Below, piece after piece: positions 1 to 64,000 of a DNA stretch of 64,000 bases. The first letter of the stretch is position 1; every line of letters starts with the position of its first letter. Origin of the DNA: Aurantiacibacter sp. D1-12 (GTDB taxonomy: Bacteria; Pseudomonadota; Alphaproteobacteria; Sphingomonadales; Sphingomonadaceae); contig NZ_JAPJZJ010000004.1 of the NCBI RefSeq assembly GCF_028858515.1, positions 1 to 64,000 of the forward strand. The letters run 5' to 3'. The notes beneath the pieces are model-generated. The model made no database searches. It was not told where the DNA came from and worked only from the letters and a program-made list of their open reading frames with translations. The translations under genes and the position numbers were made by a program.

Positions 1-83
1 TTCGGGTTCGGGTTCGGGTTCGGGTTCGGGTTCGGGTTCGGGTTCGGGTTCGGGTTCGGGTTCGGGTTCGGGTTCGGGTTCGG
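1..83. repeat. TTCGGG hexanucleotide tandem tract
   Basis: Thirteen perfect TTCGGG units run from the left edge of the window, followed by a degenerate TTCGGC. The true length is unknown because the edge cuts the tract. Read on the minus strand in the frame of the gene that contains it, the unit CCCGAA encodes alternating Pro-Glu. A perfect hexamer tract of this length is prone to slipped-strand length change, but a six-base unit keeps the reading frame, so only the length of the Pro-Glu linker would vary. Confidence 0.95.
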
Positions 84-336
84 CAGGTGGCTCCGGCGGG
101 GAAGGCGGCGTGTCAACAGTAGGGTCGCCGCTGCGCGCAGCCTCGCGCTGCATTTCGGCGGCCAGGAACAGCGCCTTGCCCTGCGCCGCAGTCAGATCAG
201 CATAGGCAGAGATCGAAGCGCTGGCATCGAGATTGGCCCGCGCCACTTCATAGGCCGCGCGGATCGCATCCTTATCCGCAGTCGGCGCTATGCCGAGCGC
301 GGACCATGGCCAGATGGATGCGTCCCCTGTGGTCAA
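1..336 (-). CDS. J-domain-like protein with Pro-Glu repeat, truncated by window edge
   Basis: Open minus-strand frame that runs off the left edge; 112 codons are visible. Translation begins at TTG 336, the only initiator-like codon between the preceding in-frame stop and the conserved region, so the start is uncertain. Residues about 8-30 (WPWSALGIAPTADKDAIRA) resemble helices I-II of a J domain, but no HPD motif follows, so it may be a degenerate J-like module. The N-terminal part ends in a Pro-rich stretch and at least 13 Pro-Glu dipeptides. It begins just after the stop of the DUF2059-like gene, suggesting coupling. The function is unknown and the C-terminal domain is not visible. Confidence 0.6.
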   Translation of the reverse strand, partial: MTTGDASIWPWSALGIAPTADKDAIRAAYEVARANLDASASISAYADLTAAQGKALFLAAEMQREAARSGDPTVDTPPSPPEPPAEPEPEPEPEPEPEPEPEPEPEPEPEPE

Positions 337-345
337 CGTTTTCCG

Positions 346-1212
346 CTAGTCCACTTCTTCCATGATGGCTTCGGCTTCCGCAGCTGCCTCCATCGCATCC
401 ACCATGGCGCCGGACATCATTGCCTCGAGCTGGCCGTCTTCGAGGCCCAGAAGTGCCGAAACCAGCGCCCGATCACGCTCCGCAAGCTGTTCGAACGTGG
501 GGCGCTGAGGTAGCGCTTCGAGTTCTTCCTGCATCGCGGCGAAATCGACCTCCGCAGCCTCGCCCGTGAACCATGGAGAGCTCATCATGGCATTGTAGAT
601 CCGCGGATCATTTGAAATCGAAGTCGATTCTCGCGCGTAGGCAATCCCTGAATCTGTGCGGAGAAAGGCCTCGATATCGCCGAGCTGTTCATCGGTGAAA
701 CGGATAGCGTAGATTTCAGCCAGCGCCTGCCGCATGGCAGGTGCCATCGCCGCTCTCATTTGCGCAATGTAGTCGCGCATGGCCACAGCCTGTACCTCGT
801 GCCGTTCGCGCCATTGCGGATCGAGGATCGCAACTGCCCGCTCGGCCTTGGAAGGGGCCAGATCGTCGTTGTAATAGGCATAGCCCAGTGCGTCATGCAG
901 CGAGTCCAAGGCATTCGGGGCCGGGTAGTCCGCTTCGCTACCCAACAGTCCGCTCAGAATTCCCATCGGCACGCTGTCGGTGCCACCATCCTGCATCACG
1001 ATGTCGACCAGACGTGTGGCGGCCGGGAGACGTGCTTCCTGTTCAGGCGTTAGCGGTTCGACCTCGAAGATTAATTCGTTGCCCACGAAGCCTTCCATCG
1101 CCATCGCTTCTACCGTCGCCGCTTCGACATCGGCTTCGTCCTGCGCGGCGGCAGGCACACACATGCAGGCCAGCGCCACGGCGGCACCGGCACTCGTCAG
1201 CCAATTTGTCAT
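346..1212 (-). CDS. Secreted DUF2059-like protein
   Basis: 288 residues with a cleavable signal peptide: hydrophobic stretch to about residue 20 with AAAQ at the probable cleavage site, so likely periplasmic. The central region near residues 145-200 (IRFTDEQLGDIEAFLRTDSG) matches the usual DUF2059 pattern, a helical domain of unknown function. The C-terminus is very acidic and Ala-rich. A GAGGG ribosome site about 8 bases before ATG 1212 overlaps the stop region of the phosphomannomutase gene upstream, so the two are probably co-transcribed. Assignment to the DUF2059 family is from motif resemblance only. Confidence 0.75.
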   Translation of the reverse strand: MTNWLTSAGAAVALACMCVPAAAQDEADVEAATVEAMAMEGFVGNELIFEVEPLTPEQEARLPAATRLVDIVMQDGGTDSVPMGILSGLLGSEADYPAPNALDSLHDALGYAYYNDDLAPSKAERAVAILDPQWRERHEVQAVAMRDYIAQMRAAMAPAMRQALAEIYAIRFTDEQLGDIEAFLRTDSGIAYARESTSISNDPRIYNAMMSSPWFTGEAAEVDFAAMQEELEALPQRPTFEQLAERDRALVSALLGLEDGQLEAMMSGAMVDAMEAAAEAEAIMEEVD

Positions 1213-1224
1213 AGTCCAGACCCT

Positions 1225-2652
1225 CTAGTGCCCCACGCTTTCGCCGCGCTCGAGGCCACTCAGCGCCAGCTGTTCGTCGATCTGACCCATCAGCCGTTCA
1301 AGCCCCTCTTCTGTATCACTTTCCGCACGCGCCACCAGCACGTCCTGCGTGTTCGAAGCGCGCAGCAGCCACCAGCCGTCGGGTGTGTTGACGCGCACAC
1401 CATCGGTGGAATTGACTTCGAAGTGATCGGGCACACCGCCCCCCGTCATGCGCGCCTTCACCTCATCAATCGCGGCAAATTTGCGGCTTTCGTCGACCTG
1501 GAAGCGCATTTCCGGCGTGTTGAGCATGGGGGGCATTTCGCCGCGAAGCTGGCTCACCGATTTGCCCAGCCGTGCCGAGGCCGCGATCAGGCGCACGCCA
1601 GCATAAAGCGCATCATCAAAGCCATAATAGGTGTCGGCAAAGAATACGTGGCCGCTCATCTCGCCGGCTAGCGGAGAAGAAGTCTCCTTCATTTTGGACT
1701 TAATCAGCGAGTGGCCCGTCTTCCACATAAGTGGCTGACCTCCATGCTCTTTTACGTGATCGAACAGCGCGCGGCTGGCCTTCACATCGGCGATAATCGT
1801 CGCATTAGGTAGTTTCCCGAGGAGGTCCTCGGCGTAAATCATCAGTAGTTGATCACCCCAGATAACGCGGCCTTCACCGTCGATCGCGCCGATCCGGTCG
1901 CCATCGCCGTCAAAGGCAATTCCGAAGTCGAGCGACTTCTCGGCGACCAGGGCCTTCAGGTCTTCCAGGTTCGCCTCAACAGTGGGATCAGGGTGATGGT
2001 TGGGAAAGTTTCCGTCGACATCAGTGTAGAGCAAGTGATGCTCACCCGGCAGCTTCGCCGCGAGCTTTTCGAGCGCGGGACCGGCAGCGCCGTTGCCCGC
2101 ATCCCAGCCGACCTTGAGGCTGGACAGCGCGCCCGCGTCGATTCCGGCAAGCGCGCCGAGCATGCGGTCGACATACTCGTCCAGGATCTCGACTTTCTCG
2201 ACCGTTCCGGCCCCGTCGACCCAATCGCCGGCGGCGGCCATTTTCCCGAGCGTCTGGATGTCACCGCCGAAGAACGGGCGGCCACGAAATACCATTTTGA
2301 AGCCGTTGTAATTGGCGGGATTGTGGCTGCCAGTTATCTGAATGCCGCCGTCCACTTCTTCGGCTGAGGCTTCCGCGTAATAGAGCATCGGGGTCGCCCC
2401 CATGCCGATGCAACGGACGTTGCAGCCGGCGGAGGTAAGCCCTTCGACCAGCGCATGTTCGAGCATGGGAGAGCTGACGCGGCCATCATATCCCACCGCC
2501 ACGAGCGGTACGCGCCTATCGCCAATGTCCCGGACCAGCAGCGTGCCGAAACCGCGACCAATCGCGCGCGCATCATCGGGCCCTAGCGTTTCGCCGATAA
2601 TGCCACGGATGTCGTATTCACGCAGGACAGTGGGGTGGAAGTTGTAAGCCAT
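1225..2652 (-). CDS. Phosphomannomutase/phosphoglucomutase
   Basis: 475-residue alpha-D-phosphohexomutase that interconverts hexose 1- and 6-phosphates for polysaccharide and nucleotide-sugar synthesis. All family signatures are present in order: the phosphoserine loop GSHNP near residue 108, the metal loop FDGDGDRIG near 248, the sugar-specificity loop GEMSGH near 334, and a C-terminal phosphate-binding segment RASNTQD near 432. The GEMSGH form is typical of AlgC/ManB-type dual-specificity enzymes, so substrate preference between mannose and glucose cannot be fixed. It is complete and has an ATG start. Confidence 0.92.
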   Translation of the reverse strand: MAYNFHPTVLREYDIRGIIGETLGPDDARAIGRGFGTLLVRDIGDRRVPLVAVGYDGRVSSPMLEHALVEGLTSAGCNVRCIGMGATPMLYYAEASAEEVDGGIQITGSHNPANYNGFKMVFRGRPFFGGDIQTLGKMAAAGDWVDGAGTVEKVEILDEYVDRMLGALAGIDAGALSSLKVGWDAGNGAAGPALEKLAAKLPGEHHLLYTDVDGNFPNHHPDPTVEANLEDLKALVAEKSLDFGIAFDGDGDRIGAIDGEGRVIWGDQLLMIYAEDLLGKLPNATIIADVKASRALFDHVKEHGGQPLMWKTGHSLIKSKMKETSSPLAGEMSGHVFFADTYYGFDDALYAGVRLIAASARLGKSVSQLRGEMPPMLNTPEMRFQVDESRKFAAIDEVKARMTGGGVPDHFEVNSTDGVRVNTPDGWWLLRASNTQDVLVARAESDTEEGLERLMGQIDEQLALSGLERGESVGH

Positions 2653-2684
2653 TGAGAGGAACCTTTCTTTGGTTCCGCGCTAGC

Positions 2685-2969
2685 TTACCGCACTTCGTGG
2701 GGCAACTCGTCTAACAGCAAATCGCGCGCGGCGTTGGCTTCGTGAACCTGATCATTCGATCCGCCGCGATCCGGATGAACCATGGCTATCAGCCGCTTGT
2801 GCGCTTCCACAATTTCCTGCCTGTTTGCATTTGCCTCCACGCCCAGCAGGCGCCGCGCGCGGAAGATCGCCTGATTGCGGGTCGAAACCTTCGGTTCCCA
2901 CGGCCAACGCCCCATAATCCAGCGGAACAGCAACAGTCCCACACCGATCAGGACGGCAAACCGCATCAT
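2685..2969 (-). CDS. Membrane-anchored J-domain protein
   Basis: 94 residues. An N-terminal hydrophobic helix (about residues 3-16) is followed by a short linker and a C-terminal J domain with the catalytic HPDRGG motif near residue 66. This layout matches the DnaJ-like family related to mitochondrial Tim14/Pam18, which stimulates Hsp70 ATPase at the membrane. It starts two bases after the mipZ stop codon and is probably translated from the same message. The partner Hsp70 is not in this window. Confidence 0.85.
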   Translation of the reverse strand: MMRFAVLIGVGLLLFRWIMGRWPWEPKVSTRNQAIFRARRLLGVEANANRQEIVEAHKRLIAMVHPDRGGSNDQVHEANAARDLLLDELPHEVR

Positions 2970-2971
2970 TT

Positions 2972-3808
2972 TCAGGCAGGCTCCTTCGCCGCTTCGGTTG
3001 CAGGCAGCGCATCCTTCTTGATCTCGCCCGTAAACGGCATCGGCAAGCGCAGGTTTTGCACCAGATTGCGCAGCTCCTGACGCGCGACAAGGTGGCTGGT
3101 GCCCAGTTCACCCAGGTGCCCCTTGTCGAGCAGCGTCAGTCCGCTTGGAAACAGCTCGCGATAGATCACGCGCTCGCTCATGCCCTGCACGGGGCGGAAA
3201 CCTACGCGCTTGGAAAGTTCGGTCAGCGCCTGGTCGATACGCCGCTGGTTACGCGCATCGGTGTAGCCCGTGCGGTTGCGCACCACGACCCAGTCCATCT
3301 CACGCTTGTGCTCTTCCAGCTGCGCGCGGCTGCGTTTGATCCGCGCTTCCCAGATGAGCTCGGCATAGAAGGACAGCTTGCGCACCTTGAAGCTCTCGGC
3401 ATCGACCTGACCGATCAGGTCAAAATCGACGAAGCTGTCGTTCATCGGAGTGACGAGCGTATCAGCGCTGGCGGCGACGTGGCGAGCGAAGGGATCATCG
3501 CGCCCCGGCGTATCGAAGACGAGGAAGTCCATGCCCTCACCAATGCGCGCCGCCTCTTCCTCCAGCGCTTCAATGGTGTCGCCATGACACCTGTCGAAAA
3601 CAGGGCCCGGCAGAGTAGCATTGCGCCGCTTCTGCGTTTCCGCGCGGTTTTCGCAATAACGGAAGAACGTTGCCTGCCGCGTATCGAGATCGAGCGCCGC
3701 GACCTTCGCACCCTGATAGGCGAGCGCCACCGCGACGTGCACTGCCGTGGTCGACTTGCCCGTTCCGCCTTTTTCGTTGGCAAAGACAATACGATGAGGC
3801 GTGGTCAC
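2972..3808 (-). CDS. mipZ: ParA-family ATPase MipZ, division-site positioning
   Basis: 278 residues. The deviant Walker A motif NEKGGTGKST sits at residues 10-19, with LDLDTRQ in the A' region and FDTPGRDD as Walker B. The long insert after the core and conserved C-terminal region match MipZ rather than chromosomal ParA. In alphaproteobacteria MipZ forms gradients from the poles via ParB and inhibits FtsZ, placing the septum at midcell. No parB lies beside it, which is normal for mipZ. It is divergent from panC with about 70 bases between their starts. Confidence 0.88.
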   Translation of the reverse strand: MTTPHRIVFANEKGGTGKSTTAVHVAVALAYQGAKVAALDLDTRQATFFRYCENRAETQKRRNATLPGPVFDRCHGDTIEALEEEAARIGEGMDFLVFDTPGRDDPFARHVAASADTLVTPMNDSFVDFDLIGQVDAESFKVRKLSFYAELIWEARIKRSRAQLEEHKREMDWVVVRNRTGYTDARNQRRIDQALTELSKRVGFRPVQGMSERVIYRELFPSGLTLLDKGHLGELGTSHLVARQELRNLVQNLRLPMPFTGEIKKDALPATEAAKEPA

Positions 3809-3877
3809 TTCGGCTCTTTCTCTTGCAGCGATGCGCGGCTAGCCTGCGCGCAATCAATCTAGCCAAGGCATGCACCC

Positions 3878-4726
3878 ATGCAAACCGTCTCGACAATTGT
3901 TAATCTTAGGGAAGCTGTGGATGAATTGCGTAGTCGTAGAAGCGTCGCGCTCGTGCCAACGATGGGCGCGCTGCACGACGGGCACCTGACGCTGATGCGC
4001 GAAGCGGCGAAGCATGCCGATCACGTGGTCGCATCGATCTTCGTCAATCCACGCCAGTTTGGACCTAATGAGGACCTCGACGCCTATCCACGCCAGCTTG
4101 CCGAGGATTCGGCCAAGCTGGAGGGCGAGGGCGTTGCGCTGCTGTGGCATCCCACGGTCGAGGCGATGTATCCGCAGGGCTATTCCACCAACGTGAGCGT
4201 CAGCGGCGTGTCAGCAGGGCTGTGCGGCGGTGATCGCCCTGGCCACTTCGATGGCGTGGCGACAGTGGTGTGCAAACTGTTCAATCAGGTCCGCCCCGAT
4301 ATGGCTTTCTTCGGTGAAAAAGACTGGCAGCAACTTGCAGTGATCCGCCGCATGGCGCGTGATCTTGATCTGAGCTTGCCCCACGTCGATGCGATCCACG
4401 GTGTTCCCACCGTGCGCGAGGCAGATGGCCTCGCGATGAGCAGCCGCAACGCCTACCTTTCGCCGGAAGAGCGCGAAGCCGCCGGAACCCTGCCGCGCGC
4501 GATGAAAGAGGCGATTGCGCGGATTGTCGAAGGGCAGGAGGTCGCGCCCACGCTCGCCATGCTGGAGGACGAATTGCTGGGCGCGGGCTTTGCCTCCATC
4601 GACTATGCCGAGTTACGCGACGCGGATTCGGTCGAGCTGCTCCACGCGAACAACGGTAACGCCCGCCTGTTCGTAGCGGCGCGGATTGGCAAGCCTCGGC
4701 TGATCGACAATATGGCGGTCGTATAA
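3878..4726 (+). CDS. panC: Pantoate--beta-alanine ligase
   Basis: 282 residues; ATP-dependent condensation of pantoate with beta-alanine, the last step of pantothenate (vitamin B5) synthesis in the cytoplasm. Visible motifs are PTMGALHDGH near residue 28 (nucleotide-binding HIGH-like), FVNPRQF near 56, GEKDWQQL near 147 and MSSRNAYLSPEER near 187. Length is normal. The stop codon TAA overlaps the ATG of the following lipoprotein gene by one base (TAATG), so the two are translationally coupled. Confidence 0.96.
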   Translation: MQTVSTIVNLREAVDELRSRRSVALVPTMGALHDGHLTLMREAAKHADHVVASIFVNPRQFGPNEDLDAYPRQLAEDSAKLEGEGVALLWHPTVEAMYPQGYSTNVSVSGVSAGLCGGDRPGHFDGVATVVCKLFNQVRPDMAFFGEKDWQQLAVIRRMARDLDLSLPHVDAIHGVPTVREADGLAMSSRNAYLSPEEREAAGTLPRAMKEAIARIVEGQEVAPTLAMLEDELLGAGFASIDYAELRDADSVELLHANNGNARLFVAARIGKPRLIDNMAVV

Positions 4727-6204
4727 TGATGCGCGGCGGCACAATCATCGCTGTTCTGGCCGCGCTGATGCTATCGGCCTGCGCAAACGAGGTCGAGGTG
4801 GAGCCACCGCCGCGTGTCGAGGACCCTCCGGTCTTCGGTGATCAGATGTCGACCATGCAGGTGCCGCTCGAGATCTCGCTGGACGAGGTCCAGCGCGCGC
4901 TCGAACAACGCACTCCGCGGCGGCTTTGGCGGATGAACGAGCGCCGTAGTGACTGCATTCCCGCCACCCGCGTGCGCCCGCTCGGCCTTGAGTTCAACGT
5001 CACACCCAATATCGCCTGCACGATCATCGGAGAGGCAAGGCGCGGCAGCATCCGCTTGTCCGGAAGCGGCGACCGGCTGACGATCCGGTTGCCCATTAAT
5101 GCCACCGTGCGCGCCGAGGATATTGGCGACATCATCAGCGGCGAAACGGCCGATGCATCGGCCGATGTCGTGCTCAATGCCCGCCTTTCCATGACCGAAA
5201 ACTGGGGCCTGCGCGCCGATCTCGATCTCGACTACGCATGGTCTGAGGAGCCGGGCATCGATTTCCTGGGCCAGCGCATCAACTTTACCAGCAGGGTCGA
5301 TGAGGAGCTCGACAGCATCATCCGCGATATCGAACGCGAGCTGGAGCGAACCCTCGCGCGCATTTCTGCGCGCCCGCTGGTGGAGGACGCATGGCAAAAG
5401 GGCTTTACCACCGTCTCGCTCAACGCGGAGAACCCGCCCGCTTGGCTACGTATCACACCGCAACGGCTCGGCGTTACCGGATACAATGTGCGCGGACGCA
5501 ATCTGACGGTGAACGTGGCGCTGGAAGCACGCACAGAAACAATGATTGGCGAGCGTCCCGACCCCGCCCAACCCGGACCGCTGCCTACGCTGGCACGCGA
5601 TTTCGCCGGAAGCGGCATTCAGGTCGCAGTGCCCGTGCTGGTCGATTATGCCCAGCTGGAACCGGTGCTTCTGCGCGAATTGCGCGAGTTCGCGAAAGAC
5701 GGGATTACCCTGCCACGCGTGGGCATGGTCGATGCCGAGTTTTCAGCCGTCGAGATCTACGCGACGCAGGATCGCAGGCTAGCCGTGGGGATCACCGCGA
5801 CCGTAACCCCGCGCGAAGGTGTGGCGGCGCGCTATGGCGAGGCGGACGGACAGGTGTGGCTGACTGGAGAGCCGTACAACGCGCCCGACAGCGCCGTGAT
5901 CGCTATCCGCAATCTCGCCATCCACGGCGATACCGATCGCAACACCGTCGACCTGCTGATCGCATTGCTGGGTGACGAGCAGGTCCGCGCAACCATCGAA
6001 GCGGCTCTGGTCGGCGATTTCAGCGCGGATTACGAACGAATCATCGGCGATGCGCGCGAAGCGGTGAGCGAGCTGGAAAGTGGCCCCGTCACACTGAACC
6101 TCGAGATCGACGAAGTGCGTCACGGGCGCGTTCGCGCAACGGGCGCGGGGTTGTTCCTGCCGGTAGAAGTGACCGGCAGTGGAAGGTTGCGCGTTAGTTT
6201 GTAG
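4726..6204 (+). CDS. DUF4403-like lipoprotein
   Basis: 492 residues with a lipoprotein signal: hydrophobic segment and lipobox LSAC, with the lipidated Cys near residue 19. The mature part is a long beta-rich sequence with two related halves, and the segment around residues 90-100 (NVTPNIACTI) resembles the DUF4403 family, whose role is unknown. Probably anchored in the outer membrane facing the periplasm. It is coupled to panC by a one-base overlap, though no functional link is evident. Repeat element A begins only six bases after its stop codon. Confidence 0.72.
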   Translation: MMRGGTIIAVLAALMLSACANEVEVEPPPRVEDPPVFGDQMSTMQVPLEISLDEVQRALEQRTPRRLWRMNERRSDCIPATRVRPLGLEFNVTPNIACTIIGEARRGSIRLSGSGDRLTIRLPINATVRAEDIGDIISGETADASADVVLNARLSMTENWGLRADLDLDYAWSEEPGIDFLGQRINFTSRVDEELDSIIRDIERELERTLARISARPLVEDAWQKGFTTVSLNAENPPAWLRITPQRLGVTGYNVRGRNLTVNVALEARTETMIGERPDPAQPGPLPTLARDFAGSGIQVAVPVLVDYAQLEPVLLRELREFAKDGITLPRVGMVDAEFSAVEIYATQDRRLAVGITATVTPREGVAARYGEADGQVWLTGEPYNAPDSAVIAIRNLAIHGDTDRNTVDLLIALLGDEQVRATIEAALVGDFSADYERIIGDAREAVSELESGPVTLNLEIDEVRHGRVRATGAGLFLPVEVTGSGRLRVSL

Positions 6205-6209
6205 GATCT

Positions 6210-6484
6210 TTGTTTTTCGCCCCGACCTCCGTCAGTGCGTCCTCGCTAGACTATTTGCTTAACCTCAAGCGCCGGCGTTCGCCCTGGCGGGCCGTGCTCC
6301 GCAACACGGTAGTTGGCTTACTCCCGGTTCTTGGAACAATCTGTCAGCCTTGCGCTGAAATCGGGCGCGACTAGCGCTCGACAGAGCCCGACTGGGCGAC
6401 CGCAGGTGCCTCGAAACGAAGGCATCAGCCGAGTGGAGAGAATAGCACCGAGGACGAAAGCGCGGAGGCGCTTTCGAAAAACAA
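6210..6484. repeat. Composite palindromic repeat, copy A (both arms)
   Basis: 275 bp between the DUF4403-like gene and tRNA-Gly, bounded by perfect 10-bp inverted ends TTGTTTTTCG (6210-6219) and CGAAAAACAA (6475-6484). The right end carries a hairpin of 9+9 bases (6455-6463 with 6468-6476) around loop GGAG. The left end carries the same structure inverted (6218-6226 with 6231-6239) with one mismatch and one G-U pair. The middle aligns with copy D in reverse orientation (shared blocks CTCCG..ACACGGTA, CCCGGTTCTTGG and GGGCGCGACTAGCGC). The short open frame 6313-6498 is repeat-derived. This element fills the roughly 300-base gap between genes. Confidence 0.85.
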
Positions 6485-6511
6485 GGATTCCTAAATAACC
6501 GAAGGGGATTT

Positions 6512-6585
6512 TGGAGCGGGTAAGGGGAATCGAACCCCTCTAGCTAGCTTGGAAGGCTAGAGCATTACCACTATGCTATACCCGC
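6512..6585 (-). tRNA. tRNA-Gly (anticodon TCC)
   Basis: Cloverleaf on the minus strand: acceptor GCGGGTA pairs with TACCCGC, the anticodon stem CTAGC/GCTAG encloses loop CTTCCAA with anticodon TCC, and the T loop reads GGTTCGATTCC. The 3' CCA is encoded (complement at 6512-6514). Repeat element A ends 27 bases beyond the 3' end. Confidence 0.96.
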
Positions 6586-6614
6586 ACCCGAATGGGCCTG
6601 TCAGGCCGGAAGGC

Positions 6615-6644
6615 CGATTGCCACCAGCATGCCCCCTACGTCAA
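6615..6644 (-). promoter_or_regulatory. Possible tRNA-Gly promoter
   Basis: On the minus strand a TTGACG hexamer (6639-6644) is followed 18 bases later by CAATCG (6615-6620), about 30 bases before the mature tRNA 5' end. The -35-like box is good and the -10-like box is weak. A GGCCT/AGGCC hairpin lies between it and the tRNA. Confidence 0.35.
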
Positions 6645-6653
6645 GCAAGTAAA

Positions 6654-7304
6654 TCAATCGCTGCGGTTTGCGCTGCCTGATGTGCTTGTCGCGCGCGGTG
6701 ACGGGCTCGTTGCACGGCGGGGCGGAGCGATGCTCAGCTCCACACGGCGGTTCTGGCGGCGGCCCGCTTCGTTCGGCGTACCATCGGGGCGAGCATTGGG
6801 TGCGACGGGGTTCTGCTCGCCGAAAGCGATCACCTCGATCCGCTCGTCATCCACGCCATATTCCACCAGCCATGCAGCCACCGCTTCGGCGCGGGCGCGG
6901 GAAGAGCGAAGGTTCGCCTGGTCATTGCCGCTCGAATCGGTGTGGCCGCCAAGGATGATCGGCCAGTCCTCGTCCATCGCATCGCTTGAAAGTGCGCTGA
7001 CCAACAAGCGTTCGCCCGCCCGCGTAAGCTCCGGACCATCAGGGAAAGGAATGGTCGCCGTGAAAGGCTCCGCAGGTTCTTCTGCCGCCTCCTCTTCAGG
7101 CGCGATGTCCTCGCGGATGATTGATCCTGTCTCGGTAGGGGCAGGCGAAGGTGTCGGCTCTGCCGCGTCCGTCGCTTCGGCGGTTTGCCCGGCGGCGGGT
7201 TCACCATCCGCACCATCGCGGCGCACTTCGCACGCGGATAGCGCCACGGCGAGCGTTAAAATAGCCAGTGCGCGGCTTGCAGGGTTTATGAGGCGGTTTG
7301 CCAT
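6654..7304 (-). CDS. OmpA-family lipoprotein (peptidoglycan-binding)
   Basis: 216 residues from ATG 7304. The hydrophobic N-terminus ends in lipobox LSAC, marking a lipoprotein. A Pro/Ala/Glu-rich linker follows, then a C-terminal OmpA-like domain with GGHTDSSGND, RAEAV and NRRVEL, the residues that bind diaminopimelate in peptidoglycan. It likely tethers the outer membrane to the cell wall. An alternative start ATG 7325 overlaps the stop of the antiporter gene (ATGA) but would add seven residues ahead of the signal peptide. It lies directly downstream of the antiporter. Confidence 0.85.
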   Translation of the reverse strand: MANRLINPASRALAILTLAVALSACEVRRDGADGEPAAGQTAEATDAAEPTPSPAPTETGSIIREDIAPEEEAAEEPAEPFTATIPFPDGPELTRAGERLLVSALSSDAMDEDWPIILGGHTDSSGNDQANLRSSRARAEAVAAWLVEYGVDDERIEVIAFGEQNPVAPNARPDGTPNEAGRRQNRRVELSIAPPRRATSPSPRATSTSGSANRSD

Positions 7305-7321
7305 ATCACTTGTCCAAATCA

Positions 7322-9241
7322 TCATGCGGGTTGCGGATCGGGGCTTCCGTCCGCATCGCCCTCTTCATCGTTTGCTTCTGCTGCCTTTGCGCTCTGCTTG
7401 GCAACCCTCTCTTCGGAAATCTCGCGCGGGGGCGAGTAGGAAATGATCGAATCGCCCGGCTGCGGTTCGGGTGCGCCGGCATGGGTGAAGAACACCAGTT
7501 CGCCGCTCGGTTTGACCAGTAGCAGCATGTTCGCCGCTTCGGGCAGAGTTTCGCGCGCATCGTTGATGTCGAACTGTTCGGAAAGCTTGGTGCGGCGGAA
7601 AACCCAGCCCTCTCTTGAGCGTTGCTGCACATCGTCGACACCCCAGCCAGAGGCAAACAGTGCGCGGCCGCGAAGCGAGGCAGGGATGGCGCGGTGATCA
7701 TCATCGTCGGCACCCTCGCCCAGCTGATAGACCTTGTCAGTACCGATCTCGGGCGCGAATTCGGAGCAGACAAGCGCATTGTACGCCTCGTTATCGGTCG
7801 CTGCTACGAGCGACTGGAACGGGGCGAGATCGAGATTGTGCTCGGTCGCCTCGTTCAGGATTTCGCCATGATAAGTCGGCAGGCCGAGACTCCGCGCTGG
7901 CTTCAACCGTTGCCACGAAGAATCGACGATCATCACTGGCGTATCCAGCTTGTGCAGCCGCTCCGCCAGCGCGATGGTCCACGGCGTGGCCCCCGCAATC
8001 AGCAACCCCGGCCGCGTCGCGCCTTTGACGCCGAGCAGCCGCGCGACGAGATTGACGGTAAAACCGTGCGCAACAATCGTGGCCACAACCACCGCGAAGC
8101 TGAGCCCGATCAGGATCGAGCCGTCACCATAGCCGAGCTCGTTCATGCGCAGCGCGAACAGGCCGCTAATCGCCACCAGCACGATTCCGCGCGGGGCAAT
8201 CCACGCGAGGAAGAACCGCTCGTTCCAAGGGATCGAACTACCCAGCAGCGAAATGAGGATGGTCGCCGGTCGCACAAAGAACAGCAGCGCGAGCAGGAAG
8301 AGATACAGCCGTAGCCCCGAAACCTCGAACGGGTTCAGATAGGTCAGCTCGGTCAGGTCGAGCGAAGCGGCGAGCAGGATAAAGATGCCCGAGACCAGCA
8401 GGACCGCAATGTTCTGTTTGAACGGATGGATGCTGCGCAGGCTCGACACGTGCATGTTCGCCAGCGCAATGCCCATCACGGTCACAGCCACAAGGCCGGC
8501 CTCGTGCTCGATCTTGTTGCAGGCCACGAATATGCCAACGACCACGACAAGCAGCACGGGCACCTTGAGGAATTCGGGCACGTGGCCGCGCGGGAAGCTC
8601 CACGCGATCAGTTTGGCCGCCGCCCAGCCGATGACCGCAGAGACGATTGCGACGAAGCCGATCCAGGGGATGACTTCAAACGCCGTGCCGCCATCCTGCG
8701 CGGTGGTGCGGAAATATTCGTAGGCCAGCACGGCGCACAGCGCGCCTATGGGATCGTTGACGATCGCTTCCCATTTGAGGAGCGCCGCGGGCCGCTGCTG
8801 CACCGATGACTGGCGCAACAGCGGGATCACCACTGTGGGCCCTGTCACGATCAGGATACCCGCAAACAGAATGGCCACCGGCCACACCAGCCCGGCCACG
8901 TAATAGGCCGCAAGCGAGCCGAGCAACCAGCCAACAGGCGCGCCTATCAGCACCAGTCGCCCAACGCCGCCGCCGTATTTGCGAAGTTCGCGGAAATCGA
9001 GGCTCAGCCCGCCTTCGAACAGAATCAGGGCAACACCGATGCCCACCATCGGTTCGAGCAGGTCGCCAAAGGCACCCACGGGGTCGAGCAGGCGATATCC
9101 GAAATAGCCGCACACCGGCCCGGCAATAAAACCGGCCGCCAGCATCAGGACGATAGCGGGCCAGCCCGTTCGCCACGCGAGCCACTGGGCGCCAATGCCA
9201 AGCACGCCGACGAGCGCGATAGTGAGCGCCTGTGATTCCAT
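7322..9241 (-). CDS. CPA1-type Na+(K+)/H+ antiporter with TrkA-N domain
   Basis: 639 residues from ATG 9241, which is preceded by GGGGAG; ATG 9265 is an in-frame alternative. About a dozen hydrophobic segments cover residues 1-390, including FEGGLSLDFREL typical of NhaP-type exchangers and the conserved GPTVVIPLL segment. Residues from about 405 form a Rossmann-like TrkA-N domain (LLIAGATPWTIALAERL) that probably senses nucleotides, and the tail is acidic. It exchanges monovalent cations for protons across the inner membrane. Ion specificity cannot be read from sequence. Confidence 0.88.
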   Translation of the reverse strand: MESQALTIALVGVLGIGAQWLAWRTGWPAIVLMLAAGFIAGPVCGYFGYRLLDPVGAFGDLLEPMVGIGVALILFEGGLSLDFRELRKYGGGVGRLVLIGAPVGWLLGSLAAYYVAGLVWPVAILFAGILIVTGPTVVIPLLRQSSVQQRPAALLKWEAIVNDPIGALCAVLAYEYFRTTAQDGGTAFEVIPWIGFVAIVSAVIGWAAAKLIAWSFPRGHVPEFLKVPVLLVVVVGIFVACNKIEHEAGLVAVTVMGIALANMHVSSLRSIHPFKQNIAVLLVSGIFILLAASLDLTELTYLNPFEVSGLRLYLFLLALLFFVRPATILISLLGSSIPWNERFFLAWIAPRGIVLVAISGLFALRMNELGYGDGSILIGLSFAVVVATIVAHGFTVNLVARLLGVKGATRPGLLIAGATPWTIALAERLHKLDTPVMIVDSSWQRLKPARSLGLPTYHGEILNEATEHNLDLAPFQSLVAATDNEAYNALVCSEFAPEIGTDKVYQLGEGADDDDHRAIPASLRGRALFASGWGVDDVQQRSREGWVFRRTKLSEQFDINDARETLPEAANMLLLVKPSGELVFFTHAGAPEPQPGDSIISYSPPREISEERVAKQSAKAAEANDEEGDADGSPDPQPA

Positions 9242-9336
9242 GAAACTCCCCGGGCCGAGGCCCACCTAACCCGCTGCTTTGTTAGCAGATCAATGCGTGA
9301 AGAAGTGATTCTTTCCGTAAAATCTTGCGAGGTCGG

Positions 9337-9873
9337 CTAATGTCCCTCGAACGAGACGACAGCATGGGTGGCAAGCTCCTCTGCCGCCAGCGCCTCCTTG
9401 CCGCCGAGTACGGGCAAATCGATGACGAACAGAGCGTCAGTCACAACCGCACCCGCGCGGCGGAGAAGGCGCGTTCCGGCAATCGCCGTGCCGCCGGTAG
9501 CGAGCAGATCGTCAACCACCAGCACGCGCTGGCCTTCCTCGATCAGCGTCGGATCGAGCTCCAACCGCGCGGTGCCATATTCGAGCGCATAGTCCTCGCC
9601 TAACGTCTCGACAGGCAGCTTCCCGGCCTTGCGCAACGGTATGAAGCCCTTGCCCAGTTCAAGCGCCAGCGCAGTGCCGAAGATAAAGCCGCGCGCCTCG
9701 ATACCGGCCACCGCATCGGCCTCTAGCCCGGAAGCAATATCGGCGAGCGCTTGCACGCTCGCCGACAATCCCTCGCCATGGGCAAGGAGGGTAGTAATGT
9801 CACGAAACTGGATGCCGGACTTCGGAAAGTCCGGGACCGTGCGGATCAGCCCTTTAAGCTGCGACTGATCCAA
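9337..9873 (-). CDS. apt: Adenine phosphoribosyltransferase
   Basis: 178 residues, the usual length. It salvages adenine with PRPP to AMP. The PRPP-binding motif VLVVDDLLATGGTA lies near residue 118 and the adenine-recognition region IEARGFIFG near 58. It starts eight bases after the cytochrome c1 stop codon, so it probably shares the bc1 transcript. The ATG start is unambiguous. Confidence 0.95.
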   Translation of the reverse strand: MDQSQLKGLIRTVPDFPKSGIQFRDITTLLAHGEGLSASVQALADIASGLEADAVAGIEARGFIFGTALALELGKGFIPLRKAGKLPVETLGEDYALEYGTARLELDPTLIEEGQRVLVVDDLLATGGTAIAGTRLLRRAGAVVTDALFVIDLPVLGGKEALAAEELATHAVVSFEGH

Positions 9874-9880
9874 CGGGCAA

Positions 9881-10747
9881 TCAGTCGTCTTCGCGCTTCG
9901 GCTTAACTGCGGACCAGACCGACTTCTTGGCGAACCAGGCGAGGATCGTGGCGAACAGCGTGAATGCGAGGATCCACCAACCGGTGCGCTTGCGCTCCAT
10001 CATCTTCGGCTCGGCCGTCCAGGTCAGGAACGCGGCAACGTCCTGCGACATCTGGTCGACAGTCGCTTCGGGCGCCACGCCGTTCTCGTCCACCGCATAG
10101 GTCACCTGACCATCCTGCAGAGGTGCCGGCATGGCAATCGCCAGACCTTCAAAGTACGGATTGAAGTGCAGACCCTCGCCTACCTGGAATTCGGGGAATT
10201 CCTCGGTCAGCAGCTCGCCATCTTCATTTGCGTAGGTGGCCATGTCTTCATAACCGGTCAGCAGCGAATAGACATAATTGGTGCCATCACCGCGTGCCTT
10301 GGTGATCAGTGACAGGTCAGGCGGCGAGCCGAGGCCAGCATAGGCCACGGGCGGGAAATTGTCGGTTGGCAGACCTGCCGAGCGCGTGACTTCACCGGTG
10401 CTCGGATCATAATGCGGGATCTGGTAGCTCTCTGCCTCTGCCTTGATCTGCGCATCCGAGTAGCCGAGATCGGCAAGGTTACGGAAAGCGACATAGCCCA
10501 GCGAGTGACAGGCGGCGCAGGCTTCCTTGTAGACCTGATAGCCGCGCTGCAGCTGGGCCTGATCCCAACGGCCGAACGGGCCATCAGAAGCAAAGCCGCC
10601 TTCTGGAGCGTGGGGTTCGGCGTGGAAGGCATAGCCAGCTTGCGGCTCCACCTCTTCGGTTGCAGCGGTATAGGCGCCAACGCCGAAAGCAAGCAGCACC
10701 ACGAAGGTGAAGCCAAGACCAATGAGCATGCCAACAAGACGGATCAT
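9881..10747 (-). CDS. petC: Cytochrome c1 of the bc1 complex
   Basis: 288 residues. An N-terminal signal/membrane helix precedes the heme c site CAACHS near residue 84. The axial Met is probably in AIAMPAPL near 205, and a C-terminal transmembrane anchor (GWWILAFTLFATILAWF) ends in basic residues. It accepts electrons from the Rieske protein and passes them to soluble or membrane cytochrome c in the periplasm. It is the third gene of the petA-petB-petC operon. Confidence 0.95.
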   Translation of the reverse strand: MIRLVGMLIGLGFTFVVLLAFGVGAYTAATEEVEPQAGYAFHAEPHAPEGGFASDGPFGRWDQAQLQRGYQVYKEACAACHSLGYVAFRNLADLGYSDAQIKAEAESYQIPHYDPSTGEVTRSAGLPTDNFPPVAYAGLGSPPDLSLITKARGDGTNYVYSLLTGYEDMATYANEDGELLTEEFPEFQVGEGLHFNPYFEGLAIAMPAPLQDGQVTYAVDENGVAPEATVDQMSQDVAAFLTWTAEPKMMERKRTGWWILAFTLFATILAWFAKKSVWSAVKPKREDD

Positions 10748-10776
10748 GATATTATCTTTCCTCTATGCCGGTTGCT

Positions 10777-12072
10777 TCAGGCGCCTGCCGGCTCGGCGTT
10801 TTCGCCAAGCACAGCCTTCTTGTCCGATCCAAGGACCGCTTCGGTAATCGAGTACGGCAGCGGATCCGGACGCTCGATTGAGGAGACGATCGGCAGGATC
10901 ACCAGGAAGTGCAGGAAGTAGTATGCGGTCGCGATCTGGCTGATCATCACATAGGGCTCTTCCGCCGGCGCACCCCCGCAGACGAACAGCACCGCCATGC
11001 AAGGGATCAGACCGAACCAGAAGAACTTGCGGAACAGCGGGCGGTAGTGGCCGCTGCGCACCGGACCCTTGTCCAGCCACGGCAGGAAGAACCATACCAG
11101 GATAGCCGCGAACATCGCCAGCACACCCCACAGCTTCGCCGGAAGGATGAAGTCGAAAGTGAAGGCACGCAGGATCGCGTAGAACGGATAGAAATACCAT
11201 TCCGGAACGATATGCGCCGGAGTCGAAAGCGGGTTCGCTTCGATGTAGTTATCCGGGTGCCCCAGCACGTTCGGCAGGAAGAACACGAACGCGAAGTAGA
11301 TCAGCAGGAATACGCCGAGGCCGAAACCGTCCTTCGCCGTGTAGTACGGGTGGAACGGCAGGGTATCGCTTTCCTGCTTTACTTCCACACCGGTCGGGTT
11401 GCTCGAACCAGGAATGTGCAGCGCCCAGATGTGCAGGATCACACAGCCGGCGATCACGAACGGCAGCAGATAGTGCAAGCTGAAGAAGCGGTTCAGCGCG
11501 GCATTGTCCGGCGCATAACCGCCCAGCAGCCACACCTTGATACTTTCACCCACCAGCGGGATGGCTTCGAACAGGCCGGTGATAACCTGCGCGCCCCAGA
11601 AGCTCATCTGGCCCCACGGTAGCACGTAGCCCATGAAGGCAGTCGCCATCATCAGCAGGAAGATGACCACGCCGATCAGCCAGATCATTTCGCGCGGCGG
11701 CTTGTACGAAGCGTAGAAAAAGCCGCGGAAGATGTGGATGTAGATCACGAGGAAGAAGAAGCTGGCGCCATTGGCGTGCGCATAACGCATCAGCCAGCCC
11801 CAGTTGACGTCGCGCATGATGTGCTCGACCGAAGCGAAGGCCACGCCTGCATCGGCCGCATAATGCATCGCCAGCACAACGCCTGTAACGATCTGCAGCA
11901 CTAGGCAGAAGCCTGCCAGCACACCGAAATTCCAGAAGTAGGAAAGGTTGCGCGGAACCGGATAGCCAGCGCCTACCGCATTGTAGACAAGGCGCGGAAG
12001 CGGCAGCCGTTCGTCGAGGAACTTGGTGAAGCCGTTTTGCGGCGTGTATTCCTTGGCCCAGGGAAAGCTCAT
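10777..12072 (-). CDS. petB: Cytochrome b of the bc1 complex
   Basis: 431 residues with eight predicted membrane helices. Two pairs of heme-ligating histidines are visible: the helix containing [10 protein letters not shown] with [12 protein letters not shown], and SLHYLLPF with ILHIWALH. The quinol-site motif PEWY lies in [10 protein letters not shown] near residue 283. It houses hemes bL and bH and the Qo/Qi sites. The tail after the last helix is somewhat extended. It lies between petA and petC with short spacers. Confidence 0.96.
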
Positions 12073-12090
12073 GGTTGTCTCTTCCTCGCC

Positions 12091-12660
12091 TTACCCGATC
12101 ACGATCGTCGTGTCGGAAGTGAAAGTATAGTCGGGGACCACAAGGTTGGTCGGCGCCGGACCTTTGCGGATGCGCGCTGCGGTATCGTAATGCGAACCGT
12201 GGCACGGGCAGAAATAGCCGTTGTATTCGCCCTTGTTCTCACCCGTGGCAGCGCCCAGCGGCACACAGCCGAGGTGCGTACACACGCCCATTACCACCAG
12301 CACATCTTCATGGCCGGGCTGGGTGCGATCTTCGAGCGATTCAGGATCACGTAGCGAATCTGTGGCAACCGCGTTGGCTTCATCGATCTCGCCCTGCGTC
12401 AGGCGGCGGACGAAAACCGGCTGCTTGCGGAACGAAGCCTTTACGGCCTGACCGACCTGCAGCTCGCTGATGTCGAGCTCTGTCGTGCTGGCCGCAAGCA
12501 CGTCTGCCGACGGCGACATCTGGCTGACCAGCGGATAGACCATCGCCAGTCCGCCGATGCCGGCGGCCGAAACCGCTGCTATTTCAATAAAGTCACGGCG
12601 ACGGACACCTTCTTCGGTGCCCGCTTCGCTCGTTTCAGGATTGCCAGTGGTGGTTGCCAT
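12091..12660 (-). CDS. petA: Rieske iron-sulfur subunit of the bc1 complex
   Basis: 189 residues. The N-terminus carries a twin-arginine-like segment RRRDFIE followed by a hydrophobic helix, consistent with Tat-dependent insertion as a membrane anchor. The 2Fe-2S ligands are in CTHLGC near residue 127 and CPCHGSHYD near 151. It is the first gene of the bc1 operon. Its cofactor depends on Fe-S assembly, for which a complete SUF operon lies elsewhere in this window. Confidence 0.96.
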   Translation of the reverse strand: MATTTGNPETSEAGTEEGVRRRDFIEIAAVSAAGIGGLAMVYPLVSQMSPSADVLAASTTELDISELQVGQAVKASFRKQPVFVRRLTQGEIDEANAVATDSLRDPESLEDRTQPGHEDVLVVMGVCTHLGCVPLGAATGENKGEYNGYFCPCHGSHYDTAARIRKGPAPTNLVVPDYTFTSDTTIVIG

Positions 12661-12686
12661 ATCCCTGCCTTACGTGTCGAACCTGT

Positions 12687-12705
12687 TGACGGCAGAGCGC
12701 CGTCA
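12687..12705. promoter_or_regulatory. Inverted repeat in petA leader region
   Basis: Perfect 7-bp arms TGACGGC (12687-12693) and GCCGTCA (12699-12705) flank a 5-base loop, about 27 bases ahead of the petA ATG. There is no T-run, so it is not a typical terminator; it may be an operator or leader hairpin. The rest of the roughly 200-base gap to the next gene shows only a short ACCCGC/GCGGGT hairpin at 12802-12818. Confidence 0.3.
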
Positions 12706-12865
12706 GCTCGCTAAGAAACCCTTTTTGCCGCAGCTTGCAAGAAATGCATGCGTGGAGCGGCAGCTTGGCGCGGCTGATAGACGAGCAAATCGGCCATGCC
12801 AACCCGCCTTTTGCGGGTAATTTCGCAAGAGCCGTTGCGCGGGGCGCATTCGGTCAGGCTGGCGA

Positions 12866-13540
12866 TCAATCCGGAAGCGCAATCAGGCTGAACTGCCGGC
12901 CATCGGTCGGTCCCCCTCGATGCGTGGCCCGGCGATAGGAATGAAAACCGCTTTCCCCCGCGTAGGTGTCGATTCGCAAGGCATCGATTTCACCGACCTC
13001 TGCCTGCTCCAGCTTGCTGGCAACGTAGCCGGCAAGATCGAACTGCCACTTGTTATTCGTCCCTTCGGTAAAGAAGCGCGCATCTTCTTTGGTGAAGCAA
13101 TCGCGCATATCGGCGCCAACCTCATAGTTCGCCTGGGCAATGCAGGGACCAATGGCGGCCACGATCCGGCTTCGCCTTGCACCTTGCGCCTCCATCTGGC
13201 GAACGGTGTTGGCGATGATCCCGGCCTGCGCCCCGCGCCACCCGGCGTGGGCAGCGGCAATCACACCCGCTTGCTCATCGGCAAAAAGCACCGGCGCGCA
13301 GTCCGCCGTCACGATTGCCAGCGCACAGCGCGCGTTGTCGATCACCATCGCGTCTGCCTCCGGCCGATCGCAATCCGGGAAAGGGCGCACCAGCCCAAGC
13401 GCCACGGCGGAATGGACCTGCTTCACCCGGGCGACTGGCATGTCGCCAACCGCCAGATGCATATGCCCTGCATCGCTTTGCGCGGCAGTGAGAAAGCCAT
13501 GCGGTACGCGCAGTGCGGCGGAGCGGATGATATCAGCCAA
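12866..13540 (-). CDS. pgeF: Laccase-domain protein (YfiH/PgeF family)
   Basis: 224 residues. The metal-binding and catalytic signatures of the DUF152/YfiH family are visible: VTADCAPVLFAD near residue 80 and HAGWRGA near 97, with an N-terminal MADIIRS. The family is annotated as polyphenol oxidase but members act as purine nucleoside phosphorylase/adenosine deaminase (LACC1) or as peptidoglycan-editing enzymes (PgeF). Which activity applies here is not determinable. Its start overlaps the pepN 3' end by eight bases, suggesting co-transcription. Confidence 0.85.
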   Translation of the reverse strand: MADIIRSAALRVPHGFLTAAQSDAGHMHLAVGDMPVARVKQVHSAVALGLVRPFPDCDRPEADAMVIDNARCALAIVTADCAPVLFADEQAGVIAAAHAGWRGAQAGIIANTVRQMEAQGARRSRIVAAIGPCIAQANYEVGADMRDCFTKEDARFFTEGTNNKWQFDLAGYVASKLEQAEVGEIDALRIDTYAGESGFHSYRRATHRGGPTDGRQFSLIALPD

Positions 13541-16187
13541 GGCTACGGCTCACCTGCTCGCTTGTGTCGCGCGACAAGTTGCCCGCAGCCGCGATCCGCT
13601 CAAGCTCCGCCTTCATCAGTGCCGAACGCTTGGGCTCGATCCGCCGCCAACGGCCCAGAGGGGTGACAAAGCGCGCCGCCGTTTGCGGATTGATCGGATC
13701 GAGCGCGAGGATCAGATCAGCGATCATGCGATAGCCTTCGCCGCTCTCTGCATGGAAGGCCTGCGGGTTGACCGCAAAGCCCATATAGAGCGCCCGCACG
13801 CGGTTGGGGTTCTTGAGCGTAAATTGCGGATGCTCGGCCAACGCCTTCACATGCTCCAGCGCATCGGGATGCATGGACATGCTCTGCAGACTGAACCACT
13901 TGTCGATCACCAGCGCATTGCCTTGGTAGCGGTTGTAGAAATCCATAAGTGCGCTTGTCCGCTCGAACCCGTCGAGCCCTGCGAGCACCATCAGCGCACC
14001 CTGCCGGTCGGTCATGTTGTCCGCGTTCTTGTATTGCTCGGCAGCAATAGCCTTCGCGCGATCGGGATTGCCCGCGGCGAGATAGATCAGCGCCTGCGTC
14101 TTCACCTTGCGCGCCCCGCGTGCCTCTGCCGAAAGGTCATAGGCCACCGCACTCGCGCGTTGGTGGAGCGCGACGAAGTCGTCTTCCAGTGCACTCGCAA
14201 TGGCAGCGCGCAGGGCGCTGCGTTCGGCGTGGATGGCAGCCGGGTCTGCCACCAGCATGGTTTCAGCAAGGTAGCCTTCGCTTGGCAGCACCAGCAATTC
14301 GCCGCGCATCAAGTCATCAAGCGCGTCGTCAGCCAGAATCGCAGCCACCGCGCCGGTGATGGCCTCTTCACCGGCGCGTTTGGCCGTATCACTCAGGTCG
14401 CCAGCGACCGCCGCCTTGAGGTGACCGACGATCAGATCCTGTAGCGCTTCGTAGCGAGCGAACGGATCGTCATCATGCGCCGCGAGGAACACCAGATCGC
14501 TCTGCGAAACCTCGCGTTCGATCACCACTGGCGCGGTGAAGCCGCGATTGATCGATAGTATCGGAGTCTTGGAATATCCAGAAAAGCTGAAGCTCTCTTG
14601 AGATTCGTTTAACGTAACTAGCTGTTCGCCGTTATGTTTTTGGGAATCAACATCATAGAGCGCGACTCGTAGCGGAATCGGCATCGGCTGCTTGTCTGGT
14701 TGGCCAGGGGTAGGCGGGACCTCCTGCGACAGGTGCAAAGTGGCGGTATCGCCCGCATGTTCGAGCTTGACAGAGACCTTTGGCGTGCCCGCCTGGCTGT
14801 ACCAGAGGCGGAATTGCGAGAGGTCGAGCCCAGCACCGTCTTCCATCGCCTTGATGAAGTCCTCGCACGTCGCCGCCTCGCCATCGTGGCGGTCGAAATA
14901 GAGGTCCGTGCCCGCACGGAACCGCCCTTCACCGCACATGGACCGCATCATGCGGATGACTTCGGCACCCTTGTTGTAGACCGTGGCGGTGTAGAAGTTG
15001 GATATCTCGCGGTAGCTGTCCGGGCGGATCGGGTGCGCCAGCGGACCCCCATCTTCGGGAAATTGCGCCCCGCGCAGCACGCGCACATCCTCAATCCGCT
15101 TGACCGGCGCGCTGCCCATGTCCTGGCTGAACAGCTGGTCGCGCAGCACGGTGAAGCCTTCCTTCAGGCTCAGCTGGAACCAGTCGCGGCAAGTCACGCG
15201 GTTGCCCGACCAGTTGTGGAAGTATTCGTGCGCGATCACGCCTTCGACCCCGTCAAAATCGCCATCGGTGGCGGTTTCGGGATCGGCGAGCACATATTTC
15301 GTGTTGAAGACGTTGAGGCCCTTGTTCTCCATCGCTCCCATGTTGAAATCGCTCACCGCGACAATGTTGAACAGGTCGAGATCGTATTCGCGGCCGAACA
15401 CCTCCTCATCCCAACGCATAGATTTCTTGAGCGATTCCATCGCGTGGCCGGTCCGCTCAAGATCGCCTTCACGGACATAGATGTTGAGCGCGACTTCACG
15501 GCCGCCACAAGTGGTGAAGCTATCCGAATTGGCGACAAGATCGCCCGCAACCAATGCAAACAGATAGGAGGGCTTGGGCCAAGGGTCGTGCCACTCGGCC
15601 CAGTGCATGCCATCCTCTCCTTCGCCCTGCGCTTCGAGATTGCCGTTGCACAGAAGGACAGGGAACTGCGCCTTCGACCCACTCATCCGCACGCGGTAGG
15701 TCGAGAGAACGTCAGGACGATCAGGGAAGAAGGTGATGCGGCGGAAGCCCTCCGCCTCGCATTGGGTGCAGAGCATGCCTTCAGAGGCATAGAGCCCCAT
15801 CAGCGTTGTGTTCTCAGACGGATTGATCTGTGTTGTGATGCGGAGCTCGTGCGTCTCGCCAGCCAGCGGAATGATCAGATCATCGCCGTCCATTGACCAG
15901 TCACTCGCCATCTCGCCATCGACCTGCACCGAAAGCGGCTCAAGCGTATCGCCGTTCAGGCGGATGGTGGGTGACGCGTCCGCCTTGGCATTGCGTGTGA
16001 CGGTGAGCGTAGAAACAACGCGCGTTGCCTCCAGCCCCAGATCAAACTCCAGCGCAATTTCGGGCACCAGCCAGGGGAAGGGCTTGTAATCCTCTCGCCT
16101 GATCTCGACCGGTTCCTGCGGCGTGGGCGCAGCGTCAGCCATTTCGGGGTTGCCATCGGGGGCGGAGGGGGTGCGTGCAATATCCAT
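13533..16187 (-). CDS. pepN: Aminopeptidase N (M1 family)
   Basis: 884 residues, the standard bacterial PepN length. The exopeptidase motif GAMENKGLN precedes the zinc site HEYFHNW with the third ligand Glu in LKEGFT. It cleaves N-terminal residues from peptides in the cytoplasm. The N-terminal extension (about 30 residues, Pro-rich) is a little longer than usual, but ATG 16187 is the only good start before the conserved region. A large plus-strand frame opposite it is a shadow. Confidence 0.95.
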   Translation of the reverse strand: MDIARTPSAPDGNPEMADAAPTPQEPVEIRREDYKPFPWLVPEIALEFDLGLEATRVVSTLTVTRNAKADASPTIRLNGDTLEPLSVQVDGEMASDWSMDGDDLIIPLAGETHELRITTQINPSENTTLMGLYASEGMLCTQCEAEGFRRITFFPDRPDVLSTYRVRMSGSKAQFPVLLCNGNLEAQGEGEDGMHWAEWHDPWPKPSYLFALVAGDLVANSDSFTTCGGREVALNIYVREGDLERTGHAMESLKKSMRWDEEVFGREYDLDLFNIVAVSDFNMGAMENKGLNVFNTKYVLADPETATDGDFDGVEGVIAHEYFHNWSGNRVTCRDWFQLSLKEGFTVLRDQLFSQDMGSAPVKRIEDVRVLRGAQFPEDGGPLAHPIRPDSYREISNFYTATVYNKGAEVIRMMRSMCGEGRFRAGTDLYFDRHDGEAATCEDFIKAMEDGAGLDLSQFRLWYSQAGTPKVSVKLEHAGDTATLHLSQEVPPTPGQPDKQPMPIPLRVALYDVDSQKHNGEQLVTLNESQESFSFSGYSKTPILSINRGFTAPVVIEREVSQSDLVFLAAHDDDPFARYEALQDLIVGHLKAAVAGDLSDTAKRAGEEAITGAVAAILADDALDDLMRGELLVLPSEGYLAETMLVADPAAIHAERSALRAAIASALEDDFVALHQRASAVAYDLSAEARGARKVKTQALIYLAAGNPDRAKAIAAEQYKNADNMTDRQGALMVLAGLDGFERTSALMDFYNRYQGNALVIDKWFSLQSMSMHPDALEHVKALAEHPQFTLKNPNRVRALYMGFAVNPQAFHAESGEGYRMIADLILALDPINPQTAARFVTPLGRWRRIEPKRSALMKAELERIAAAGNLSRDTSEQVSRSLG

Positions 16188-16239
16188 AAGGCGAAACTGG
16201 GGCTTTCTCTTGGGCGTGTCGAGTGGCTAAACGCTCGAC

Positions 16240-17016
16240 ATGGCAAATCTGTTCATATTTGGCCTCGGTTACACCGCGAAACGCGTCAAGGCGCAGGCCG
16301 TGGCTCTTGGCTGGAAAGTGTCCGCCACCGGCAGTGATGGTGATGTGGACTTTACTGACAATACCGCCGTGACGTCAGCTCTGAAGAGCGCAGAATACGT
16401 ACTGTCCTCGGTCCCACCGCGCGATGAGGCCGACCCGGTACTAAGCACTTACGGCCATGCGCTGGCTGGCAAACGGCTCGGCTATCTCTCCTCCACTGGC
16501 GTCTATGGCGATGCCGGCGGAGCGTGGGTCGATGAAGGCTCGCCAACGGGAACGGGCCGACGCACTGCGCGCGCGGAGTGCGATGCGCTGTGGCTGGAAC
16601 GCCGCGCGCATGTGTTCCGCTTGCCGGGCATCTACGGGCCGGGCCGGAGCGCTTTCGACCGAATACGAAGCGGCAAGGCCCATCGCATCGACTTGCCAGG
16701 ACAGGTGTTCAGCCGCGTGCACGTGGAAGACATTGCCAGCGGCGTGGCCGCGGCGATGAGTAGCGATGCACCTTCGGGGGCCTACAACCTCGGCGATGAT
16801 CTGCCGTGCAGCCAGAACGAGCTGATCGAACATGCCTGCGCGCTTCTCGGGCAAGAACCCCCACCGCTGCAAACGATGGAGGAGGCAGGCCTCTCCGAAA
16901 TGGCGCGCGGTTTCTATGCCGAGAACCGCCGCGTTGCGAACGGCAAGGCGAAGCGCGTGCTCGGCTGGCAGCCGCAGTTTCCTACCTACCGCAAAGGTCT
17001 CAGAAGTTTGCTCTAG
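16240..17016 (+). CDS. Atypical SDR-family NAD(P)-binding protein
   Basis: 258 residues. The N-terminal nucleotide-binding motif reads FGLGYTA, a compressed version of the usual GxxGxxG, as in YeeZ-like atypical short-chain dehydrogenases. The segment YLSSTGVYGD near residue 83 carries the conserved Ser and Tyr of extended SDRs. The substrate is unknown. Its stop codon TAG at 17014-17016 shares bases with the TAG stop of the convergent transporter gene. Confidence 0.82.
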   Translation: MANLFIFGLGYTAKRVKAQAVALGWKVSATGSDGDVDFTDNTAVTSALKSAEYVLSSVPPRDEADPVLSTYGHALAGKRLGYLSSTGVYGDAGGAWVDEGSPTGTGRRTARAECDALWLERRAHVFRLPGIYGPGRSAFDRIRSGKAHRIDLPGQVFSRVHVEDIASGVAAAMSSDAPSGAYNLGDDLPCSQNELIEHACALLGQEPPPLQTMEEAGLSEMARGFYAENRRVANGKAKRVLGWQPQFPTYRKGLRSLL

Positions 17017-17978
17017 TCCGCGTCGTGCCGCAGGCTACCGGATTGCTGGACCTGCACGCTCTTCTGCCGCCTCGCCCGCAATGCCAGCACCATTCCCACC
17101 ACCGCAAGCACCATCCCGAGCGCCGTCGTCACGGTCCACTGATAGCCTTCAAGTAGCGTCGACAGCAGCATGGCGACCGAGATTGTGACGATGGAATTAT
17201 AGGCCGTCCGCCCAGCCCCGATCTCTCGCACCAGATTGTAGTGTAGCGGGAAGGTGATCACCGTGCCGATCAGCGCGAGATAGACGATCCCCATCCAGTA
17301 TTCGGGACGCGAAGGCAGCGGCGGCGGCCCTGTGGTAACGAAAGCAAAGACGATGTCGAACAAAGTGCCGTAGACCATCGCCCAAGCAAGCAAGCTGACC
17401 ATCGGTACCGCGCGCCCGGTCGGGTTGGCCTGCACCACATTGGCAAATGAGGCTGCCAAAATTCCGAGCAAGGCGAGAAAAATGCCCAGCCCGACATTGC
17501 CGCCTATCACACCCGCATCGGGGTTGGCCTGCCATTCGTGCCAGAGCAGGAAGGAGACGCCGACAATCGCCACCATGCTCCCGATCACGAAGCCGCCTTG
17601 CACCCTCTCACCCAGGAATATCCGCCCGAATATCGCGTTGGGAACCATCAGCAGCGCGAACATCATCGCGACGATGCCGGAGGTGACATAGAGCTCGGCG
17701 TGATAGACGAAGAGGAAGTTGCCGGCGAACTGGAAGAGCCCGACCAGCGCCGCAAGCAGATGCTCGGGCCGCGTCAAGCGAAGCCGTCGCTTCATCAGCA
17801 TGGCGACGAGGAACAACGCCGGGGTCGCAATCGCAAAGCGATAGGCCACTGACCAAGCGGCGGGCACACCGTCGATCTGTCCGGTGATCACATACCAGGT
17901 CGAACCCCAGATCGTGCCGGTCAGCAGGAACGGGACAATGACGCGCCAGCTGAGCATGCTGGCCTGCTGTGTGCTCAT
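17013..17978 (-). CDS. EamA/DMT-family exporter
   Basis: 321 residues from ATG 17978, which overlaps the threonine aldolase stop (ATGA). Ten hydrophobic segments form two EamA repeats, as in drug/metabolite transporters of the RhaT/YdcZ type. GSTWYVITGQ near residue 20 is the usual first-helix signature. Coupling to threonine aldolase suggests an amino-acid-related substrate, but this is inference only. Confidence 0.85.
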   Translation of the reverse strand: MSTQQASMLSWRVIVPFLLTGTIWGSTWYVITGQIDGVPAAWSVAYRFAIATPALFLVAMLMKRRLRLTRPEHLLAALVGLFQFAGNFLFVYHAELYVTSGIVAMMFALLMVPNAIFGRIFLGERVQGGFVIGSMVAIVGVSFLLWHEWQANPDAGVIGGNVGLGIFLALLGILAASFANVVQANPTGRAVPMVSLLAWAMVYGTLFDIVFAFVTTGPPPLPSRPEYWMGIVYLALIGTVITFPLHYNLVREIGAGRTAYNSIVTISVAMLLSTLLEGYQWTVTTALGMVLAVVGMVLALRARRQKSVQVQQSGSLRHDAD

Positions 17979-18970
17979 AACGCGGATATCGCCTTGGCCA
18001 GTGCGGCGGCATGATCGGGATCGGTCGCCCAGCTGGTCACCAGCCGCACGCACGCGTCGTCCCAGTCGTAGAAGGCAAAGCCCTGGTCGCGCAGTGCCTT
18101 GCGCTCTTCCTGTGTCATGCGAACGAATAGCTCGTTGATCTCGTGCGGATGGACAAGCCGGTCACCCGCGCCCTCTGCGATCACGCCCGCGACGGTGTTT
18201 GCAGCACGCGCATTGTCCAGCCACAGATCATTGTCGAGCATTGCGAGCACCTGCGCCGCCATAAAGCGGCCCTTGCTTTGCAGATGGCCCGCGCGTTTGC
18301 GTCGCCAGCGGACCAGCTCGGCCCTCTCGGGATCGAAGAACACGATGGCCTCGGCATTCATCGCGCCGTTCTTGACGCAGCCAAAGCTCAGCGCCTGTGC
18401 AGGGCCAACCGCCTCTGCCGGTGCGCAGTCCAGAAAGGCCGCCGCATTGGCAAAGCGCGCGCCGTCCATGTGCAAGCCAAGGCCGCTATCATTGGCTAAC
18501 ATGCCAACCGCCGCCAGTTCTTCCGGACGGTAGACAAGGCCATATTCGCTCGCCTGCGTAATCGACACGGCATGCGCGGGCACCTGATGCACGCCGCGCG
18601 TAATCCCGGCGAGCACGTGCTCGATATCCGCAGGCGTCAGCTTAGCGCCCTCACCCTCGGCCAGCAGCAGCTTTGCACCGTGGAGGTAGAACCCTGCTGC
18701 CCCGCATTCGTCCATTTCGACATGTGCCTCTTCGTGGCAGACGACACCACCGTGCGGCTCCACCATCGTCGCCAGCGCGAGGCAATTGGCCGCCGTGCCT
18801 GTGGCCACCCACAGCGCCGCGCATTCGCGCCCGAACAGCGCGGAGAAACGCGCATCGAGCTCGCGGCTCAGTGCATCGGTATCGTACGGCGTATCGGGCG
18901 CGTCGGCAGCCCGCATGGCTTGCCAGACCTTGGGATGCACGGGAGCGGCATTATCTGAAAGAAACTGCAT
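17975..18970 (-). CDS. ltaE: Low-specificity L-threonine aldolase
   Basis: 331 residues from ATG 18970 (MQFLSDNAAPVHP); ATG 18991 lacks support because family members start just before the SDN motif. It is a PLP fold-type I lyase; the probable PLP lysine is in SFGCVKNG near residue 205 and the GTAANCLAL segment is near 64. The reaction is cleavage of threonine or allo-threonine to glycine and acetaldehyde. It is translationally coupled to the EamA exporter downstream. Confidence 0.88.
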   Translation of the reverse strand: MQFLSDNAAPVHPKVWQAMRAADAPDTPYDTDALSRELDARFSALFGRECAALWVATGTAANCLALATMVEPHGGVVCHEEAHVEMDECGAAGFYLHGAKLLLAEGEGAKLTPADIEHVLAGITRGVHQVPAHAVSITQASEYGLVYRPEELAAVGMLANDSGLGLHMDGARFANAAAFLDCAPAEAVGPAQALSFGCVKNGAMNAEAIVFFDPERAELVRWRRKRAGHLQSKGRFMAAQVLAMLDNDLWLDNARAANTVAGVIAEGAGDRLVHPHEINELFVRMTQEERKALRDQGFAFYDWDDACVRLVTSWATDPDHAAALAKAISAL

Positions 18971-19020
18971 AGTGGAACGCCATGGCCCCACGGCCCGTTT
19001 GGCGCAAGAAGGAGAAACTT

Positions 19021-19311
19021 ATGGCCGCTATAGAAATCACCCGCGTGATCGAGGAAGCCAAGGGCGCCTATTACGCTGATGTCGAAGGAACGGACGTAAA
19101 GGCCGAACTGACCTGGGTTGAGCGCAATGGCATACGCAATGCCAACCACACCTTCACCCCGCCGCAGGCGCGCGGCAAGGGAATTGCCTTCAAACTGGTC
19201 GAAGCGCTGATTGCCGATGCGCGCGAGCAAGGTTTCAAAGTGAACCCGAGCTGCCCCTATGTCGCGGCGCAGTTCGACAAGCAACCTGACTGGGCAGACC
19301 TGCGCGCTTAG
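19021..19311 (+). CDS. Small GNAT-like acetyltransferase (YidJ/COG2388 type)
   Basis: 96 residues from ATG 19021, which has AAGGAG six bases upstream; an upstream in-frame ATG at 18982 lacks a ribosome site. The compact sequence includes TFTPPQARGKGIAFKLVEAL, a short acetyl-CoA-binding loop (RGKGIA), and C-terminal NPSCPYVAAQF, as in the minimal GNAT family. The substrate is unknown. It is divergent from ltaE. Confidence 0.85.
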   Translation: MAAIEITRVIEEAKGAYYADVEGTDVKAELTWVERNGIRNANHTFTPPQARGKGIAFKLVEALIADAREQGFKVNPSCPYVAAQFDKQPDWADLRA

Positions 19312-19320
19312 GCGCTACGG

Positions 19321-20928
19321 CTATCTGGGCAGATTGGCGAAATCGACCGAGGCGATGCTGTCGAGCACGGCGGCACGCAACTGCTTCGCGTTGTCCACGC
19401 TCAGCCCTCTGAAAGCAAAGCTGCCACCTGCCATTCCGAACACGAGGTCGCAGTAGCCGTGCCAGCGGCCGAGCGGTCCCTGCTCGATTTCCACCGAGTG
19501 CAATTTCACGCGGTTGGCAATCTGCGTGCGCGGGGCAAGCCAGCCGCGACGTGAAAGGATTTGTGCGGGGTCGAGGGCGTGGCGATCATAATGCCAGAGA
19601 TAGTATTGCCGTGCCGCGATAAAGGCGATGATGGCCAGAACGATCCCGCCGATGACGAACAGCCCCGGCACCATGCCGGAGGCCTCGACAGCGGCAATGG
19701 TCAGCACCGCGATCCCGATCACCGCAACAAACAGCGCCTGGATCAGCCCCCGGTCGAAATAGAACGCAGAGCTGGGCCGCCGCCATTCCTCATCGCCATC
19801 GGGCAGCGAGAAGCCAGCTTCCTGAGCAATCGGTGCGATCTCATGCATCTTCGCAAAAGGCGCGACATCGTGGTTGGCCTTGCCCGAGTCCTGCGCGAGC
19901 GAAATGAACGATAGTCCGTGCCAGCCAAAGCGGCGACGAAGCCAGCCGGTCGAAACGACAAGCGCCTGCACGCGGTGGACGGGCATCACCACGTCGGTCT
20001 TGGTCAGCAAGCCACGGCGGCGACGAAAGCCCTTGCCTGTCCGCTCCAGCCGGAATTCCCAGTCACGCACAAAGGTCTTGGCCACGCCGCTAGCCACGCC
20101 GACCACAATGATCGTCACCAAAGCATAGATCACTGCCATCACTTTCGCCGCGAAGCCGAGACTGCTGAAATAGCCGGTCGCTTCACGGATCTGTTCATCT
20201 TCGACAACGCGGTCGACCAAGTCCTCGATACCCCAGGGCAGGAACATTTCGAATTGCTGCGCCACACCCATGATGACTGCGAAGATCACCAGCGAGAAGC
20301 TGAACATCCCGAAGGTGAAGAGGCGCTTCGGCGGCATATCGAACAGCAGGGTACTGGCGGTGTCTTTCGCCACGGCCTGCGGCTTTTCGCCCTGCTCGAG
20401 CGCGGCCGGGGCCATAGCTGCCTCATCAGCACCCTCTACCAGCTCACGCACCACTTCACGCAGGCGCTCGCCCTCGTCTTCGCTGACATAGGAAAGCTTG
20501 AGCTCGTCTTTGCCTCCGGCGCCGGTTTCAAACTTCACTTCGACAAGGCCCAGCAGGCGCGGGATCAGCTTCTGTTCGAGGCTAACATCCTGGATGCGGT
20601 CATAGGGAACCGAGCGGGCCGAACGGCTGAGAATGCCCTGCTCCAGCCGCACATCGTTCGCACCGATCTTGTAGCGCAGACGGTACCAGGTGAGCCACGC
20701 GGGCACGATGTTCACCACAATAATGAAGAGCAGGATCGGAATGGCATAAGGTGCGACTTTGCCCAGCATGTCTTCGCTGCTGGCCGCACCAAACAGAATG
20801 AAGGCTGCCGGGATAATCGCGCTGCCGAGCGTACGTACGCCCTGAACCACGATTGACAGCCCTGATACGCGCCGCCATTCGCCGACCTCGATCTCCTCGC
20901 CTGCGGAGGCTACCTCGACCTCGCTCAC
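19321..20928 (-). CDS. Bacterial PH-domain membrane protein (YdbT-like)
   Basis: 535 residues with several hydrophobic pairs (about residues 45-80, 205-285 and 400-440) alternating with soluble regions. The YDRIQDVSLEQKL and VHRVQALVV segments, each after a hydrophobic pair, mark bPH_2 domains. Family members (YdbT) are membrane proteins of unknown role. Its start overlaps the stop of the smaller bPH_2 gene, the standard ydbS-ydbT pairing. Confidence 0.84.
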   Translation of the reverse strand: MSEVEVASAGEEIEVGEWRRVSGLSIVVQGVRTLGSAIIPAAFILFGAASSEDMLGKVAPYAIPILLFIIVVNIVPAWLTWYRLRYKIGANDVRLEQGILSRSARSVPYDRIQDVSLEQKLIPRLLGLVEVKFETGAGGKDELKLSYVSEDEGERLREVVRELVEGADEAAMAPAALEQGEKPQAVAKDTASTLLFDMPPKRLFTFGMFSFSLVIFAVIMGVAQQFEMFLPWGIEDLVDRVVEDEQIREATGYFSSLGFAAKVMAVIYALVTIIVVGVASGVAKTFVRDWEFRLERTGKGFRRRRGLLTKTDVVMPVHRVQALVVSTGWLRRRFGWHGLSFISLAQDSGKANHDVAPFAKMHEIAPIAQEAGFSLPDGDEEWRRPSSAFYFDRGLIQALFVAVIGIAVLTIAAVEASGMVPGLFVIGGIVLAIIAFIAARQYYLWHYDRHALDPAQILSRRGWLAPRTQIANRVKLHSVEIEQGPLGRWHGYCDLVFGMAGGSFAFRGLSVDNAKQLRAAVLDSIASVDFANLPR

Positions 20929-21389
20929 ATCGATTCCCGCTTCACATGCTGGCGAATATCTTCGCGCATGGTGGTGGCAATCTCGTGCCTCAGACCCGGC
21001 AGCGTCACTGAAGAATTGTGCGTGCCCGCAGTATGCAGGATCAACCGCGCGATGCCGAACATCCGCTCCAGCGGCCCCTGCTCAACGTCAAGATGCTGCA
21101 CCCGGCTAAACGGCACGACAGTATCCGAATGGAACAGCACCCCTTTCACCACGCGTAGCCGGTCGCTGCTCATATCGTATCCGCGCGTGCGATAGCGCTT
21201 GAGCGGCAAGATGCCGATCAGGATTATGGCAAGGATGAGCACCGGCACGCCCGGCACCCAGGCGGGAACAACCTCGGCAATAGAAAGCACCGCCGCGCCA
21301 ATAACAAAGGGAAGAGTGGCCAGCAGCCCCTCGATCCGCATGACAGTGGTGTATGAAGGGTCAAGCTGGGTAAGTTCGGTATCGTCCAT
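20925..21389 (-). CDS. Bacterial PH-domain protein (YdbS-like)
   Basis: 154 residues from ATG 21389 (MDDTEL). A longer frame to 21476 would run into repeat element B and is not credible. Two membrane helices lie near residues 22-60, followed by one bPH_2 domain with FSRVQHLDVEQGPLERMFGI. It overlaps the larger partner gene by four bases (ATGA). The two products probably form a membrane complex. Confidence 0.84.
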   Translation of the reverse strand: MDDTELTQLDPSYTTVMRIEGLLATLPFVIGAAVLSIAEVVPAWVPGVPVLILAIILIGILPLKRYRTRGYDMSSDRLRVVKGVLFHSDTVVPFSRVQHLDVEQGPLERMFGIARLILHTAGTHNSSVTLPGLRHEIATTMREDIRQHVKRESM

Positions 21390-21447
21390 GCGGTGATGTA
21401 TAGGAATAACACAGCCCGTTTGGGAAGAGGCGAAAGAGCGAGACGTC

Positions 21448-21597
21448 TTGTTTTTCGCGCCTGGGGCCTGGCGCACTCTCTACCGCGTCGCAGAGTACGG
21501 CCCAAAGGGCCGCAAGGGCGACTGCCCGCCCGCAGCGGACGCAGCTTGCCTGCGCATCTAGCGAGGACGCATCGACGGAGGTCGATGCGAAAAACAA
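21448..21597. repeat. Composite palindromic repeat, copy B (one full arm)
   Basis: 150 bp between the YdbS-like start and tRNA-Thr with inverted ends TTGTTTTTCG (21448-21457) and CGAAAAACAA (21588-21597). The right arm contains, in order, hairpin CGGCCC/GGGCCG (21498-21512), CGCAG/CTGCG (21540-21554) and the terminal 9-bp hairpin CGCATCGAC/GTCGATGCG around loop GGAG (21568-21589). The left arm is reduced to a short imperfect palindrome. The gap from 21390 to 21610 otherwise holds nothing. Confidence 0.85.
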
Positions 21598-21610
21598 ACA
21601 TCCATAAAAA

Positions 21611-21685
21611 TGGTGCCACGAGAGAGAATTGAACTCTCGGCCTCACCCTTACCAAGGGTGCGCTCTACCACTGAGCTACCGCGGC
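21611..21685 (-). tRNA. tRNA-Thr (anticodon GGT)
   Basis: Minus-strand cloverleaf: acceptor GCCGCGG pairs with a 3' strand ending TCGTGGC, D arm TAGCTCAGTGGTAGAGC, anticodon stem CACCC/GGGTG with loop TTGGTAA (anticodon GGT), T arm GAGAGTTCAATTCTCTC. CCA is encoded (complement 21611-21613). Repeat copy B ends about 13 bases beyond the 3' end. Confidence 0.96.
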
Positions 21686-21749
21686 TCCGATCCTGCGGGC
21701 CGGTGACCAGAATCACCGTGCGTTTCATTACCCGTCAGGCAGGCGCGCG

Positions 21750-21777
21750 CTATTGTCATGTGCGCCGCGAATGTCAA
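21750..21777 (-). promoter_or_regulatory. Possible tRNA-Thr promoter
   Basis: A consensus TTGACA (21772-21777 on the minus strand) is followed 16 bases later by CAATAG (21750-21755). This lies about 65 bases ahead of the mature tRNA 5' end. A CGGTGA/TCACCG hairpin sits in the presumed leader. The -10 element is weak. Confidence 0.42.
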
Positions 21778-21821
21778 GCCAAGCTTGAGACGAAACGCGC
21801 CTTACGGCAATAGACCATGCC

Positions 21822-22061
21822 ATGAGCAAAGACGAGACCCGAGAAGAACGCCTCGCCGCCAAACTGCGCGAGAACCTGCGCCGCCGCAAATCGCAAGCCA
21901 AGGCGATGTCGGATAGCAATGCAAACGAGCCGCAGGCTCGCAAGGGCGACCGCCCGCCCGCAGCGGACGCAGCTTGCTGCGTGCCTAGCGAGGACGCGAG
22001 GACGGAGGTCCTCGCGAAAGACAAGCCCGATTCCCTTTCCAAAGAGAGCAAGGACAGCTAA
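21822..22061 (+). CDS. Small charged protein with in-frame repeat insertion
   Basis: 79 residues. The first 30 residues are highly charged and helical (KDETREERLAAKLRENLRRR), the last ten (SLSKESKDS region) are also polar, and I recall similar small sphingomonad proteins without the middle part, though this is not verified. Residues about 35-68 are encoded by repeat copy C (EPQARKGDRPPAAD and following), in frame. The protein may tolerate the insertion because it is disordered. The function is unknown. It precedes gpmA by 45 bases on the same strand. Confidence 0.65.
   Translation: MSKDETREERLAAKLRENLRRRKSQAKAMSDSNANEPQARKGDRPPAADAACCVPSEDARTEVLAKDKPDSLSKESKDS
21926..22024. repeat. Palindromic repeat, copy C (single arm, intragenic)
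   Basis: About 99 bp homologous to the right arms of copies B and D and lying inside the small plus-strand gene. It contains CGAGCC/GGCTCG (21926-21940), ACGCAG/CTGCGT (21967-21982) and the terminal hairpin CGCGAGGAC/GTCCTCGCG around GGAG (21995-22016), ending in CGAAAGACAA. All three stems differ in sequence from copies B and D at paired positions while pairing is kept. Confidence 0.85.
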
Positions 22062-22106
22062 CGCGCCTTCTCTCGTCAACACCGCCCAATCAGGAGCGAC
22101 CCAAAC

Positions 22107-22793
22107 GTGCCCAAACTGATCCTTGTCCGCCACGGCCAGAGTGAATGGAACCTCGCCAACCGGTTCACCGGCTGGTGGGATGTCGATGTCACCGAAAAAG
22201 GCGTCGAAGAAGCACGCGAAGCAGGGCGCCTGATGAAGGAAAAGGGCGTGCTGCCCACACTCGCCTTCACCAGCGTGCAGAAGCGCGCGATCAAGACGCT
22301 GCATCTGGCGCTGGAAGAGGCCGGCCGCATCTGGATACCCGAGATCAAAAACTGGCAGCTCAACGAACGGCACTATGGCGGCCTTACTGGCCTCAACAAG
22401 CAGGAAACCCGCGAAAAGCATGGTGACGAGCAGGTCCACATCTGGCGCCGCAGCTTCGACGTGCCGCCGCCGCCGATGGAAAAGGGCGACAAGTACGATC
22501 CCGGCAACGATCCACGTTATGACGGCATCGACGTACCGCAAACCGAAAGCCTGAAGCTTACCATCGAGCGCGTGCTTCCTTACTGGGAAAGCACGATCCT
22601 GCCCGAGCTGAAGAAGGGTGAAACGGTGATCATTTCTGCGCACGGCAACAGCTTGCGCGCGCTGGTCAAGCACCTCTCGGGCATTTCGGATGATGATATC
22701 ACCGGGCTCGAGATTCCCACCGGCCAGCCGATCATCTATGACTTTGATGAGAACATGCAGCCTGGCGAACGCTATTACCTGAAGGATTCGTGA
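22107..22793 (+). CDS. gpmA: 2,3-bisphosphoglycerate-dependent phosphoglycerate mutase
   Basis: 228 residues from GTG 22107, with AGGAG about ten bases upstream. It has the phosphohistidine motif [10 protein letters not shown] at residues 5-14 and the second catalytic His in [10 protein letters not shown] near 180. It interconverts 3- and 2-phosphoglycerate in glycolysis. The GFTGWW-like segment [10 protein letters not shown] confirms the cofactor-dependent type. It is complete; purE follows four bases later. Confidence 0.95.
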
Positions 22794-22797
22794 TTTC

Positions 22798-23283
22798 ATG
22801 AGCGCACAAGTTGCCATCATCATGGGCAGCCAGTCCGACTGGCCGACTATGCAATGCGCCGCCAAGGTGCTCGATGAACTGGGCGTATCCTATGAAGCGC
22901 GCATCGTTTCGGCTCACCGTACGCCCGACCGGTTGCACGCCTTTGGCAAGGGCGCGGCGGACGAAGGCTTCAAAGTCGTGATCGCCGGCGCAGGTGGAGC
23001 AGCTCACCTGCCTGGCATGGTCGCCGCGCTCACGCATCTGCCGGTGCTTGGTGTTCCGGTGCAATCGAAGGCATTGAGCGGCATGGACAGCCTGCTCTCC
23101 ATCGTACAGATGCCCGCCGGTGTCCCCACGGGCACGCTGGCGATTGGCGAGGCGGGCGCGACCAATGCGGGCATTATGGCGGCATCGATCCTGGCGCTGG
23201 GGGATGAGGCGCTGTCTTCCCGCCTGCAAGAATACCGCGCGGCGCAGACCGGTAAGGTGGCGGAAACGCCGTCTGATCTCTGA
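22798..23283 (+). CDS. purE: N5-carboxyaminoimidazole ribonucleotide mutase
   Basis: 161 residues, class I PurE. Signatures are [10 protein letters not shown] near residue 9, SAHRTPDRL near 39 and [11 protein letters not shown] near 65. It converts N5-CAIR to CAIR in purine synthesis and works with PurK encoded immediately downstream. The ATG start lies four bases after gpmA. Confidence 0.96.
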
Positions 23284-23300
23284 TCGAGGCGCGGGGGCAA

Positions 23301-26027
<2,727 letters not shown>

Positions 26028-26028
<1 letters not shown>

Positions 26029-26951
26029 TGCGCCTCTCGCACAGCGATACGATGCCCGAAGACCTGCGCGGCGCGGTGATTGCGCTGGGAAATTTCGATG
26101 GCTTCCATCTCGGCCACCAGCATGTCGTGGCCGAGGCGGTGCAATGGGCAAAGCGCGAAGGCCGCCCTGCCATCGTCGCCACGTTCGATCCGCATCCGGT
26201 GCGCCATTTCGCGCCGCATGTGCCACCGTTCCGTTTGACCAGCCTCGACCAGCGCGAGGAGCTGTTTGCCGAAGCGGGTGCGGATGCGATGCTCGTGTTC
26301 GATTTTGGCGATGGTCTTGCGGCGATGGAGGCAGAGAGCTTCGTGCGCGAACTGCTCGGCGCACATCTGGGCGCAGGCGGCGTGGTGACGGGAGAGGACT
26401 TCACCTTCGGCAAAGGGCGCGGGGGAAACACGCAAGTGCTGCGCGATATCGGGCAAAGCTGCGGTGTGGAAGCACGCGCGATCGGTCCGGTGGGTGCGGC
26501 GGGCCAGACGGTATCCTCCAGCCGCATCCGTGACGCGCTGAAGGCAGGCGAATGCGACGTGGCGGCAGAGCTTCTCACCCGCCCATTCACCGTGCGCGGA
26601 ACGGTGATCCACGGAGACAAGCGCGGACGCGAACTAGGCTATCCCACCGCCAATATCGACATGGAAAGCTATTTGCGCCCGCGTTTCGGGGTCTACGCCG
26701 TGCGCGGCAAGGTGCTCTCGACCGGGCAGGAGCTGACGGGTGCCGCAAACCTTGGCATTCGCCCGCAGTTCGATCCACCCAAGGAGCTACTCGAACCGCA
26801 TTTCTTTGATTTCGATGGCGACCTCTATGGCGAAGTCATCGACGTTTCCTTCTATCACTTCCTCCGTCCGGAGGCGAAGTTTGACGATCTCGATGCGCTG
26901 GTGGCGCAGATTGATCGGGACTGTGCAAAGGCAAGATCACTCCTCGCATGA
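26028..26951 (+). CDS. ribF: Bifunctional riboflavin kinase/FAD synthetase
   Basis: 307 residues from ATG 26028, overlapping the dipeptidase stop. The N-terminal FAD synthetase domain has GNFDGFHLGHQ near residue 20 and SSSRIRDAL near 165; the C-terminal flavokinase domain has GRELGYPTANI near 200 and the FGVYAV segment. It converts riboflavin to FMN and FAD. The stop overlaps the next gene (ATGA). Confidence 0.95.
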
Positions 26952-28027
26952 CACTTACTCCCCGCAAGAAAGTCTGGCTCTATCGGATCGGCATGGTGCT
27001 CGCAGTGCTGTTCCTCATCCTGACCGTGGTCAACGCCAGCTGGCTCGCGCCCACACCGCAGGGCAGCCCCAAGCTGATCGCGCATCGCGGTGTCGCTCAG
27101 GTCTATGACCAGGAAGGCGTGGGGCGCGACACCTGCACCGCCGACCGGATCGAGGAGCCGGTGCATCCCTACATCGAGAACACGATCCCGAGCATGCGCG
27201 AGACCTTCCACAATGTTGGCGCACAGATGATCGAGATCGACATTGCGCCAACGGCTGATGGCCAGATCGCGGTGTTCCACGACTGGACGCTCGATTGCCG
27301 CACCAATGGCACGGGCGATGTGCGCGATGCGACGATGGAGGAGCTGCAGGCGCTCGACGCAGGCTATCGCTACACGGCAGATGGCGGCGAGACCTTCCCG
27401 CTGCGCGGCAATCCCGCCAATCGCATTCCCACGCTGGAGGAAGCGCTACAGATGATTGGTCGTCGGCCGATCATGTTCAACTTCAAGTCCGCCGACCCCG
27501 CAGAGGCCGACCTGCTGGCCGAGCACCTCAACGCAGCGCGGCGACGGGTCGAGCAGGCGGGCGATGCCTTCTACGGCCACCCCGATGTGATCGCCCGTAT
27601 TCGCGAACACTATCCCGATGCCTGGGCCTTCAGCGCCGAGGATGCCGAAGCTTGCACGCGCGACTATGTGGCAATGGCGTGGACTGGCTTCATGCCGGAT
27701 AGCTGCCGCAATGGCACGCTTATCGTTCCGCTCGATAAGCAATGGCCGATCTGGGGCTGGCCCAACCGCGCGATTGCCCGGATGAAATCGGTCGGCGGCC
27801 GCATTCTGGTGGTCGGCCCGCTCGACGTGGAGAACCACCCGCGCGGGATCGTTCTGCCTGAGCAGCTGGGCGAGATCCCCGATAGCTATAACGGCTTTGT
27901 GGTGGTCGAGGATATCTGGACAATCGGCCCCGCATTGCGCCCTTCGCAAGATCGCCGTCGCGCCGAAGATCGCGAGCGGGCGCTCGATGCACTCGATAGT
28001 CGCCGTGCGCGTCTTGGTCTCGACTAG
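26948..28027 (+). CDS. Glycerophosphodiester phosphodiesterase family protein
   Basis: 359 residues. A single N-terminal membrane helix (about 10-32) precedes a GDPD domain with AHRGV near residue 45, YIENTIPS, IEIDIAPTADGQ and VFHDWTLD, the standard catalytic and calcium-binding set. It probably cleaves phospholipid-derived glycerophosphodiesters outside the cytoplasm. An insert between HRG and ENT is longer than in GlpQ. It overlaps the ribF end by four bases. Confidence 0.88.
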   Translation: MTLTPRKKVWLYRIGMVLAVLFLILTVVNASWLAPTPQGSPKLIAHRGVAQVYDQEGVGRDTCTADRIEEPVHPYIENTIPSMRETFHNVGAQMIEIDIAPTADGQIAVFHDWTLDCRTNGTGDVRDATMEELQALDAGYRYTADGGETFPLRGNPANRIPTLEEALQMIGRRPIMFNFKSADPAEADLLAEHLNAARRRVEQAGDAFYGHPDVIARIREHYPDAWAFSAEDAEACTRDYVAMAWTGFMPDSCRNGTLIVPLDKQWPIWGWPNRAIARMKSVGGRILVVGPLDVENHPRGIVLPEQLGEIPDSYNGFVVVEDIWTIGPALRPSQDRRRAEDRERALDALDSRRARLGLD

Positions 28028-28087
28028 CTTGGCACATGCGATGGCCTGTTGCCCAAGGGCGCGTTTGGCCTTAGGTGCCGCCGTCTT

Positions 28088-30889
28088 ATGAGCGAAGAAT
28101 CTACCAAGCGCGATTACCGGGACACTGTCTTCCTGCCGAAGACCGATTTTCCCATGAAGGCCGGCCTTCCGCAGAAGGAACCGGGCATTCTGGCGCGCTG
28201 GGAAGAGGAAGGCTTCTACGAGAAGCTGCGCGAGGCACGTGCGGGACGCGAGAAGTTCGTGCTGCACGATGGCCCGCCCTATGCCAACGGCGATATCCAT
28301 ATCGGCCACGCGCTGAACAAGGTGCTGAAGGATGCGGTGGTGCGCACGCAGAGCCTGCTCGGCAAGGATGCGCCCTACGTGCCCGGCTGGGACTGCCACG
28401 GCTTGCCCATCGAATGGAAGGTCGAGGAGCTCTACCGCAAGAAGAAGCGCAACAAGGACGAAGTCCCGCCGCGCGAATTCCGCCAGGAATGCCGCGACTA
28501 TGCTGCGAAGTGGGTCGACGTGCAGCGCGAACAGTTCAAGCGCCTAGGCGTCACCGGCGAGTGGGACGATCCCTACCTGACGATGGCTCCCGAGGCCGAG
28601 GCGGGCATCGTTGCCGAACTGCTCAAGTTCGCCGAAAGCGGCCAGCTCTATCGCGGCGCGAAGCCGGTGATGTGGAGCCCGGTGGAAAAGACCGCGTTGG
28701 CTGAGGCCGAGGTTGAGTACGAGGATATCACCTCGACGCAGATCGATGTTGCTTTTGAGGTTGTCGAAAGCCCGATTCCGGAACTGGTCGGCGCGCATGC
28801 GGTGATCTGGACGACCACGCCTTGGACGATTCCGGTGAACCAGGCGCTCGCCTATGGGCCTGATGTGAGCTACGGTCTCTACGAGGGCGAAGGCGGTATC
28901 AGATATTTGATGTCCCCTCTCCTCCAAAACGCATTTTCTGAGCGCGCGAGCAAAACTTTGCTCGAAGTTGGAATGTTCAAAGGCTCCGACCTCGCCGGCA
29001 CCATCTGCCGTCACCCGATGCACGATCTCGGCGGGTTCTTTGCCGAACCGCGTCCGCTGTTGCCGGGCGATTTCGTCACCACCGACAGCGGCACCGGCCT
29101 CGTCCACATGGCGCCCGATCATGGCGAGGACGATTTCGAGCTGTGCAAGGCGCACGGGATCAATCCCAAGTTCGTGGTCGATGCCGACGGGCGCTATCGC
29201 GAGGACTGGCTCTGGCTGCCGCGCACCGATGAGCGCAATGGCAGCGTCATCAACCCCAAATTCAACGCGCCCGATGGGCCGATCTGTTCGGATCTCCGTG
29301 AAGCGGGTGCGCTGCTCTCGGCTTCTGCTGACTACGAGCACAGCTACCCGCACTCGTGGCGCTCCAAGGCCAAGGTTATCTATCGCTGCACACCGCAGTG
29401 GTTTGTGCCGATGGACAAGCCCATGGGCGAGCAGCATGGCGAGACGCTGCGCACCGTTGCGCTTTTAGAGATTGAACAAACGCAGTTCGTTCCAGCCAAG
29501 GGAAAGAACCGTATCGGTTCAATGGTCGAAGGTAAGCCTGACTGGGTCCTTTCGCGCCAGCGCGCCTGGGGCGTGCCGATCACGCTGTTCGTTGACCGCA
29601 AGAGCGGCGAGTATCTCGTCGACACAGCGGTCAATGCACGCATCATCGAGGCGGTGAACACCGAAGGCGTTGATGGCTGGTGCGAGGAGAATGCGCAGGC
29701 CATCCTCGGCAACGATTACAATGTCGACGACTTCGAGATGATCACCGACATCCTCGATGTCTGGTTCGATTCGGGCTGCACCCACGCCTTCGTGCTCGAA
29801 AGTGGGCGTTGGCCGGACTTGCAGGTTCCCGCCGATCTCTACCTTGAAGGCAGTGACCAGCACCGCGGGTGGTTCCAGTCTTCACTCGTCGAAAGCTGCG
29901 CCACACGCGGTCGCGCACCATACAAAGGCGTGCTGACCCACGGCTTCACCATGGCGGGTGACGGCACCAAGATGTCCAAGAGCAAGGGCAACACCGTCGA
30001 TCCGCTCAAGGTGATGCAGGAATACGGTGCCGACATCATCCGCCTGTGGGCTCTGAGCGTCGATTACACCGAAGACCACCGCATCGGGCCGGAAATCCTG
30101 AAAGGCGTTGCCGACCAATACCGCAAGCTGCGCAACACCTTCCGCTATATGCTCGGCGCGCTGCAGGGCTTCGACGAGGCAGAGCGCGTTGACGTGGCCG
30201 ATATGCCCGAGCTTGAGCGCTACATGCTCAGCCTGCTGGGCGAGCTCGACGCCAAGATGCGCCGCGCGATCGAGGACTACGACTTCAATACCTATACCCG
30301 CGCGCTGGTGGACTTCATGAATGAAGACCTCTCAGCCTTCTTCTTCGATATCCGCAAAGACCGCCTCTATTGCGATGCGCCCGACGGTGTCGAACGCCGC
30401 GCCTACCGCACCGTGCTAGACACGCTGTTCCACGCGCTGATCCGCTACGCCGCACCGGTGCTCGTGTTCACCAGCGAAGAGGTATGGGGCACCCGCTACT
30501 CTGACGGCGGCAGCGTGCATATGCTCGAGCTGGAAAAGCTGCCCAAAGCTGATGCGGACACTGCACGCTGGGAAGCGCTGCGAGCTCTGCGCGAACGCGT
30601 GACCGAAGCTATCGAGCCACTGCGCCGTGAGAAAACAATCCGCTCAGGCCTCGAAGCCGAAGTCACTGTGCCAGCAAGCGCCGTGCCTGAAGGCTTCTCC
30701 GCTGCGGATCTCGCCGAGTTGTTCATCACCGGCACAGTCACACTGGGCGATGGGGACAGCGTGAGCGTCACCAAGTCCACCGATGCCAAATGCGGCCGCT
30801 GCTGGCGTCTCCTTCCCGAAGTTCCGGAAGATGGCGACCTCTGCAACCGCTGCGACAGCGTCGTTTCCGCTATGGATGCTGCATCATGA
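28088..30889 (+). CDS. ileS: Isoleucine--tRNA ligase
   Basis: 933 residues from ATG 28088 (MSEESTK); a longer frame from 28049 adds 13 unlikely residues. Class I motifs are PYANGDIHIGHALNK near residue 60 and KMSKSKGN near 628, with a C-terminal zinc finger CGRCW...CNRC near 900-925. The CP1 editing domain lies between. Its stop overlaps lspA, a linkage common in proteobacteria. Confidence 0.97.
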   Translation: MSEESTKRDYRDTVFLPKTDFPMKAGLPQKEPGILARWEEEGFYEKLREARAGREKFVLHDGPPYANGDIHIGHALNKVLKDAVVRTQSLLGKDAPYVPGWDCHGLPIEWKVEELYRKKKRNKDEVPPREFRQECRDYAAKWVDVQREQFKRLGVTGEWDDPYLTMAPEAEAGIVAELLKFAESGQLYRGAKPVMWSPVEKTALAEAEVEYEDITSTQIDVAFEVVESPIPELVGAHAVIWTTTPWTIPVNQALAYGPDVSYGLYEGEGGIRYLMSPLLQNAFSERASKTLLEVGMFKGSDLAGTICRHPMHDLGGFFAEPRPLLPGDFVTTDSGTGLVHMAPDHGEDDFELCKAHGINPKFVVDADGRYREDWLWLPRTDERNGSVINPKFNAPDGPICSDLREAGALLSASADYEHSYPHSWRSKAKVIYRCTPQWFVPMDKPMGEQHGETLRTVALLEIEQTQFVPAKGKNRIGSMVEGKPDWVLSRQRAWGVPITLFVDRKSGEYLVDTAVNARIIEAVNTEGVDGWCEENAQAILGNDYNVDDFEMITDILDVWFDSGCTHAFVLESGRWPDLQVPADLYLEGSDQHRGWFQSSLVESCATRGRAPYKGVLTHGFTMAGDGTKMSKSKGNTVDPLKVMQEYGADIIRLWALSVDYTEDHRIGPEILKGVADQYRKLRNTFRYMLGALQGFDEAERVDVADMPELERYMLSLLGELDAKMRRAIEDYDFNTYTRALVDFMNEDLSAFFFDIRKDRLYCDAPDGVERRAYRTVLDTLFHALIRYAAPVLVFTSEEVWGTRYSDGGSVHMLELEKLPKADADTARWEALRALRERVTEAIEPLRREKTIRSGLEAEVTVPASAVPEGFSAADLAELFITGTVTLGDGDSVSVTKSTDAKCGRCWRLLPEVPEDGDLCNRCDSVVSAMDAAS

Positions 30890-31404
30890 GCCAGCTTGCC
30901 AAATTTCGTCTGATCGGGCTGCTGATTGCCGCCGTCACATTCTTCATCGATCAATGGGTGAAGGTCTTCGTCGTAGACGAGTTGGGCCTCGACCAGATCG
31001 GCGAGAACTATCCGCTGCTTCCCTTTTTCGATTTCACCCGCGCGAACAATTACGGCGTCTCGCTCGGTATGTTCGAGGCGACGAGTGTCGAAATGCGCTG
31101 GATTTTGGTAGGTGTAACCGCGGCCATCGCACTCGTCGTGCTCGTGTGGATGATGCGCGAGAAGCTGTTCGGCGATATCTTCGCGCTCGGCCTGATCCTG
31201 GGCGGTGCGGCGGGCAATATCCGCGACCGGGCGCTCTACGGCTATGTCATCGACTATGCCGATTTCCACATCGGGGACTTTCGCCCGTTCCTGATTTTCA
31301 ATATTGCCGATGCCGCAATCACCATCGGCGTGGTGATTATCCTTGCGCGGGCCCTGTTCATGCGCGAGAAACCCGAAGACGAGCAGGACGCAGTCGCAGA
31401 ATAA
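30886..31404 (+). CDS. lspA: Lipoprotein signal peptidase
   Basis: 172 residues from ATG 30886, overlapping the ileS stop (ATGA). It has four membrane helices and the aspartic protease motifs GGAAGNIRDR near residue 108 and FNIADAAI near 139, preceded by NNYGVSLG. It cleaves prolipoproteins such as those encoded at 31435, 4726, 36516 and 55134. Confidence 0.95.
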   Translation: MSQLAKFRLIGLLIAAVTFFIDQWVKVFVVDELGLDQIGENYPLLPFFDFTRANNYGVSLGMFEATSVEMRWILVGVTAAIALVVLVWMMREKLFGDIFALGLILGGAAGNIRDRALYGYVIDYADFHIGDFRPFLIFNIADAAITIGVVIILARALFMREKPEDEQDAVAE

Positions 31405-31434
31405 CGCGCCGCATTCGATTAGAGAGAAGTACAC

Positions 31435-31845
31435 ATGGCAAAATTCACCCGCATTATCGTTCTGGCAGCAGCCGCATCCGGCCTGTCGGCTTGCGGAGGT
31501 GTGAACCTTGGCAATCGCGAACGCCCGGATGAATTTGCCGTGCAGCGGCAGGCTCCGCTGGTGGTGCCGCCCGATTTCCACCTTGTGCCGCCGGCACCCG
31601 GCGCGCCGCGCCCCGCTGAAGGCACCGCATCCGAGCAGGCGCTTGAAGCCCTGTTTGGCGGCCCTGCCCCGCGCAGCGCTGTCGAAACCAGCGCGCTCGA
31701 AGCGGCCGGCGTCGCAGAGCCCGGCATTCGCACCATCGTCGGCGATGCAGAGACCTACACGGTCGACAAGGGCACCGATGTGCGCACGATCCTCGCTGCA
31801 CCCGAGGGTAACGGCCAGTCGGCACAGTCGGTGATCCCGGGCTAA
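31435..31845 (+). CDS. DUF3035 lipoprotein
   Basis: 136 residues with lipobox LSAC at about residue 20. The mature part starts with RERPDEFAVQRQAPLVVPP, the hallmark of DUF3035, a short alphaproteobacterial family found after lspA. It is Pro-rich and probably disordered. Its function is unknown. It follows lspA by 30 bases on the same strand. Confidence 0.85.
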   Translation: MAKFTRIIVLAAAASGLSACGGVNLGNRERPDEFAVQRQAPLVVPPDFHLVPPAPGAPRPAEGTASEQALEALFGGPAPRSAVETSALEAAGVAEPGIRTIVGDAETYTVDKGTDVRTILAAPEGNGQSAQSVIPG

Positions 31846-31935
31846 GCCCTTTTCAGTGCCAAAACCTGTCTGCAAACCGGTGAGCCTGCGCTTGCCGCTT
31901 GAGGCTGCGCGCGCTCTGCGCCATGACATGCGGCC

Positions 31936-32814
31936 ATGAGCACATTTGAACTTCCTTGTTTTGATTTGGCCGGCTTTGATCTGGACCGCTTCGTTTCGGA
32001 AACCCTCGCGGAAGACCTTGGCGAAGGACTGCCCGGCGGCGGGCGAGACGTTACCGCCGAAAGCGTGATCCCCGCCAATGCGCGCTTTACCGGCGTGATG
32101 GACAGCCGCGATGCGATCCGCGTTGCCGGCCTGCCTGTTGCCGCAGCCTTCTTCCGCGCGCTGGATCCCGACATGCAGATCGATATCCTGGTGGAGGAAG
32201 GTGCGGCGGTCACGCCCGGCACCGATCTGATGCGCCTGTCCGGCAATGCCCGCGCCATGCTGACCGCAGAGCGCAGCGCATTGAATACCGTACAACACCT
32301 CTCCGGCATCGCCACGATGGTGCGGCAGTATGTCGATACGATGGACAATCCCGATTGCACCCTGCTCGATACGCGCAAGACTATTCCCGGCCTGCGCCAT
32401 CTTGAGAAATACGCGGTGCGCATGGGCAGCGGCAGCAACCACCGCATGGGCCTGTGGGATGCAGCAATGATCAAGGACAACCATATCCTCGTCGCAGGCA
32501 ATGTCGGCGAAGCGGTCCGCCGCGCGCGCGACGCCGGTGTAGAGGATATCATTTGCGAGGTAGACCGGATCGACCAGATCGAACCCGCGCTTGCCGCCGG
32601 TGCCACGCGCCTGCTGCTCGATAATATGGAGCCCGACACTTTGCGCGAAGCCGTCGCCCTGGTCGCCGGGCGCGTACCGACAGAAGCGTCGGGCGGGATC
32701 AATCTCGACACCATCAAGGCCAAGGCGGCAACCGGCGTGGAGTTCGTCTCGGTCGGCCGCCTCACACAGAGCGCACCCGCTGCCGATATTGGTCTCGACT
32801 TTACCCCGCTCTAA
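31936..32814 (+). CDS. nadC: Nicotinate-nucleotide pyrophosphorylase (carboxylating)
   Basis: 292 residues. It forms nicotinate mononucleotide from quinolinate and PRPP in NAD synthesis. Motifs are AEDLGEGLPGGGRDVT near residue 25, DTRKTIPGLRHLEKYAVRMG near 150, and IKDNHI near 180. The ATG start is at 31936. nadA and nadB are not in the window. Confidence 0.95.
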   Translation: MSTFELPCFDLAGFDLDRFVSETLAEDLGEGLPGGGRDVTAESVIPANARFTGVMDSRDAIRVAGLPVAAAFFRALDPDMQIDILVEEGAAVTPGTDLMRLSGNARAMLTAERSALNTVQHLSGIATMVRQYVDTMDNPDCTLLDTRKTIPGLRHLEKYAVRMGSGSNHRMGLWDAAMIKDNHILVAGNVGEAVRRARDAGVEDIICEVDRIDQIEPALAAGATRLLLDNMEPDTLREAVALVAGRVPTEASGGINLDTIKAKAATGVEFVSVGRLTQSAPAADIGLDFTPL

Positions 32815-32859
32815 GCATCTGCCATCTTTGCCGTTCAGCACAGCCTAGGGAGGGTTGCC

Positions 32860-33270
32860 GTGCGTCCTGATTCAATCCGTAAATTCGATCTATTCTTCCT
32901 CGCCAGCGTGGCAATGGGAGCCGTCAGTAGCTTCCTGAGTCACGACGCGCAGGTTGCCGCGCTTACTGCACAGTGGGAGCCGTTGGGCATGGGAGATTCC
33001 TCTTCGGCGTTTGTCGTCGGATCGAGCATTGTCGGCATCCTTGTGAACATGCTGCTGTGGTATCTGGCGTCGCGCAAGCGCCAGAGCTGGGTGAAATGGG
33101 TGCTGGTAGTGTTCGTTGCATTCATGCTGTTCGGCGTAGTTTCAGCGCTCGGCAGCGGCTTCGGATCACTCAGTATCGCCGGACTAATCACGCTGCTGCT
33201 GCGCGGGATAGCGGTGTATTTCCTGTTCCGACCGGACGCCAAAGAATGGTTCGCCGAAAAGGGCGAGTGA
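32860..33270 (+). CDS. Small four-helix membrane protein
   Basis: 136 residues from GTG 32860, preceded by AGGGAGGG. Four hydrophobic helices are visible (about 12-30, 48-68, 76-98 and 100-125) with a short polar loop rich in Ser. The family is unrecognised. Its stop TGA overlaps the GTG of the RNase T2 gene, suggesting co-expression. Confidence 0.75.
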   Translation: MRPDSIRKFDLFFLASVAMGAVSSFLSHDAQVAALTAQWEPLGMGDSSSAFVVGSSIVGILVNMLLWYLASRKRQSWVKWVLVVFVAFMLFGVVSALGSGFGSLSIAGLITLLLRGIAVYFLFRPDAKEWFAEKGE

Positions 33271-33974
33271 TCACGAAAGTGATCTGGGCACTTGCTGTGC
33301 TGGCACTGCCCGCTCAGGCCGCCGCACAAGCCTATCAATGCCGGATCCCGACAGGCCGGGTGTCGCTGCCCGATGTCGAACGCAACGGTGAGGTTCGCCA
33401 GACACGCGTCACCGGATATACGCTGGCGCTCAGCTGGAGCCCCGAATTCTGCCGCCTGCGCGAGGATTCGCGCCGCCACTCGCGGCAATGTTCGGGCGAT
33501 GACGGGCGCTTCGCCTTCATCGTGCACGGGCTTTGGCCGGAGGGACCCAATGGCAGCTGGCCGCAGTGGTGCCCGACGCGTGACGAGCCCTCCTCGCGCG
33601 AGGTCAACGCCTCGCTCTGCATGCAACCCGATCTGAACCTGATCGCACGGCAATGGGAGAAACACGGCAGCTGCATGACCCGCGATGCCGACACCTACCT
33701 GCGCGTGACCCGAATTCTGTTCAACAGCCTGCGCTGGCCCGATTTTGACCGCCTATCGCGCAACCGCAACCTCACCGCCGGAATGATCCGCACACGGCTG
33801 TCCGATGCCAATCCCGGCCTGCCCGCAAGCGCCATAGGTCTCGACGTTAACCAGCGCGGTTGGCTGGAGGAAGTGCGGATTTGCTACGGGCGGGACTTCA
33901 TGCCGATAGCCTGCGACCGCCGACGCTTCGGGCCGGGCGAGGATGATGGAGTGCGGATCTGGCGGGGGATGTAA
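33267..33974 (+). CDS. Secreted ribonuclease T2 family protein
   Basis: 235 residues from GTG 33267, overlapping the previous stop; ATG 33246 is an alternative. A signal peptide (hydrophobic core then AQAAAQA) exports it. Both catalytic sites of the RNase T2 family are intact: CAS I HGLWPEG near residue 88 and CAS II EKHGSCM near 131. Several cysteines could form disulfides. It is a periplasmic or extracellular endoribonuclease, possibly nutritional. Confidence 0.88.
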   Translation: MITKVIWALAVLALPAQAAAQAYQCRIPTGRVSLPDVERNGEVRQTRVTGYTLALSWSPEFCRLREDSRRHSRQCSGDDGRFAFIVHGLWPEGPNGSWPQWCPTRDEPSSREVNASLCMQPDLNLIARQWEKHGSCMTRDADTYLRVTRILFNSLRWPDFDRLSRNRNLTAGMIRTRLSDANPGLPASAIGLDVNQRGWLEEVRICYGRDFMPIACDRRRFGPGEDDGVRIWRGM

Positions 33975-34017
33975 TTCATCACAGGGCAATTCGCCTGAGT
34001 GAAAGAAGCTAACCACT

Positions 34018-34602
34018 ATGCTATTCTCAATTCTCCTTCTGGCCTCCACGCCACAAGAGCCGCAGCCGACCGAAGTCGATTGCTCGTACGACCTCGAAGA
34101 GATGCTCGCGCTTGATCTCGATACATTCGATCAGGATTTGGATGGTGGTTGGCGTCCGCTTTCAATGCAGGGCTGCCATGCTGAAGCGGCCGAGCTCATC
34201 CGCGAATGGCGCTATGAAAAGCGCGCGCACAATTCGATCCTCTACTGGCACGAAGGGCAGATGCGCGCCTTCGCCGGTCAAACAGATGAAGCGCTGGCTC
34301 TCTTCGCGCTGACATACAAACCCGCAGACCTGGACGCAGACTTCGGGTGGAACCACTACGTCGATGGTACGATTGCTTTCCTGCGGCGTGATCGCGAAAG
34401 GCTTGCCCTGGCGATGGAGCGACTTGCTGAAGTCCCTGAACCTGATGATTTGACGGCAACCATGCCTGATGGAACGGTCGTTACGATGTCATGGCCACCC
34501 AATATGAACGTGCTGCAGGCATTCGATCACTGCTGGGAAGAGACCTACAGTGACGCTTACGGCGACAGCAATTGCCGGGGAAGCGAAGCAGAATCGGAAT
34601 AA
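34018..34602 (+). CDS. Exported protein of unknown function
   Basis: 194 residues. A short hydrophobic N-terminus (LFSILLLAS) is a probable signal peptide. The mature part is acidic, with four Cys that may pair, and tandem Ala-rich helices around residues 60-115 (GQTDEALALFAL) that hint at a TPR-like fold. No family is recognised. It is convergent with tadA. Confidence 0.62.
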   Translation: MLFSILLLASTPQEPQPTEVDCSYDLEEMLALDLDTFDQDLDGGWRPLSMQGCHAEAAELIREWRYEKRAHNSILYWHEGQMRAFAGQTDEALALFALTYKPADLDADFGWNHYVDGTIAFLRRDRERLALAMERLAEVPEPDDLTATMPDGTVVTMSWPPNMNVLQAFDHCWEETYSDAYGDSNCRGSEAESE

Positions 34603-34611
34603 GGCTGAGAG

Positions 34612-35067
34612 CTACCGCCGCTCTCTGAAGAACTCGCGTAGGATTTCGCCCGCTTCACCCTCGCTCATCCCCGAATAGACCTCGGGCTTGTGCAGGCATT
34701 GCTCCTGTTCGAACACGCGCGCGCCGTGGTCCACCGCGCCGCCCTTGGGATCGCTCGCGGCGTAGTAAAGCCTCGCGATCCGTGCGTGGCTTATAGCGCC
34801 GGCGCACATGGCGCAGGGCTCCAGTGTCACGAACAGGTCGCAGCCGGTCAGGCGTTCGTCGCCCAGATGCTTGGCAGCACGGCGAATCGCTTCGATCTCG
34901 GCGTGCGCGGTGGGATCCGGGCACGAGCGGGTGAGATTGTAGCCTTCGCCAATGATCACCCCGTCCTTGACCACCACCGCGCCCACGGGCACTTCGCCCA
35001 CGCGCGCGGCTTCACGCGCCAGTTCCAGCGCGCGGGTCATCGCTTCGGGGGTGGGCCAACGGGGCAT
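34612..35067 (-). CDS. tadA: tRNA-specific adenosine deaminase
   Basis: 151 residues from ATG 35067, with AAAGG upstream; a longer frame to 35115 lacks a site. Zinc-deaminase motifs are HAEIEAI near residue 52 and PCAMCAGA near 82. It deaminates A34 to inosine in tRNA-Arg(ACG), expanding codon reading. Convergent with the orphan exported gene. Confidence 0.93.
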   Translation of the reverse strand: MPRWPTPEAMTRALELAREAARVGEVPVGAVVVKDGVIIGEGYNLTRSCPDPTAHAEIEAIRRAAKHLGDERLTGCDLFVTLEPCAMCAGAISHARIARLYYAASDPKGGAVDHGARVFEQEQCLHKPEVYSGMSEGEAGEILREFFRERR

Positions 35068-35181
35068 CGCACCTTTCGCTAAGGCCCGGAGTCGCTTGAC
35101 GCAAGCAGCCCCCACCGCTATGCGCGCGCCTTTCCCAGCTTAAAGCTGTAACCGAATCACAAATTAGCGAGAGATTTCGCC

Positions 35182-35472
35182 ATGTCGCGCATCTGCGAAC
35201 TTACCGGCAAGGGCCGTCAGGTCGGCAACAATGTTAGCCACGCCAACAACAAGACCAAGCGGGTATTCCTGCCCAACCTGCAGAACGTTACGCTGCTGAG
35301 CGAAAAGCTCGACCGTGCGTTCAAGTTCCGCGTTTCGACGCAGGGCCTGCGCAGCGTGGAGCACAACGGTGGCCTCGACAACTGGCTGCTCAAGACTCGT
35401 GACGAGAAGCTCTCGAGCCGCGCCCTCAAGGTGAAGCGTGAGCTGAAGAAAGCGATGAGCGAAGCCGCTTAG
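35182..35472 (+). CDS. rpmB: 50S ribosomal protein L28
   Basis: 96 residues, starting [17 protein letters not shown]. It has a single Cys near the N-terminus rather than the CxxC pairs of zinc-binding L28, so it is the zinc-independent form. It is followed by a strong intrinsic terminator. Confidence 0.96.
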
Positions 35473-35493
35473 AGCACTCGCCAAGTCCGAATT

Positions 35494-35534
35494 CGAAAAA
35501 GCGCGCGCGGGGCTGACCTTCGCGCGCTTTTTCG
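35494..35534. terminator. Bidirectional intrinsic terminator
   Basis: A perfect 14-bp inverted repeat pairs CGAAAAAGCGCGCG (35494-35507) with CGCGCGCTTTTTCG (35521-35534) around a 13-base loop. Its GC-rich core is followed by a T-run on both strands, so it can stop rpmB from the left and the esterase-like gene from the right. Confidence 0.93.
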
Positions 35535-35540
35535 TGCGCG

Positions 35541-36503
35541 CTATCCTTCTGGCGCGTAGATCAGGCGTGCGAGCAATGTGCGCTGGAAGGCGGAAAAATT
35601 GTCATCCGAGATAAGCCACAGTTCGCTTGAGCCATCAGCAAGCGGGCGCACGGCAAGACCTTCATAGTTCTCGGGTGGAAGCAACTCGTCCAGCTGCGCA
35701 AACACTTCCGGCTCCCATACTTGCCCCGGCTGCGGCACCTCGCCGATCACGATCAGGCTCTCGAACGTCGGCAGCGGCGTCATTGAAAAGCGGCGGAGCA
35801 GCACGAGCACGCGCCCGTCGGGCAATTGCGCGGCGTCGGTGGGGCTGTAGCCTTCCTCCGGCCAGTCAACACGAAACGGGCGTATGGCCGAACCTTCGGT
35901 CGGGTCACTTGCGAACACGTGACCGAGCGGCCCCACTTCGGGAAAGACAAGGAAGCGCCCGTCCGCAAATCGCACCATGGCCTCGATCCCGCTATTGTCG
36001 GGCCAATCCATATCATCGGACAGGTCACGCACCTCTTGCGGTACATCATCCGCGCCAAATCGATGCACGGCGTGGGTTGCTTCGTAGCTCAGCCAATAGG
36101 CCTCTCCGTCGGGTGACGGCGTGGCGGACTCGATATCGAACAGGCGCGAGCTGTATCCATCAGCGGGGATGACCTGCGCGGTCGCGAAGTCCTGCGGGCC
36201 CTGTTCGGACAGAACAAAGGTAAAGCGCCAGCCGCGATCGGAGAAGCTGCGAAGCTGGCCACCTGGCATGGCGATGAGGGCAGAGAAGCCGCCGAAGCCG
36301 GCGCCCGATCCGTCGATGTCCCATATGTCCGTGACTGTGACGGGCGATGCAGCTTCAGGCACCGGAATCGCCACAGCACTCACAGTGAACGCGGTCGAAG
36401 GGCGGTGCGATACCGGACTGCGCCACCAGCTAAGTGCCAGCATCACCGCCGCGACAATCACTGCGATGGCTGCGCGCCTGTTATTTCTGACTACGGAAAG
36501 CAC
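35541..36503 (-). CDS. Esterase-like activity of phytase family protein
   Basis: 320 residues. An N-terminal membrane helix (about 10-26) is followed by a beta-propeller-like sequence with GGFSALI near residue 77, SDRGWRF near 90, DIESATPSPDG near 125 and SGIEAMVRF near 172, the signature of the PF13449 family. The substrate is unknown. It is followed by the shared terminator. Confidence 0.82.
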   Translation of the reverse strand: MLSVVRNNRRAAIAVIVAAVMLALSWWRSPVSHRPSTAFTVSAVAIPVPEAASPVTVTDIWDIDGSGAGFGGFSALIAMPGGQLRSFSDRGWRFTFVLSEQGPQDFATAQVIPADGYSSRLFDIESATPSPDGEAYWLSYEATHAVHRFGADDVPQEVRDLSDDMDWPDNSGIEAMVRFADGRFLVFPEVGPLGHVFASDPTEGSAIRPFRVDWPEEGYSPTDAAQLPDGRVLVLLRRFSMTPLPTFESLIVIGEVPQPGQVWEPEVFAQLDELLPPENYEGLAVRPLADGSSELWLISDDNFSAFQRTLLARLIYAPEG

Positions 36504-36515
36504 GCCCGTCGCGCG

Positions 36516-37442
36516 CTATGGCATCGGGCCGAGGAACAGGAGCGGATCGAGTCGCGCAAGGTGCCATTTGATGCTCCAGTGCAGGTGCGGCCCAGTTGCG
36601 CGACCGGTGGCACCGATCAGACCAAGGCGATCACCCTGCTCCACGCGCTGCCCCTCGGTTACGAAGATTTGCGAGGCATGCAGGAAAGCGCTGTTCAGCC
36701 CCGCGCCGTGATCGATAATGATCAAATGGCCTTCAAGGCTGAACGGATCATAGGCGGCAAGCGTCACCACGCCATCTGCCGGAGCGACAAAAGGCACCCC
36801 CGCACCAGGCGCGATATCGAGGCCCGAGTGATAGCTTCCCGGCTCTCCGCGATAGACACGCTGCGAACCGAAGCGGCCCGAAATGCGGCCCGTGACCGGC
36901 CAGATAAAGTCCTGCTGCCAGCCATCACTATCCGAATTGGCCGTGCGCGCGTCCCAGATCGCATCGAGCTCTGGCTGGCGGCGCCGCATGAAGGCCTCGC
37001 TCGAACCGCCGGGCCTACGCGCGGCGTTAATGTGCTCGATATCCCACGCGCGCGGGGAGACGGTGATAGGACTGCGAATCTCGCGCCCGTCTTCGAGACG
37101 GGCGACCAGTTCGGCACTGCCGCCTGCATCGCGGTCAAAAGCGGCAAAGAAACGCCCTTCATCATCAAGCGCGAGTTCCTGATCGCCAAGCCGTGCCGTT
37201 ACGGTCCCGCCAGGTGCTTGCCCGCGTATCCAGCCACCCTGCGTCAGCTCGCCATTGAACAGGAAAGTGCCCGGCCCCGTCGGAGTTGGAGTAGGCGTTG
37301 GTGCCGGAGCGGGCGCAGGCGCTTGGGTTGCAACCGGCTGCACGACCTCGACACTCTCGGGGGCCTGTTCCACTTGCGGCACAACGGCGCATCCGGCGAG
37401 CAACACCGCAGCGCCAACGGCCATCGCACGAAAGGCGATCAT
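36516..37442 (-). CDS. M23 metallopeptidase lipoprotein (LytM-like)
   Basis: 308 residues. Lipobox LAGC lies near residue 16, and a Pro-rich linker with repeated Ala-Pro follows. The C-terminal LytM domain has the zinc site HSGLD near residue 196 and HLHW near 293, both intact, so it should be an active peptidoglycan endopeptidase. It may tailor the cell wall during division or envelope assembly. It overlaps the DUF2093 gene by four bases. Confidence 0.9.
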   Translation of the reverse strand: MIAFRAMAVGAAVLLAGCAVVPQVEQAPESVEVVQPVATQAPAPAPAPTPTPTPTGPGTFLFNGELTQGGWIRGQAPGGTVTARLGDQELALDDEGRFFAAFDRDAGGSAELVARLEDGREIRSPITVSPRAWDIEHINAARRPGGSSEAFMRRRQPELDAIWDARTANSDSDGWQQDFIWPVTGRISGRFGSQRVYRGEPGSYHSGLDIAPGAGVPFVAPADGVVTLAAYDPFSLEGHLIIIDHGAGLNSAFLHASQIFVTEGQRVEQGDRLGLIGATGRATGPHLHWSIKWHLARLDPLLFLGPMP

Positions 37443-37642
37443 TCGTCTTCCGTCGCGCGCTGGGTGGCAAGCTGTGCAGTGGCATAGGCCTCCTGCCGGT
37501 CCACGCTCCAGTAGCGCAGTTCTTCAAGCGAAATCGGTACGCCGCTCACAGCGCAGACCACAAAATGGCCGGGTTTGATCACACGGAAGCCGTTAGGGCC
37601 GTAAAGCAGAGTGGCGGGATTGTCTGACGAGTTCATAAGCAT
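37439..37642 (-). CDS. DUF2093 protein
   Basis: 67 residues; ATG 37636 is an equally plausible start. The sequence YGPNGFRVIKPGHFVVCAVSG and the LRYWSVDRQE segment match DUF2093, a short family restricted to alphaproteobacteria, of unknown role. Its end overlaps the start of the M23 peptidase, so it is probably translationally coupled. Confidence 0.85.
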   Translation of the reverse strand: MLMNSSDNPATLLYGPNGFRVIKPGHFVVCAVSGVPISLEELRYWSVDRQEAYATAQLATQRATEDE

Positions 37643-37702
37643 GGCCCCTATTTAGGCGCAGCTTGGCCGCAAAGCAATTTGGTCTCTACCGGACCTTAAG
37701 GC

Positions 37703-39157
37703 CTAGAAGAGCTCGGCCTGCCCCGTATCGGCTCCCTTTGCCTTCGGCTTGGCCGCTTTGCGCGGCTTGCGGGGCGTGTCGCCGGGAGTGGCCTGTATCT
37801 CTCCGTCAGCAAATTTGATCCCGAGCAGAGACTCGCTTCCAGCCGCAGCTGCACTGGTCACCGCCTTTCCGTCCGCGCCTTTCACCATCGCATAACCGCG
37901 CGAGAGCGGCTTTTCCGGGTGCAACTGCTCGGCAAGTCGCGCGAGGGCGTCAAGCTGCTGGCGACGTTCGATAATCGGGCGTGTGACGAGCTGCGGAGCG
38001 AGCCTTGCCGACGTTAGCCGCTGCGCCGCATCGCGCCATGCGCTGCGCAGAATCGCAGGTGAGAGCCGCGCTTCGGCCAAACGTTCGCGGCCCTTGCTCG
38101 CGCGGTCGATCAGCCCGCGTCGCAAACGTTCACCCAGCTCATCCAGCTTCTGCGCCTGCGGTTGAAGCAGCTGATTCGCGCCTGGAAGCCGCTGCACCCG
38201 CGCTTCGAGCCGTTCGCGACCCAGATCGACGGGCCGCATAACCACCTTGCGCTGGCGCAGCGCGAGATCATCGAGTGTCGCTTCCAGCTCGCGCTTCACC
38301 GGCACCGCCATTTCCGCCGCTGCCGTTGGCGTCGGCGCACGCTTGTCGGCGGCGAAATCGCACAGCGTCGTGTCTGTCTCGTGCCCCACCGCGCTGATCA
38401 CCGGGATCGGCGATTCGGCGACAGCGCGCACGACTGGCTCTTCGTTGAAGGCCCACAGGTCCTCGATCGAACCGCCCCCTCGCGCGACGATCAGCAAGTC
38501 AGGCCGTGGCACCAAGCCGCCCGGCTCAAGCGCTCCGAAACCGCGCACCGCGCTCGCCACCTGCTCGGCTGCACCCTGCCCCTGCACCAACACTGGCCAG
38601 ACAATCACATGCGTCGGGAAGCGATCTTCCAGCCGGTGGAGGATATCGCGGATCACCGCACCTGTGGGTGACGTCACGACGCCAATAACCTCCGGCGCGA
38701 ACGGCAGGCGGCGAATGTTGCCGAACAGCCCCTCTGCCTCGAACTTCTTGCGGTTCTTCTCGAGCAAGGCGAGCAGCGCGCCTTCGCCCGCTATCTCCAT
38801 CCGTTCGACGACGATCTGGTACTTCGAGCGCCCGGGATAGGTTGTCAGCTTGCCGCTCGCGATAACCTCCAGCCCGTCTTCCGGTTGGAACGGCAAGCGC
38901 CCTACCTGACCGCGCCACATGACCGCATCGAGCACACTCTTCTCGTCTTTCAGGCTCATATAGAGATGGCCCGATGCAGCGCGCTTCACGCCCGAAAGCT
39001 CTCCGCGCAGCCGCACAAAGCCGAACCGGTCTTCTACCGTCCGCTTCAGTGCCTGCGATATTTCGGTAATCGAAAGCGGCGCGGCATTGTCGCCGTCGCG
39101 CCCCTTCGCTACCAGTCCGCCATCACCGGAATCGTCGATTGGAGAGTTGCCAGCCAT
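37703..39157 (-). CDS. xseA: Exodeoxyribonuclease VII large subunit
   Basis: 484 residues from ATG 39157; the longer frame to 39277 lacks family support. An N-terminal OB fold ([19 protein letters not shown], residues 28-46) precedes the catalytic region with [31 protein letters not shown] and [11 protein letters not shown]. It degrades single-stranded DNA with XseB in repair. Its start codon overlaps that of the divergent purD by two bases; AAGGA six bases before ATG 39157 lies inside purD. Confidence 0.95.
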
Positions 39158-40448
39158 GAATATCCTTGTCCTGGGTTCGGGCGGACGCGAACATGCCCTG
39201 TGCTGGAAGCTGGCGCAATCCGCGGCGATACAGGAACAGGGGGGAACGCTGTTCGCGGCTCCGGGCAATCCCGGCATGGCCGAATGCGCAACGCTGGTGA
39301 CATTGGATGCGAGCGATCACGCTGCCGTGGTGGCGTTCTGCAAGGAGCGCGCCATTGGCCTCGTCGTGATCGGGCCGGAAGCGCCGCTGGTTGATGGCCT
39401 GGGAGACACGCTCTCCGCCGCCAACATTCCCGTGTTCGGTCCTGGCAAGGAAGCCGCACAGCTCGAAGGCTCCAAGGCTTTCACCAAGGAAATGTGCGAC
39501 CGCGCCAATATCCCGACTGCAGGCTATGTCCGTTGCACCACGCTCGAACAGGCGAAACAGGCGCTAAGCACCTTTGCGCCGCCCTTTGTGCTCAAGGCCG
39601 ATGGTCTAGCGGCGGGCAAGGGCGTGGTCATCGCCGAAAGCAGTGATCATGCCAAAGAAGCGCTCGAAGATATGTTCGGCGGGAAGTTTGGCGAGGCTGG
39701 CGCCGAAGTCGTGATCGAGGAATTCATGCACGGAGAGGAAGCGAGCTTCTTCGCGCTGACCGATGGCGAAACCGTTGTCCCCTTTGGCACCGCGCAGGAT
39801 CACAAGCGCGTGGGCGATGGCGATACCGGGCCCAACACCGGCGGCATGGGCGCATATAGCCCCGCACGCGTGCTGGACGAGACGCTGGTGGCCGAAACGC
39901 TCGAGCGGATTGTCTTCCCCACCGTGCGCCAGATGCGCAAGCACGGGCACCCATACAAAGGCGTGCTCTACGCCGGGCTGATGCTGACCAACGAAGGCGT
40001 GAAGCTGGTCGAATACAACGCACGTTTCGGCGATCCCGAATGCCAGGTGCTGATGATGCGCCTGAAAGGCGATCTCGCCGAGTATATGCTCGCCTGTGCG
40101 AAGGGGTCGCTGGCCGACATGCCCGAACCCGAGTTCGCCGATGACACCGCGATGACCGTGGTGATGGCGGCGAAAGGCTATCCCGGCACACCAGAAAAAG
40201 GCGGGGCGATCCACCTCGGCCATTCCGAAGCAAGCGGCGCAAAAGTCTTCCACGCGGGCACTACGATGGACGGCGAACAGCTCGTCGCCAGTGGCGGCCG
40301 CGTACTCAACGTCACCGCTATGGGCCGCGACACCAAAGCCGCACGCGATGCCACCTACGCCGCTGTGTCAGCCGTGGAATTTCCGAGTGGCTTCTACCGC
40401 ACCGATATCGGCCATAGGGAGATCGGGCGCGAGTTGGAGCAGGGCTGA
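39156..40448 (+). CDS. purD: Phosphoribosylamine--glycine ligase
   Basis: 430 residues, starting [22 protein letters not shown]-grasp motifs are [11 protein letters not shown] near residue 146 and [16 protein letters not shown] near 285. It catalyses the second step of purine synthesis. GGAGAG about nine bases upstream lies within xseA, and no intergenic region exists for its promoter, so that must lie inside xseA. Confidence 0.96.
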
Positions 40449-40451
40449 ACC

Positions 40452-41447
40452 TTAGCCCAGCTTTTCTGCCATCAGAGCCTTCATATCGACTTCAGGACGC
40501 GGGCCGTAGTGGCTGATGACTTCAGCAGCGGCAACAGCGCCGCGCTTCAGACATTCATCGATCGGCTGACCCTTTGCGTGGCCGGAGAGGAAACCGGCAG
40601 CGAACTGGTCGCCTGCCCCAGTCGTGTCGACGACCTTGTCGATAGGCTCGGCTGCGGTTTCGAAGCGTTCGCCATTGGCGACACACACGGCCCCATCAGC
40701 ACTGCGTGTGGCGACGAGTACGGGCACCTTGTCCTGGATCGCAGCGAGGCCTGCATCGAAGTCGCTTTCGCCGGTAAGGCTTACAAGCTCGTGCTCGTTG
40801 ACGAACAAGATATCGATTACCCCGTCATCAATCATGGCGCGGAAATCATCGCCGTGGCGATCGATCACAAAGCTCTCGCTAGCGGTGAAGGCGACTTTGC
40901 GTCCGGCGGCTTTGGCCACATCGATGGCACGGCGCATGGCACGGCGCGGCTCTTCCGGATCCCACAGATAGCCTTCGAGATAGAGGATCGCGCCGCTGGC
41001 GATCAGGTCTTCGTCCAGTGCTTCTGCGGGCAGGAATTGGCCCGCGCCAAGAAAGGTGTTCATAGTGCGCTCGCCATCAGGGGTGACAAAGATCATCACC
41101 CGGCCCGTGGCTGGTTCGCCTTCGCGCGCCGGCGTATCGAAATCGATACCTGTGGCGCGCATGTCGTGGCGGAAGACATCGCCCAACTGGTCTGCAGCGA
41201 CCTGCCCGATAAATGCACACTGCAGGCCGAGCGTGGAAAGCCCTGCCAGCGTGTTCGCGGCGGATCCACCGGACAGCTCGCGCGCCGGAGGCATGGCATC
41301 GTAAAGCTCCTTGGCGCGGTCCTCGTCGATCAGCGTCATTCCGCCGCGATTGAGGCCCAGCTCCTCAACCAATTCGTCTTCGCAGCTGGCAATCACGTCC
41401 ACCACGGCATTGCCGATGGCGATAACGTCGTAACGGGGGTCGGTCAT
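40452..41447 (-). CDS. PfkB-family sugar/nucleoside kinase (adenosine kinase-like)
   Basis: 331 residues. The PfkB signature near residue 255 reads DTTGAGDQFAAGFL with the catalytic Asp, and the N-terminal GG motif is in ELSGGSAANTLAG. The start MTDPRYDVIAIGNAVVDV resembles adenosine kinases of this class. The substrate (adenosine or a sugar) is uncertain. It is convergent with purD, three bases apart. Confidence 0.86.
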   Translation of the reverse strand: MTDPRYDVIAIGNAVVDVIASCEDELVEELGLNRGGMTLIDEDRAKELYDAMPPARELSGGSAANTLAGLSTLGLQCAFIGQVAADQLGDVFRHDMRATGIDFDTPAREGEPATGRVMIFVTPDGERTMNTFLGAGQFLPAEALDEDLIASGAILYLEGYLWDPEEPRRAMRRAIDVAKAAGRKVAFTASESFVIDRHGDDFRAMIDDGVIDILFVNEHELVSLTGESDFDAGLAAIQDKVPVLVATRSADGAVCVANGERFETAAEPIDKVVDTTGAGDQFAAGFLSGHAKGQPIDECLKRGAVAAAEVISHYGPRPEVDMKALMAEKLG

Positions 41448-41539
41448 GAAAACTCCTAATCAGGCAATAATCGAATATTCGGCGCGATTGGCCGTGTGGG
41501 CGTTGACTTGGCGGAAGGGCCGCGCAATCGCAAGCGGTG

Positions 41540-42247
41540 ATGAGTGCAATCGGCAAATCTCTGGCGCTGGGCTTCGGGCAGTTGTTCGACGGCGCGGTGC
41601 TGCGTGTGTTGCTGAAGAGCCTTGCCGTGACTCTGATCGTGTTCCTGATCGTGGCCACAGTGGGCTGGTATGTGCTCGATTGGGCTCTGCTGAGCGGTGG
41701 CATGGAGGACGAAGCCTTTGCCGGCGCAGGTGCGATGCGCGAGGCTCTGGCGCTGATCATGGCAATCATCGGCCTTTGGCTGGTGTGGCGCGTCGTCGCG
41801 ATGGCAGTAGTCCAGTTCTTCGCCGACGAGGTGGTGATCGCGGTCGAGCGCAAGCACTACCCGCAGGAAGCGAGCATGGCGCGCGAACTGGGCTTTGGCG
41901 AACAAGCCGGCAATGCCTTGCGCGCGGCGGGGCGAACCTTGTTGTTCAACCTTCTTGCGGCTCCGATTGCGATTATCCTGCTGTTCACCGGGATCGGAAC
42001 ATTTGCGGTGTTCTGGTTCGTCAATGCCGTGCTGATCGGGCGCGAGCTACAGGACATGGTGTGGCTGCGCCACCAGCAAGATCGCGCAGAGATTGCACCG
42101 CTGGGCAAGGCCGACCGCTTTCTGCTTGGCGGGACCATTGCAGGACTGCTCGCCATGCCCTTTGCCAACCTTTTCGCACCGGTTCTGGGGGCAGCGAGTG
42201 CTACGCACCTTGTGCACCGTACACGCAACGCGCAAAGGGCGATCTGA
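41540..42247 (+). CDS. EI24-domain membrane protein
   Basis: 235 residues from ATG 41540; GTG 41537 is an alternative and no clear ribosome site is seen. Four to five hydrophobic helices and the N-terminal SLALGFGQLFDG match the EI24/CysZ-like family. CysZ transports sulfate, but related members have no known role. A lipoprotein gene follows directly. Confidence 0.78.
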   Translation: MSAIGKSLALGFGQLFDGAVLRVLLKSLAVTLIVFLIVATVGWYVLDWALLSGGMEDEAFAGAGAMREALALIMAIIGLWLVWRVVAMAVVQFFADEVVIAVERKHYPQEASMARELGFGEQAGNALRAAGRTLLFNLLAAPIAIILLFTGIGTFAVFWFVNAVLIGRELQDMVWLRHQQDRAEIAPLGKADRFLLGGTIAGLLAMPFANLFAPVLGAASATHLVHRTRNAQRAI

Positions 42248-42248
42248 T

Positions 42249-42689
42249 ATGCGTTTGAGCCTCTCCATCCTGGCCCTGGGCCTGCTCTCCGGCTGCATGA
42301 CAGCGCCCGGCGTCCCGGTGCAGGACGTGCCCCCGCCGCCGCGGCCGGTGGAAGGGACCACACAGGTGCCACCATCCCGCCCGGTGGAGCCGCGCCCCAT
42401 TGCCGGTGTGCCAGCACCGCAGATCATGGAAGGGCCGGGCCTGGGCGGCATCATCCGCGAACCCGCCACCGTGCTGACCCGCCGTTTCGGCCAGCCGCGC
42501 CTAGACGTGAGTGAAGGCGACATGCGCAAGCTGCAGTTTACCGGGCAAGCCTGCGTGCTCGACATTTTCCTCTATCCGCTCGCTCCGGGTGCAGAACCCG
42601 TCGCCACCTGGGTCGAGGCACGCCGTTCATCGGACGGTGCCAATGTCGACCGACTCGCCTGTATCCAGGCGCTTTCCGCCCGCGGCTGA
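42249..42689 (+). CDS. Small Pro-rich lipoprotein
   Basis: 146 residues from ATG 42249, directly after the EI24 gene. Lipobox LSGC lies near residue 16, then a Pro/Val-rich linker and a compact C-terminal domain with two Cys (QACVLDIFLYPLAPG; LACIQALS), which may form a disulfide. No family is recognised. It is likely co-transcribed with the EI24 gene. Confidence 0.72.
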   Translation: MRLSLSILALGLLSGCMTAPGVPVQDVPPPPRPVEGTTQVPPSRPVEPRPIAGVPAPQIMEGPGLGGIIREPATVLTRRFGQPRLDVSEGDMRKLQFTGQACVLDIFLYPLAPGAEPVATWVEARRSSDGANVDRLACIQALSARG

Positions 42690-42767
42690 CGCTCGCCAAG
42701 GGCATTGGTAACCCGAATTTAAGCCTGTTCTGTCAAAGCAGTCCCAAACAAGGGAACTTTGCCAATT

Positions 42768-43712
42768 ATGAGCATGCACTTCGCCAATATCGCACAGCAG
42801 GCCGCCGCCGACGGTGGCATTTCGGCCGAGGAAATTCTCGACATGCGCCGCGCCGGGTGGGCTGATGGCAAGATGACGCGTGAAGAGGCCGAAGCCGTGT
42901 TCACTGCGCAGCATGCCACCTCCAACCCGAGCGCGGAATGGAGCGACTTTTTCGTCGAAGCGATCCAGCAGCATGTCCTCGAAGGCAGTGAACCGCGCGG
43001 TTATGCGAGTGAGGAAGAGGCCGCATGGCTAATTTCGCAGGTCAAGGCGGACGACAAAGTCTGCTCGATGACCGAGCTGGAAGCGCTCACCTGCATTATC
43101 GAGAAGGGCCAGAATGTGCCCGCATCGCTCAAGAATTACGTGCTCGAAGTGCTCGAATCTGAAGTGATGGAGGGCACCGGCCCCACCCGCGATGGCGGCG
43201 AACTTTCCGATACGCATGTCTCCGAAGCCGAGTGCAAACTGATCCGCCGCGTGATTTTCGGTCAGGCAGGCGATCGCCCTGCCGCCGTCAGCCGCAGCGA
43301 GGCAGAGATGCTGTTCCGTATCAAGGATGCGACCGAGCACGCCGCCAATGCGCCCGAATTCAAGCGCCTGTTTGTCCAGGGCGTGGGCAATTACCTGGCG
43401 GGCTTCTCCGCCGCATCGGGCCAGATCTCCCGCCAACGCCAGATGGAGCTTGATGCCTTCATCGCCGACAACAAGGCCAGCGTCGGCCGGTTTATGGGCG
43501 AAATGGCAGTGGCCGCACCGAACGTGTTCGGCGTGGTGTTTGGCAAGCGTGATGCAGGCCCGACCCGTGAGGAGCGGATTGCCGAGGATGCAGAGGTGAC
43601 CTCGTCAGAAAAGAGCTGGCTCGACGGCCAGATCGAAGTGAACGGCAAGGTAGATGAGTACGACAAGGCCCTCCTCGACTTCATCGCCGAGGAAGCGGGC
43701 CAACAAGCCTAA
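42768..43712 (+). CDS. Acidic helical-repeat protein
   Basis: 314 residues from ATG 42768; TTG 42759 and ATG 42774 are alternatives. About four related segments are visible, each of the type Ser-x-x-Glu followed by Leu-rich helix, an Asp/Gly turn and Glu-x-x-Leu (ISAEEILDMRRAGWADGKM; SEEEAAWLISQVKADDKV; VSEAECKLIRRVIFG; TSSEKSWLDGQIEVNGKV). This suggests tandem helical or EF-hand/TerB-like modules. There is no signal peptide. The function is unknown. Its TAA shares bases with the convergent gene's TAG. Confidence 0.7.
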   Translation: MSMHFANIAQQAAADGGISAEEILDMRRAGWADGKMTREEAEAVFTAQHATSNPSAEWSDFFVEAIQQHVLEGSEPRGYASEEEAAWLISQVKADDKVCSMTELEALTCIIEKGQNVPASLKNYVLEVLESEVMEGTGPTRDGGELSDTHVSEAECKLIRRVIFGQAGDRPAAVSRSEAEMLFRIKDATEHAANAPEFKRLFVQGVGNYLAGFSAASGQISRQRQMELDAFIADNKASVGRFMGEMAVAAPNVFGVVFGKRDAGPTREERIAEDAEVTSSEKSWLDGQIEVNGKVDEYDKALLDFIAEEAGQQA

Positions 43713-44152
43713 GCGCGGCTATCGTCGAAATCGAGCGGTGCCTCGGCCCCGCCCAGTTTCGGCTTTGGGCCTTTGGGCGGTTCGACCGGTACGGCAAGCC
43801 CGCTTTCAGGCGGCTTGCGGCGCGGTTTCAAGTTCGGCTTTTTGAAGAAATTCTTCGCATCGCGCAGCCATGCCAGCTCGGCCTTGAGCATTATCCGCTC
43901 GTCACGGTCTCGACGAGCTGTCAGCCTGCTTAGCTTGGCCATGTTTTCCTGAATGCTCAAATCAAGCAGCCGGACAATCTTTCCGTCAGCACGCCGAGCA
44001 GCAACATCAAGCGCGTTCGTGGCCAGATGCGCCGCATTTTGCCTGATGGCTTCCTGCCTGAATTGCTCACGATTGTGTGCGCTCAGTCGCTTCGGAGCAT
44101 TGCGCAACAGGTCGTCGAGCCTCTTCTTGTAGTTGCGTTCGGAGTTCGACAT
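43709..44152 (-). CDS. Basic protein of unknown function
   Basis: 147 residues, strongly basic, starting MSNSERNYKKRLDDLL. The N-terminal 100 residues look helical with many Arg/Lys; the C-terminus is Pro-rich (PVEPPKGPKPKL) and ends acidic. No signal peptide, membrane segment or known family is seen. It may be a nucleic-acid-binding or scaffold protein, but this is only inference. Confidence 0.62.
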   Translation of the reverse strand: MSNSERNYKKRLDDLLRNAPKRLSAHNREQFRQEAIRQNAAHLATNALDVAARRADGKIVRLLDLSIQENMAKLSRLTARRDRDERIMLKAELAWLRDAKNFFKKPNLKPRRKPPESGLAVPVEPPKGPKPKLGGAEAPLDFDDSRA

Positions 44153-44218
44153 GCAAGGCGCTATACCCTAATAACACACCGAAATCCATAGGACTGGAAG
44201 CGCAGCGAAAAACGGTCG

Positions 44219-44581
44219 TCAGACCATAAAGCTTTCGCCACAGCCACAGGCGCCCTTGGCATTGGGGTTTTCGAACACGAAGCCGGCGGTGAAGTCGTCT
44301 TCCACCCAGTCCATCGTGCTGCCGACGAGATAGAGCACGCTCGCCCCGTCGATGTAGAACACGCCGCCCGGCGTTTCGATCTTTTCGTCGAATGCGACTT
44401 CCTCGGTCACATAGTCGACCGAATAGGCGAGGCCCGAGCAGCCACGGCGCGGGGTCGAGAGTTTGACGCCGATAGCGCCTTCGGGCGCCTTGGCCATCAA
44501 ATCGGCAACGCGCTGTTCGGCAGCGGGCGTCAGCTTGACGGCGGCTTTGGGGGCGGGACGGGTTGTGGTCGTATCGGTCAT
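44219..44581 (-). CDS. sufA: A-type iron-sulfur carrier SufA
   Basis: 120 residues from ATG 44581, overlapping the GNAT stop (ATGA); ATG 44599 is an alternative. The three conserved cysteines of the A-type family are present: GCSGLAY near residue 53 and CGCGESF near the C-terminus. It delivers Fe-S clusters to apoproteins. It is the last gene of the SUF operon. Confidence 0.92.
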   Translation of the reverse strand: MTDTTTTRPAPKAAVKLTPAAEQRVADLMAKAPEGAIGVKLSTPRRGCSGLAYSVDYVTEEVAFDEKIETPGGVFYIDGASVLYLVGSTMDWVEDDFTAGFVFENPNAKGACGCGESFMV

Positions 44582-45078
44582 ATTAACTTCTTCTGCCAAA
44601 ATAGCGCATGCCCTTCTGCGGGATCGAGCTGGTAGTCACCATAGCCGCAGCTTTCATACAGGCTCTTCGCCCGGCCATTGCCACTCAGGACCTCCAGTGT
44701 GACCTTGCATGCCCCGCGCTTCAAGGCCTCGACCTCTACGGCCTCCATCAAGGCGCGGCCAATACCTGCCCCGCGATGCCCCGGCATAACCGCCATGTCG
44801 TGGATATTGACGAGAGGTGCCGCGGCGAATGTCGAAAAGCCGGTGAAGCAATTCGCCAGGCCCACGGGCATATCATCAAGCCGCGCAATCAATGAGAAAG
44901 CGCCAGGCACGGATGCGAGCGCATCCACCAGAGTATCGCGCACATCATCCGAAAGCGGCTCGCCGCCACCCATGGGATCACGCGCATAGGCGTCGAGCAG
45001 GGACACAACAGCAGCAGCATCAGCAGCATCGCCATAGTCGGCGATGGTAATGGTCAGTCCGGGCGCAGCCGTGCTCAC
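44578..45078 (-). CDS. GNAT-family N-acetyltransferase
   Basis: 166 residues with the acetyl-CoA loop PGHRGAGIGRALME near residue 98 and the final SCGYGDYQ. It lies between sufT and sufA and is coupled to both by four-base overlaps. Its substrate is unknown, and no established SUF role is known to me. Confidence 0.85.
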   Translation of the reverse strand: MSTAAPGLTITIADYGDAADAAAVVSLLDAYARDPMGGGEPLSDDVRDTLVDALASVPGAFSLIARLDDMPVGLANCFTGFSTFAAAPLVNIHDMAVMPGHRGAGIGRALMEAVEVEALKRGACKVTLEVLSGNGRAKSLYESCGYGDYQLDPAEGHALFWQKKLI

Positions 45079-45578
45079 AACATCCCCAGTTCAAGCCGCG
45101 CTTCGTCACTCATCTTGGAGGGATCCCACGGCGGGTCCCATGTCACCACGACCTCGGCATCGCGCACGCCGGGCAGGCCCATGACGCGCATCTCGATTTC
45201 CTGCGGCATCGTTTCGGCAACGGGACAATGCGGCGTGGTGAGCGTCATGGTGACCACGACATCCGCGTCCTCGGCCACCTCGACGTTGTAGATCAGGCCA
45301 AGGTCATAAATATTCACCGGGATTTCCGGATCGTAGATGTCCTTGAGAGCATCGATCACGCTCTGGTGCAGTTCGCCGCCGGGCTCGCCAGGTGCAACCC
45401 CTTCAGGTTTCTTCGCGAGGAAGCCTTCGAGATAGTCCCGCTTGCGCTCCAGCTTCTCTCCCGCGGTTTCCTCGGGCAGCGGCGCATCTTCCACGCGTGC
45501 ACGCGGCGGTTTGGCCACCACATCTTCGTTTGGCGCAGGAGCCGCAACGTAATCCTTCTTGTCGGTCTGGTTGTCCAT
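45075..45578 (-). CDS. sufT: SUF-associated DUF59/MIP18 protein SufT
   Basis: 167 residues. A charged N-terminal region of about 65 residues precedes a MIP18/DUF59 domain with DPEIPVNIYDLGLIY near residue 84 and TTPHCPVAETMP near 113, including the conserved Cys. Family members help mature Fe-S proteins. It overlaps the next gene and abuts sufS. Confidence 0.9.
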   Translation of the reverse strand: MDNQTDKKDYVAAPAPNEDVVAKPPRARVEDAPLPEETAGEKLERKRDYLEGFLAKKPEGVAPGEPGGELHQSVIDALKDIYDPEIPVNIYDLGLIYNVEVAEDADVVVTMTLTTPHCPVAETMPQEIEMRVMGLPGVRDAEVVVTWDPPWDPSKMSDEARLELGML

Positions 45579-46765
45579 CAGCCGAAAATCCTCTTGGTGC
45601 GTTCGATGCCGCGGATCAGTGCGGCAACATCGTCTTCATCCGAATAAATACCGAAGCTGGCACGCGCGGTGGCGGGAATACCAAGCTTCTCCATCAACGG
45701 CTGGGCGCAGTGATGCCCGGCGCGGATCGCCACGTTCTCTTCATCAAGTATAGTGCCGAGATCGTGCGGGTGAATACCGTCAATCAGGAAACTGACGATC
45801 CCGGCGCTGTCGGCGGGGCCGAATAGCGTCACGTCATTCATCGCACCCAGTGCATCGCGTGTCTGCGCGACCAGCCGTGCTTCGTGGGCGTGGATTGCTT
45901 CAAGACCCACGCTGGAAACATAGTCACAGGCAGCGCCAAAGGCGACTGCTTCGACGATGGCGGGCGTCCCTGCTTCGAACCGCTGCGGTGCGGGAGCGAA
46001 GGTCGTCCCGATGAATGCCACCTTGTCGATCATCGCGCCGCCGCCTTGCCAAGGCGGCATGGCATCGAGCAGCTCCGCCCTGCCCCAGAGCGCGCCGATA
46101 CCGGTCGGGCCATAAAGCTTGTGCGAGGAAAAGGCGTAGAAATCGCAATCGATTGCCGCGACATCAACAGGCAGGCGCGGCACGGCCTGACAACCATCGA
46201 GCAGGAGCTTTGCCCCGACCGAATGCGCCAGATCAGCAGCGCGCTTCGCATCGAGCACCGAGCCGAGCACGTTGGAGACATGCGCGAAACTCACCATTGT
46301 GTGCTCGCGGGTCAGCATCGTCTCGGCAGCGTCGAGATCGATCTGTCCATCTTCGGTGATCGGACAGACGTCAACCTGCCAACCAGCAAGCTGCCATGGC
46401 ACGATATTCGAGTGGTGCTCCAACTCGCTGAGCAGCACGCGGCCCTTGCTCGGGTAGGAGTAGGCGGCAAGGTTGATCGCCTCGGTCGCACCGCGTGTAA
46501 AGGCAACTTCGCTATCGCTCGCGCCGATCAGGCCTGCGACCTTTCGCCGCGCCTCTTCATAGGCGAGCGTCATCTCGGCGGAGCGCGAATAGACACCGCG
46601 GTGCACGGTTGCGTAATCCGCACCAATCGCGCGTGTCATCGCATCGATCACCGCCTGCGGTTTCTGCGCAGTCGCAGCACTATCCAGATAGTGCCACTGT
46701 GCGCCATCTGCCGTAACGAGGCCGGGAAAGTCAGCCTTGCGCGAGAAGGTCAGCGTCTCGGTCAA
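45578..46765 (-). CDS. sufS: Cysteine desulfurase SufS
   Basis: 395 residues. The PLP lysine lies in AFSSHKLYGPTG near residue 219 and the persulfide Cys in RAGHHCAQPL near 352. It mobilises sulfur from cysteine for the SufBCD scaffold. No sufE is in the window; a partner may be elsewhere. It overlaps sufD by four bases. Confidence 0.95.
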   Translation of the reverse strand: MTETLTFSRKADFPGLVTADGAQWHYLDSAATAQKPQAVIDAMTRAIGADYATVHRGVYSRSAEMTLAYEEARRKVAGLIGASDSEVAFTRGATEAINLAAYSYPSKGRVLLSELEHHSNIVPWQLAGWQVDVCPITEDGQIDLDAAETMLTREHTMVSFAHVSNVLGSVLDAKRAADLAHSVGAKLLLDGCQAVPRLPVDVAAIDCDFYAFSSHKLYGPTGIGALWGRAELLDAMPPWQGGGAMIDKVAFIGTTFAPAPQRFEAGTPAIVEAVAFGAACDYVSSVGLEAIHAHEARLVAQTRDALGAMNDVTLFGPADSAGIVSFLIDGIHPHDLGTILDEENVAIRAGHHCAQPLMEKLGIPATARASFGIYSDEDDVAALIRGIERTKRIFG

Positions 46766-47520
46766 AGCGTCGCCTCGTCCAGCTTGGCCAGCGCCTGTTC
46801 CATCATCCGCTCGCGCACGTCATCATCGCTGCATTCGACGAAAGCATCGCCGATGAATGCCTGCACCAGCAGTTTACGCGCAACAGCGGGCGGCAGGCCG
46901 CGGCTCGCCATGTAGTAAGCTGCCATTTCGTCAAGCTGGCCAATGGCTGCGCCGTGGGCACAAAGCACATCGTCAGCGAAAATTTCGAGTTCGGGCTTGG
47001 TGTTGGCGGTGGCACCCTTTTCCAGCAGGATCGCCCGGAAGTTCTGCGCCGCATCGGTCTTCTGCGCATCGCGCACGACTTCGATGCGGCCGAGGAAATT
47101 GCCCGTCGATTTGCCCCACTGCACCGCGCGCACAATTTGGTTCGATGTCGCATTCGGCTCCGCATGGATCGTTCGAGTGACGAACTCGCGCGTGCTCGTG
47201 CCGCCGCCAATCGTCACGCCGCCGAATTCGAAATGCGCGCCGTCTTCCAATGTCACCTCGACCTCGACACGCCGATAGTCGCCGGTATCAAGCACACCGA
47301 ACGCTTCGAAGCGGCCGCCAGCGCCGACATGGACGCGCAGTCTATCGAGCGCATCGCCCTCGCTGCCGACCAATTCGCGTACGGTCTCGCCAGCGCCAAC
47401 CGTCAGCGTCCGCCAGGCATGCACCCGCTCGGGCTCCGCCGAAGCGAGCCACGCGCCATCCGAATAGCGCCAGTCCTCGTCACGGTTGGTGGGGTGCGTA
47501 AGGGTGGCTGCTTCAGGCAT
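46762..47520 (-). CDS. sufD: SufD scaffold subunit
   Basis: 252 residues, shorter than E. coli SufD but typical of alphaproteobacterial ones. The beta-helix core is recognisable (SKSTG-like segment WGKSTGNFLGRI; DDVLCAHGAAIGQLDEMAAYY near residue 185) and ends with SRGLPPAVARKLLVQAF. It forms the scaffold with SufB and SufC. It overlaps sufC by eight bases. Confidence 0.93.
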   Translation of the reverse strand: MPEAATLTHPTNRDEDWRYSDGAWLASAEPERVHAWRTLTVGAGETVRELVGSEGDALDRLRVHVGAGGRFEAFGVLDTGDYRRVEVEVTLEDGAHFEFGGVTIGGGTSTREFVTRTIHAEPNATSNQIVRAVQWGKSTGNFLGRIEVVRDAQKTDAAQNFRAILLEKGATANTKPELEIFADDVLCAHGAAIGQLDEMAAYYMASRGLPPAVARKLLVQAFIGDAFVECSDDDVRERMMEQALAKLDEATL

Positions 47521-48262
47521 CCGCCATCACCGCATCATAACCCTCTTCCTCAAGCCGCAGCGCGAGTTCGGGGCCACCCGTTTGGACGATACGGCCCTTG
47601 GCAAGGACAGAGACCTTGTCGGGCTGCACCACGTCGAGCAGGCGCTGGTAGTGGGTGATCAGCAGCACGCCCTTGGCAGGGTCGCGCATGATCGCATTGA
47701 TCCCCTCGCCCACCACACGCAGCGCATCGATATCGAGGCCGGAATCGGTCTCGTCGAGCACCGCGAACTGCGGGTCAAGAATTCCCATCTGGACCATCTC
47801 GTTGCGCTTCTTCTCACCGCCCGAAAAGCCGACGTTCACGTTGCGCTTGAGCATGTCCATGTCGAGCTTGAGCAACCCTGCCTTTTCCTTGGCAAGCCTG
47901 AGGAAATCGCCGCCCGACAGCGGCTCTTCACCGCGCGCCTTGCGCTGGGCATTCAATGCTTCGCGCAGGAATTGCACGTTGGAGACGCCCGGGATTTCGA
48001 CCGGGTATTGGAAGCCGAGGAACATGCCGGCTGCGGCGCGTTCATGCGGGTCCATGTCGAGCAGATCTTCGCCGTTGAAAGTCACCGAGCCGCCGGTCAC
48101 TTCATAACCCGGGCGGCCGCCGAGCACATAGGCCAGCGTCGATTTGCCCGCACCGTTCGGCCCCATGATTGCGTGCACCTCGCCCGCCGCCACTTCGAGT
48201 GTCAAACCGTTGAGGATTTGCTTGCCGTCAATTTCGGCGGAGAGGTTTTCGATTTTCAGCAT
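47513..48262 (-). CDS. sufC: SufC ATPase
   Basis: 249-residue ABC-type ATPase. Walker A GPNGAGKST lies near residue 35, the signature FSGGEKKRNE near 148 and Walker B AVLDETDSGLD near 168. It powers Fe-S assembly on SufB-SufD. The ATG overlaps the stop of the DUF559 gene upstream. Confidence 0.96.
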   Translation of the reverse strand: MLKIENLSAEIDGKQILNGLTLEVAAGEVHAIMGPNGAGKSTLAYVLGGRPGYEVTGGSVTFNGEDLLDMDPHERAAAGMFLGFQYPVEIPGVSNVQFLREALNAQRKARGEEPLSGGDFLRLAKEKAGLLKLDMDMLKRNVNVGFSGGEKKRNEMVQMGILDPQFAVLDETDSGLDIDALRVVGEGINAIMRDPAKGVLLITHYQRLLDVVQPDKVSVLAKGRIVQTGGPELALRLEEEGYDAVMADA

Positions 48263-48762
48263 TAGTCGCGTTCTTTCTGTCCGTTCTTGCGCTGGGCAAA
48301 ATGCTCGCGCCGCGCCTCGGCGCGGTCGGCGATGCGCAGGCGCATGCCCGCAGTGATGCGCTTCAACACATCATCCATGTTCTCGAGGATATCCGCGGCC
48401 TTCAGGTGCATCACCTTGATGCCGACGCTTTCGAGGCTCTTGTCACGGCGGCGGTTCAATTTCTCGTCATCGCCTTCCTCGTCAATCACGATGGCCATGC
48501 CGAGATTGTGACAATTGAAATCGACAATCGCGCTGCCGACCACGGCAAACCGTTTGAAGGTGTACTTGCCCAGATCCGCCTTGGCGAACCGTTCGGCGAG
48601 CGCCTTGTGCGCGGGCGAAGCAAACCGCTTCATCTCGCGCGCCCGATCATGCAGCGCATCAAGCCGCTTCTCGGAGATTTCCCAGCCGCGGCCCTTTTTC
48701 TTGAGCTCGGGTGCTTCGCTGTCCGCCGTGTCGCGGACCTTGAGGGTTTTGCGTTCAGTCAT
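48262..48762 (-). CDS. DUF559-like endonuclease-fold protein in suf operon
   Basis: 166 residues from ATG 48762, preceded by GGAG. The central region resembles DUF559/PD-(D/E)XK proteins: SAIVDFNCHNLGMAIVIDEE near residue 87, followed by LNRRRDKSLESVGIKVMHL. In typical members the second strand carries E-x-D; here the Glu position reads Val (IVID), so catalysis may be lost or altered. It lies between sufB and sufC and overlaps both neighbours, implying co-expression. The role is unknown. Confidence 0.75.
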   Translation of the reverse strand: MTERKTLKVRDTADSEAPELKKKGRGWEISEKRLDALHDRAREMKRFASPAHKALAERFAKADLGKYTFKRFAVVGSAIVDFNCHNLGMAIVIDEEGDDEKLNRRRDKSLESVGIKVMHLKAADILENMDDVLKRITAGMRLRIADRAEARREHFAQRKNGQKERD

Positions 48763-48952
48763 TGTTTCTCCGAAGCTCCCAGAACTTTCGAGCTGCCAGC
48801 AGGAAGAAAACAACTGCCCCACCAAGACTGATTCCAAGCAGCGAGCCGTCTTCGGCACTGAAGGCGCTTACTGCTTGCCAAGCGAAGTAGATCGATACCG
48901 CAAGCATCGCCCAAGCGAAGGCGGGATTTTTTCCAATAGAATGGTCTTTCAC
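48755..48952 (-). CDS. Small two-helix membrane protein in suf operon
   Basis: 65 residues from GTG 48952, overlapping the sufB stop (GTGA). Two hydrophobic helices are visible (about 12-30 and 39-55) and the C-terminus is basic. No family is recognised. It overlaps the DUF559-like gene by eight bases. A membrane role beside SUF genes is unusual. Confidence 0.7.
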
Positions 48953-50445
48953 CCCACACTCCCTTCCAGCGAAATCGCCAGCAGCTTTTGCGCTTCCACC
49001 GCAAACTCCATCGGCAGTTCTTTGAGCACTTCTTTCGCGAAGCCATTCACGATCAGCGCCACGGCCTCTTCCTCGCCCAGGCCGCGTTGCATCGCGTAGA
49101 ACAGCTGGTCGTCGGAGATCTTGCTGGTGGTCGCTTCGTGCTCGATCTGGGCTCCGGGGTTCTTCACCTCGATATAGGGCACGGTATGCGCGCCGCAGGT
49201 GGAGCCGAGCAGCAGGCTGTCACACTGGGTGAAGTTGCGCACGCCATCGGCATTCGCCGCCACGCGCACCAGCCCACGGTACGTATTGTTGCTCTTCCCC
49301 GCAGAGATTCCCTTGGAGATGATCGTCGAGCGCGAGCCCTTGGCGTTGTGGATCATCTTGGTGCCGGTATCGGCCTGCTGGTAGTTGTTGGTCACCGCAA
49401 CCGAGTAGAACTCGCCGACGCTATCCTCGCCATTGAGCACGCACGAAGGGTACTTCCACGTCACGGCTGAACCGGTTTCGACCTGCGTCCACGAAATCTT
49501 CGAACGCGCGCCCTGGCACAGCCCGCGCTTGGTCACGAAGTTGTAGATCCCGCCCTTGCCGTTCTCGTCGCCGGGATACCAGTTCTGCACGGTCGAATAC
49601 TTGATTTCGGCATCTTCCATCGCGACCAGTTCGACCACGGCGGCGTGCAGCTGGTTCTCATCACGCATCGGCGCGGTACAACCTTCGAGGTAGGAGACGT
49701 AAGACCCCTTCTCGGCGACGATGAGTGTGCGCTCGAATTGGCCCGTGTTCTCGGCATTGATGCGGAAATAGGTGCTAAGCTCCATCGGGCAGCGCACGCC
49801 TTCCGGAATGTAGACAAAGGTCCCGTCCGAGAAGACAGCACAGTTCAATGTTGCAAAGAAATTGTCCTTCTGCGGCACGACCTTGCCGAGCCACTTCTTC
49901 ACCAGCTCGGGATACTCCTTGATCGCTTCCGAAATCGATAGGAAGATCACCCCCGCCTTCTTCAACTCCTCACGGAACGTCGTGGCGACCGAAACACTGT
50001 CGAACACCGCATCCACCGCAACCTTGCGCGCACCCTTTACGCCAGCAAGCACTTCCTGCTCGGCGATGGGAATGCCCAGCTTTTCATAGGTTTCGCGGAT
50101 CGCCGGATCGAGCTCATCGAGCGATTCCAGCTCGGGCTTCTTCTTCGGCGCGGCGTAATAATAGGCGTCCTGATAATCGATTTCGGGATAGCCGAGTTTC
50201 GCCCAGTCAGGCTCTTCCATAGTCTGCCACAGGCGGAAGGCCTTGAGCCGCCATTCGAGCATCCATTCCGGTTCACCCTTCTTCGCCGAAATGAAGCGCA
50301 CCGTATCTTCGGTGAGGCCCTTCTCGGCGAATTCGGTGTCGATATCGGATGACCAGCCATGCTCGTACTCGGCTGCCTTGGCCGCCGCGTCTTTCGCATC
50401 CTGGTCCATCTCGGAACGATCCTTGAGGTCGATCTGGTCGGTCAT
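48949..50445 (-). CDS. sufB: SufB scaffold subunit
   Basis: 498 residues from ATG 50445, which overlaps the rrf2 stop (ATGA); a longer frame to 50556 is not credible. The conserved core [15 protein letters not shown] near residue 180, [13 protein letters not shown] near 335 and [20 protein letters not shown] near 443 are all present. It is the main scaffold on which clusters form. Confidence 0.96.
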
Positions 50446-50864
50446 ACGACTTCCTGTTCGTGTGTTTCGGCACGGGCGAGCTGCACCAGCGAGATATCGG
50501 CGAGCGCACCGCGCAGGGCGGCATTGACCACCGGCCAGTGCGGCTTCACCGCGCAATTCTGTTCAACCGCGCAATCATCTCCGCTCACGCAGGCGGCGAG
50601 CGCGATCGGCCCTTCAACCGCTTCGACTATGTCCGCCACACTGATCGCCGCCGCCGGACGCGCAAGCTGCAGTCCGCCGCCCGCGCCGCGGGTCGAGCGC
50701 AGCAAGCCTGCCGCAGAGAGCTTGCTGACAACCTTCTGCACCGTCGGCACAGGAAGACCCGTCTCGCTCGCCAATTCGGCCGCACTGGTGCGCCCGCCAC
50801 CACAATGGCGCGCGGCCGCACTCATGGTAACGACAGCATAGTCAGCAAGATTGGACAGGCGCAT
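50442..50864 (-). CDS. Rrf2-family regulator of the SUF operon
   Basis: 140 residues. The N-terminal winged helix ([34 protein letters not shown]) precedes three cysteines ([13 protein letters not shown], residues 92-104) that could bind an Fe-S cluster. It belongs to the SUF regulator/IscR group. As first gene of the operon it probably senses cluster status and represses its own promoter. A dyad lies just upstream. Confidence 0.92.
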
Positions 50865-50881
50865 AAGACTCGGCAGACAGT

Positions 50882-50904
50882 AATCGGACTGAATTGTTCC
50901 GATT
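50882..50904. promoter_or_regulatory. Candidate Rrf2 operator of suf operon
   Basis: A 23-bp dyad AATCGGA-N9-TCCGATT with perfect 7-bp arms is centred about 29 bases before the rrf2 ATG. The inner TGAATTG is near-palindromic too. On the minus strand TTGATT and a weak TAGATG-like box flank it upstream with about 16-base spacing, placing the dyad close to the start of transcription. The position suits autorepression. Confidence 0.55.
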
Positions 50905-50966
50905 AGCCATCTATGCGGAAAAATGGCGGAATCAAGCCAATTCGCCTTGTTGCGAGTCGTTAGCAG

Positions 50967-51842
50967 CTATTCGCCTGTGCGGGCGCGGAAGGCTTGCAGG
51001 CGATCAAAGTTTTTCATCTGCATGAGCGTCGTCATGATTGTCTGCCCTTCGCCCCCCAGGCGCGAAGGCGTATATCCGCAATACCGCGCTATTTCTTTCA
51101 CCATGTGAGGCTGATCGTAGAAGGCATCGGCAATCGCTGCCTCCTCCTGATCGGTGAGATCCTCCTGCGAGAGCAGAGCTGCCGCGCGAACAGCGCGATA
51201 CTTGCGCGCGACCGCAGCAGGAGGGAAGCCGAAATAACGCTCCACCAGTCGTTCGGCCTGCCTGCGGGAATAGGGCAGAAGATCGAAGAGTTGTTCAAGA
51301 TCAGGATTGAGCGCTCCGCCCAGCCAGCCAATCGTGCGCTCGATTAGCAGTTCATGCTGGGCAGGCACGCTCTGCAAGCGCTCTGCAATCCAGTCGCCGA
51401 GCATGAAGCATGCCTGATCTTGCGGAAGCACTCCCGCGTTGTAGTCACGCGACAGGTTATCGGCGAAAGCGTCAATGTCTTCACCCAACAATTCGGCGGC
51501 CGGAAAGTAACGATCAACGTGGTCGCTGGCAGGGACCCGGGTAAGCGAAGCCCAGCCGAGCGGGGTTAGGGTCGCGCCGATCGAATGCCACGGCCCGTAC
51601 ATTGTGAATTTCGGGGCATAGGAACAACCGCTGGTCAGATTCGCCTTGGCCTCGACCTTCTGCGTGTAATTCTCAAAAGCCATTTCCCCCTTGCCCAAAG
51701 GGAAAATGTTGAGTTGCCCCAAAGCTCCCGAATGGCGGTCTTTGACCACTGGCACTTCAGTCGACCAGTGGAACAACACCGTCAGGTGCCGCCGAAGATG
51801 CTCTGGCGGATCATAATAGGTGAGAGAGAATGGGAGCGACAT
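50967..51842 (-). CDS. AraC-family transcriptional regulator
   Basis: 291 residues. The C-terminal third carries an AraC-type helix-turn-helix: SRRQAERLVERYFGFPPAAVARK near residue 192 and DQPHMVKEIARYCGYTPSRL near 240. The N-terminal 180 residues are a ligand or effector domain of unknown specificity. Neighbouring targets are not obvious. Confidence 0.88.
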   Translation of the reverse strand: MSLPFSLTYYDPPEHLRRHLTVLFHWSTEVPVVKDRHSGALGQLNIFPLGKGEMAFENYTQKVEAKANLTSGCSYAPKFTMYGPWHSIGATLTPLGWASLTRVPASDHVDRYFPAAELLGEDIDAFADNLSRDYNAGVLPQDQACFMLGDWIAERLQSVPAQHELLIERTIGWLGGALNPDLEQLFDLLPYSRRQAERLVERYFGFPPAAVARKYRAVRAAALLSQEDLTDQEEAAIADAFYDQPHMVKEIARYCGYTPSRLGGEGQTIMTTLMQMKNFDRLQAFRARTGE

Positions 51843-51890
51843 AGCGCACTAGTTGCGACCCGTGTGCCACGCCGCTCCGCATGCCGGAAG

Positions 51891-51911
51891 GGTGATCGGC
51901 AGGCGATCACC
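51891..51911. promoter_or_regulatory. Perfect hairpin between DUF885 gene and araC-type gene
   Basis: Arms GGTGATCG (51891-51898) and CGATCACC (51904-51911) pair perfectly around a 5-base loop, about 50 bases before the AraC-type start and 86 bases after the DUF885 stop. There is no T-run. It may be an operator for the regulator or a weak terminator. Confidence 0.4.
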
Positions 51912-51996
51912 ATCCTTGCAACCTCTGGAGCGCGACATAGCGCAGGCCCACCAAATCACATTGTACAAGAGCGACATCACGGCTCGGCTCATCGCA

Positions 51997-53811
51997 TTAC
52001 TGCACCTCAGAAGCGATCCACGCGTCGACCTGCTCTTCGAGAATATCGAGCGGAACCGGCCCGTTGGTCAGCACAACCTCATGGAACATGCGGATGTCGA
52101 AATCATCGCCCAACTGCGTCCGCGCGCGTTCTCGCAGCTCCATAATCTTGAGCTTGCCGATCATGTATGCCGTCGCCTGGCCGGGATAGACTAGGTAGCG
52201 TTCGATCGCCTTGCGGATGTCGCCATCGGGGTTGGGCGTATTTTCAGTGAGGTAGGCAATACCTTCCTCGCGGCTCCAGCGGTGGTGGTGCATGCCGGTA
52301 TCAACGACGAGGCGGCACGCGCGCCACAACTCCATGCCCAACCGGCCAAAGTCGGAATAGGGATCGGTGTAGAAGCCCATGTCCTTGCCGAGCTCCTCGG
52401 AATAAAGTCCCCAGCCTTCGGTGTAGGCGGTAAACCCGCCAAACCGGCGGAACGGTGGCAGATCGCCCAGACCGGTCTGGATCGAACGCTGCATATGGTG
52501 GCCGGGCGAAGCCTCATGATAGGCGAGCGCTTCCAGTTCGTTGCGGCTCATATCACGCAGATTGTAGAGGTTCACGTAATAGGTGCCGGGGCGTGAGCCA
52601 TCAGGTGCAGGGCTCTGGTAGAATGCCTTGCCCGCGCTTTGTTCGCGGAAGGCTTCGACCGGCTTCACCTGCAATTCGAATTCGGGAAGCGTGATGAAGA
52701 ATTGGGGCAGGCGTTCGTCCATCGCCGCCAGCACCTCGTCCACTTCGGCGAGGTAATCCTCGCGGCTGGTGTGGAAGAACTGGTCGCCATTGCGGGTGTG
52801 CTGGAAGAACTCCTGCAAAGTGCCTTCGAAGCCGACCTGCTCCATGATGGCGCGCATTTCTCCGTGGATGCGGGCAACTTCGCGCAAACCGATCTGGTGC
52901 ACTTCGTCAGCCGTGAGGTCGGTCGTCGTGTAGTATGACAAGAGAGCGTCATAATATTCGGCACCACGATCAAAGCGCCAGATGCCATCGTCAGTCGGGG
53001 CCATTGCCTGCTGGCGCTGCATTTCGGCACGCAGGCGCGCGAAAGCGGGCGCGGCGCTTTGCGCCCAGGCCACTTCGGCATCGGTGACCAGGCTACCGCT
53101 CTGGTCCTCGCCCAAATCAAGCACAGCGACTTCGCTGCGGAAATCCTCAAGCACGGCATTGTCCATGCCTGCCGAGAGCAGGTTCTCGATGTCATTAAGG
53201 ACATAGGGATAGACCCAGTCCGGCGGCATTACGCCGTTGTCGGCGCGTTCGGCCGATTGTGCGATCAGGGTATCCAGCAGCGGCCCAATACCCTCGATAC
53301 GCTCAATGTAGGATTGCGCGTGGGAAGCATTCTGCACCACATGATTGTTGATCAGGAAGGCCGGAATGCCGCTTTGTGCACCGTTCATCTGGTCAAAGAT
53401 GTAGCCGTAATCACGGTAAGGCCAGAGCAATTCCGAACGCGCATTGGTTGCTTCGAACAGACGGTAGGAAAGCGCATCCTGCCCGCCCAGCTCGCCAAGA
53501 TCATATCCCGCGCGCATCCGCGAAAGATAGGCCATACGCATTGATCGCTGCGCCGCATCGGCTTCTTCGGAAGGATCATTCCACAGTCCGTAATCCTCAT
53601 CACGAATGCCGCGGTAGGCCTTGGTCTGCGGAGACAGCTCCAGCGAGGCAGCATCGTAGAGCTCGAAGAAATCATTTATATCAGCAGGCACCTGAACTGC
53701 AGGACTGGTATCCGCAGGAGCCGCTGCGGTTTCGACCTGATTGGTGGCGCAGGCGGCGAGCGCGAAAGCGCTGGTGGCAAGCGCGGCATTGCGCAGGAAC
53801 TTGGCTGTCAT
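51997..53811 (-). CDS. DUF885 family putative metallohydrolase lipoprotein
   Basis: 604 residues from ATG 53811, with lipobox LAAC near residue 21; ATG 53841 is an alternative with ten extra residues. DUF885 signatures HEASPGHHMQ near residue 465 and GFTAYTEGWGLYSEELGKD near 494 form a zinc-peptidase-like site. Family members are thought to act on peptides, probably in the periplasm here. A structured leader with terminator precedes it. Confidence 0.86.
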   Translation of the reverse strand: MTAKFLRNAALATSAFALAACATNQVETAAAPADTSPAVQVPADINDFFELYDAASLELSPQTKAYRGIRDEDYGLWNDPSEEADAAQRSMRMAYLSRMRAGYDLGELGGQDALSYRLFEATNARSELLWPYRDYGYIFDQMNGAQSGIPAFLINNHVVQNASHAQSYIERIEGIGPLLDTLIAQSAERADNGVMPPDWVYPYVLNDIENLLSAGMDNAVLEDFRSEVAVLDLGEDQSGSLVTDAEVAWAQSAAPAFARLRAEMQRQQAMAPTDDGIWRFDRGAEYYDALLSYYTTTDLTADEVHQIGLREVARIHGEMRAIMEQVGFEGTLQEFFQHTRNGDQFFHTSREDYLAEVDEVLAAMDERLPQFFITLPEFELQVKPVEAFREQSAGKAFYQSPAPDGSRPGTYYVNLYNLRDMSRNELEALAYHEASPGHHMQRSIQTGLGDLPPFRRFGGFTAYTEGWGLYSEELGKDMGFYTDPYSDFGRLGMELWRACRLVVDTGMHHHRWSREEGIAYLTENTPNPDGDIRKAIERYLVYPGQATAYMIGKLKIMELRERARTQLGDDFDIRMFHEVVLTNGPVPLDILEEQVDAWIASEVQ

Positions 53812-53878
53812 GGTGGTCGTGATCCTCTCTTTGCGTGCCATGCACGTATAAGAAAGTATCGGATCCGCAAAGAGTGCC

Positions 53879-54000
53879 AAAAAAAGGGGCGGCAATCAGC
53901 AGATCGCCGCCCTTAAAGTGGAGAACTCGTTACGCCCAGCGTGCCGAGCCCTTCGGGTCGCAAGAACCTGCTACACGAGTCGTGTTACAGCTGATTGTAA
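53879..54000 (-). ncRNA. Candidate leader attenuator or small RNA
   Basis: Minus-strand segment between pyrD and the DUF885 gene. It holds hairpin ACACG/CGTGT (53973-53985), a CGACCC/GGGCTCG bulged hairpin, and a strong intrinsic terminator: GGGCGGC/GCCGCCC plus four more pairs, loop TGCT, then seven T (53879-53912). An upstream CAATCAGC (53990-53997) is perfectly complementary to GCTGATTG in the terminator's loop and right arm (53893-53900), so an alternative antiterminating pairing is possible. The terminator lies 38-70 bases before the DUF885 start. It could be a leader or a separate sRNA. No known family was recognised. Confidence 0.55.
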
Positions 54001-54091
54001 GAAGGCGACACCAAAGCTCTGGTGAGGATTACTATCCGGCAATTTTGCGCCGGGCTTGCGCATCAATGCGCTATGCTGCCAATGGGGCGGC

Positions 54092-55123
54092 ATGCTCTAT
54101 AGCCTCCTCCGCCCCGCCATTTTCAAACTCGATCCAGAGCGTGCGCATCGCCTTGCGATCACCGCGCTCAAACTTGGGCCGGAAGGCAAGCCACCCGCGC
54201 ACGGCGGGCCGCTGGAAACGACGGTAGCGGGCATCGCCTTTGCCAATCCGCTCGGCATGGCTGCGGGTTTCGACAAGGATGCCGAAGTGCCCGACGCACT
54301 TTTCGGCCTTGGCTTCGGCCATGTCGAGGTCGGCTCGATCACGCCGCGCCCGCAGATGGGCAATCCGAAGCCGCGCCTGTTTCGCCTGACGGAAGACCGA
54401 GCGGTGATCAATCGCATGGGATTTAACAATGGCGGGGCCGAATTGGCGAAATTGCGGATCGAAAGCCGCGCGCCGAGCTCGGGCATTTTGGGCATCAATA
54501 TCGGTGCGAACAAGGATAGCGAGGATCGCATCGCTGACTACGCCGCGATGGCACGGATCATGGCCCCGCTCGCAACCTATCTCACCGTCAATATCTCCAG
54601 CCCCAATACGCCCGGCCTGCGCGCATTGCAGGATGAAAGTGCCTTGGTCGAACTGCTCGCTGCGGTTCTCGAAGCCCGCGGCGGCGAGGGTCCGCCGGTC
54701 TTCCTCAAAGTCGCGCCCGATCTCGAACCCGCCGACGTCGATGCCATCTCGCGCATCGCAATCGACAAGAAGCTCGGCGCGCTGGTCGTTTCCAACACCA
54801 CCATCGACAGGCCGCCGCTGCAGTCGCCCGACAAAGGTGAAGCCGGCGGGCTTTCAGGCGCTCCGGTCAAGACCAAGGCCCTCACCAGATTGCGCGATTT
54901 CCGCAAAGCGACAGGCGGCGCAATCCCGCTTGTCGGTGTGGGCGGGATCGCCACGGCGGAAGATGCATGGGAGCGCATTCGGGCGGGCGCCAGTCTGGTG
55001 CAGCTATACAGTGCAATGACCTATGCCGGGCCAAGGATTGCACGCGCCGTGACGGCCGGGCTGGAGGCGCTGATGAAGCGCGATGGCGTGTCTTCCATTG
55101 CCGAGGCAGTCGGAAGCGAATAG
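54092..55123 (+). CDS. pyrD: Dihydroorotate dehydrogenase (quinone), class 2
   Basis: 343 residues from ATG 54092 (MLYSLLRPAIF); a TTG-started longer frame is unlikely. The N-terminal helix is typical of membrane-associated class 2 enzymes. Motifs GMAAGFDKDAE near residue 56 and NISSPNTPGLR near 170 (catalytic Ser) are present. It oxidises dihydroorotate in pyrimidine synthesis. Confidence 0.95.
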   Translation: MLYSLLRPAIFKLDPERAHRLAITALKLGPEGKPPAHGGPLETTVAGIAFANPLGMAAGFDKDAEVPDALFGLGFGHVEVGSITPRPQMGNPKPRLFRLTEDRAVINRMGFNNGGAELAKLRIESRAPSSGILGINIGANKDSEDRIADYAAMARIMAPLATYLTVNISSPNTPGLRALQDESALVELLAAVLEARGGEGPPVFLKVAPDLEPADVDAISRIAIDKKLGALVVSNTTIDRPPLQSPDKGEAGGLSGAPVKTKALTRLRDFRKATGGAIPLVGVGGIATAEDAWERIRAGASLVQLYSAMTYAGPRIARAVTAGLEALMKRDGVSSIAEAVGSE

Positions 55124-55133
55124 CAAGCACGGC

Positions 55134-56858
55134 ATGACCTTGTTCCGTATCTTCCTCGCCGTCCCCGCACTTATCTCGCTCGCTGCCTGCCAGTCCGGTG
55201 TGGCAGAAGCGCCCGTCATCGCCGCGACCACGCCCATGATTCCCGGGGTTGTGAGTGCTGCCGATCCGCGGGCTGCAGAGGCCGGGGCAGAGATCCTGCG
55301 CCAGGGCGGCAGCGCCACCGATGCAGCGATTGCCACCATGCTGGCATTGACCGTGGTCGAACCGCAAAGCTCCGGCATCGGTGGCGGCGGCTTCTTCGTG
55401 CGGTCCGAAAACCATGCCGATGGCGCGCAGATCGTAACACTCGACGGACGCGAGACCGCACCCTCGCAAGCGGGGCCGGACTGGTTCCTCGATACCAATG
55501 GCGAACCGCTGAGGTATCGCGATGCAGTGATCAGCGGACGCTCGGTGGGTGTGCCGGGCAATATCGCGCTCGCCGCGGAGGCGCACCGGCGCTACGGGCG
55601 GCTCGAATGGGCGCAGCTGTTCGCGCCCGCCATTAGGCTGGCCAGCGAAGGGTGGGAGCTCAGCCCGCGCAGCGCCAGCTTCCTTGATCGCTCACGCGGG
55701 CGTGCCGATTTCCAAGAAGAAGGTCGTGCCCTTTTCTACGATGCCGATGGTGAACCACTGCCAGCTGGGACTTGGCTGACCAACCGTACTCTCGCCGGAA
55801 CTCTGGAAAACATTGCCGAGCATGGTCCGGACTATTTTTACGACACTATCGCCGAAGATCTGGCCGCGCACGTCAGCGCCAACACGCCGGGCGATGCGGG
55901 CATGATCACAGCAGACGTGACATCTTACGAAGCGATGGAGCGCGATGCCTTGTGCGGGACCTATCGCGAATTCCGAATCTGCAGCATGGGTCCGCCGTCG
56001 TCCGGCGCGACGACGGTGCTCTCCATCCTCGGCCAGCTCGAGCGGTTCGATATGGCGGCGATGGGGCCGGAATCGCCCGTAGCGTGGCACCTGTTCGCCG
56101 AAAGCCAGCGCCTCGTCTATGCCGACCGCGAGCTCTACCTGGCGGATAGCGATTTTGTCTCGGTCCCGGCGCGCGGGCTGGTCGACCCGGACTATCTCGC
56201 CATGCGCAGCCAGTTGATCTCGCCTGACAGTCGCATCGATGAACCACAAGCAGGTGTACCGGACGGAGTGGTCCATGCCTTTGCGGACGGAGACGAGCCG
56301 GTCGAGAACGGCACCAGCCATTTTGCAGTCGTCGATAGCGCGGGCAATGTCGTTTCATGGACCTCCACCATCGAAGGCGCCTTTGGCTCCGGCCTGATGT
56401 TTGGCGGCTTCTACCTCAACAACGAATTGACCGATTTCAGCTTCCGTCCCGAGCGGGATGGTGCCCCGGTCGCCAATCGCGTTGAGGGCGGCAAGCGTCC
56501 GCGCAGCTCCATGTCACCAACCATTGTTTTCGACATTGACGGTAATCCAGTGCTCGCCATCGGCGCGGCAGGCGGCAGCACGATCCCGGTACAGGTGGCA
56601 AAAGCGCTGATGGGCTATCTCGACTGGGGCATGACAGCGCAGGAGGCCATCGCCCTGCCCATGCTCTATTCGCCCGGCGACACAATTGCGATCGAAGAGG
56701 ACAATGCGGTTCCCGGTCTGCAGGAAGCGCTTGAAGCGATGGGTCACAACGTTCGCACAACCAGCCTCCCGCTCAAAGCCAATGCTGTCGAATGGGTAGG
56801 CGATCACTGGATCGGTGCCGCCGATCCGCGCAGCGAGGGAACATCTGTTACCCAATAG
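55134..56858 (+). CDS. ggt: Gamma-glutamyltransferase lipoprotein
   Basis: 574 residues from ATG 55134, eleven bases after pyrD. Lipobox LAAC is near residue 18. The autocleavage nucleophile Thr is in ENGTSHFAV near residue 390, and the substrate-binding SSGIGGGGFF lies near 80. It probably cleaves glutathione or other gamma-glutamyl compounds in the periplasm. Confidence 0.92.
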   Translation: MTLFRIFLAVPALISLAACQSGVAEAPVIAATTPMIPGVVSAADPRAAEAGAEILRQGGSATDAAIATMLALTVVEPQSSGIGGGGFFVRSENHADGAQIVTLDGRETAPSQAGPDWFLDTNGEPLRYRDAVISGRSVGVPGNIALAAEAHRRYGRLEWAQLFAPAIRLASEGWELSPRSASFLDRSRGRADFQEEGRALFYDADGEPLPAGTWLTNRTLAGTLENIAEHGPDYFYDTIAEDLAAHVSANTPGDAGMITADVTSYEAMERDALCGTYREFRICSMGPPSSGATTVLSILGQLERFDMAAMGPESPVAWHLFAESQRLVYADRELYLADSDFVSVPARGLVDPDYLAMRSQLISPDSRIDEPQAGVPDGVVHAFADGDEPVENGTSHFAVVDSAGNVVSWTSTIEGAFGSGLMFGGFYLNNELTDFSFRPERDGAPVANRVEGGKRPRSSMSPTIVFDIDGNPVLAIGAAGGSTIPVQVAKALMGYLDWGMTAQEAIALPMLYSPGDTIAIEEDNAVPGLQEALEAMGHNVRTTSLPLKANAVEWVGDHWIGAADPRSEGTSVTQ

Positions 56859-56875
56859 GCTTGATTGCAGAAGCG

Positions 56876-56893
56876 CGGGGCAAACTTGCCCCG
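56876..56893. terminator. Hairpin downstream of ggt
   Basis: Perfect arms CGGGGCAA and TTGCCCCG around a two-base loop begin 18 bases after the ggt stop. No T-run follows, so termination is plausible but unproven. Confidence 0.5.
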
Positions 56894-56965
56894 ATGCCCA
56901 ACCGAGCCTAATTCGCGTGTAACACAATTTCAGCCGGCGAAGATCGGCAGCAGGAGAGACAGCGC

Positions 56966-58765
56966 GTGCAGCTAGACGATATCGACAATGCTAAGAACCT
57001 GGTCGACCTGTTTCTGAAACGGGCCGATCAAAAAGGTGATGCGCCTTTCCTTGGCGCAAAGAGGGATGGAGCCTGGCAGACCATCTCCTACGCCGAAGTA
57101 GCCGAACGGGTGTGCCTGCTGGCAGAGAAGCTGCGCGAACTGGGGCTACGCGATGGTGACCGGGTGGTAATCGTTTCCGAAAACCGCCCCGAATGGTGCA
57201 TTGCCGATCTGGCGATTATGGCAGCCGGCTGCATCTCAACCCCCGCCTACACCACCAATACAGAACGCGATCACTGCCATATTCTGGACGATTCGGGCGC
57301 GAGCGCAGTTGTGGTATCCAACCAGAAGCTTGCAAGCGTGCTGTTCCCGGCCATCATGAAGACGGGCAAGGCGCGCCACGTTATTGCAATCGAGCCGATC
57401 CCCTCCTCGCAGTCTGGCTCTTTCGATCTGCATCACATGGATGACATGCTGACGGGCGACGCGGTTGCCGCGCGGGCCGCTGTCGAAGCGCGGATTGCCG
57501 ATATCAAACGCAGCGATACCGCCTGCATCATATACACCAGCGGCACCAGCGGAGCGCCGCGCGGGGTACTGCAACCGCATGGGGCCATCCTGTGCAATAT
57601 CGCCGGGGCAGCGGACATTCTGATGGAGGATTTCGGAGTAGGCGAAGAACGCTTCCTGTCCTTCCTCCCGCTCAGCCATTCCTATGAGCACACCGGCGGC
57701 CAGTTCCTGCCGATCAGTGTCGGCGCGGAAATCTACTATTCGGAAGGGCTGGAAAAGCTCGCCAGCAATATCGAGGAAACCCGCCCAACCTTTATGGTGG
57801 TGGTGCCGCGTCTGTTCGAAGTGCTGCGCACGCGCATCATGAAGCAGATCGAAAAGCAGGGTAAGGTCGCGAATTACCTGATGGACCGCGCGCTGAACAT
57901 TGCAGGTCACGCGAGCGAACGCGGCAGCAAACGCCTCATCGACATTCCAATGGATTTGATTCTGGAGCGCACCCTGCGCCCCAAAATCCGGCAGAAGTTC
58001 GGCGGGCGGATGAAGGCAATGGTTTCCGGCGGCGCGCCGCTCAATCCCGAAGTCGGCAATTTCTTCGAAGCGATGGGTCTCACCATGCTGCAGGGCTACG
58101 GCCAAACCGAAAGCGGGCCGGTAGTTAGCTGCAACCGGCCCAAGGCGGGCCTCAAGATGGACACCGTGGGCCCACCAATGCGCGGTGTCGAAGTGAAGAT
58201 TGCCGATGATGGCGAGATTCTGGTTCGCGGCGAACTGATCATGGCGGGTTACTGGCAGCGGCCCGAGGATACGGAAAAGACGCTTGAAGGCGGCTGGCTC
58301 CATACCGGCGATGTCGGCCATCTCGACGAGAAAGGCCGGATCAAGATTACCGACCGCAAGAAAGACATCATCGTCAACGACAAGGGCGACAATGTCGCGC
58401 CGCAAAAGCTCGAAGGCATGCTGACACTGCAGCCCGAAATCAGTCAGGCGATGATCATGGGCGACAAGAAGCCCTATATGGTCGCGCTGATCGTGCCCGA
58501 TGCCGAATGGGCCCTGCAATGGGCAAGCGCCAACGATATTCCCTTCGATATGAAGGAATTGCAGCATCTCCCTGCGTTCAAAAGCGCGATCAAGGCCGCA
58601 ATCGACCGTACCAACAAGGACCTTTCGGTGATTGAGAAGGTGCGCAAGTTCGAGCTCGCGGACGAACCGTTCTCGGTCGATAATGACCAGATGACGCCAA
58701 CGATGAAGATCCGGCGCCCGTTCATCATGGACGCCTACGGGGAACGGCTGGAAGCGCTCTATTAA
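56966..58765 (+). CDS. Long-chain acyl-CoA synthetase family protein
   Basis: 599 residues from GTG 56966, preceded by AGGAGA. It is an AMP-forming enzyme of the FadD/FAA1 type: YTSGTSGAPRG near residue 189, GYGQTESGPVV near 377, and the C-terminal KITDRKKDIIVNDKGDNVAP near 453. It probably activates fatty acids for lipid metabolism. Chain preference is unknown. Confidence 0.9.
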   Translation: MQLDDIDNAKNLVDLFLKRADQKGDAPFLGAKRDGAWQTISYAEVAERVCLLAEKLRELGLRDGDRVVIVSENRPEWCIADLAIMAAGCISTPAYTTNTERDHCHILDDSGASAVVVSNQKLASVLFPAIMKTGKARHVIAIEPIPSSQSGSFDLHHMDDMLTGDAVAARAAVEARIADIKRSDTACIIYTSGTSGAPRGVLQPHGAILCNIAGAADILMEDFGVGEERFLSFLPLSHSYEHTGGQFLPISVGAEIYYSEGLEKLASNIEETRPTFMVVVPRLFEVLRTRIMKQIEKQGKVANYLMDRALNIAGHASERGSKRLIDIPMDLILERTLRPKIRQKFGGRMKAMVSGGAPLNPEVGNFFEAMGLTMLQGYGQTESGPVVSCNRPKAGLKMDTVGPPMRGVEVKIADDGEILVRGELIMAGYWQRPEDTEKTLEGGWLHTGDVGHLDEKGRIKITDRKKDIIVNDKGDNVAPQKLEGMLTLQPEISQAMIMGDKKPYMVALIVPDAEWALQWASANDIPFDMKELQHLPAFKSAIKAAIDRTNKDLSVIEKVRKFELADEPFSVDNDQMTPTMKIRRPFIMDAYGERLEALY

Positions 58766-58879
58766 AGCGAAGAAGGTGCCCTAACGCGATTTTTACCCTG
58801 CTCTGACAGATAGCCCTGCTTATGCGACTAGCCGTGAGCACACAGGTGCCACACGGCATTGTTATTGCAGGGGAATTCA

Positions 58880-60421
58880 ATGCTGTTTCACTCGTTGGCC
58901 AAACGACCGCGCGCAGGTGCCATGGCCGCCCTCCTCCTTGCTGGATCGGCAATGGCGGGCCTGCCTTCTCACGCATTGGCGCAGGATGGTACGGTCGATG
59001 ATCGTCTTGCAGCGCTCGAAGCGCGGCTGAACCAGCTTGAAAGCGAAAATCGCGAACTGCGGGCCGAAGTCGAACGGCAGGAAAGTACTCAGGCAGCAGT
59101 GCCGCCACCCCCACCCGCTCTTCCCGCTTCGGCGAATAGCCGGAGCAATGCGAATCACGAGGGAGAGCGCGATCTGGTCGGAATCAGCAGCGAATATGCA
59201 TTCGCCATGCTCGATCATACCGAAAACATCACCACGCGTCCGCTGGTTCAGCTGGAGGCGCAGCAAGATGGCTTGCTGGACAGCCGAGTCACATTCTCCG
59301 GACAGGTTACGGCCATCGCCAATTACCAGTGGACCGATACGGACGACAAATTCGGCTACCTGATGCGTCACCCCACAAGCGCCAACCAGCTGGGTGACAA
59401 TGTTTCCGAAGCCGTACTGCATTCCGCGTCGCTGGCAGTGACCGCTGAAGTCGCGCCGCGGGTCACGGCCTATGCCGAATTGCTGTACGATCCGCAGCAG
59501 AGCTTTGGTCGCGGAACAATCACCTCGCTCACGCGCAACCAGGTGCAGCTGCGCCGCGGGTGGGTGATGTATGGCGATCTCGATGCGACCCCGGTCTATG
59601 CGCTCGTAGGCAAGATGGACGTGCCTTTCGGATTGAACGATTCGGTCAACCCATTCACCAATTCGACCAACTGGCACGCCTTTGCTGCGCTGGCATATGG
59701 CGCACAGGTGGGCTTCGTTTCCGATGGCTTCCATATCCGCGCGATGGCAGTGCAAGGCGGGTCCCAGTTCCGCTCCGCCAATGTTCCTGTACAGGGCAGC
59801 TCGACACCATCGCGGCTCAACAACTTTGCCGTCGATGCGCGCTACACGCTCGATCTGGGGGGCTATGGCAACCAGATCATGGTTGGCGCGAGCTATCTGC
59901 ATGGCACCGCCTATTGCCAGGGTTATCCGGTCGTGCACTTCAACCCGTGCGCAGACAACAATCCGGGCATCGCTGCCTACGCCAGACTGGAGTACGGCGA
60001 TCTCGACCTGCTGGCAGAATATGCGCAAACCACTCAGGTCTGGGCGGGAACGCAGGTTCCCGATCCGACCAACCCGCTTAGCGTTTTCGAAGCTTTTGCC
60101 CCGAGTGCGCTGACGCTAGGTGCGCGGTACGGATTTGGCCAGCGACTTAATACCGGCGCACGGCCGCTGCATCTCTCGCTCGAATTCTCGCGCTTCCTTG
60201 CCGGACCCCAAGGAGCGCCGTGGCGCCGCCAGAACCAGATGGTCGCGGGCCTTTCATGGCAACCGCTGCCCAACGTAAACCTGTTCGGCGAATTCGTGCA
60301 TGTTGATGGGTTCGTGCCGCTCAACTTCCTGTCGGGCGGAAACTTCCCTGACGGCAGCACCTGGTCTGACCCGGATGTCGATACCAATGTGATTGTCGCA
60401 GGGGCGCAAGTGGCGTTCTAA
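58880..60421 (+). CDS. Outer-membrane porin-like beta-barrel protein
   Basis: 513 residues from ATG 58880, with AGGGGA upstream. A signal peptide ends near ALAQ at about residue 35. A short coiled coil (RLAALEARLNQLESENREL, residues 43-61) and Pro-rich linker precede alternating beta-strands and a C-terminal Phe (VAGAQVAF). This resembles trimeric porins or LbtU-like siderophore porins. The substrate is unknown. Confidence 0.78.
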   Translation: MLFHSLAKRPRAGAMAALLLAGSAMAGLPSHALAQDGTVDDRLAALEARLNQLESENRELRAEVERQESTQAAVPPPPPALPASANSRSNANHEGERDLVGISSEYAFAMLDHTENITTRPLVQLEAQQDGLLDSRVTFSGQVTAIANYQWTDTDDKFGYLMRHPTSANQLGDNVSEAVLHSASLAVTAEVAPRVTAYAELLYDPQQSFGRGTITSLTRNQVQLRRGWVMYGDLDATPVYALVGKMDVPFGLNDSVNPFTNSTNWHAFAALAYGAQVGFVSDGFHIRAMAVQGGSQFRSANVPVQGSSTPSRLNNFAVDARYTLDLGGYGNQIMVGASYLHGTAYCQGYPVVHFNPCADNNPGIAAYARLEYGDLDLLAEYAQTTQVWAGTQVPDPTNPLSVFEAFAPSALTLGARYGFGQRLNTGARPLHLSLEFSRFLAGPQGAPWRRQNQMVAGLSWQPLPNVNLFGEFVHVDGFVPLNFLSGGNFPDGSTWSDPDVDTNVIVAGAQVAF

Positions 60422-60945
60422 GCCGCTTCGGCGTCTACCTTCTCAGGGAAAAAGCCGGGTTCGCGCGGGCTCCATGCAGGGGCCGTGGCGGCGGATTCGC
60501 TTAGGCTTTGCAGCAGCATCTTGCGGCGGCACGGCTGGATCTGCGGCAAGGCCGCGGCTCCGCAAAACGTGCCGGGCAGGAAGGGCCGTGCAGCGGCACC
60601 CAAGAGGCGTTCGTAGAGGAAACGGTAGGCCGAGAAGCTGTCGATCTGGTTCTGCGCCAGATCCTGTGCCGAAATGCGGATCACCGCGCCCATGAAGGCA
60701 TCGATACCATCGTATCCGGCACCGGCGGGCACGGCGTCGCGCAGCTGGCGCAGCTCGCGATAGGCGAGGTATTGCGAGCGGATAGCGCGCTGATCGGCGG
60801 CACTGCGGCTCCACACCTTGAAAGCATCGCCGCGGCCAAGCGCAATGTCGAGCCCACGCTCAATAAACGCACGCTCGTGCTCCGTGAAGCTCGCGAATTC
60901 GCGCATTTCGGCAATTGTCATCGAAGCGGTTTGCGCTTTGGCCAT
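60418..60945 (-). CDS. Protein of unknown function, convergent with porin
   Basis: 175 residues from ATG 60945, with GGAGAG upstream; a longer frame reads into repeat D and is rejected. Mostly helical; the segment EHERAFIERGLDIALGRGDAFKV near the N-terminus is amphipathic. Four Cys or fewer are present and no membrane segment is obvious. Its TAG shares bases with the porin's TAA. No family is recognised. Confidence 0.62.
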   Translation of the reverse strand: MAKAQTASMTIAEMREFASFTEHERAFIERGLDIALGRGDAFKVWSRSAADQRAIRSQYLAYRELRQLRDAVPAGAGYDGIDAFMGAVIRISAQDLAQNQIDSFSAYRFLYERLLGAAARPFLPGTFCGAAALPQIQPCRRKMLLQSLSESAATAPAWSPREPGFFPEKVDAEAA

Positions 60946-61038
60946 GACAGGCTCTCCAATGGTTGGAGGCCGACAATCGCGCACTATGGTTAATATATGG
61001 TGTGAGGAGAGGGCTGGGTGACTGTTTGAAAGCGCTAT

Positions 61039-61325
61039 GTTTGTTTTTCGAAGCCGCCTCCGCGGGTTCGTCCTCGGTGCTGTTCGCTTCGCTCCGCTAC
61101 GCGGCACCTGCGGTCGCCCGGTCGGGCTCTGTCGTGCGCTAGTCGCGCCCGATGCCAGTACAACGCTGATAAATCGCGCCAAGAACCGGGTGCGAATTGC
61201 TTACCGTGTCGCGGAGCTCGCTCGGCGAATGCCGAGCGCAAGGGCGACCGCCCGCCCGCAGCGGGCGCAGCTTGCCTGCGCATCTAGCGAGGACGCATCG
61301 ACGGAGGTCGATGCAAAAAACAAAC
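61039..61325. repeat. Composite palindromic repeat, copy D (both arms)
   Basis: 287 bp with perfect 10-bp inverted ends GTTTGTTTTT (61039-61048) and AAAAACAAAC (61316-61325). The left arm, read on the minus strand, matches the right arm of copy A; the right arm matches B and C. Hairpins: CGAAGCCGC/GCGGGTTCG around CTCC with one mismatch (61049-61070), CGCTCGGC/GCCGAGCG (61219-61238), GCGCAG/CTGCGC (61265-61281), and the terminal GGAG-loop hairpin. The last base is the first base of the thiG stop-codon complement. The gap 60946-61324 otherwise holds nothing. Confidence 0.87.
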
Positions 61326-62125
61326 TAGATCAAACCCGCCAACGGCGAACTCGGATCGGCATACTTTCTGCGCCCCATACGGCCCGCAAGGTAGGCTTCG
61401 CGCCCTGCTTCGACCGAGAGCTTCATTGCGCGAGCCATGCGGATCGGGTCTTTGGCCTCGGCAATGGCGGTGTTCATCAACACGCCGTCGCAGCCGAGCT
61501 CCATAGCCACCGCGGCATCAGAAGCCGTGCCAACTCCGGCATCGACCAAGACCGGCACTTTCGCACCTTCAACGATGAGCCGGATCGTAACCTGGTTCTG
61601 GATTCCGAGACCCGAGCCGATGGGTGCACCCAGGGGCATGATCGCTACTGCACCCGCTTCTTCGAGCTGCTGCGCGGCGATCGGATCGTCGACGCAATAG
61701 ACCATCGGCTTGAAGCCTTCATTGGCGAGCACTTCGCATGCGCGGATCGTCTCGACCATGTTGGGGTAGAGCGTGCGCGCTTCGCCCAGCACTTCGAGCT
61801 TAACGAGGTCCCAGCCGCCAGCCTCACGTGCCAGCCGCAGCGTACGGATCGCATCGTCTGCTGTGAAGCACCCCGCCGTATTCGGCAGATAGGTTGTCTT
61901 CTTGGGGTCGATGTAGTCCATCAGCACGGGTTGGCTGGGATCGGAAATATTCACCCGGCGAACCGCCACGGTGACGATTTCTGCGCCTGATGCCTCGACG
62001 GCTGCAGCGTTCTGCGCAAAGTCCTTGTATTTGCCGGTGCCCACGATCAGGCGGCTGTTGAAGCGCTGCCCAGCGACTTCCCAGCTGTCATCGGTATTGT
62101 TCGGATTCGTTTCTGCTTCGCTCAT
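61325..62125 (-). CDS. thiG: Thiazole synthase
   Basis: 266 residues from ATG 62125; TTG 62161 is an in-frame alternative nearer thiS. Motifs are [12 protein letters not shown] near residue 25, the Schiff-base Lys in LVKLEVLGE near 107, and [17 protein letters not shown] near 195. It forms the thiazole moiety of thiamine with sulfur from ThiS. Repeat D abuts its stop codon. Confidence 0.93.
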
Positions 62126-62179
62126 GCGCGCGGCGGTAATGGGCTGTCCTTTGCGTTGCAAGGCTCTCGAGGCCGGGAC

Positions 62180-62389
62180 TCAGCCGCCACCAACGAAGTG
62201 TACGATTTCCAGATGGTCGCCATCGGTTAGCGCAGCAGCTTCAAGCCCGGAGCGCGGTGAAATCTCACCGTTGTGCTCGACCGCGACCTTCTGCGGCTCA
62301 AGCCCAAGCTCTCGCACAAAGTCGGCAATCGTTGCAGCGGCCGTCTTCCGCGCATCGCCGTTCACAGTGAGAGTAATCTGCTGAGCCAT
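62180..62389 (-). CDS. thiS: Sulfur carrier protein ThiS
   Basis: 69 residues from ATG 62389. Ubiquitin-like sequence ending in VHFVGGG, so the essential C-terminal Gly-Gly is present. It delivers sulfur to ThiG. Only about 20 bases separate it from the MerC-like gene upstream, leaving no room for a TPP riboswitch. Confidence 0.92.
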   Translation of the reverse strand: MAQQITLTVNGDARKTAAATIADFVRELGLEPQKVAVEHNGEISPRSGLEAAALTDGDHLEIVHFVGGG

Positions 62390-62410
62390 CAGCAATGCAG
62401 ATAGGGCCTG

Positions 62411-62779
62411 TCAGGCCTTGCGCAAGTTCAGGATGTGGCCGGCGGCAACGAGGCCCACACCAATCATCGTGAGCACCGCCTCTTCAGTGCCGTGGCCCAC
62501 GGCCAGTGCACCGCCCATGAAAGACAGCCCGGTCATCGCCACCACGAATGGCGTCCGGCGCCGGTGACGTACCGCACCAAGCCCGATTGCAACGCCAGCA
62601 ACAAGAGTGGCGAGCAGCAGGCCAAAGCGATGAATCGCCGGATCGAGCAGGAAAGTCGCGCCCAGGCCCAATCCGGCGACGAGCACCAGTCCGGCCACGC
62701 AGTGCAAGAGGCAAAGCGCCGACAAAAAGATGCCGACACGGTCCATCTTGCCGCGAATCCATGGTGCGAACTGAGCCAT
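62411..62779 (-). CDS. MerC-domain membrane protein
   Basis: 122 residues with four hydrophobic helices. An early CLLHC motif (residues 23-27) and the compact helices match the MerC family. Classic MerC imports mercury; chromosomal relatives beside Zur-type regulators may handle other metals. A Zur-like dyad precedes it. Confidence 0.82.
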   Translation of the reverse strand: MAQFAPWIRGKMDRVGIFLSALCLLHCVAGLVLVAGLGLGATFLLDPAIHRFGLLLATLVAGVAIGLGAVRHRRRTPFVVAMTGLSFMGGALAVGHGTEEAVLTMIGVGLVAAGHILNLRKA

Positions 62780-62790
62780 GATCGCTATGT

Positions 62791-62807
62791 ATGTTATGCT
62801 GTATCAT
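62791..62807. promoter_or_regulatory. Possible Zur/Fur-like box upstream of MerC-type gene
   Basis: An imperfect dyad ATGTTAT-GCT-GTATCAT (five of seven positions paired) lies 12 bases before the MerC-type ATG. AT-rich dyads of this kind resemble zinc-uptake regulator boxes. It is short and one of several possible readings. Confidence 0.3.
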
Positions 62808-62896
62808 TGCGCAAGGGCGGAATCACCCGTGTGGGCTTTGCACCTGCCCGTTGGTGCGGCTTGCGAATCCGCCGTGGAGCGCGCAAATGGCCGCCC

Positions 62897-63952
62897 ATGA
62901 ATGCAACTTCCCTTTCGCACAGTACCGAGTCGGCAAAGTTCCCGACTCTTCGCCCCCTCGCGATTGCCAACTGGCTTTTTTGTGTCGCAATACTTGTGCT
63001 GATTATGGTGGCTGTCGGCGGGATTACGCGCCTCACTGAAAGCGGCCTTTCGATTACCGAGTGGAAACCGGTAACCGGCGCGCTGCCCCCGCTAAACGAA
63101 GCCGACTGGCAATCAGAGTTCGACCTCTATAAAGCCACGGGCGAATATCAGAACGTTACCGGCCCCGCAGGAATGGATCTGGCGGCGTTCAAGTTCATCT
63201 ATTTCTGGGAATGGTTCCACCGTCTTCTCGGACGGCTAATCGGCCTCGCTTTCGCGCTACCGCTCGCGTGGTTCTGGATCAAGCAGGCCATCCCCGCCGG
63301 GTACAAGCCGCGCCTGCTCGCGCTGCTCGCGCTTGGCGGACTGCAAGGTGCCTTCGGCTGGTTCATGGTTCGATCAGGCCTCTCCACCGAGATGACTGAT
63401 GTTTCGCATTTCTGGCTGTCGATCCACCTCCTCACGGCCTTCTTCACTTTCGGAGGGCTGATCTGGACTGCGCTCGATCTGCGACAATGGGCAAAGGGCA
63501 ACACGCGGCCCGCCACATTGACGCCATTGGCATGGATCGCGGGCGTGATATTGTTTGTGCAGTTGCTGTTTGGAGCATGGGTCGCGGGGCTGAACGCCGG
63601 GCTGGTGTCCGATACCTGGCCGCTTATGCAGGGGCGCATAGTTCCCGAAGCCAACTGGACAAATGGAATTATCTGGGCATCCCTCTACGATCCTTTCTGG
63701 ATTCACTTCGTTCATCGCTGGTGGGCCTGGGTCGCAGTCGTGGCGTTGACCGTCATGGCGCGCAAGGTAAGGTCGATTGTTCGACGGGCTTCCATTGCTA
63801 TCCATTCGGCTTTCGGAACCCAGATCCTACTCGGTATTGCAACCGTTATGACCGGGGTGGAGCTATGGATAGCCGTGGCACATCAGGTGGTCGGCGCCCT
63901 GCTGGTCGGCGCATTCGCCTGGGGTGCCCATGTGCTAGGCAGGCGTGTATGA
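62897..63952 (+). CDS. ctaA: Heme A synthase (COX15/CtaA)
   Basis: 351 residues from ATG 62897; longer frames are not credible. It has about eight membrane helices and the heme-ligating histidines WEWFHRLLGR near residue 110, FWLSIHLL near 176, FVHRWWAW near 272 and VAHQVVGA near 330. It oxidises heme O to heme A for cytochrome oxidase. Confidence 0.94.
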   Translation: MNATSLSHSTESAKFPTLRPLAIANWLFCVAILVLIMVAVGGITRLTESGLSITEWKPVTGALPPLNEADWQSEFDLYKATGEYQNVTGPAGMDLAAFKFIYFWEWFHRLLGRLIGLAFALPLAWFWIKQAIPAGYKPRLLALLALGGLQGAFGWFMVRSGLSTEMTDVSHFWLSIHLLTAFFTFGGLIWTALDLRQWAKGNTRPATLTPLAWIAGVILFVQLLFGAWVAGLNAGLVSDTWPLMQGRIVPEANWTNGIIWASLYDPFWIHFVHRWWAWVAVVALTVMARKVRSIVRRASIAIHSAFGTQILLGIATVMTGVELWIAVAHQVVGALLVGAFAWGAHVLGRRV

Positions 63953-64000
63953 GTGAAGCTGGTGCAGCACTGATATGGTGTCCGTTTGGCGATGAGGCGT
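63949..64000 (+). CDS. cutA: Divalent-cation tolerance protein CutA, truncated at window edge
   Basis: 17 codons are visible from ATG 63949, which overlaps the ctaA stop (ATGA). The sequence MSEAGAALIWCPFGDEA matches the usual start of CutA proteins (an IWCPFPDE-like motif). The rest lies beyond the right edge. Confidence 0.6.
   Translation, partial: MSEAGAALIWCPFGDEA

Follow-up and report, generated by a model that had tools for sequence, protein, structure and literature searches.

The window, by which we mean the whole stretch of 64,000 nucleotides analysed here, contains four copies of a palindromic repeat (Table 1). Copy 1 lies in the spacer between a DUF4403 gene and a tRNA-Gly gene, copy 2 is adjacent to a tRNA-Thr gene, copy 3 is inside a small ORF, and copy 4 follows thiG. 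All four places had been named in the earlier note, and their coordinates and hairpins were confirmed. Six terminal hairpins (6218-6239, 6455-6476, 21568-21589, 21995-22016, and the left and right ends of 61041-61323) pair at 8, 9, 9, 9, 8, and 8 of 9 positions, respectively, and fall into five stem types, as had been claimed. Two of the ends carry one mismatch (TTGTCTTTCG and TTGTTTTTTG). The repeat is present in each of the four places, but the third copy (21914-22024) lacks a left end and consists of a solo arm, and the copy starting at 21448 carries an arm together with a left-end hairpin of a different kind.

Table 1. Repeat copies, their arms, and adjacent genes in the window
Feature	Position	Strand	Basis
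Copy 1, inverted arm pair between the DUF4403 gene stop (6204) and the tRNA-Gly 3' end	6210..6484	.	hairpins and model R1
Copy 1, type B arm (P1, P2, P3, CGAGGA, stem9-GGAG-stem9, AAAAACAA)	6361..6484	+	covariance model R1, E 1.4e-20
Copy 1, type A arm, interior diverged, terminal hairpin 6218-6239	6210..6308	-	R1, E 2.4e-10
tRNA-Gly(TCC), 3' end toward copy 1	6512..6585	-	
Copy 2, left end with a different hairpin; 13 bp from the tRNA-Thr 3' end	21448..21597	+	arm 21492-21597, E 4.7e-22
tRNA-Thr(GGT), 3' end toward copy 2	21611..21685	-	
Small ORF (79 aa including the extension by copy 3)	21822..22061	+	no Pfam match
Copy 3, solo type A arm, in frame within the small ORF	21919..22024	+	R1, E 3.0e-20
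Copy 4, inverted pair immediately after the thiG stop codon	61041..61323	.	hairpins and R1
Copy 4, type B arm	61041..61152	-	R1, E 7.2e-22
Copy 4, type A arm, outer end abutting the thiG stop	61219..61323	+	R1, E 5.0e-22
thiG, 3' end occupied or empty depending on the relative	61325..62125	-	Pfam ThiG E 5.9e-110

The repeat unit is a single hairpin arm of ~110 bp, not an element of 275 bp, and it occurs either solo or in outward-facing inverted pairs; in the loci examined, 91 solo arms and 30 pairs were counted. In unit orientation, the arm consists of the P1 hairpin, GCAAG, the P2 hairpin (SSC-GANY-GSS), CC-GCA-G, P3, C-GA-GG-AC, the terminal hairpin stem9-GGAG-stem9, and nAAAACAA. The outer end is formed by TTGTTTT plus the terminal hairpin; the inner boundary is not sharply defined and was placed at a constant distance. 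Conserved features are the CCGCAG and CGAGGA motifs, the GGAN loop, and the covarying stems, and two kinds of P3, ending in CTAG or GCAC, distinguish type A and type B arms. The CGAGGA head was found in 168 and the GGAG loop in 165 of 174 arms, a set that is biased since these motifs were part of the gathering query; at least 7 of 9 stem pairs were required of each arm, and a few spurious ones are included. Genes were called with our own codon scorer throughout; by these calls, some of which are doubtful here, five of 151 arms lie inside genes.

Stem variation was analysed in 113 arms collected with an exact pattern that leaves six variable stem positions unconstrained. The earlier note had considered that a lack of covariation, or chance palindromes without shared ends, would speak against the repeat; in these arms, 666 of 678 cells are paired, whereas re-dealt stems average 406 paired cells and never exceed 448 (2,000 shuffles, phylogeny ignored). 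All six positions are paired in 102 of the 113 arms, and 43 distinct 6-mers are represented. In the alignment, 98.3% of 1774 cells are paired vs. 72.6% after shuffling, phylogeny being ignored as well, and pairing falls to 26–46% when the partners are slid by 1–3 columns. The number of double-change cells is 391 vs. 133 in the shuffles, none of which (0/500) reaches 391; the number of pairs with any double change shows no excess (13 vs. 12.7 shuffled, 351/500). P2 and P3 also covary, and the CC/GG pairs and the first G-C pair of P3 are conserved in sequence. The covariation of the stems is decisive. An origin from chance GC-rich palindromes without common descent might be suggested by the other short hairpins that are common in the window, where 18 matches to perfect stems of at least 8 bp were found with alternative loops counted. 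This explanation is refuted by the covariation in the 113 arms and in the alignment, by the 43 model-matched arms described below, and by the excess of TTGTTTTTCG, which occurs eight times in the window with up to one mismatch (shuffle mean 2.7, 0/100 shuffles reach eight); one of these occurrences (13050) is not an element end. The covariation fits the proposal of either selection on structure or structure-preserving copying: selection or template switching may keep the pairing, and DNA or RNA may be the acting form.

The covariance-model search of the host and its relatives, proposed earlier as a check, was carried out with model R1, built from 89 arms picked by eye from the 174, with long P3 inserts, close duplicates, and poor ends omitted. 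With this model, 43 arms at E<0.01 were detected in the window's genome, which is 2.57 Mb in size. Matches to R1 were present in 89 of 298 family genomes (36 of 96 genera) and in 77 of 296 genomes of the order draw, all belonging to the same family, whereas five of 385 class genomes matched; four of the latter are in the family, and the one outside it has a single weak match (E 1.7e-5). In the family, order, and class searches, the best ≤12 or ≤9 candidates per genome were scored. A pattern scan of named genomes revealed at least 109 stretches, and among the matches listed, 78 of 80 titles are Erythrobacteraceae, Sphingomonadaceae, Sphingomonadales, Alphaproteobacteria, or their genera; the two remaining titles refer to a Gammaproteobacteria MAG and a Nostoc assembly, both probably the result of mis-binning. 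The arm is a non-coding hairpin element scattered across bacteria of the Erythrobacter group and restricted to the family apart from the one weak match. Several loci are orthologous to each other (neighbour families of up to eight loci), so the arms are not all independent. With two queries, no match was found in 72,556 plasmid records. Three IMG/VR contigs (L242, L243, and L244) each hold an arm, in either phage or host DNA, and the genome of another genus contains a tandem cluster of three weaker arms (G041:C1:2374894-2375730).

No named family had been recognised for the repeat before, and this agrees with the present searches. At gathering scores, Rfam matched only two tRNAs across the whole window, and nothing up to E=1 was obtained for 6150-6510, which includes copy 1. 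The available text of publications on Erythrobacter and Sphingomonadales repeats, structured RNA, Rickettsia elements, and template switching yielded no description of the arm family. In the parts available, PMC3733652 notes intragenic REPs in 'E. lithoralis' without giving their sequence in the text, and a table in PMC12306157 lists how many REPs Erythrobacter cryptus has; parts of the arm family may thus have been counted previously.

The element is mobile, as orthologous places are occupied or empty across the relatives. Behind thiG, an arm is present in 11 of 28 readable orthologous places and absent in 17; ten of the arms were detected by the scanner, and the same ten plus L212 by the model, in a sample comprising the loci of 29 of 39 relatives, one of which was unreadable. 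At the tRNA-Thr place, 16 of 20 loci match at E 4.2e-4 or better, and among the four unmatched loci, the sequence available for L171 is too short for a decision. At the tRNA-Gly place, beyond which the genes vary by species, a clear match was obtained in two of 16 loci (L183 and L188); L189 has a weak match (E 0.042) ~190 bp from tRNA-Gly.

The small ORF at 21822-22061 encodes a conserved small protein (REERLAAxLRxNLxRRKxQ) between the tRNA-Thr gene and a histidine phosphatase gene. Copy 3 adds ~30 residues to it in frame: orthologous ORFs without an arm mostly have 43–65 aa vs. 79 aa in the window. An arm was found in one of 20 orthologous ORFs and is missing from the other 19, including L165 and L176. 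The occupied one (G213, locus L245) contains a type B arm, also in frame, in the same ORF where the window has a type A arm; this can be explained either by one old insertion with a later change of type or by two insertions. In L229 (1275-2609), an in-frame arm is located at the start of a predicted ORF, and the peptide resembles the window's small-ORF segment; this arm probably lies upstream of the true start.

The position of the arms relative to genes is polar. Directly behind a stop codon, a terminator-like hairpin, or a tRNA lie 78 of 151 outer ends vs. three of 89 inner ends of solo arms (two at stops, none at a tRNA, one at a terminator-like hairpin), and 4.4% of random intergenic places abut any such 3' end. 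Of the 151 outer ends, 52 face a stop codon at a distance of ≤10 bp, 11 are ≤40 bp away from the 3' end of a tRNA (six of these within 3 bp), and 15 follow a terminator-like hairpin with a T-rich tail. The 52 abutted stops represent 29 gene families, and in the abutting copies, the base of the terminal hairpin is ~9–16 nt after the stop codon. Where the gap leaves 30 bp of slack or more, 76 outer ends face the 3' end of a gene, and 35 of them lie ≤10 bp away from it, whereas uniform placement predicts 7.6 (maximum 19 in 20,000 simulations); for the inner ends of solo arms, the respective count is two of 38 vs. 2.5 expected. When the inner boundary is shifted from −40 to +80 bp, the inner count does not exceed six of 89, compared with 28 at the boundary and a maximum of 32 for the outer ends of the same arms (stops only). 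Erosion of the spacers as the sole reason for abutment was rejected because abutment is not seen at the inner ends. That REPs prefer gene 3' ends is already known (PMC3733652); new is the polarity, i.e., the difference between the outer and inner ends, which is absent from the available text of that paper.

The same distribution may be considered from the point of view of a cis-acting RNA in the 3'-UTR, whose terminal hairpin would attenuate translation, stall terminating ribosomes, or block 3' exonucleases, the pairs being kept by selection on the RNA. The clustering of outer, and not inner, ends close to gene 3' ends is in line with it, as are the over-representation of convergent gene pairs (53 of 133 arms vs. 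71 of 400 gaps) and the folding of three window arms, which on the unit strand fold better than shuffles (z −3.05, −3.57, and −1.86). However, it is the non-unit strand that is transcribed with the gene in abutting copies, and this strand folds less well (z −1.42, −3.32, and −0.58), n=3 being too small to decide. Selection on a one-strand RNA should also favour one type of mismatch, whereas G-T and A-C mismatches are about equal: 25 vs. 21 in the 174 arms, 12 vs. 8 in an unfiltered set, and 4 vs. 4 in stop-abutting arms. An excess of G-T over A-C (~12 vs. 3), regarded as an RNA-strand signature in the 89-arm alignment, was not supported in the larger sets. Moreover, the outer ends lying behind terminator-like hairpins and tRNAs and the lack of the element at the same gene end in many relatives are at odds with a 3'-UTR function, which we consider rather unlikely.

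Sequence turnover is faster in the terminal stems than elsewhere in the arm. Two elements of the window's genome can be aligned over ~220 bp with a single gap as the only difference, but they have different B-end stems and P3 hairpins. Similarly, the copies behind tRNA-Gly and tRNA-Thr in G307 share a nearly identical interior of ~230 bp, with different end stems. Among pairs of arms with at least eight stem pairs, seven of the eight that are ≥97% alike upstream differ at 1–4 of the nine letters on the 5' side of the stem, and 20 of 24 that are 94–97% alike differ there at one or more letters. In two copies of the window's genome (L008 ~1584-1619 and L233 ~1467-1502), the loop is inverted to CTCC while the stem is kept, a footprint expected of template switching. 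The loop also varies between genomes: GGAG accounts for 30 of 40 hairpins in G000, and GGAT for six of seven in G307, four of four in G315, four of four in G319, and three of three in G303, with few hairpins in each of these. The contrast between interiors and ends would also be explained by gene conversion of the interiors between older copies.

These observations raise the possibility that no structural selection is involved, and that hairpin template switching (quasipalindrome correction) and gene conversion both keep the stems perfect and rewrite them. Available parts of the literature report that template switching creates and mends hairpins (PMC8794818) and inverts spacers (PMC8604942). 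The replacement of entire end stems between otherwise near-identical copies, the inverted loop, and the mismatches without strand bias are consistent with such a process. On the other hand, template switching alone does not account for the conservation of the CGAGGA head, the GGAG loop, and the CC/GG and first G-C pairs of P3, nor for the covariation of P2 and P3, and the conserved motifs indicate that something selects the arm. As a complete explanation, it is possible but doubtful.

The search for a mobilising protein concentrated on the RAYT transposase (Y1_Tnp). It is absent from the window's genome, was detected in three of 40 genus genomes and 24 of 149 family genomes, and is missing from most of the hosts examined; none of the 15 RAYT loci retrieved holds an arm up to E=1. 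RAYT was accordingly rejected as a mobiliser linked to the arms. In addition, two stretches of the window's genome (4.0 and 6.5 kb) were considered as an autonomous version with widely spaced ends; when their ORFs were read by eye, no transposase was recognised. As for target duplications, 42 paired elements show no excess of direct repeats: those of 4 nt occur in four (3.5 expected), of 5 nt in one (0.8 expected), and of 6–9 nt in none. CsrA/Rsm decoy RNAs carry GGA in their loops; a function of the arm as a CsrA sponge was rejected, since CsrA was found in none of 298 family genomes.

A resemblance to REP/BIME, MITE, or Rickettsia palindromic elements in style had been pointed out earlier, and it is apt for an element that is dispersed, mobile, and in frame within an ORF, with MITE the weakest analogy because there is no target duplication. 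Like MITEs, the arm is short, non-autonomous, and has inverted ends in its paired form; unlike them, it has no relative with a transposase among those found, and solo arms outnumber pairs. The likeness to Rickettsia palindromic elements concerns the insertion habit, i.e., the lengthening of a small protein by an in-frame arm, which is of type A in the window's species and of type B in G213; otherwise, the arms are mainly intergenic, with one clear in-ORF case. With GTAG REP/BIME, the arm shares non-coding palindromes, inverted pairs, intergenic location, and presumed mobilisation in trans. It differs from them in having a CGAGGA foot instead of the unpaired GTAG, in unit length (~110 bp vs. 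20–40 bp), and in the lack of a RAYT gene flanked by the arm.

The CGTC REPs of alpha-proteobacteria (Di Nocera et al. 2013, PMC3733652) are described in the text available as having an 8–9 bp stem and a 4–5 nt loop, forming inverted dimers, lying at convergent or tandem gene ends ≤20 bp from the stop, including intragenic copies, and having no dedicated transposase. The arm corresponds to this description in its 9-bp stem and 4-nt loop, inverted dimers, 3'-end location, intragenic copy, and alpha-proteobacterial host; the lack of a dedicated transposase may be a further likeness, the search having covered RAYT. At the same time, its hairpin is the end of a ~110-bp unit with further covarying hairpins, CCGCAG, and CGAGGA; its outermost stem pairs are C-G/G-C and not A-T; and its tail is AAAACAA and not CCA. 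The arm has GACG 5' of the hairpin, where the CGTC family, as defined from that text, has CGTC, so by our reading the tag polarity is opposite. Membership of the arm in a known REP super-family, whether GTAG/RAYT or CGTC, is thus already disfavoured and appears unlikely. As the arm lacks defining features of the GTAG, CGTC, and MITE families, it can be said to work like a REP dimer without being filed as one, and the observations fit a family larger and more structured than those in the accessible text of PMC3733652.

Our preferred reading, which we regard as probable, is that the arms constitute a REP/BIME-like family of non-coding palindromic mobile elements of a larger type, apparently unnamed and moved in trans by a putative factor. 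A trans-acting protein would recognise the folded arm by its loop and CGAGGA, probably in the form of a DNA hairpin or cruciform, and the copies would persist mainly where nothing breaks, behind gene ends. Pairing could be kept by this structure-dependent recognition, aided by recombination between copies and by hairpin template switching, which would rewrite both sides of the stem simultaneously. Effects on the adjacent mRNA ends may occur locally but would not be the main cause of spread. Against this reading, it should be noted that the RAYT search and the ORFs of two stretches read by eye did not reveal a mobilising protein, that the polar abutment on stop codons is equally expected from a 3'-UTR function, and that about half of the outer ends (73/151) abut none of the stops, tRNAs, or terminator-like hairpins. 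A more far-reaching reading is that insertion always occurs in one orientation at the 3' end of a transcription unit (stop codon, terminator T-run, or tRNA 3' end), by a mechanism that reads the transcript end or its R-loop, and that on moving, the element rewrites the terminal hairpin, which would act as a self-complementary cassette; this is speculative and, on balance, improbable.

The arm family adds a large, highly structured, and apparently unnamed member to the REP-like repeats of alpha-proteobacteria. It poses two puzzles: the end stems evolve more rapidly than the remainder of the arm and still stay almost perfectly paired, through either selection or template switching, and only one end of the unit docks at gene 3' ends. 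Many sequenced relatives with occupied and empty places make both of them traceable stepwise.

Two further features of the hairpins can be mentioned. At the tRNA-Gly place of G307 (L183), the terminal hairpin alone is duplicated in tandem, with two different stems. In L010, L012, L032, L043, and L068, other hairpin repeats, of the CCCCGGACTTGATCCGGGG and CCCTGAGCTTGCCGAAGGG types, are nested inside the P3 loops.
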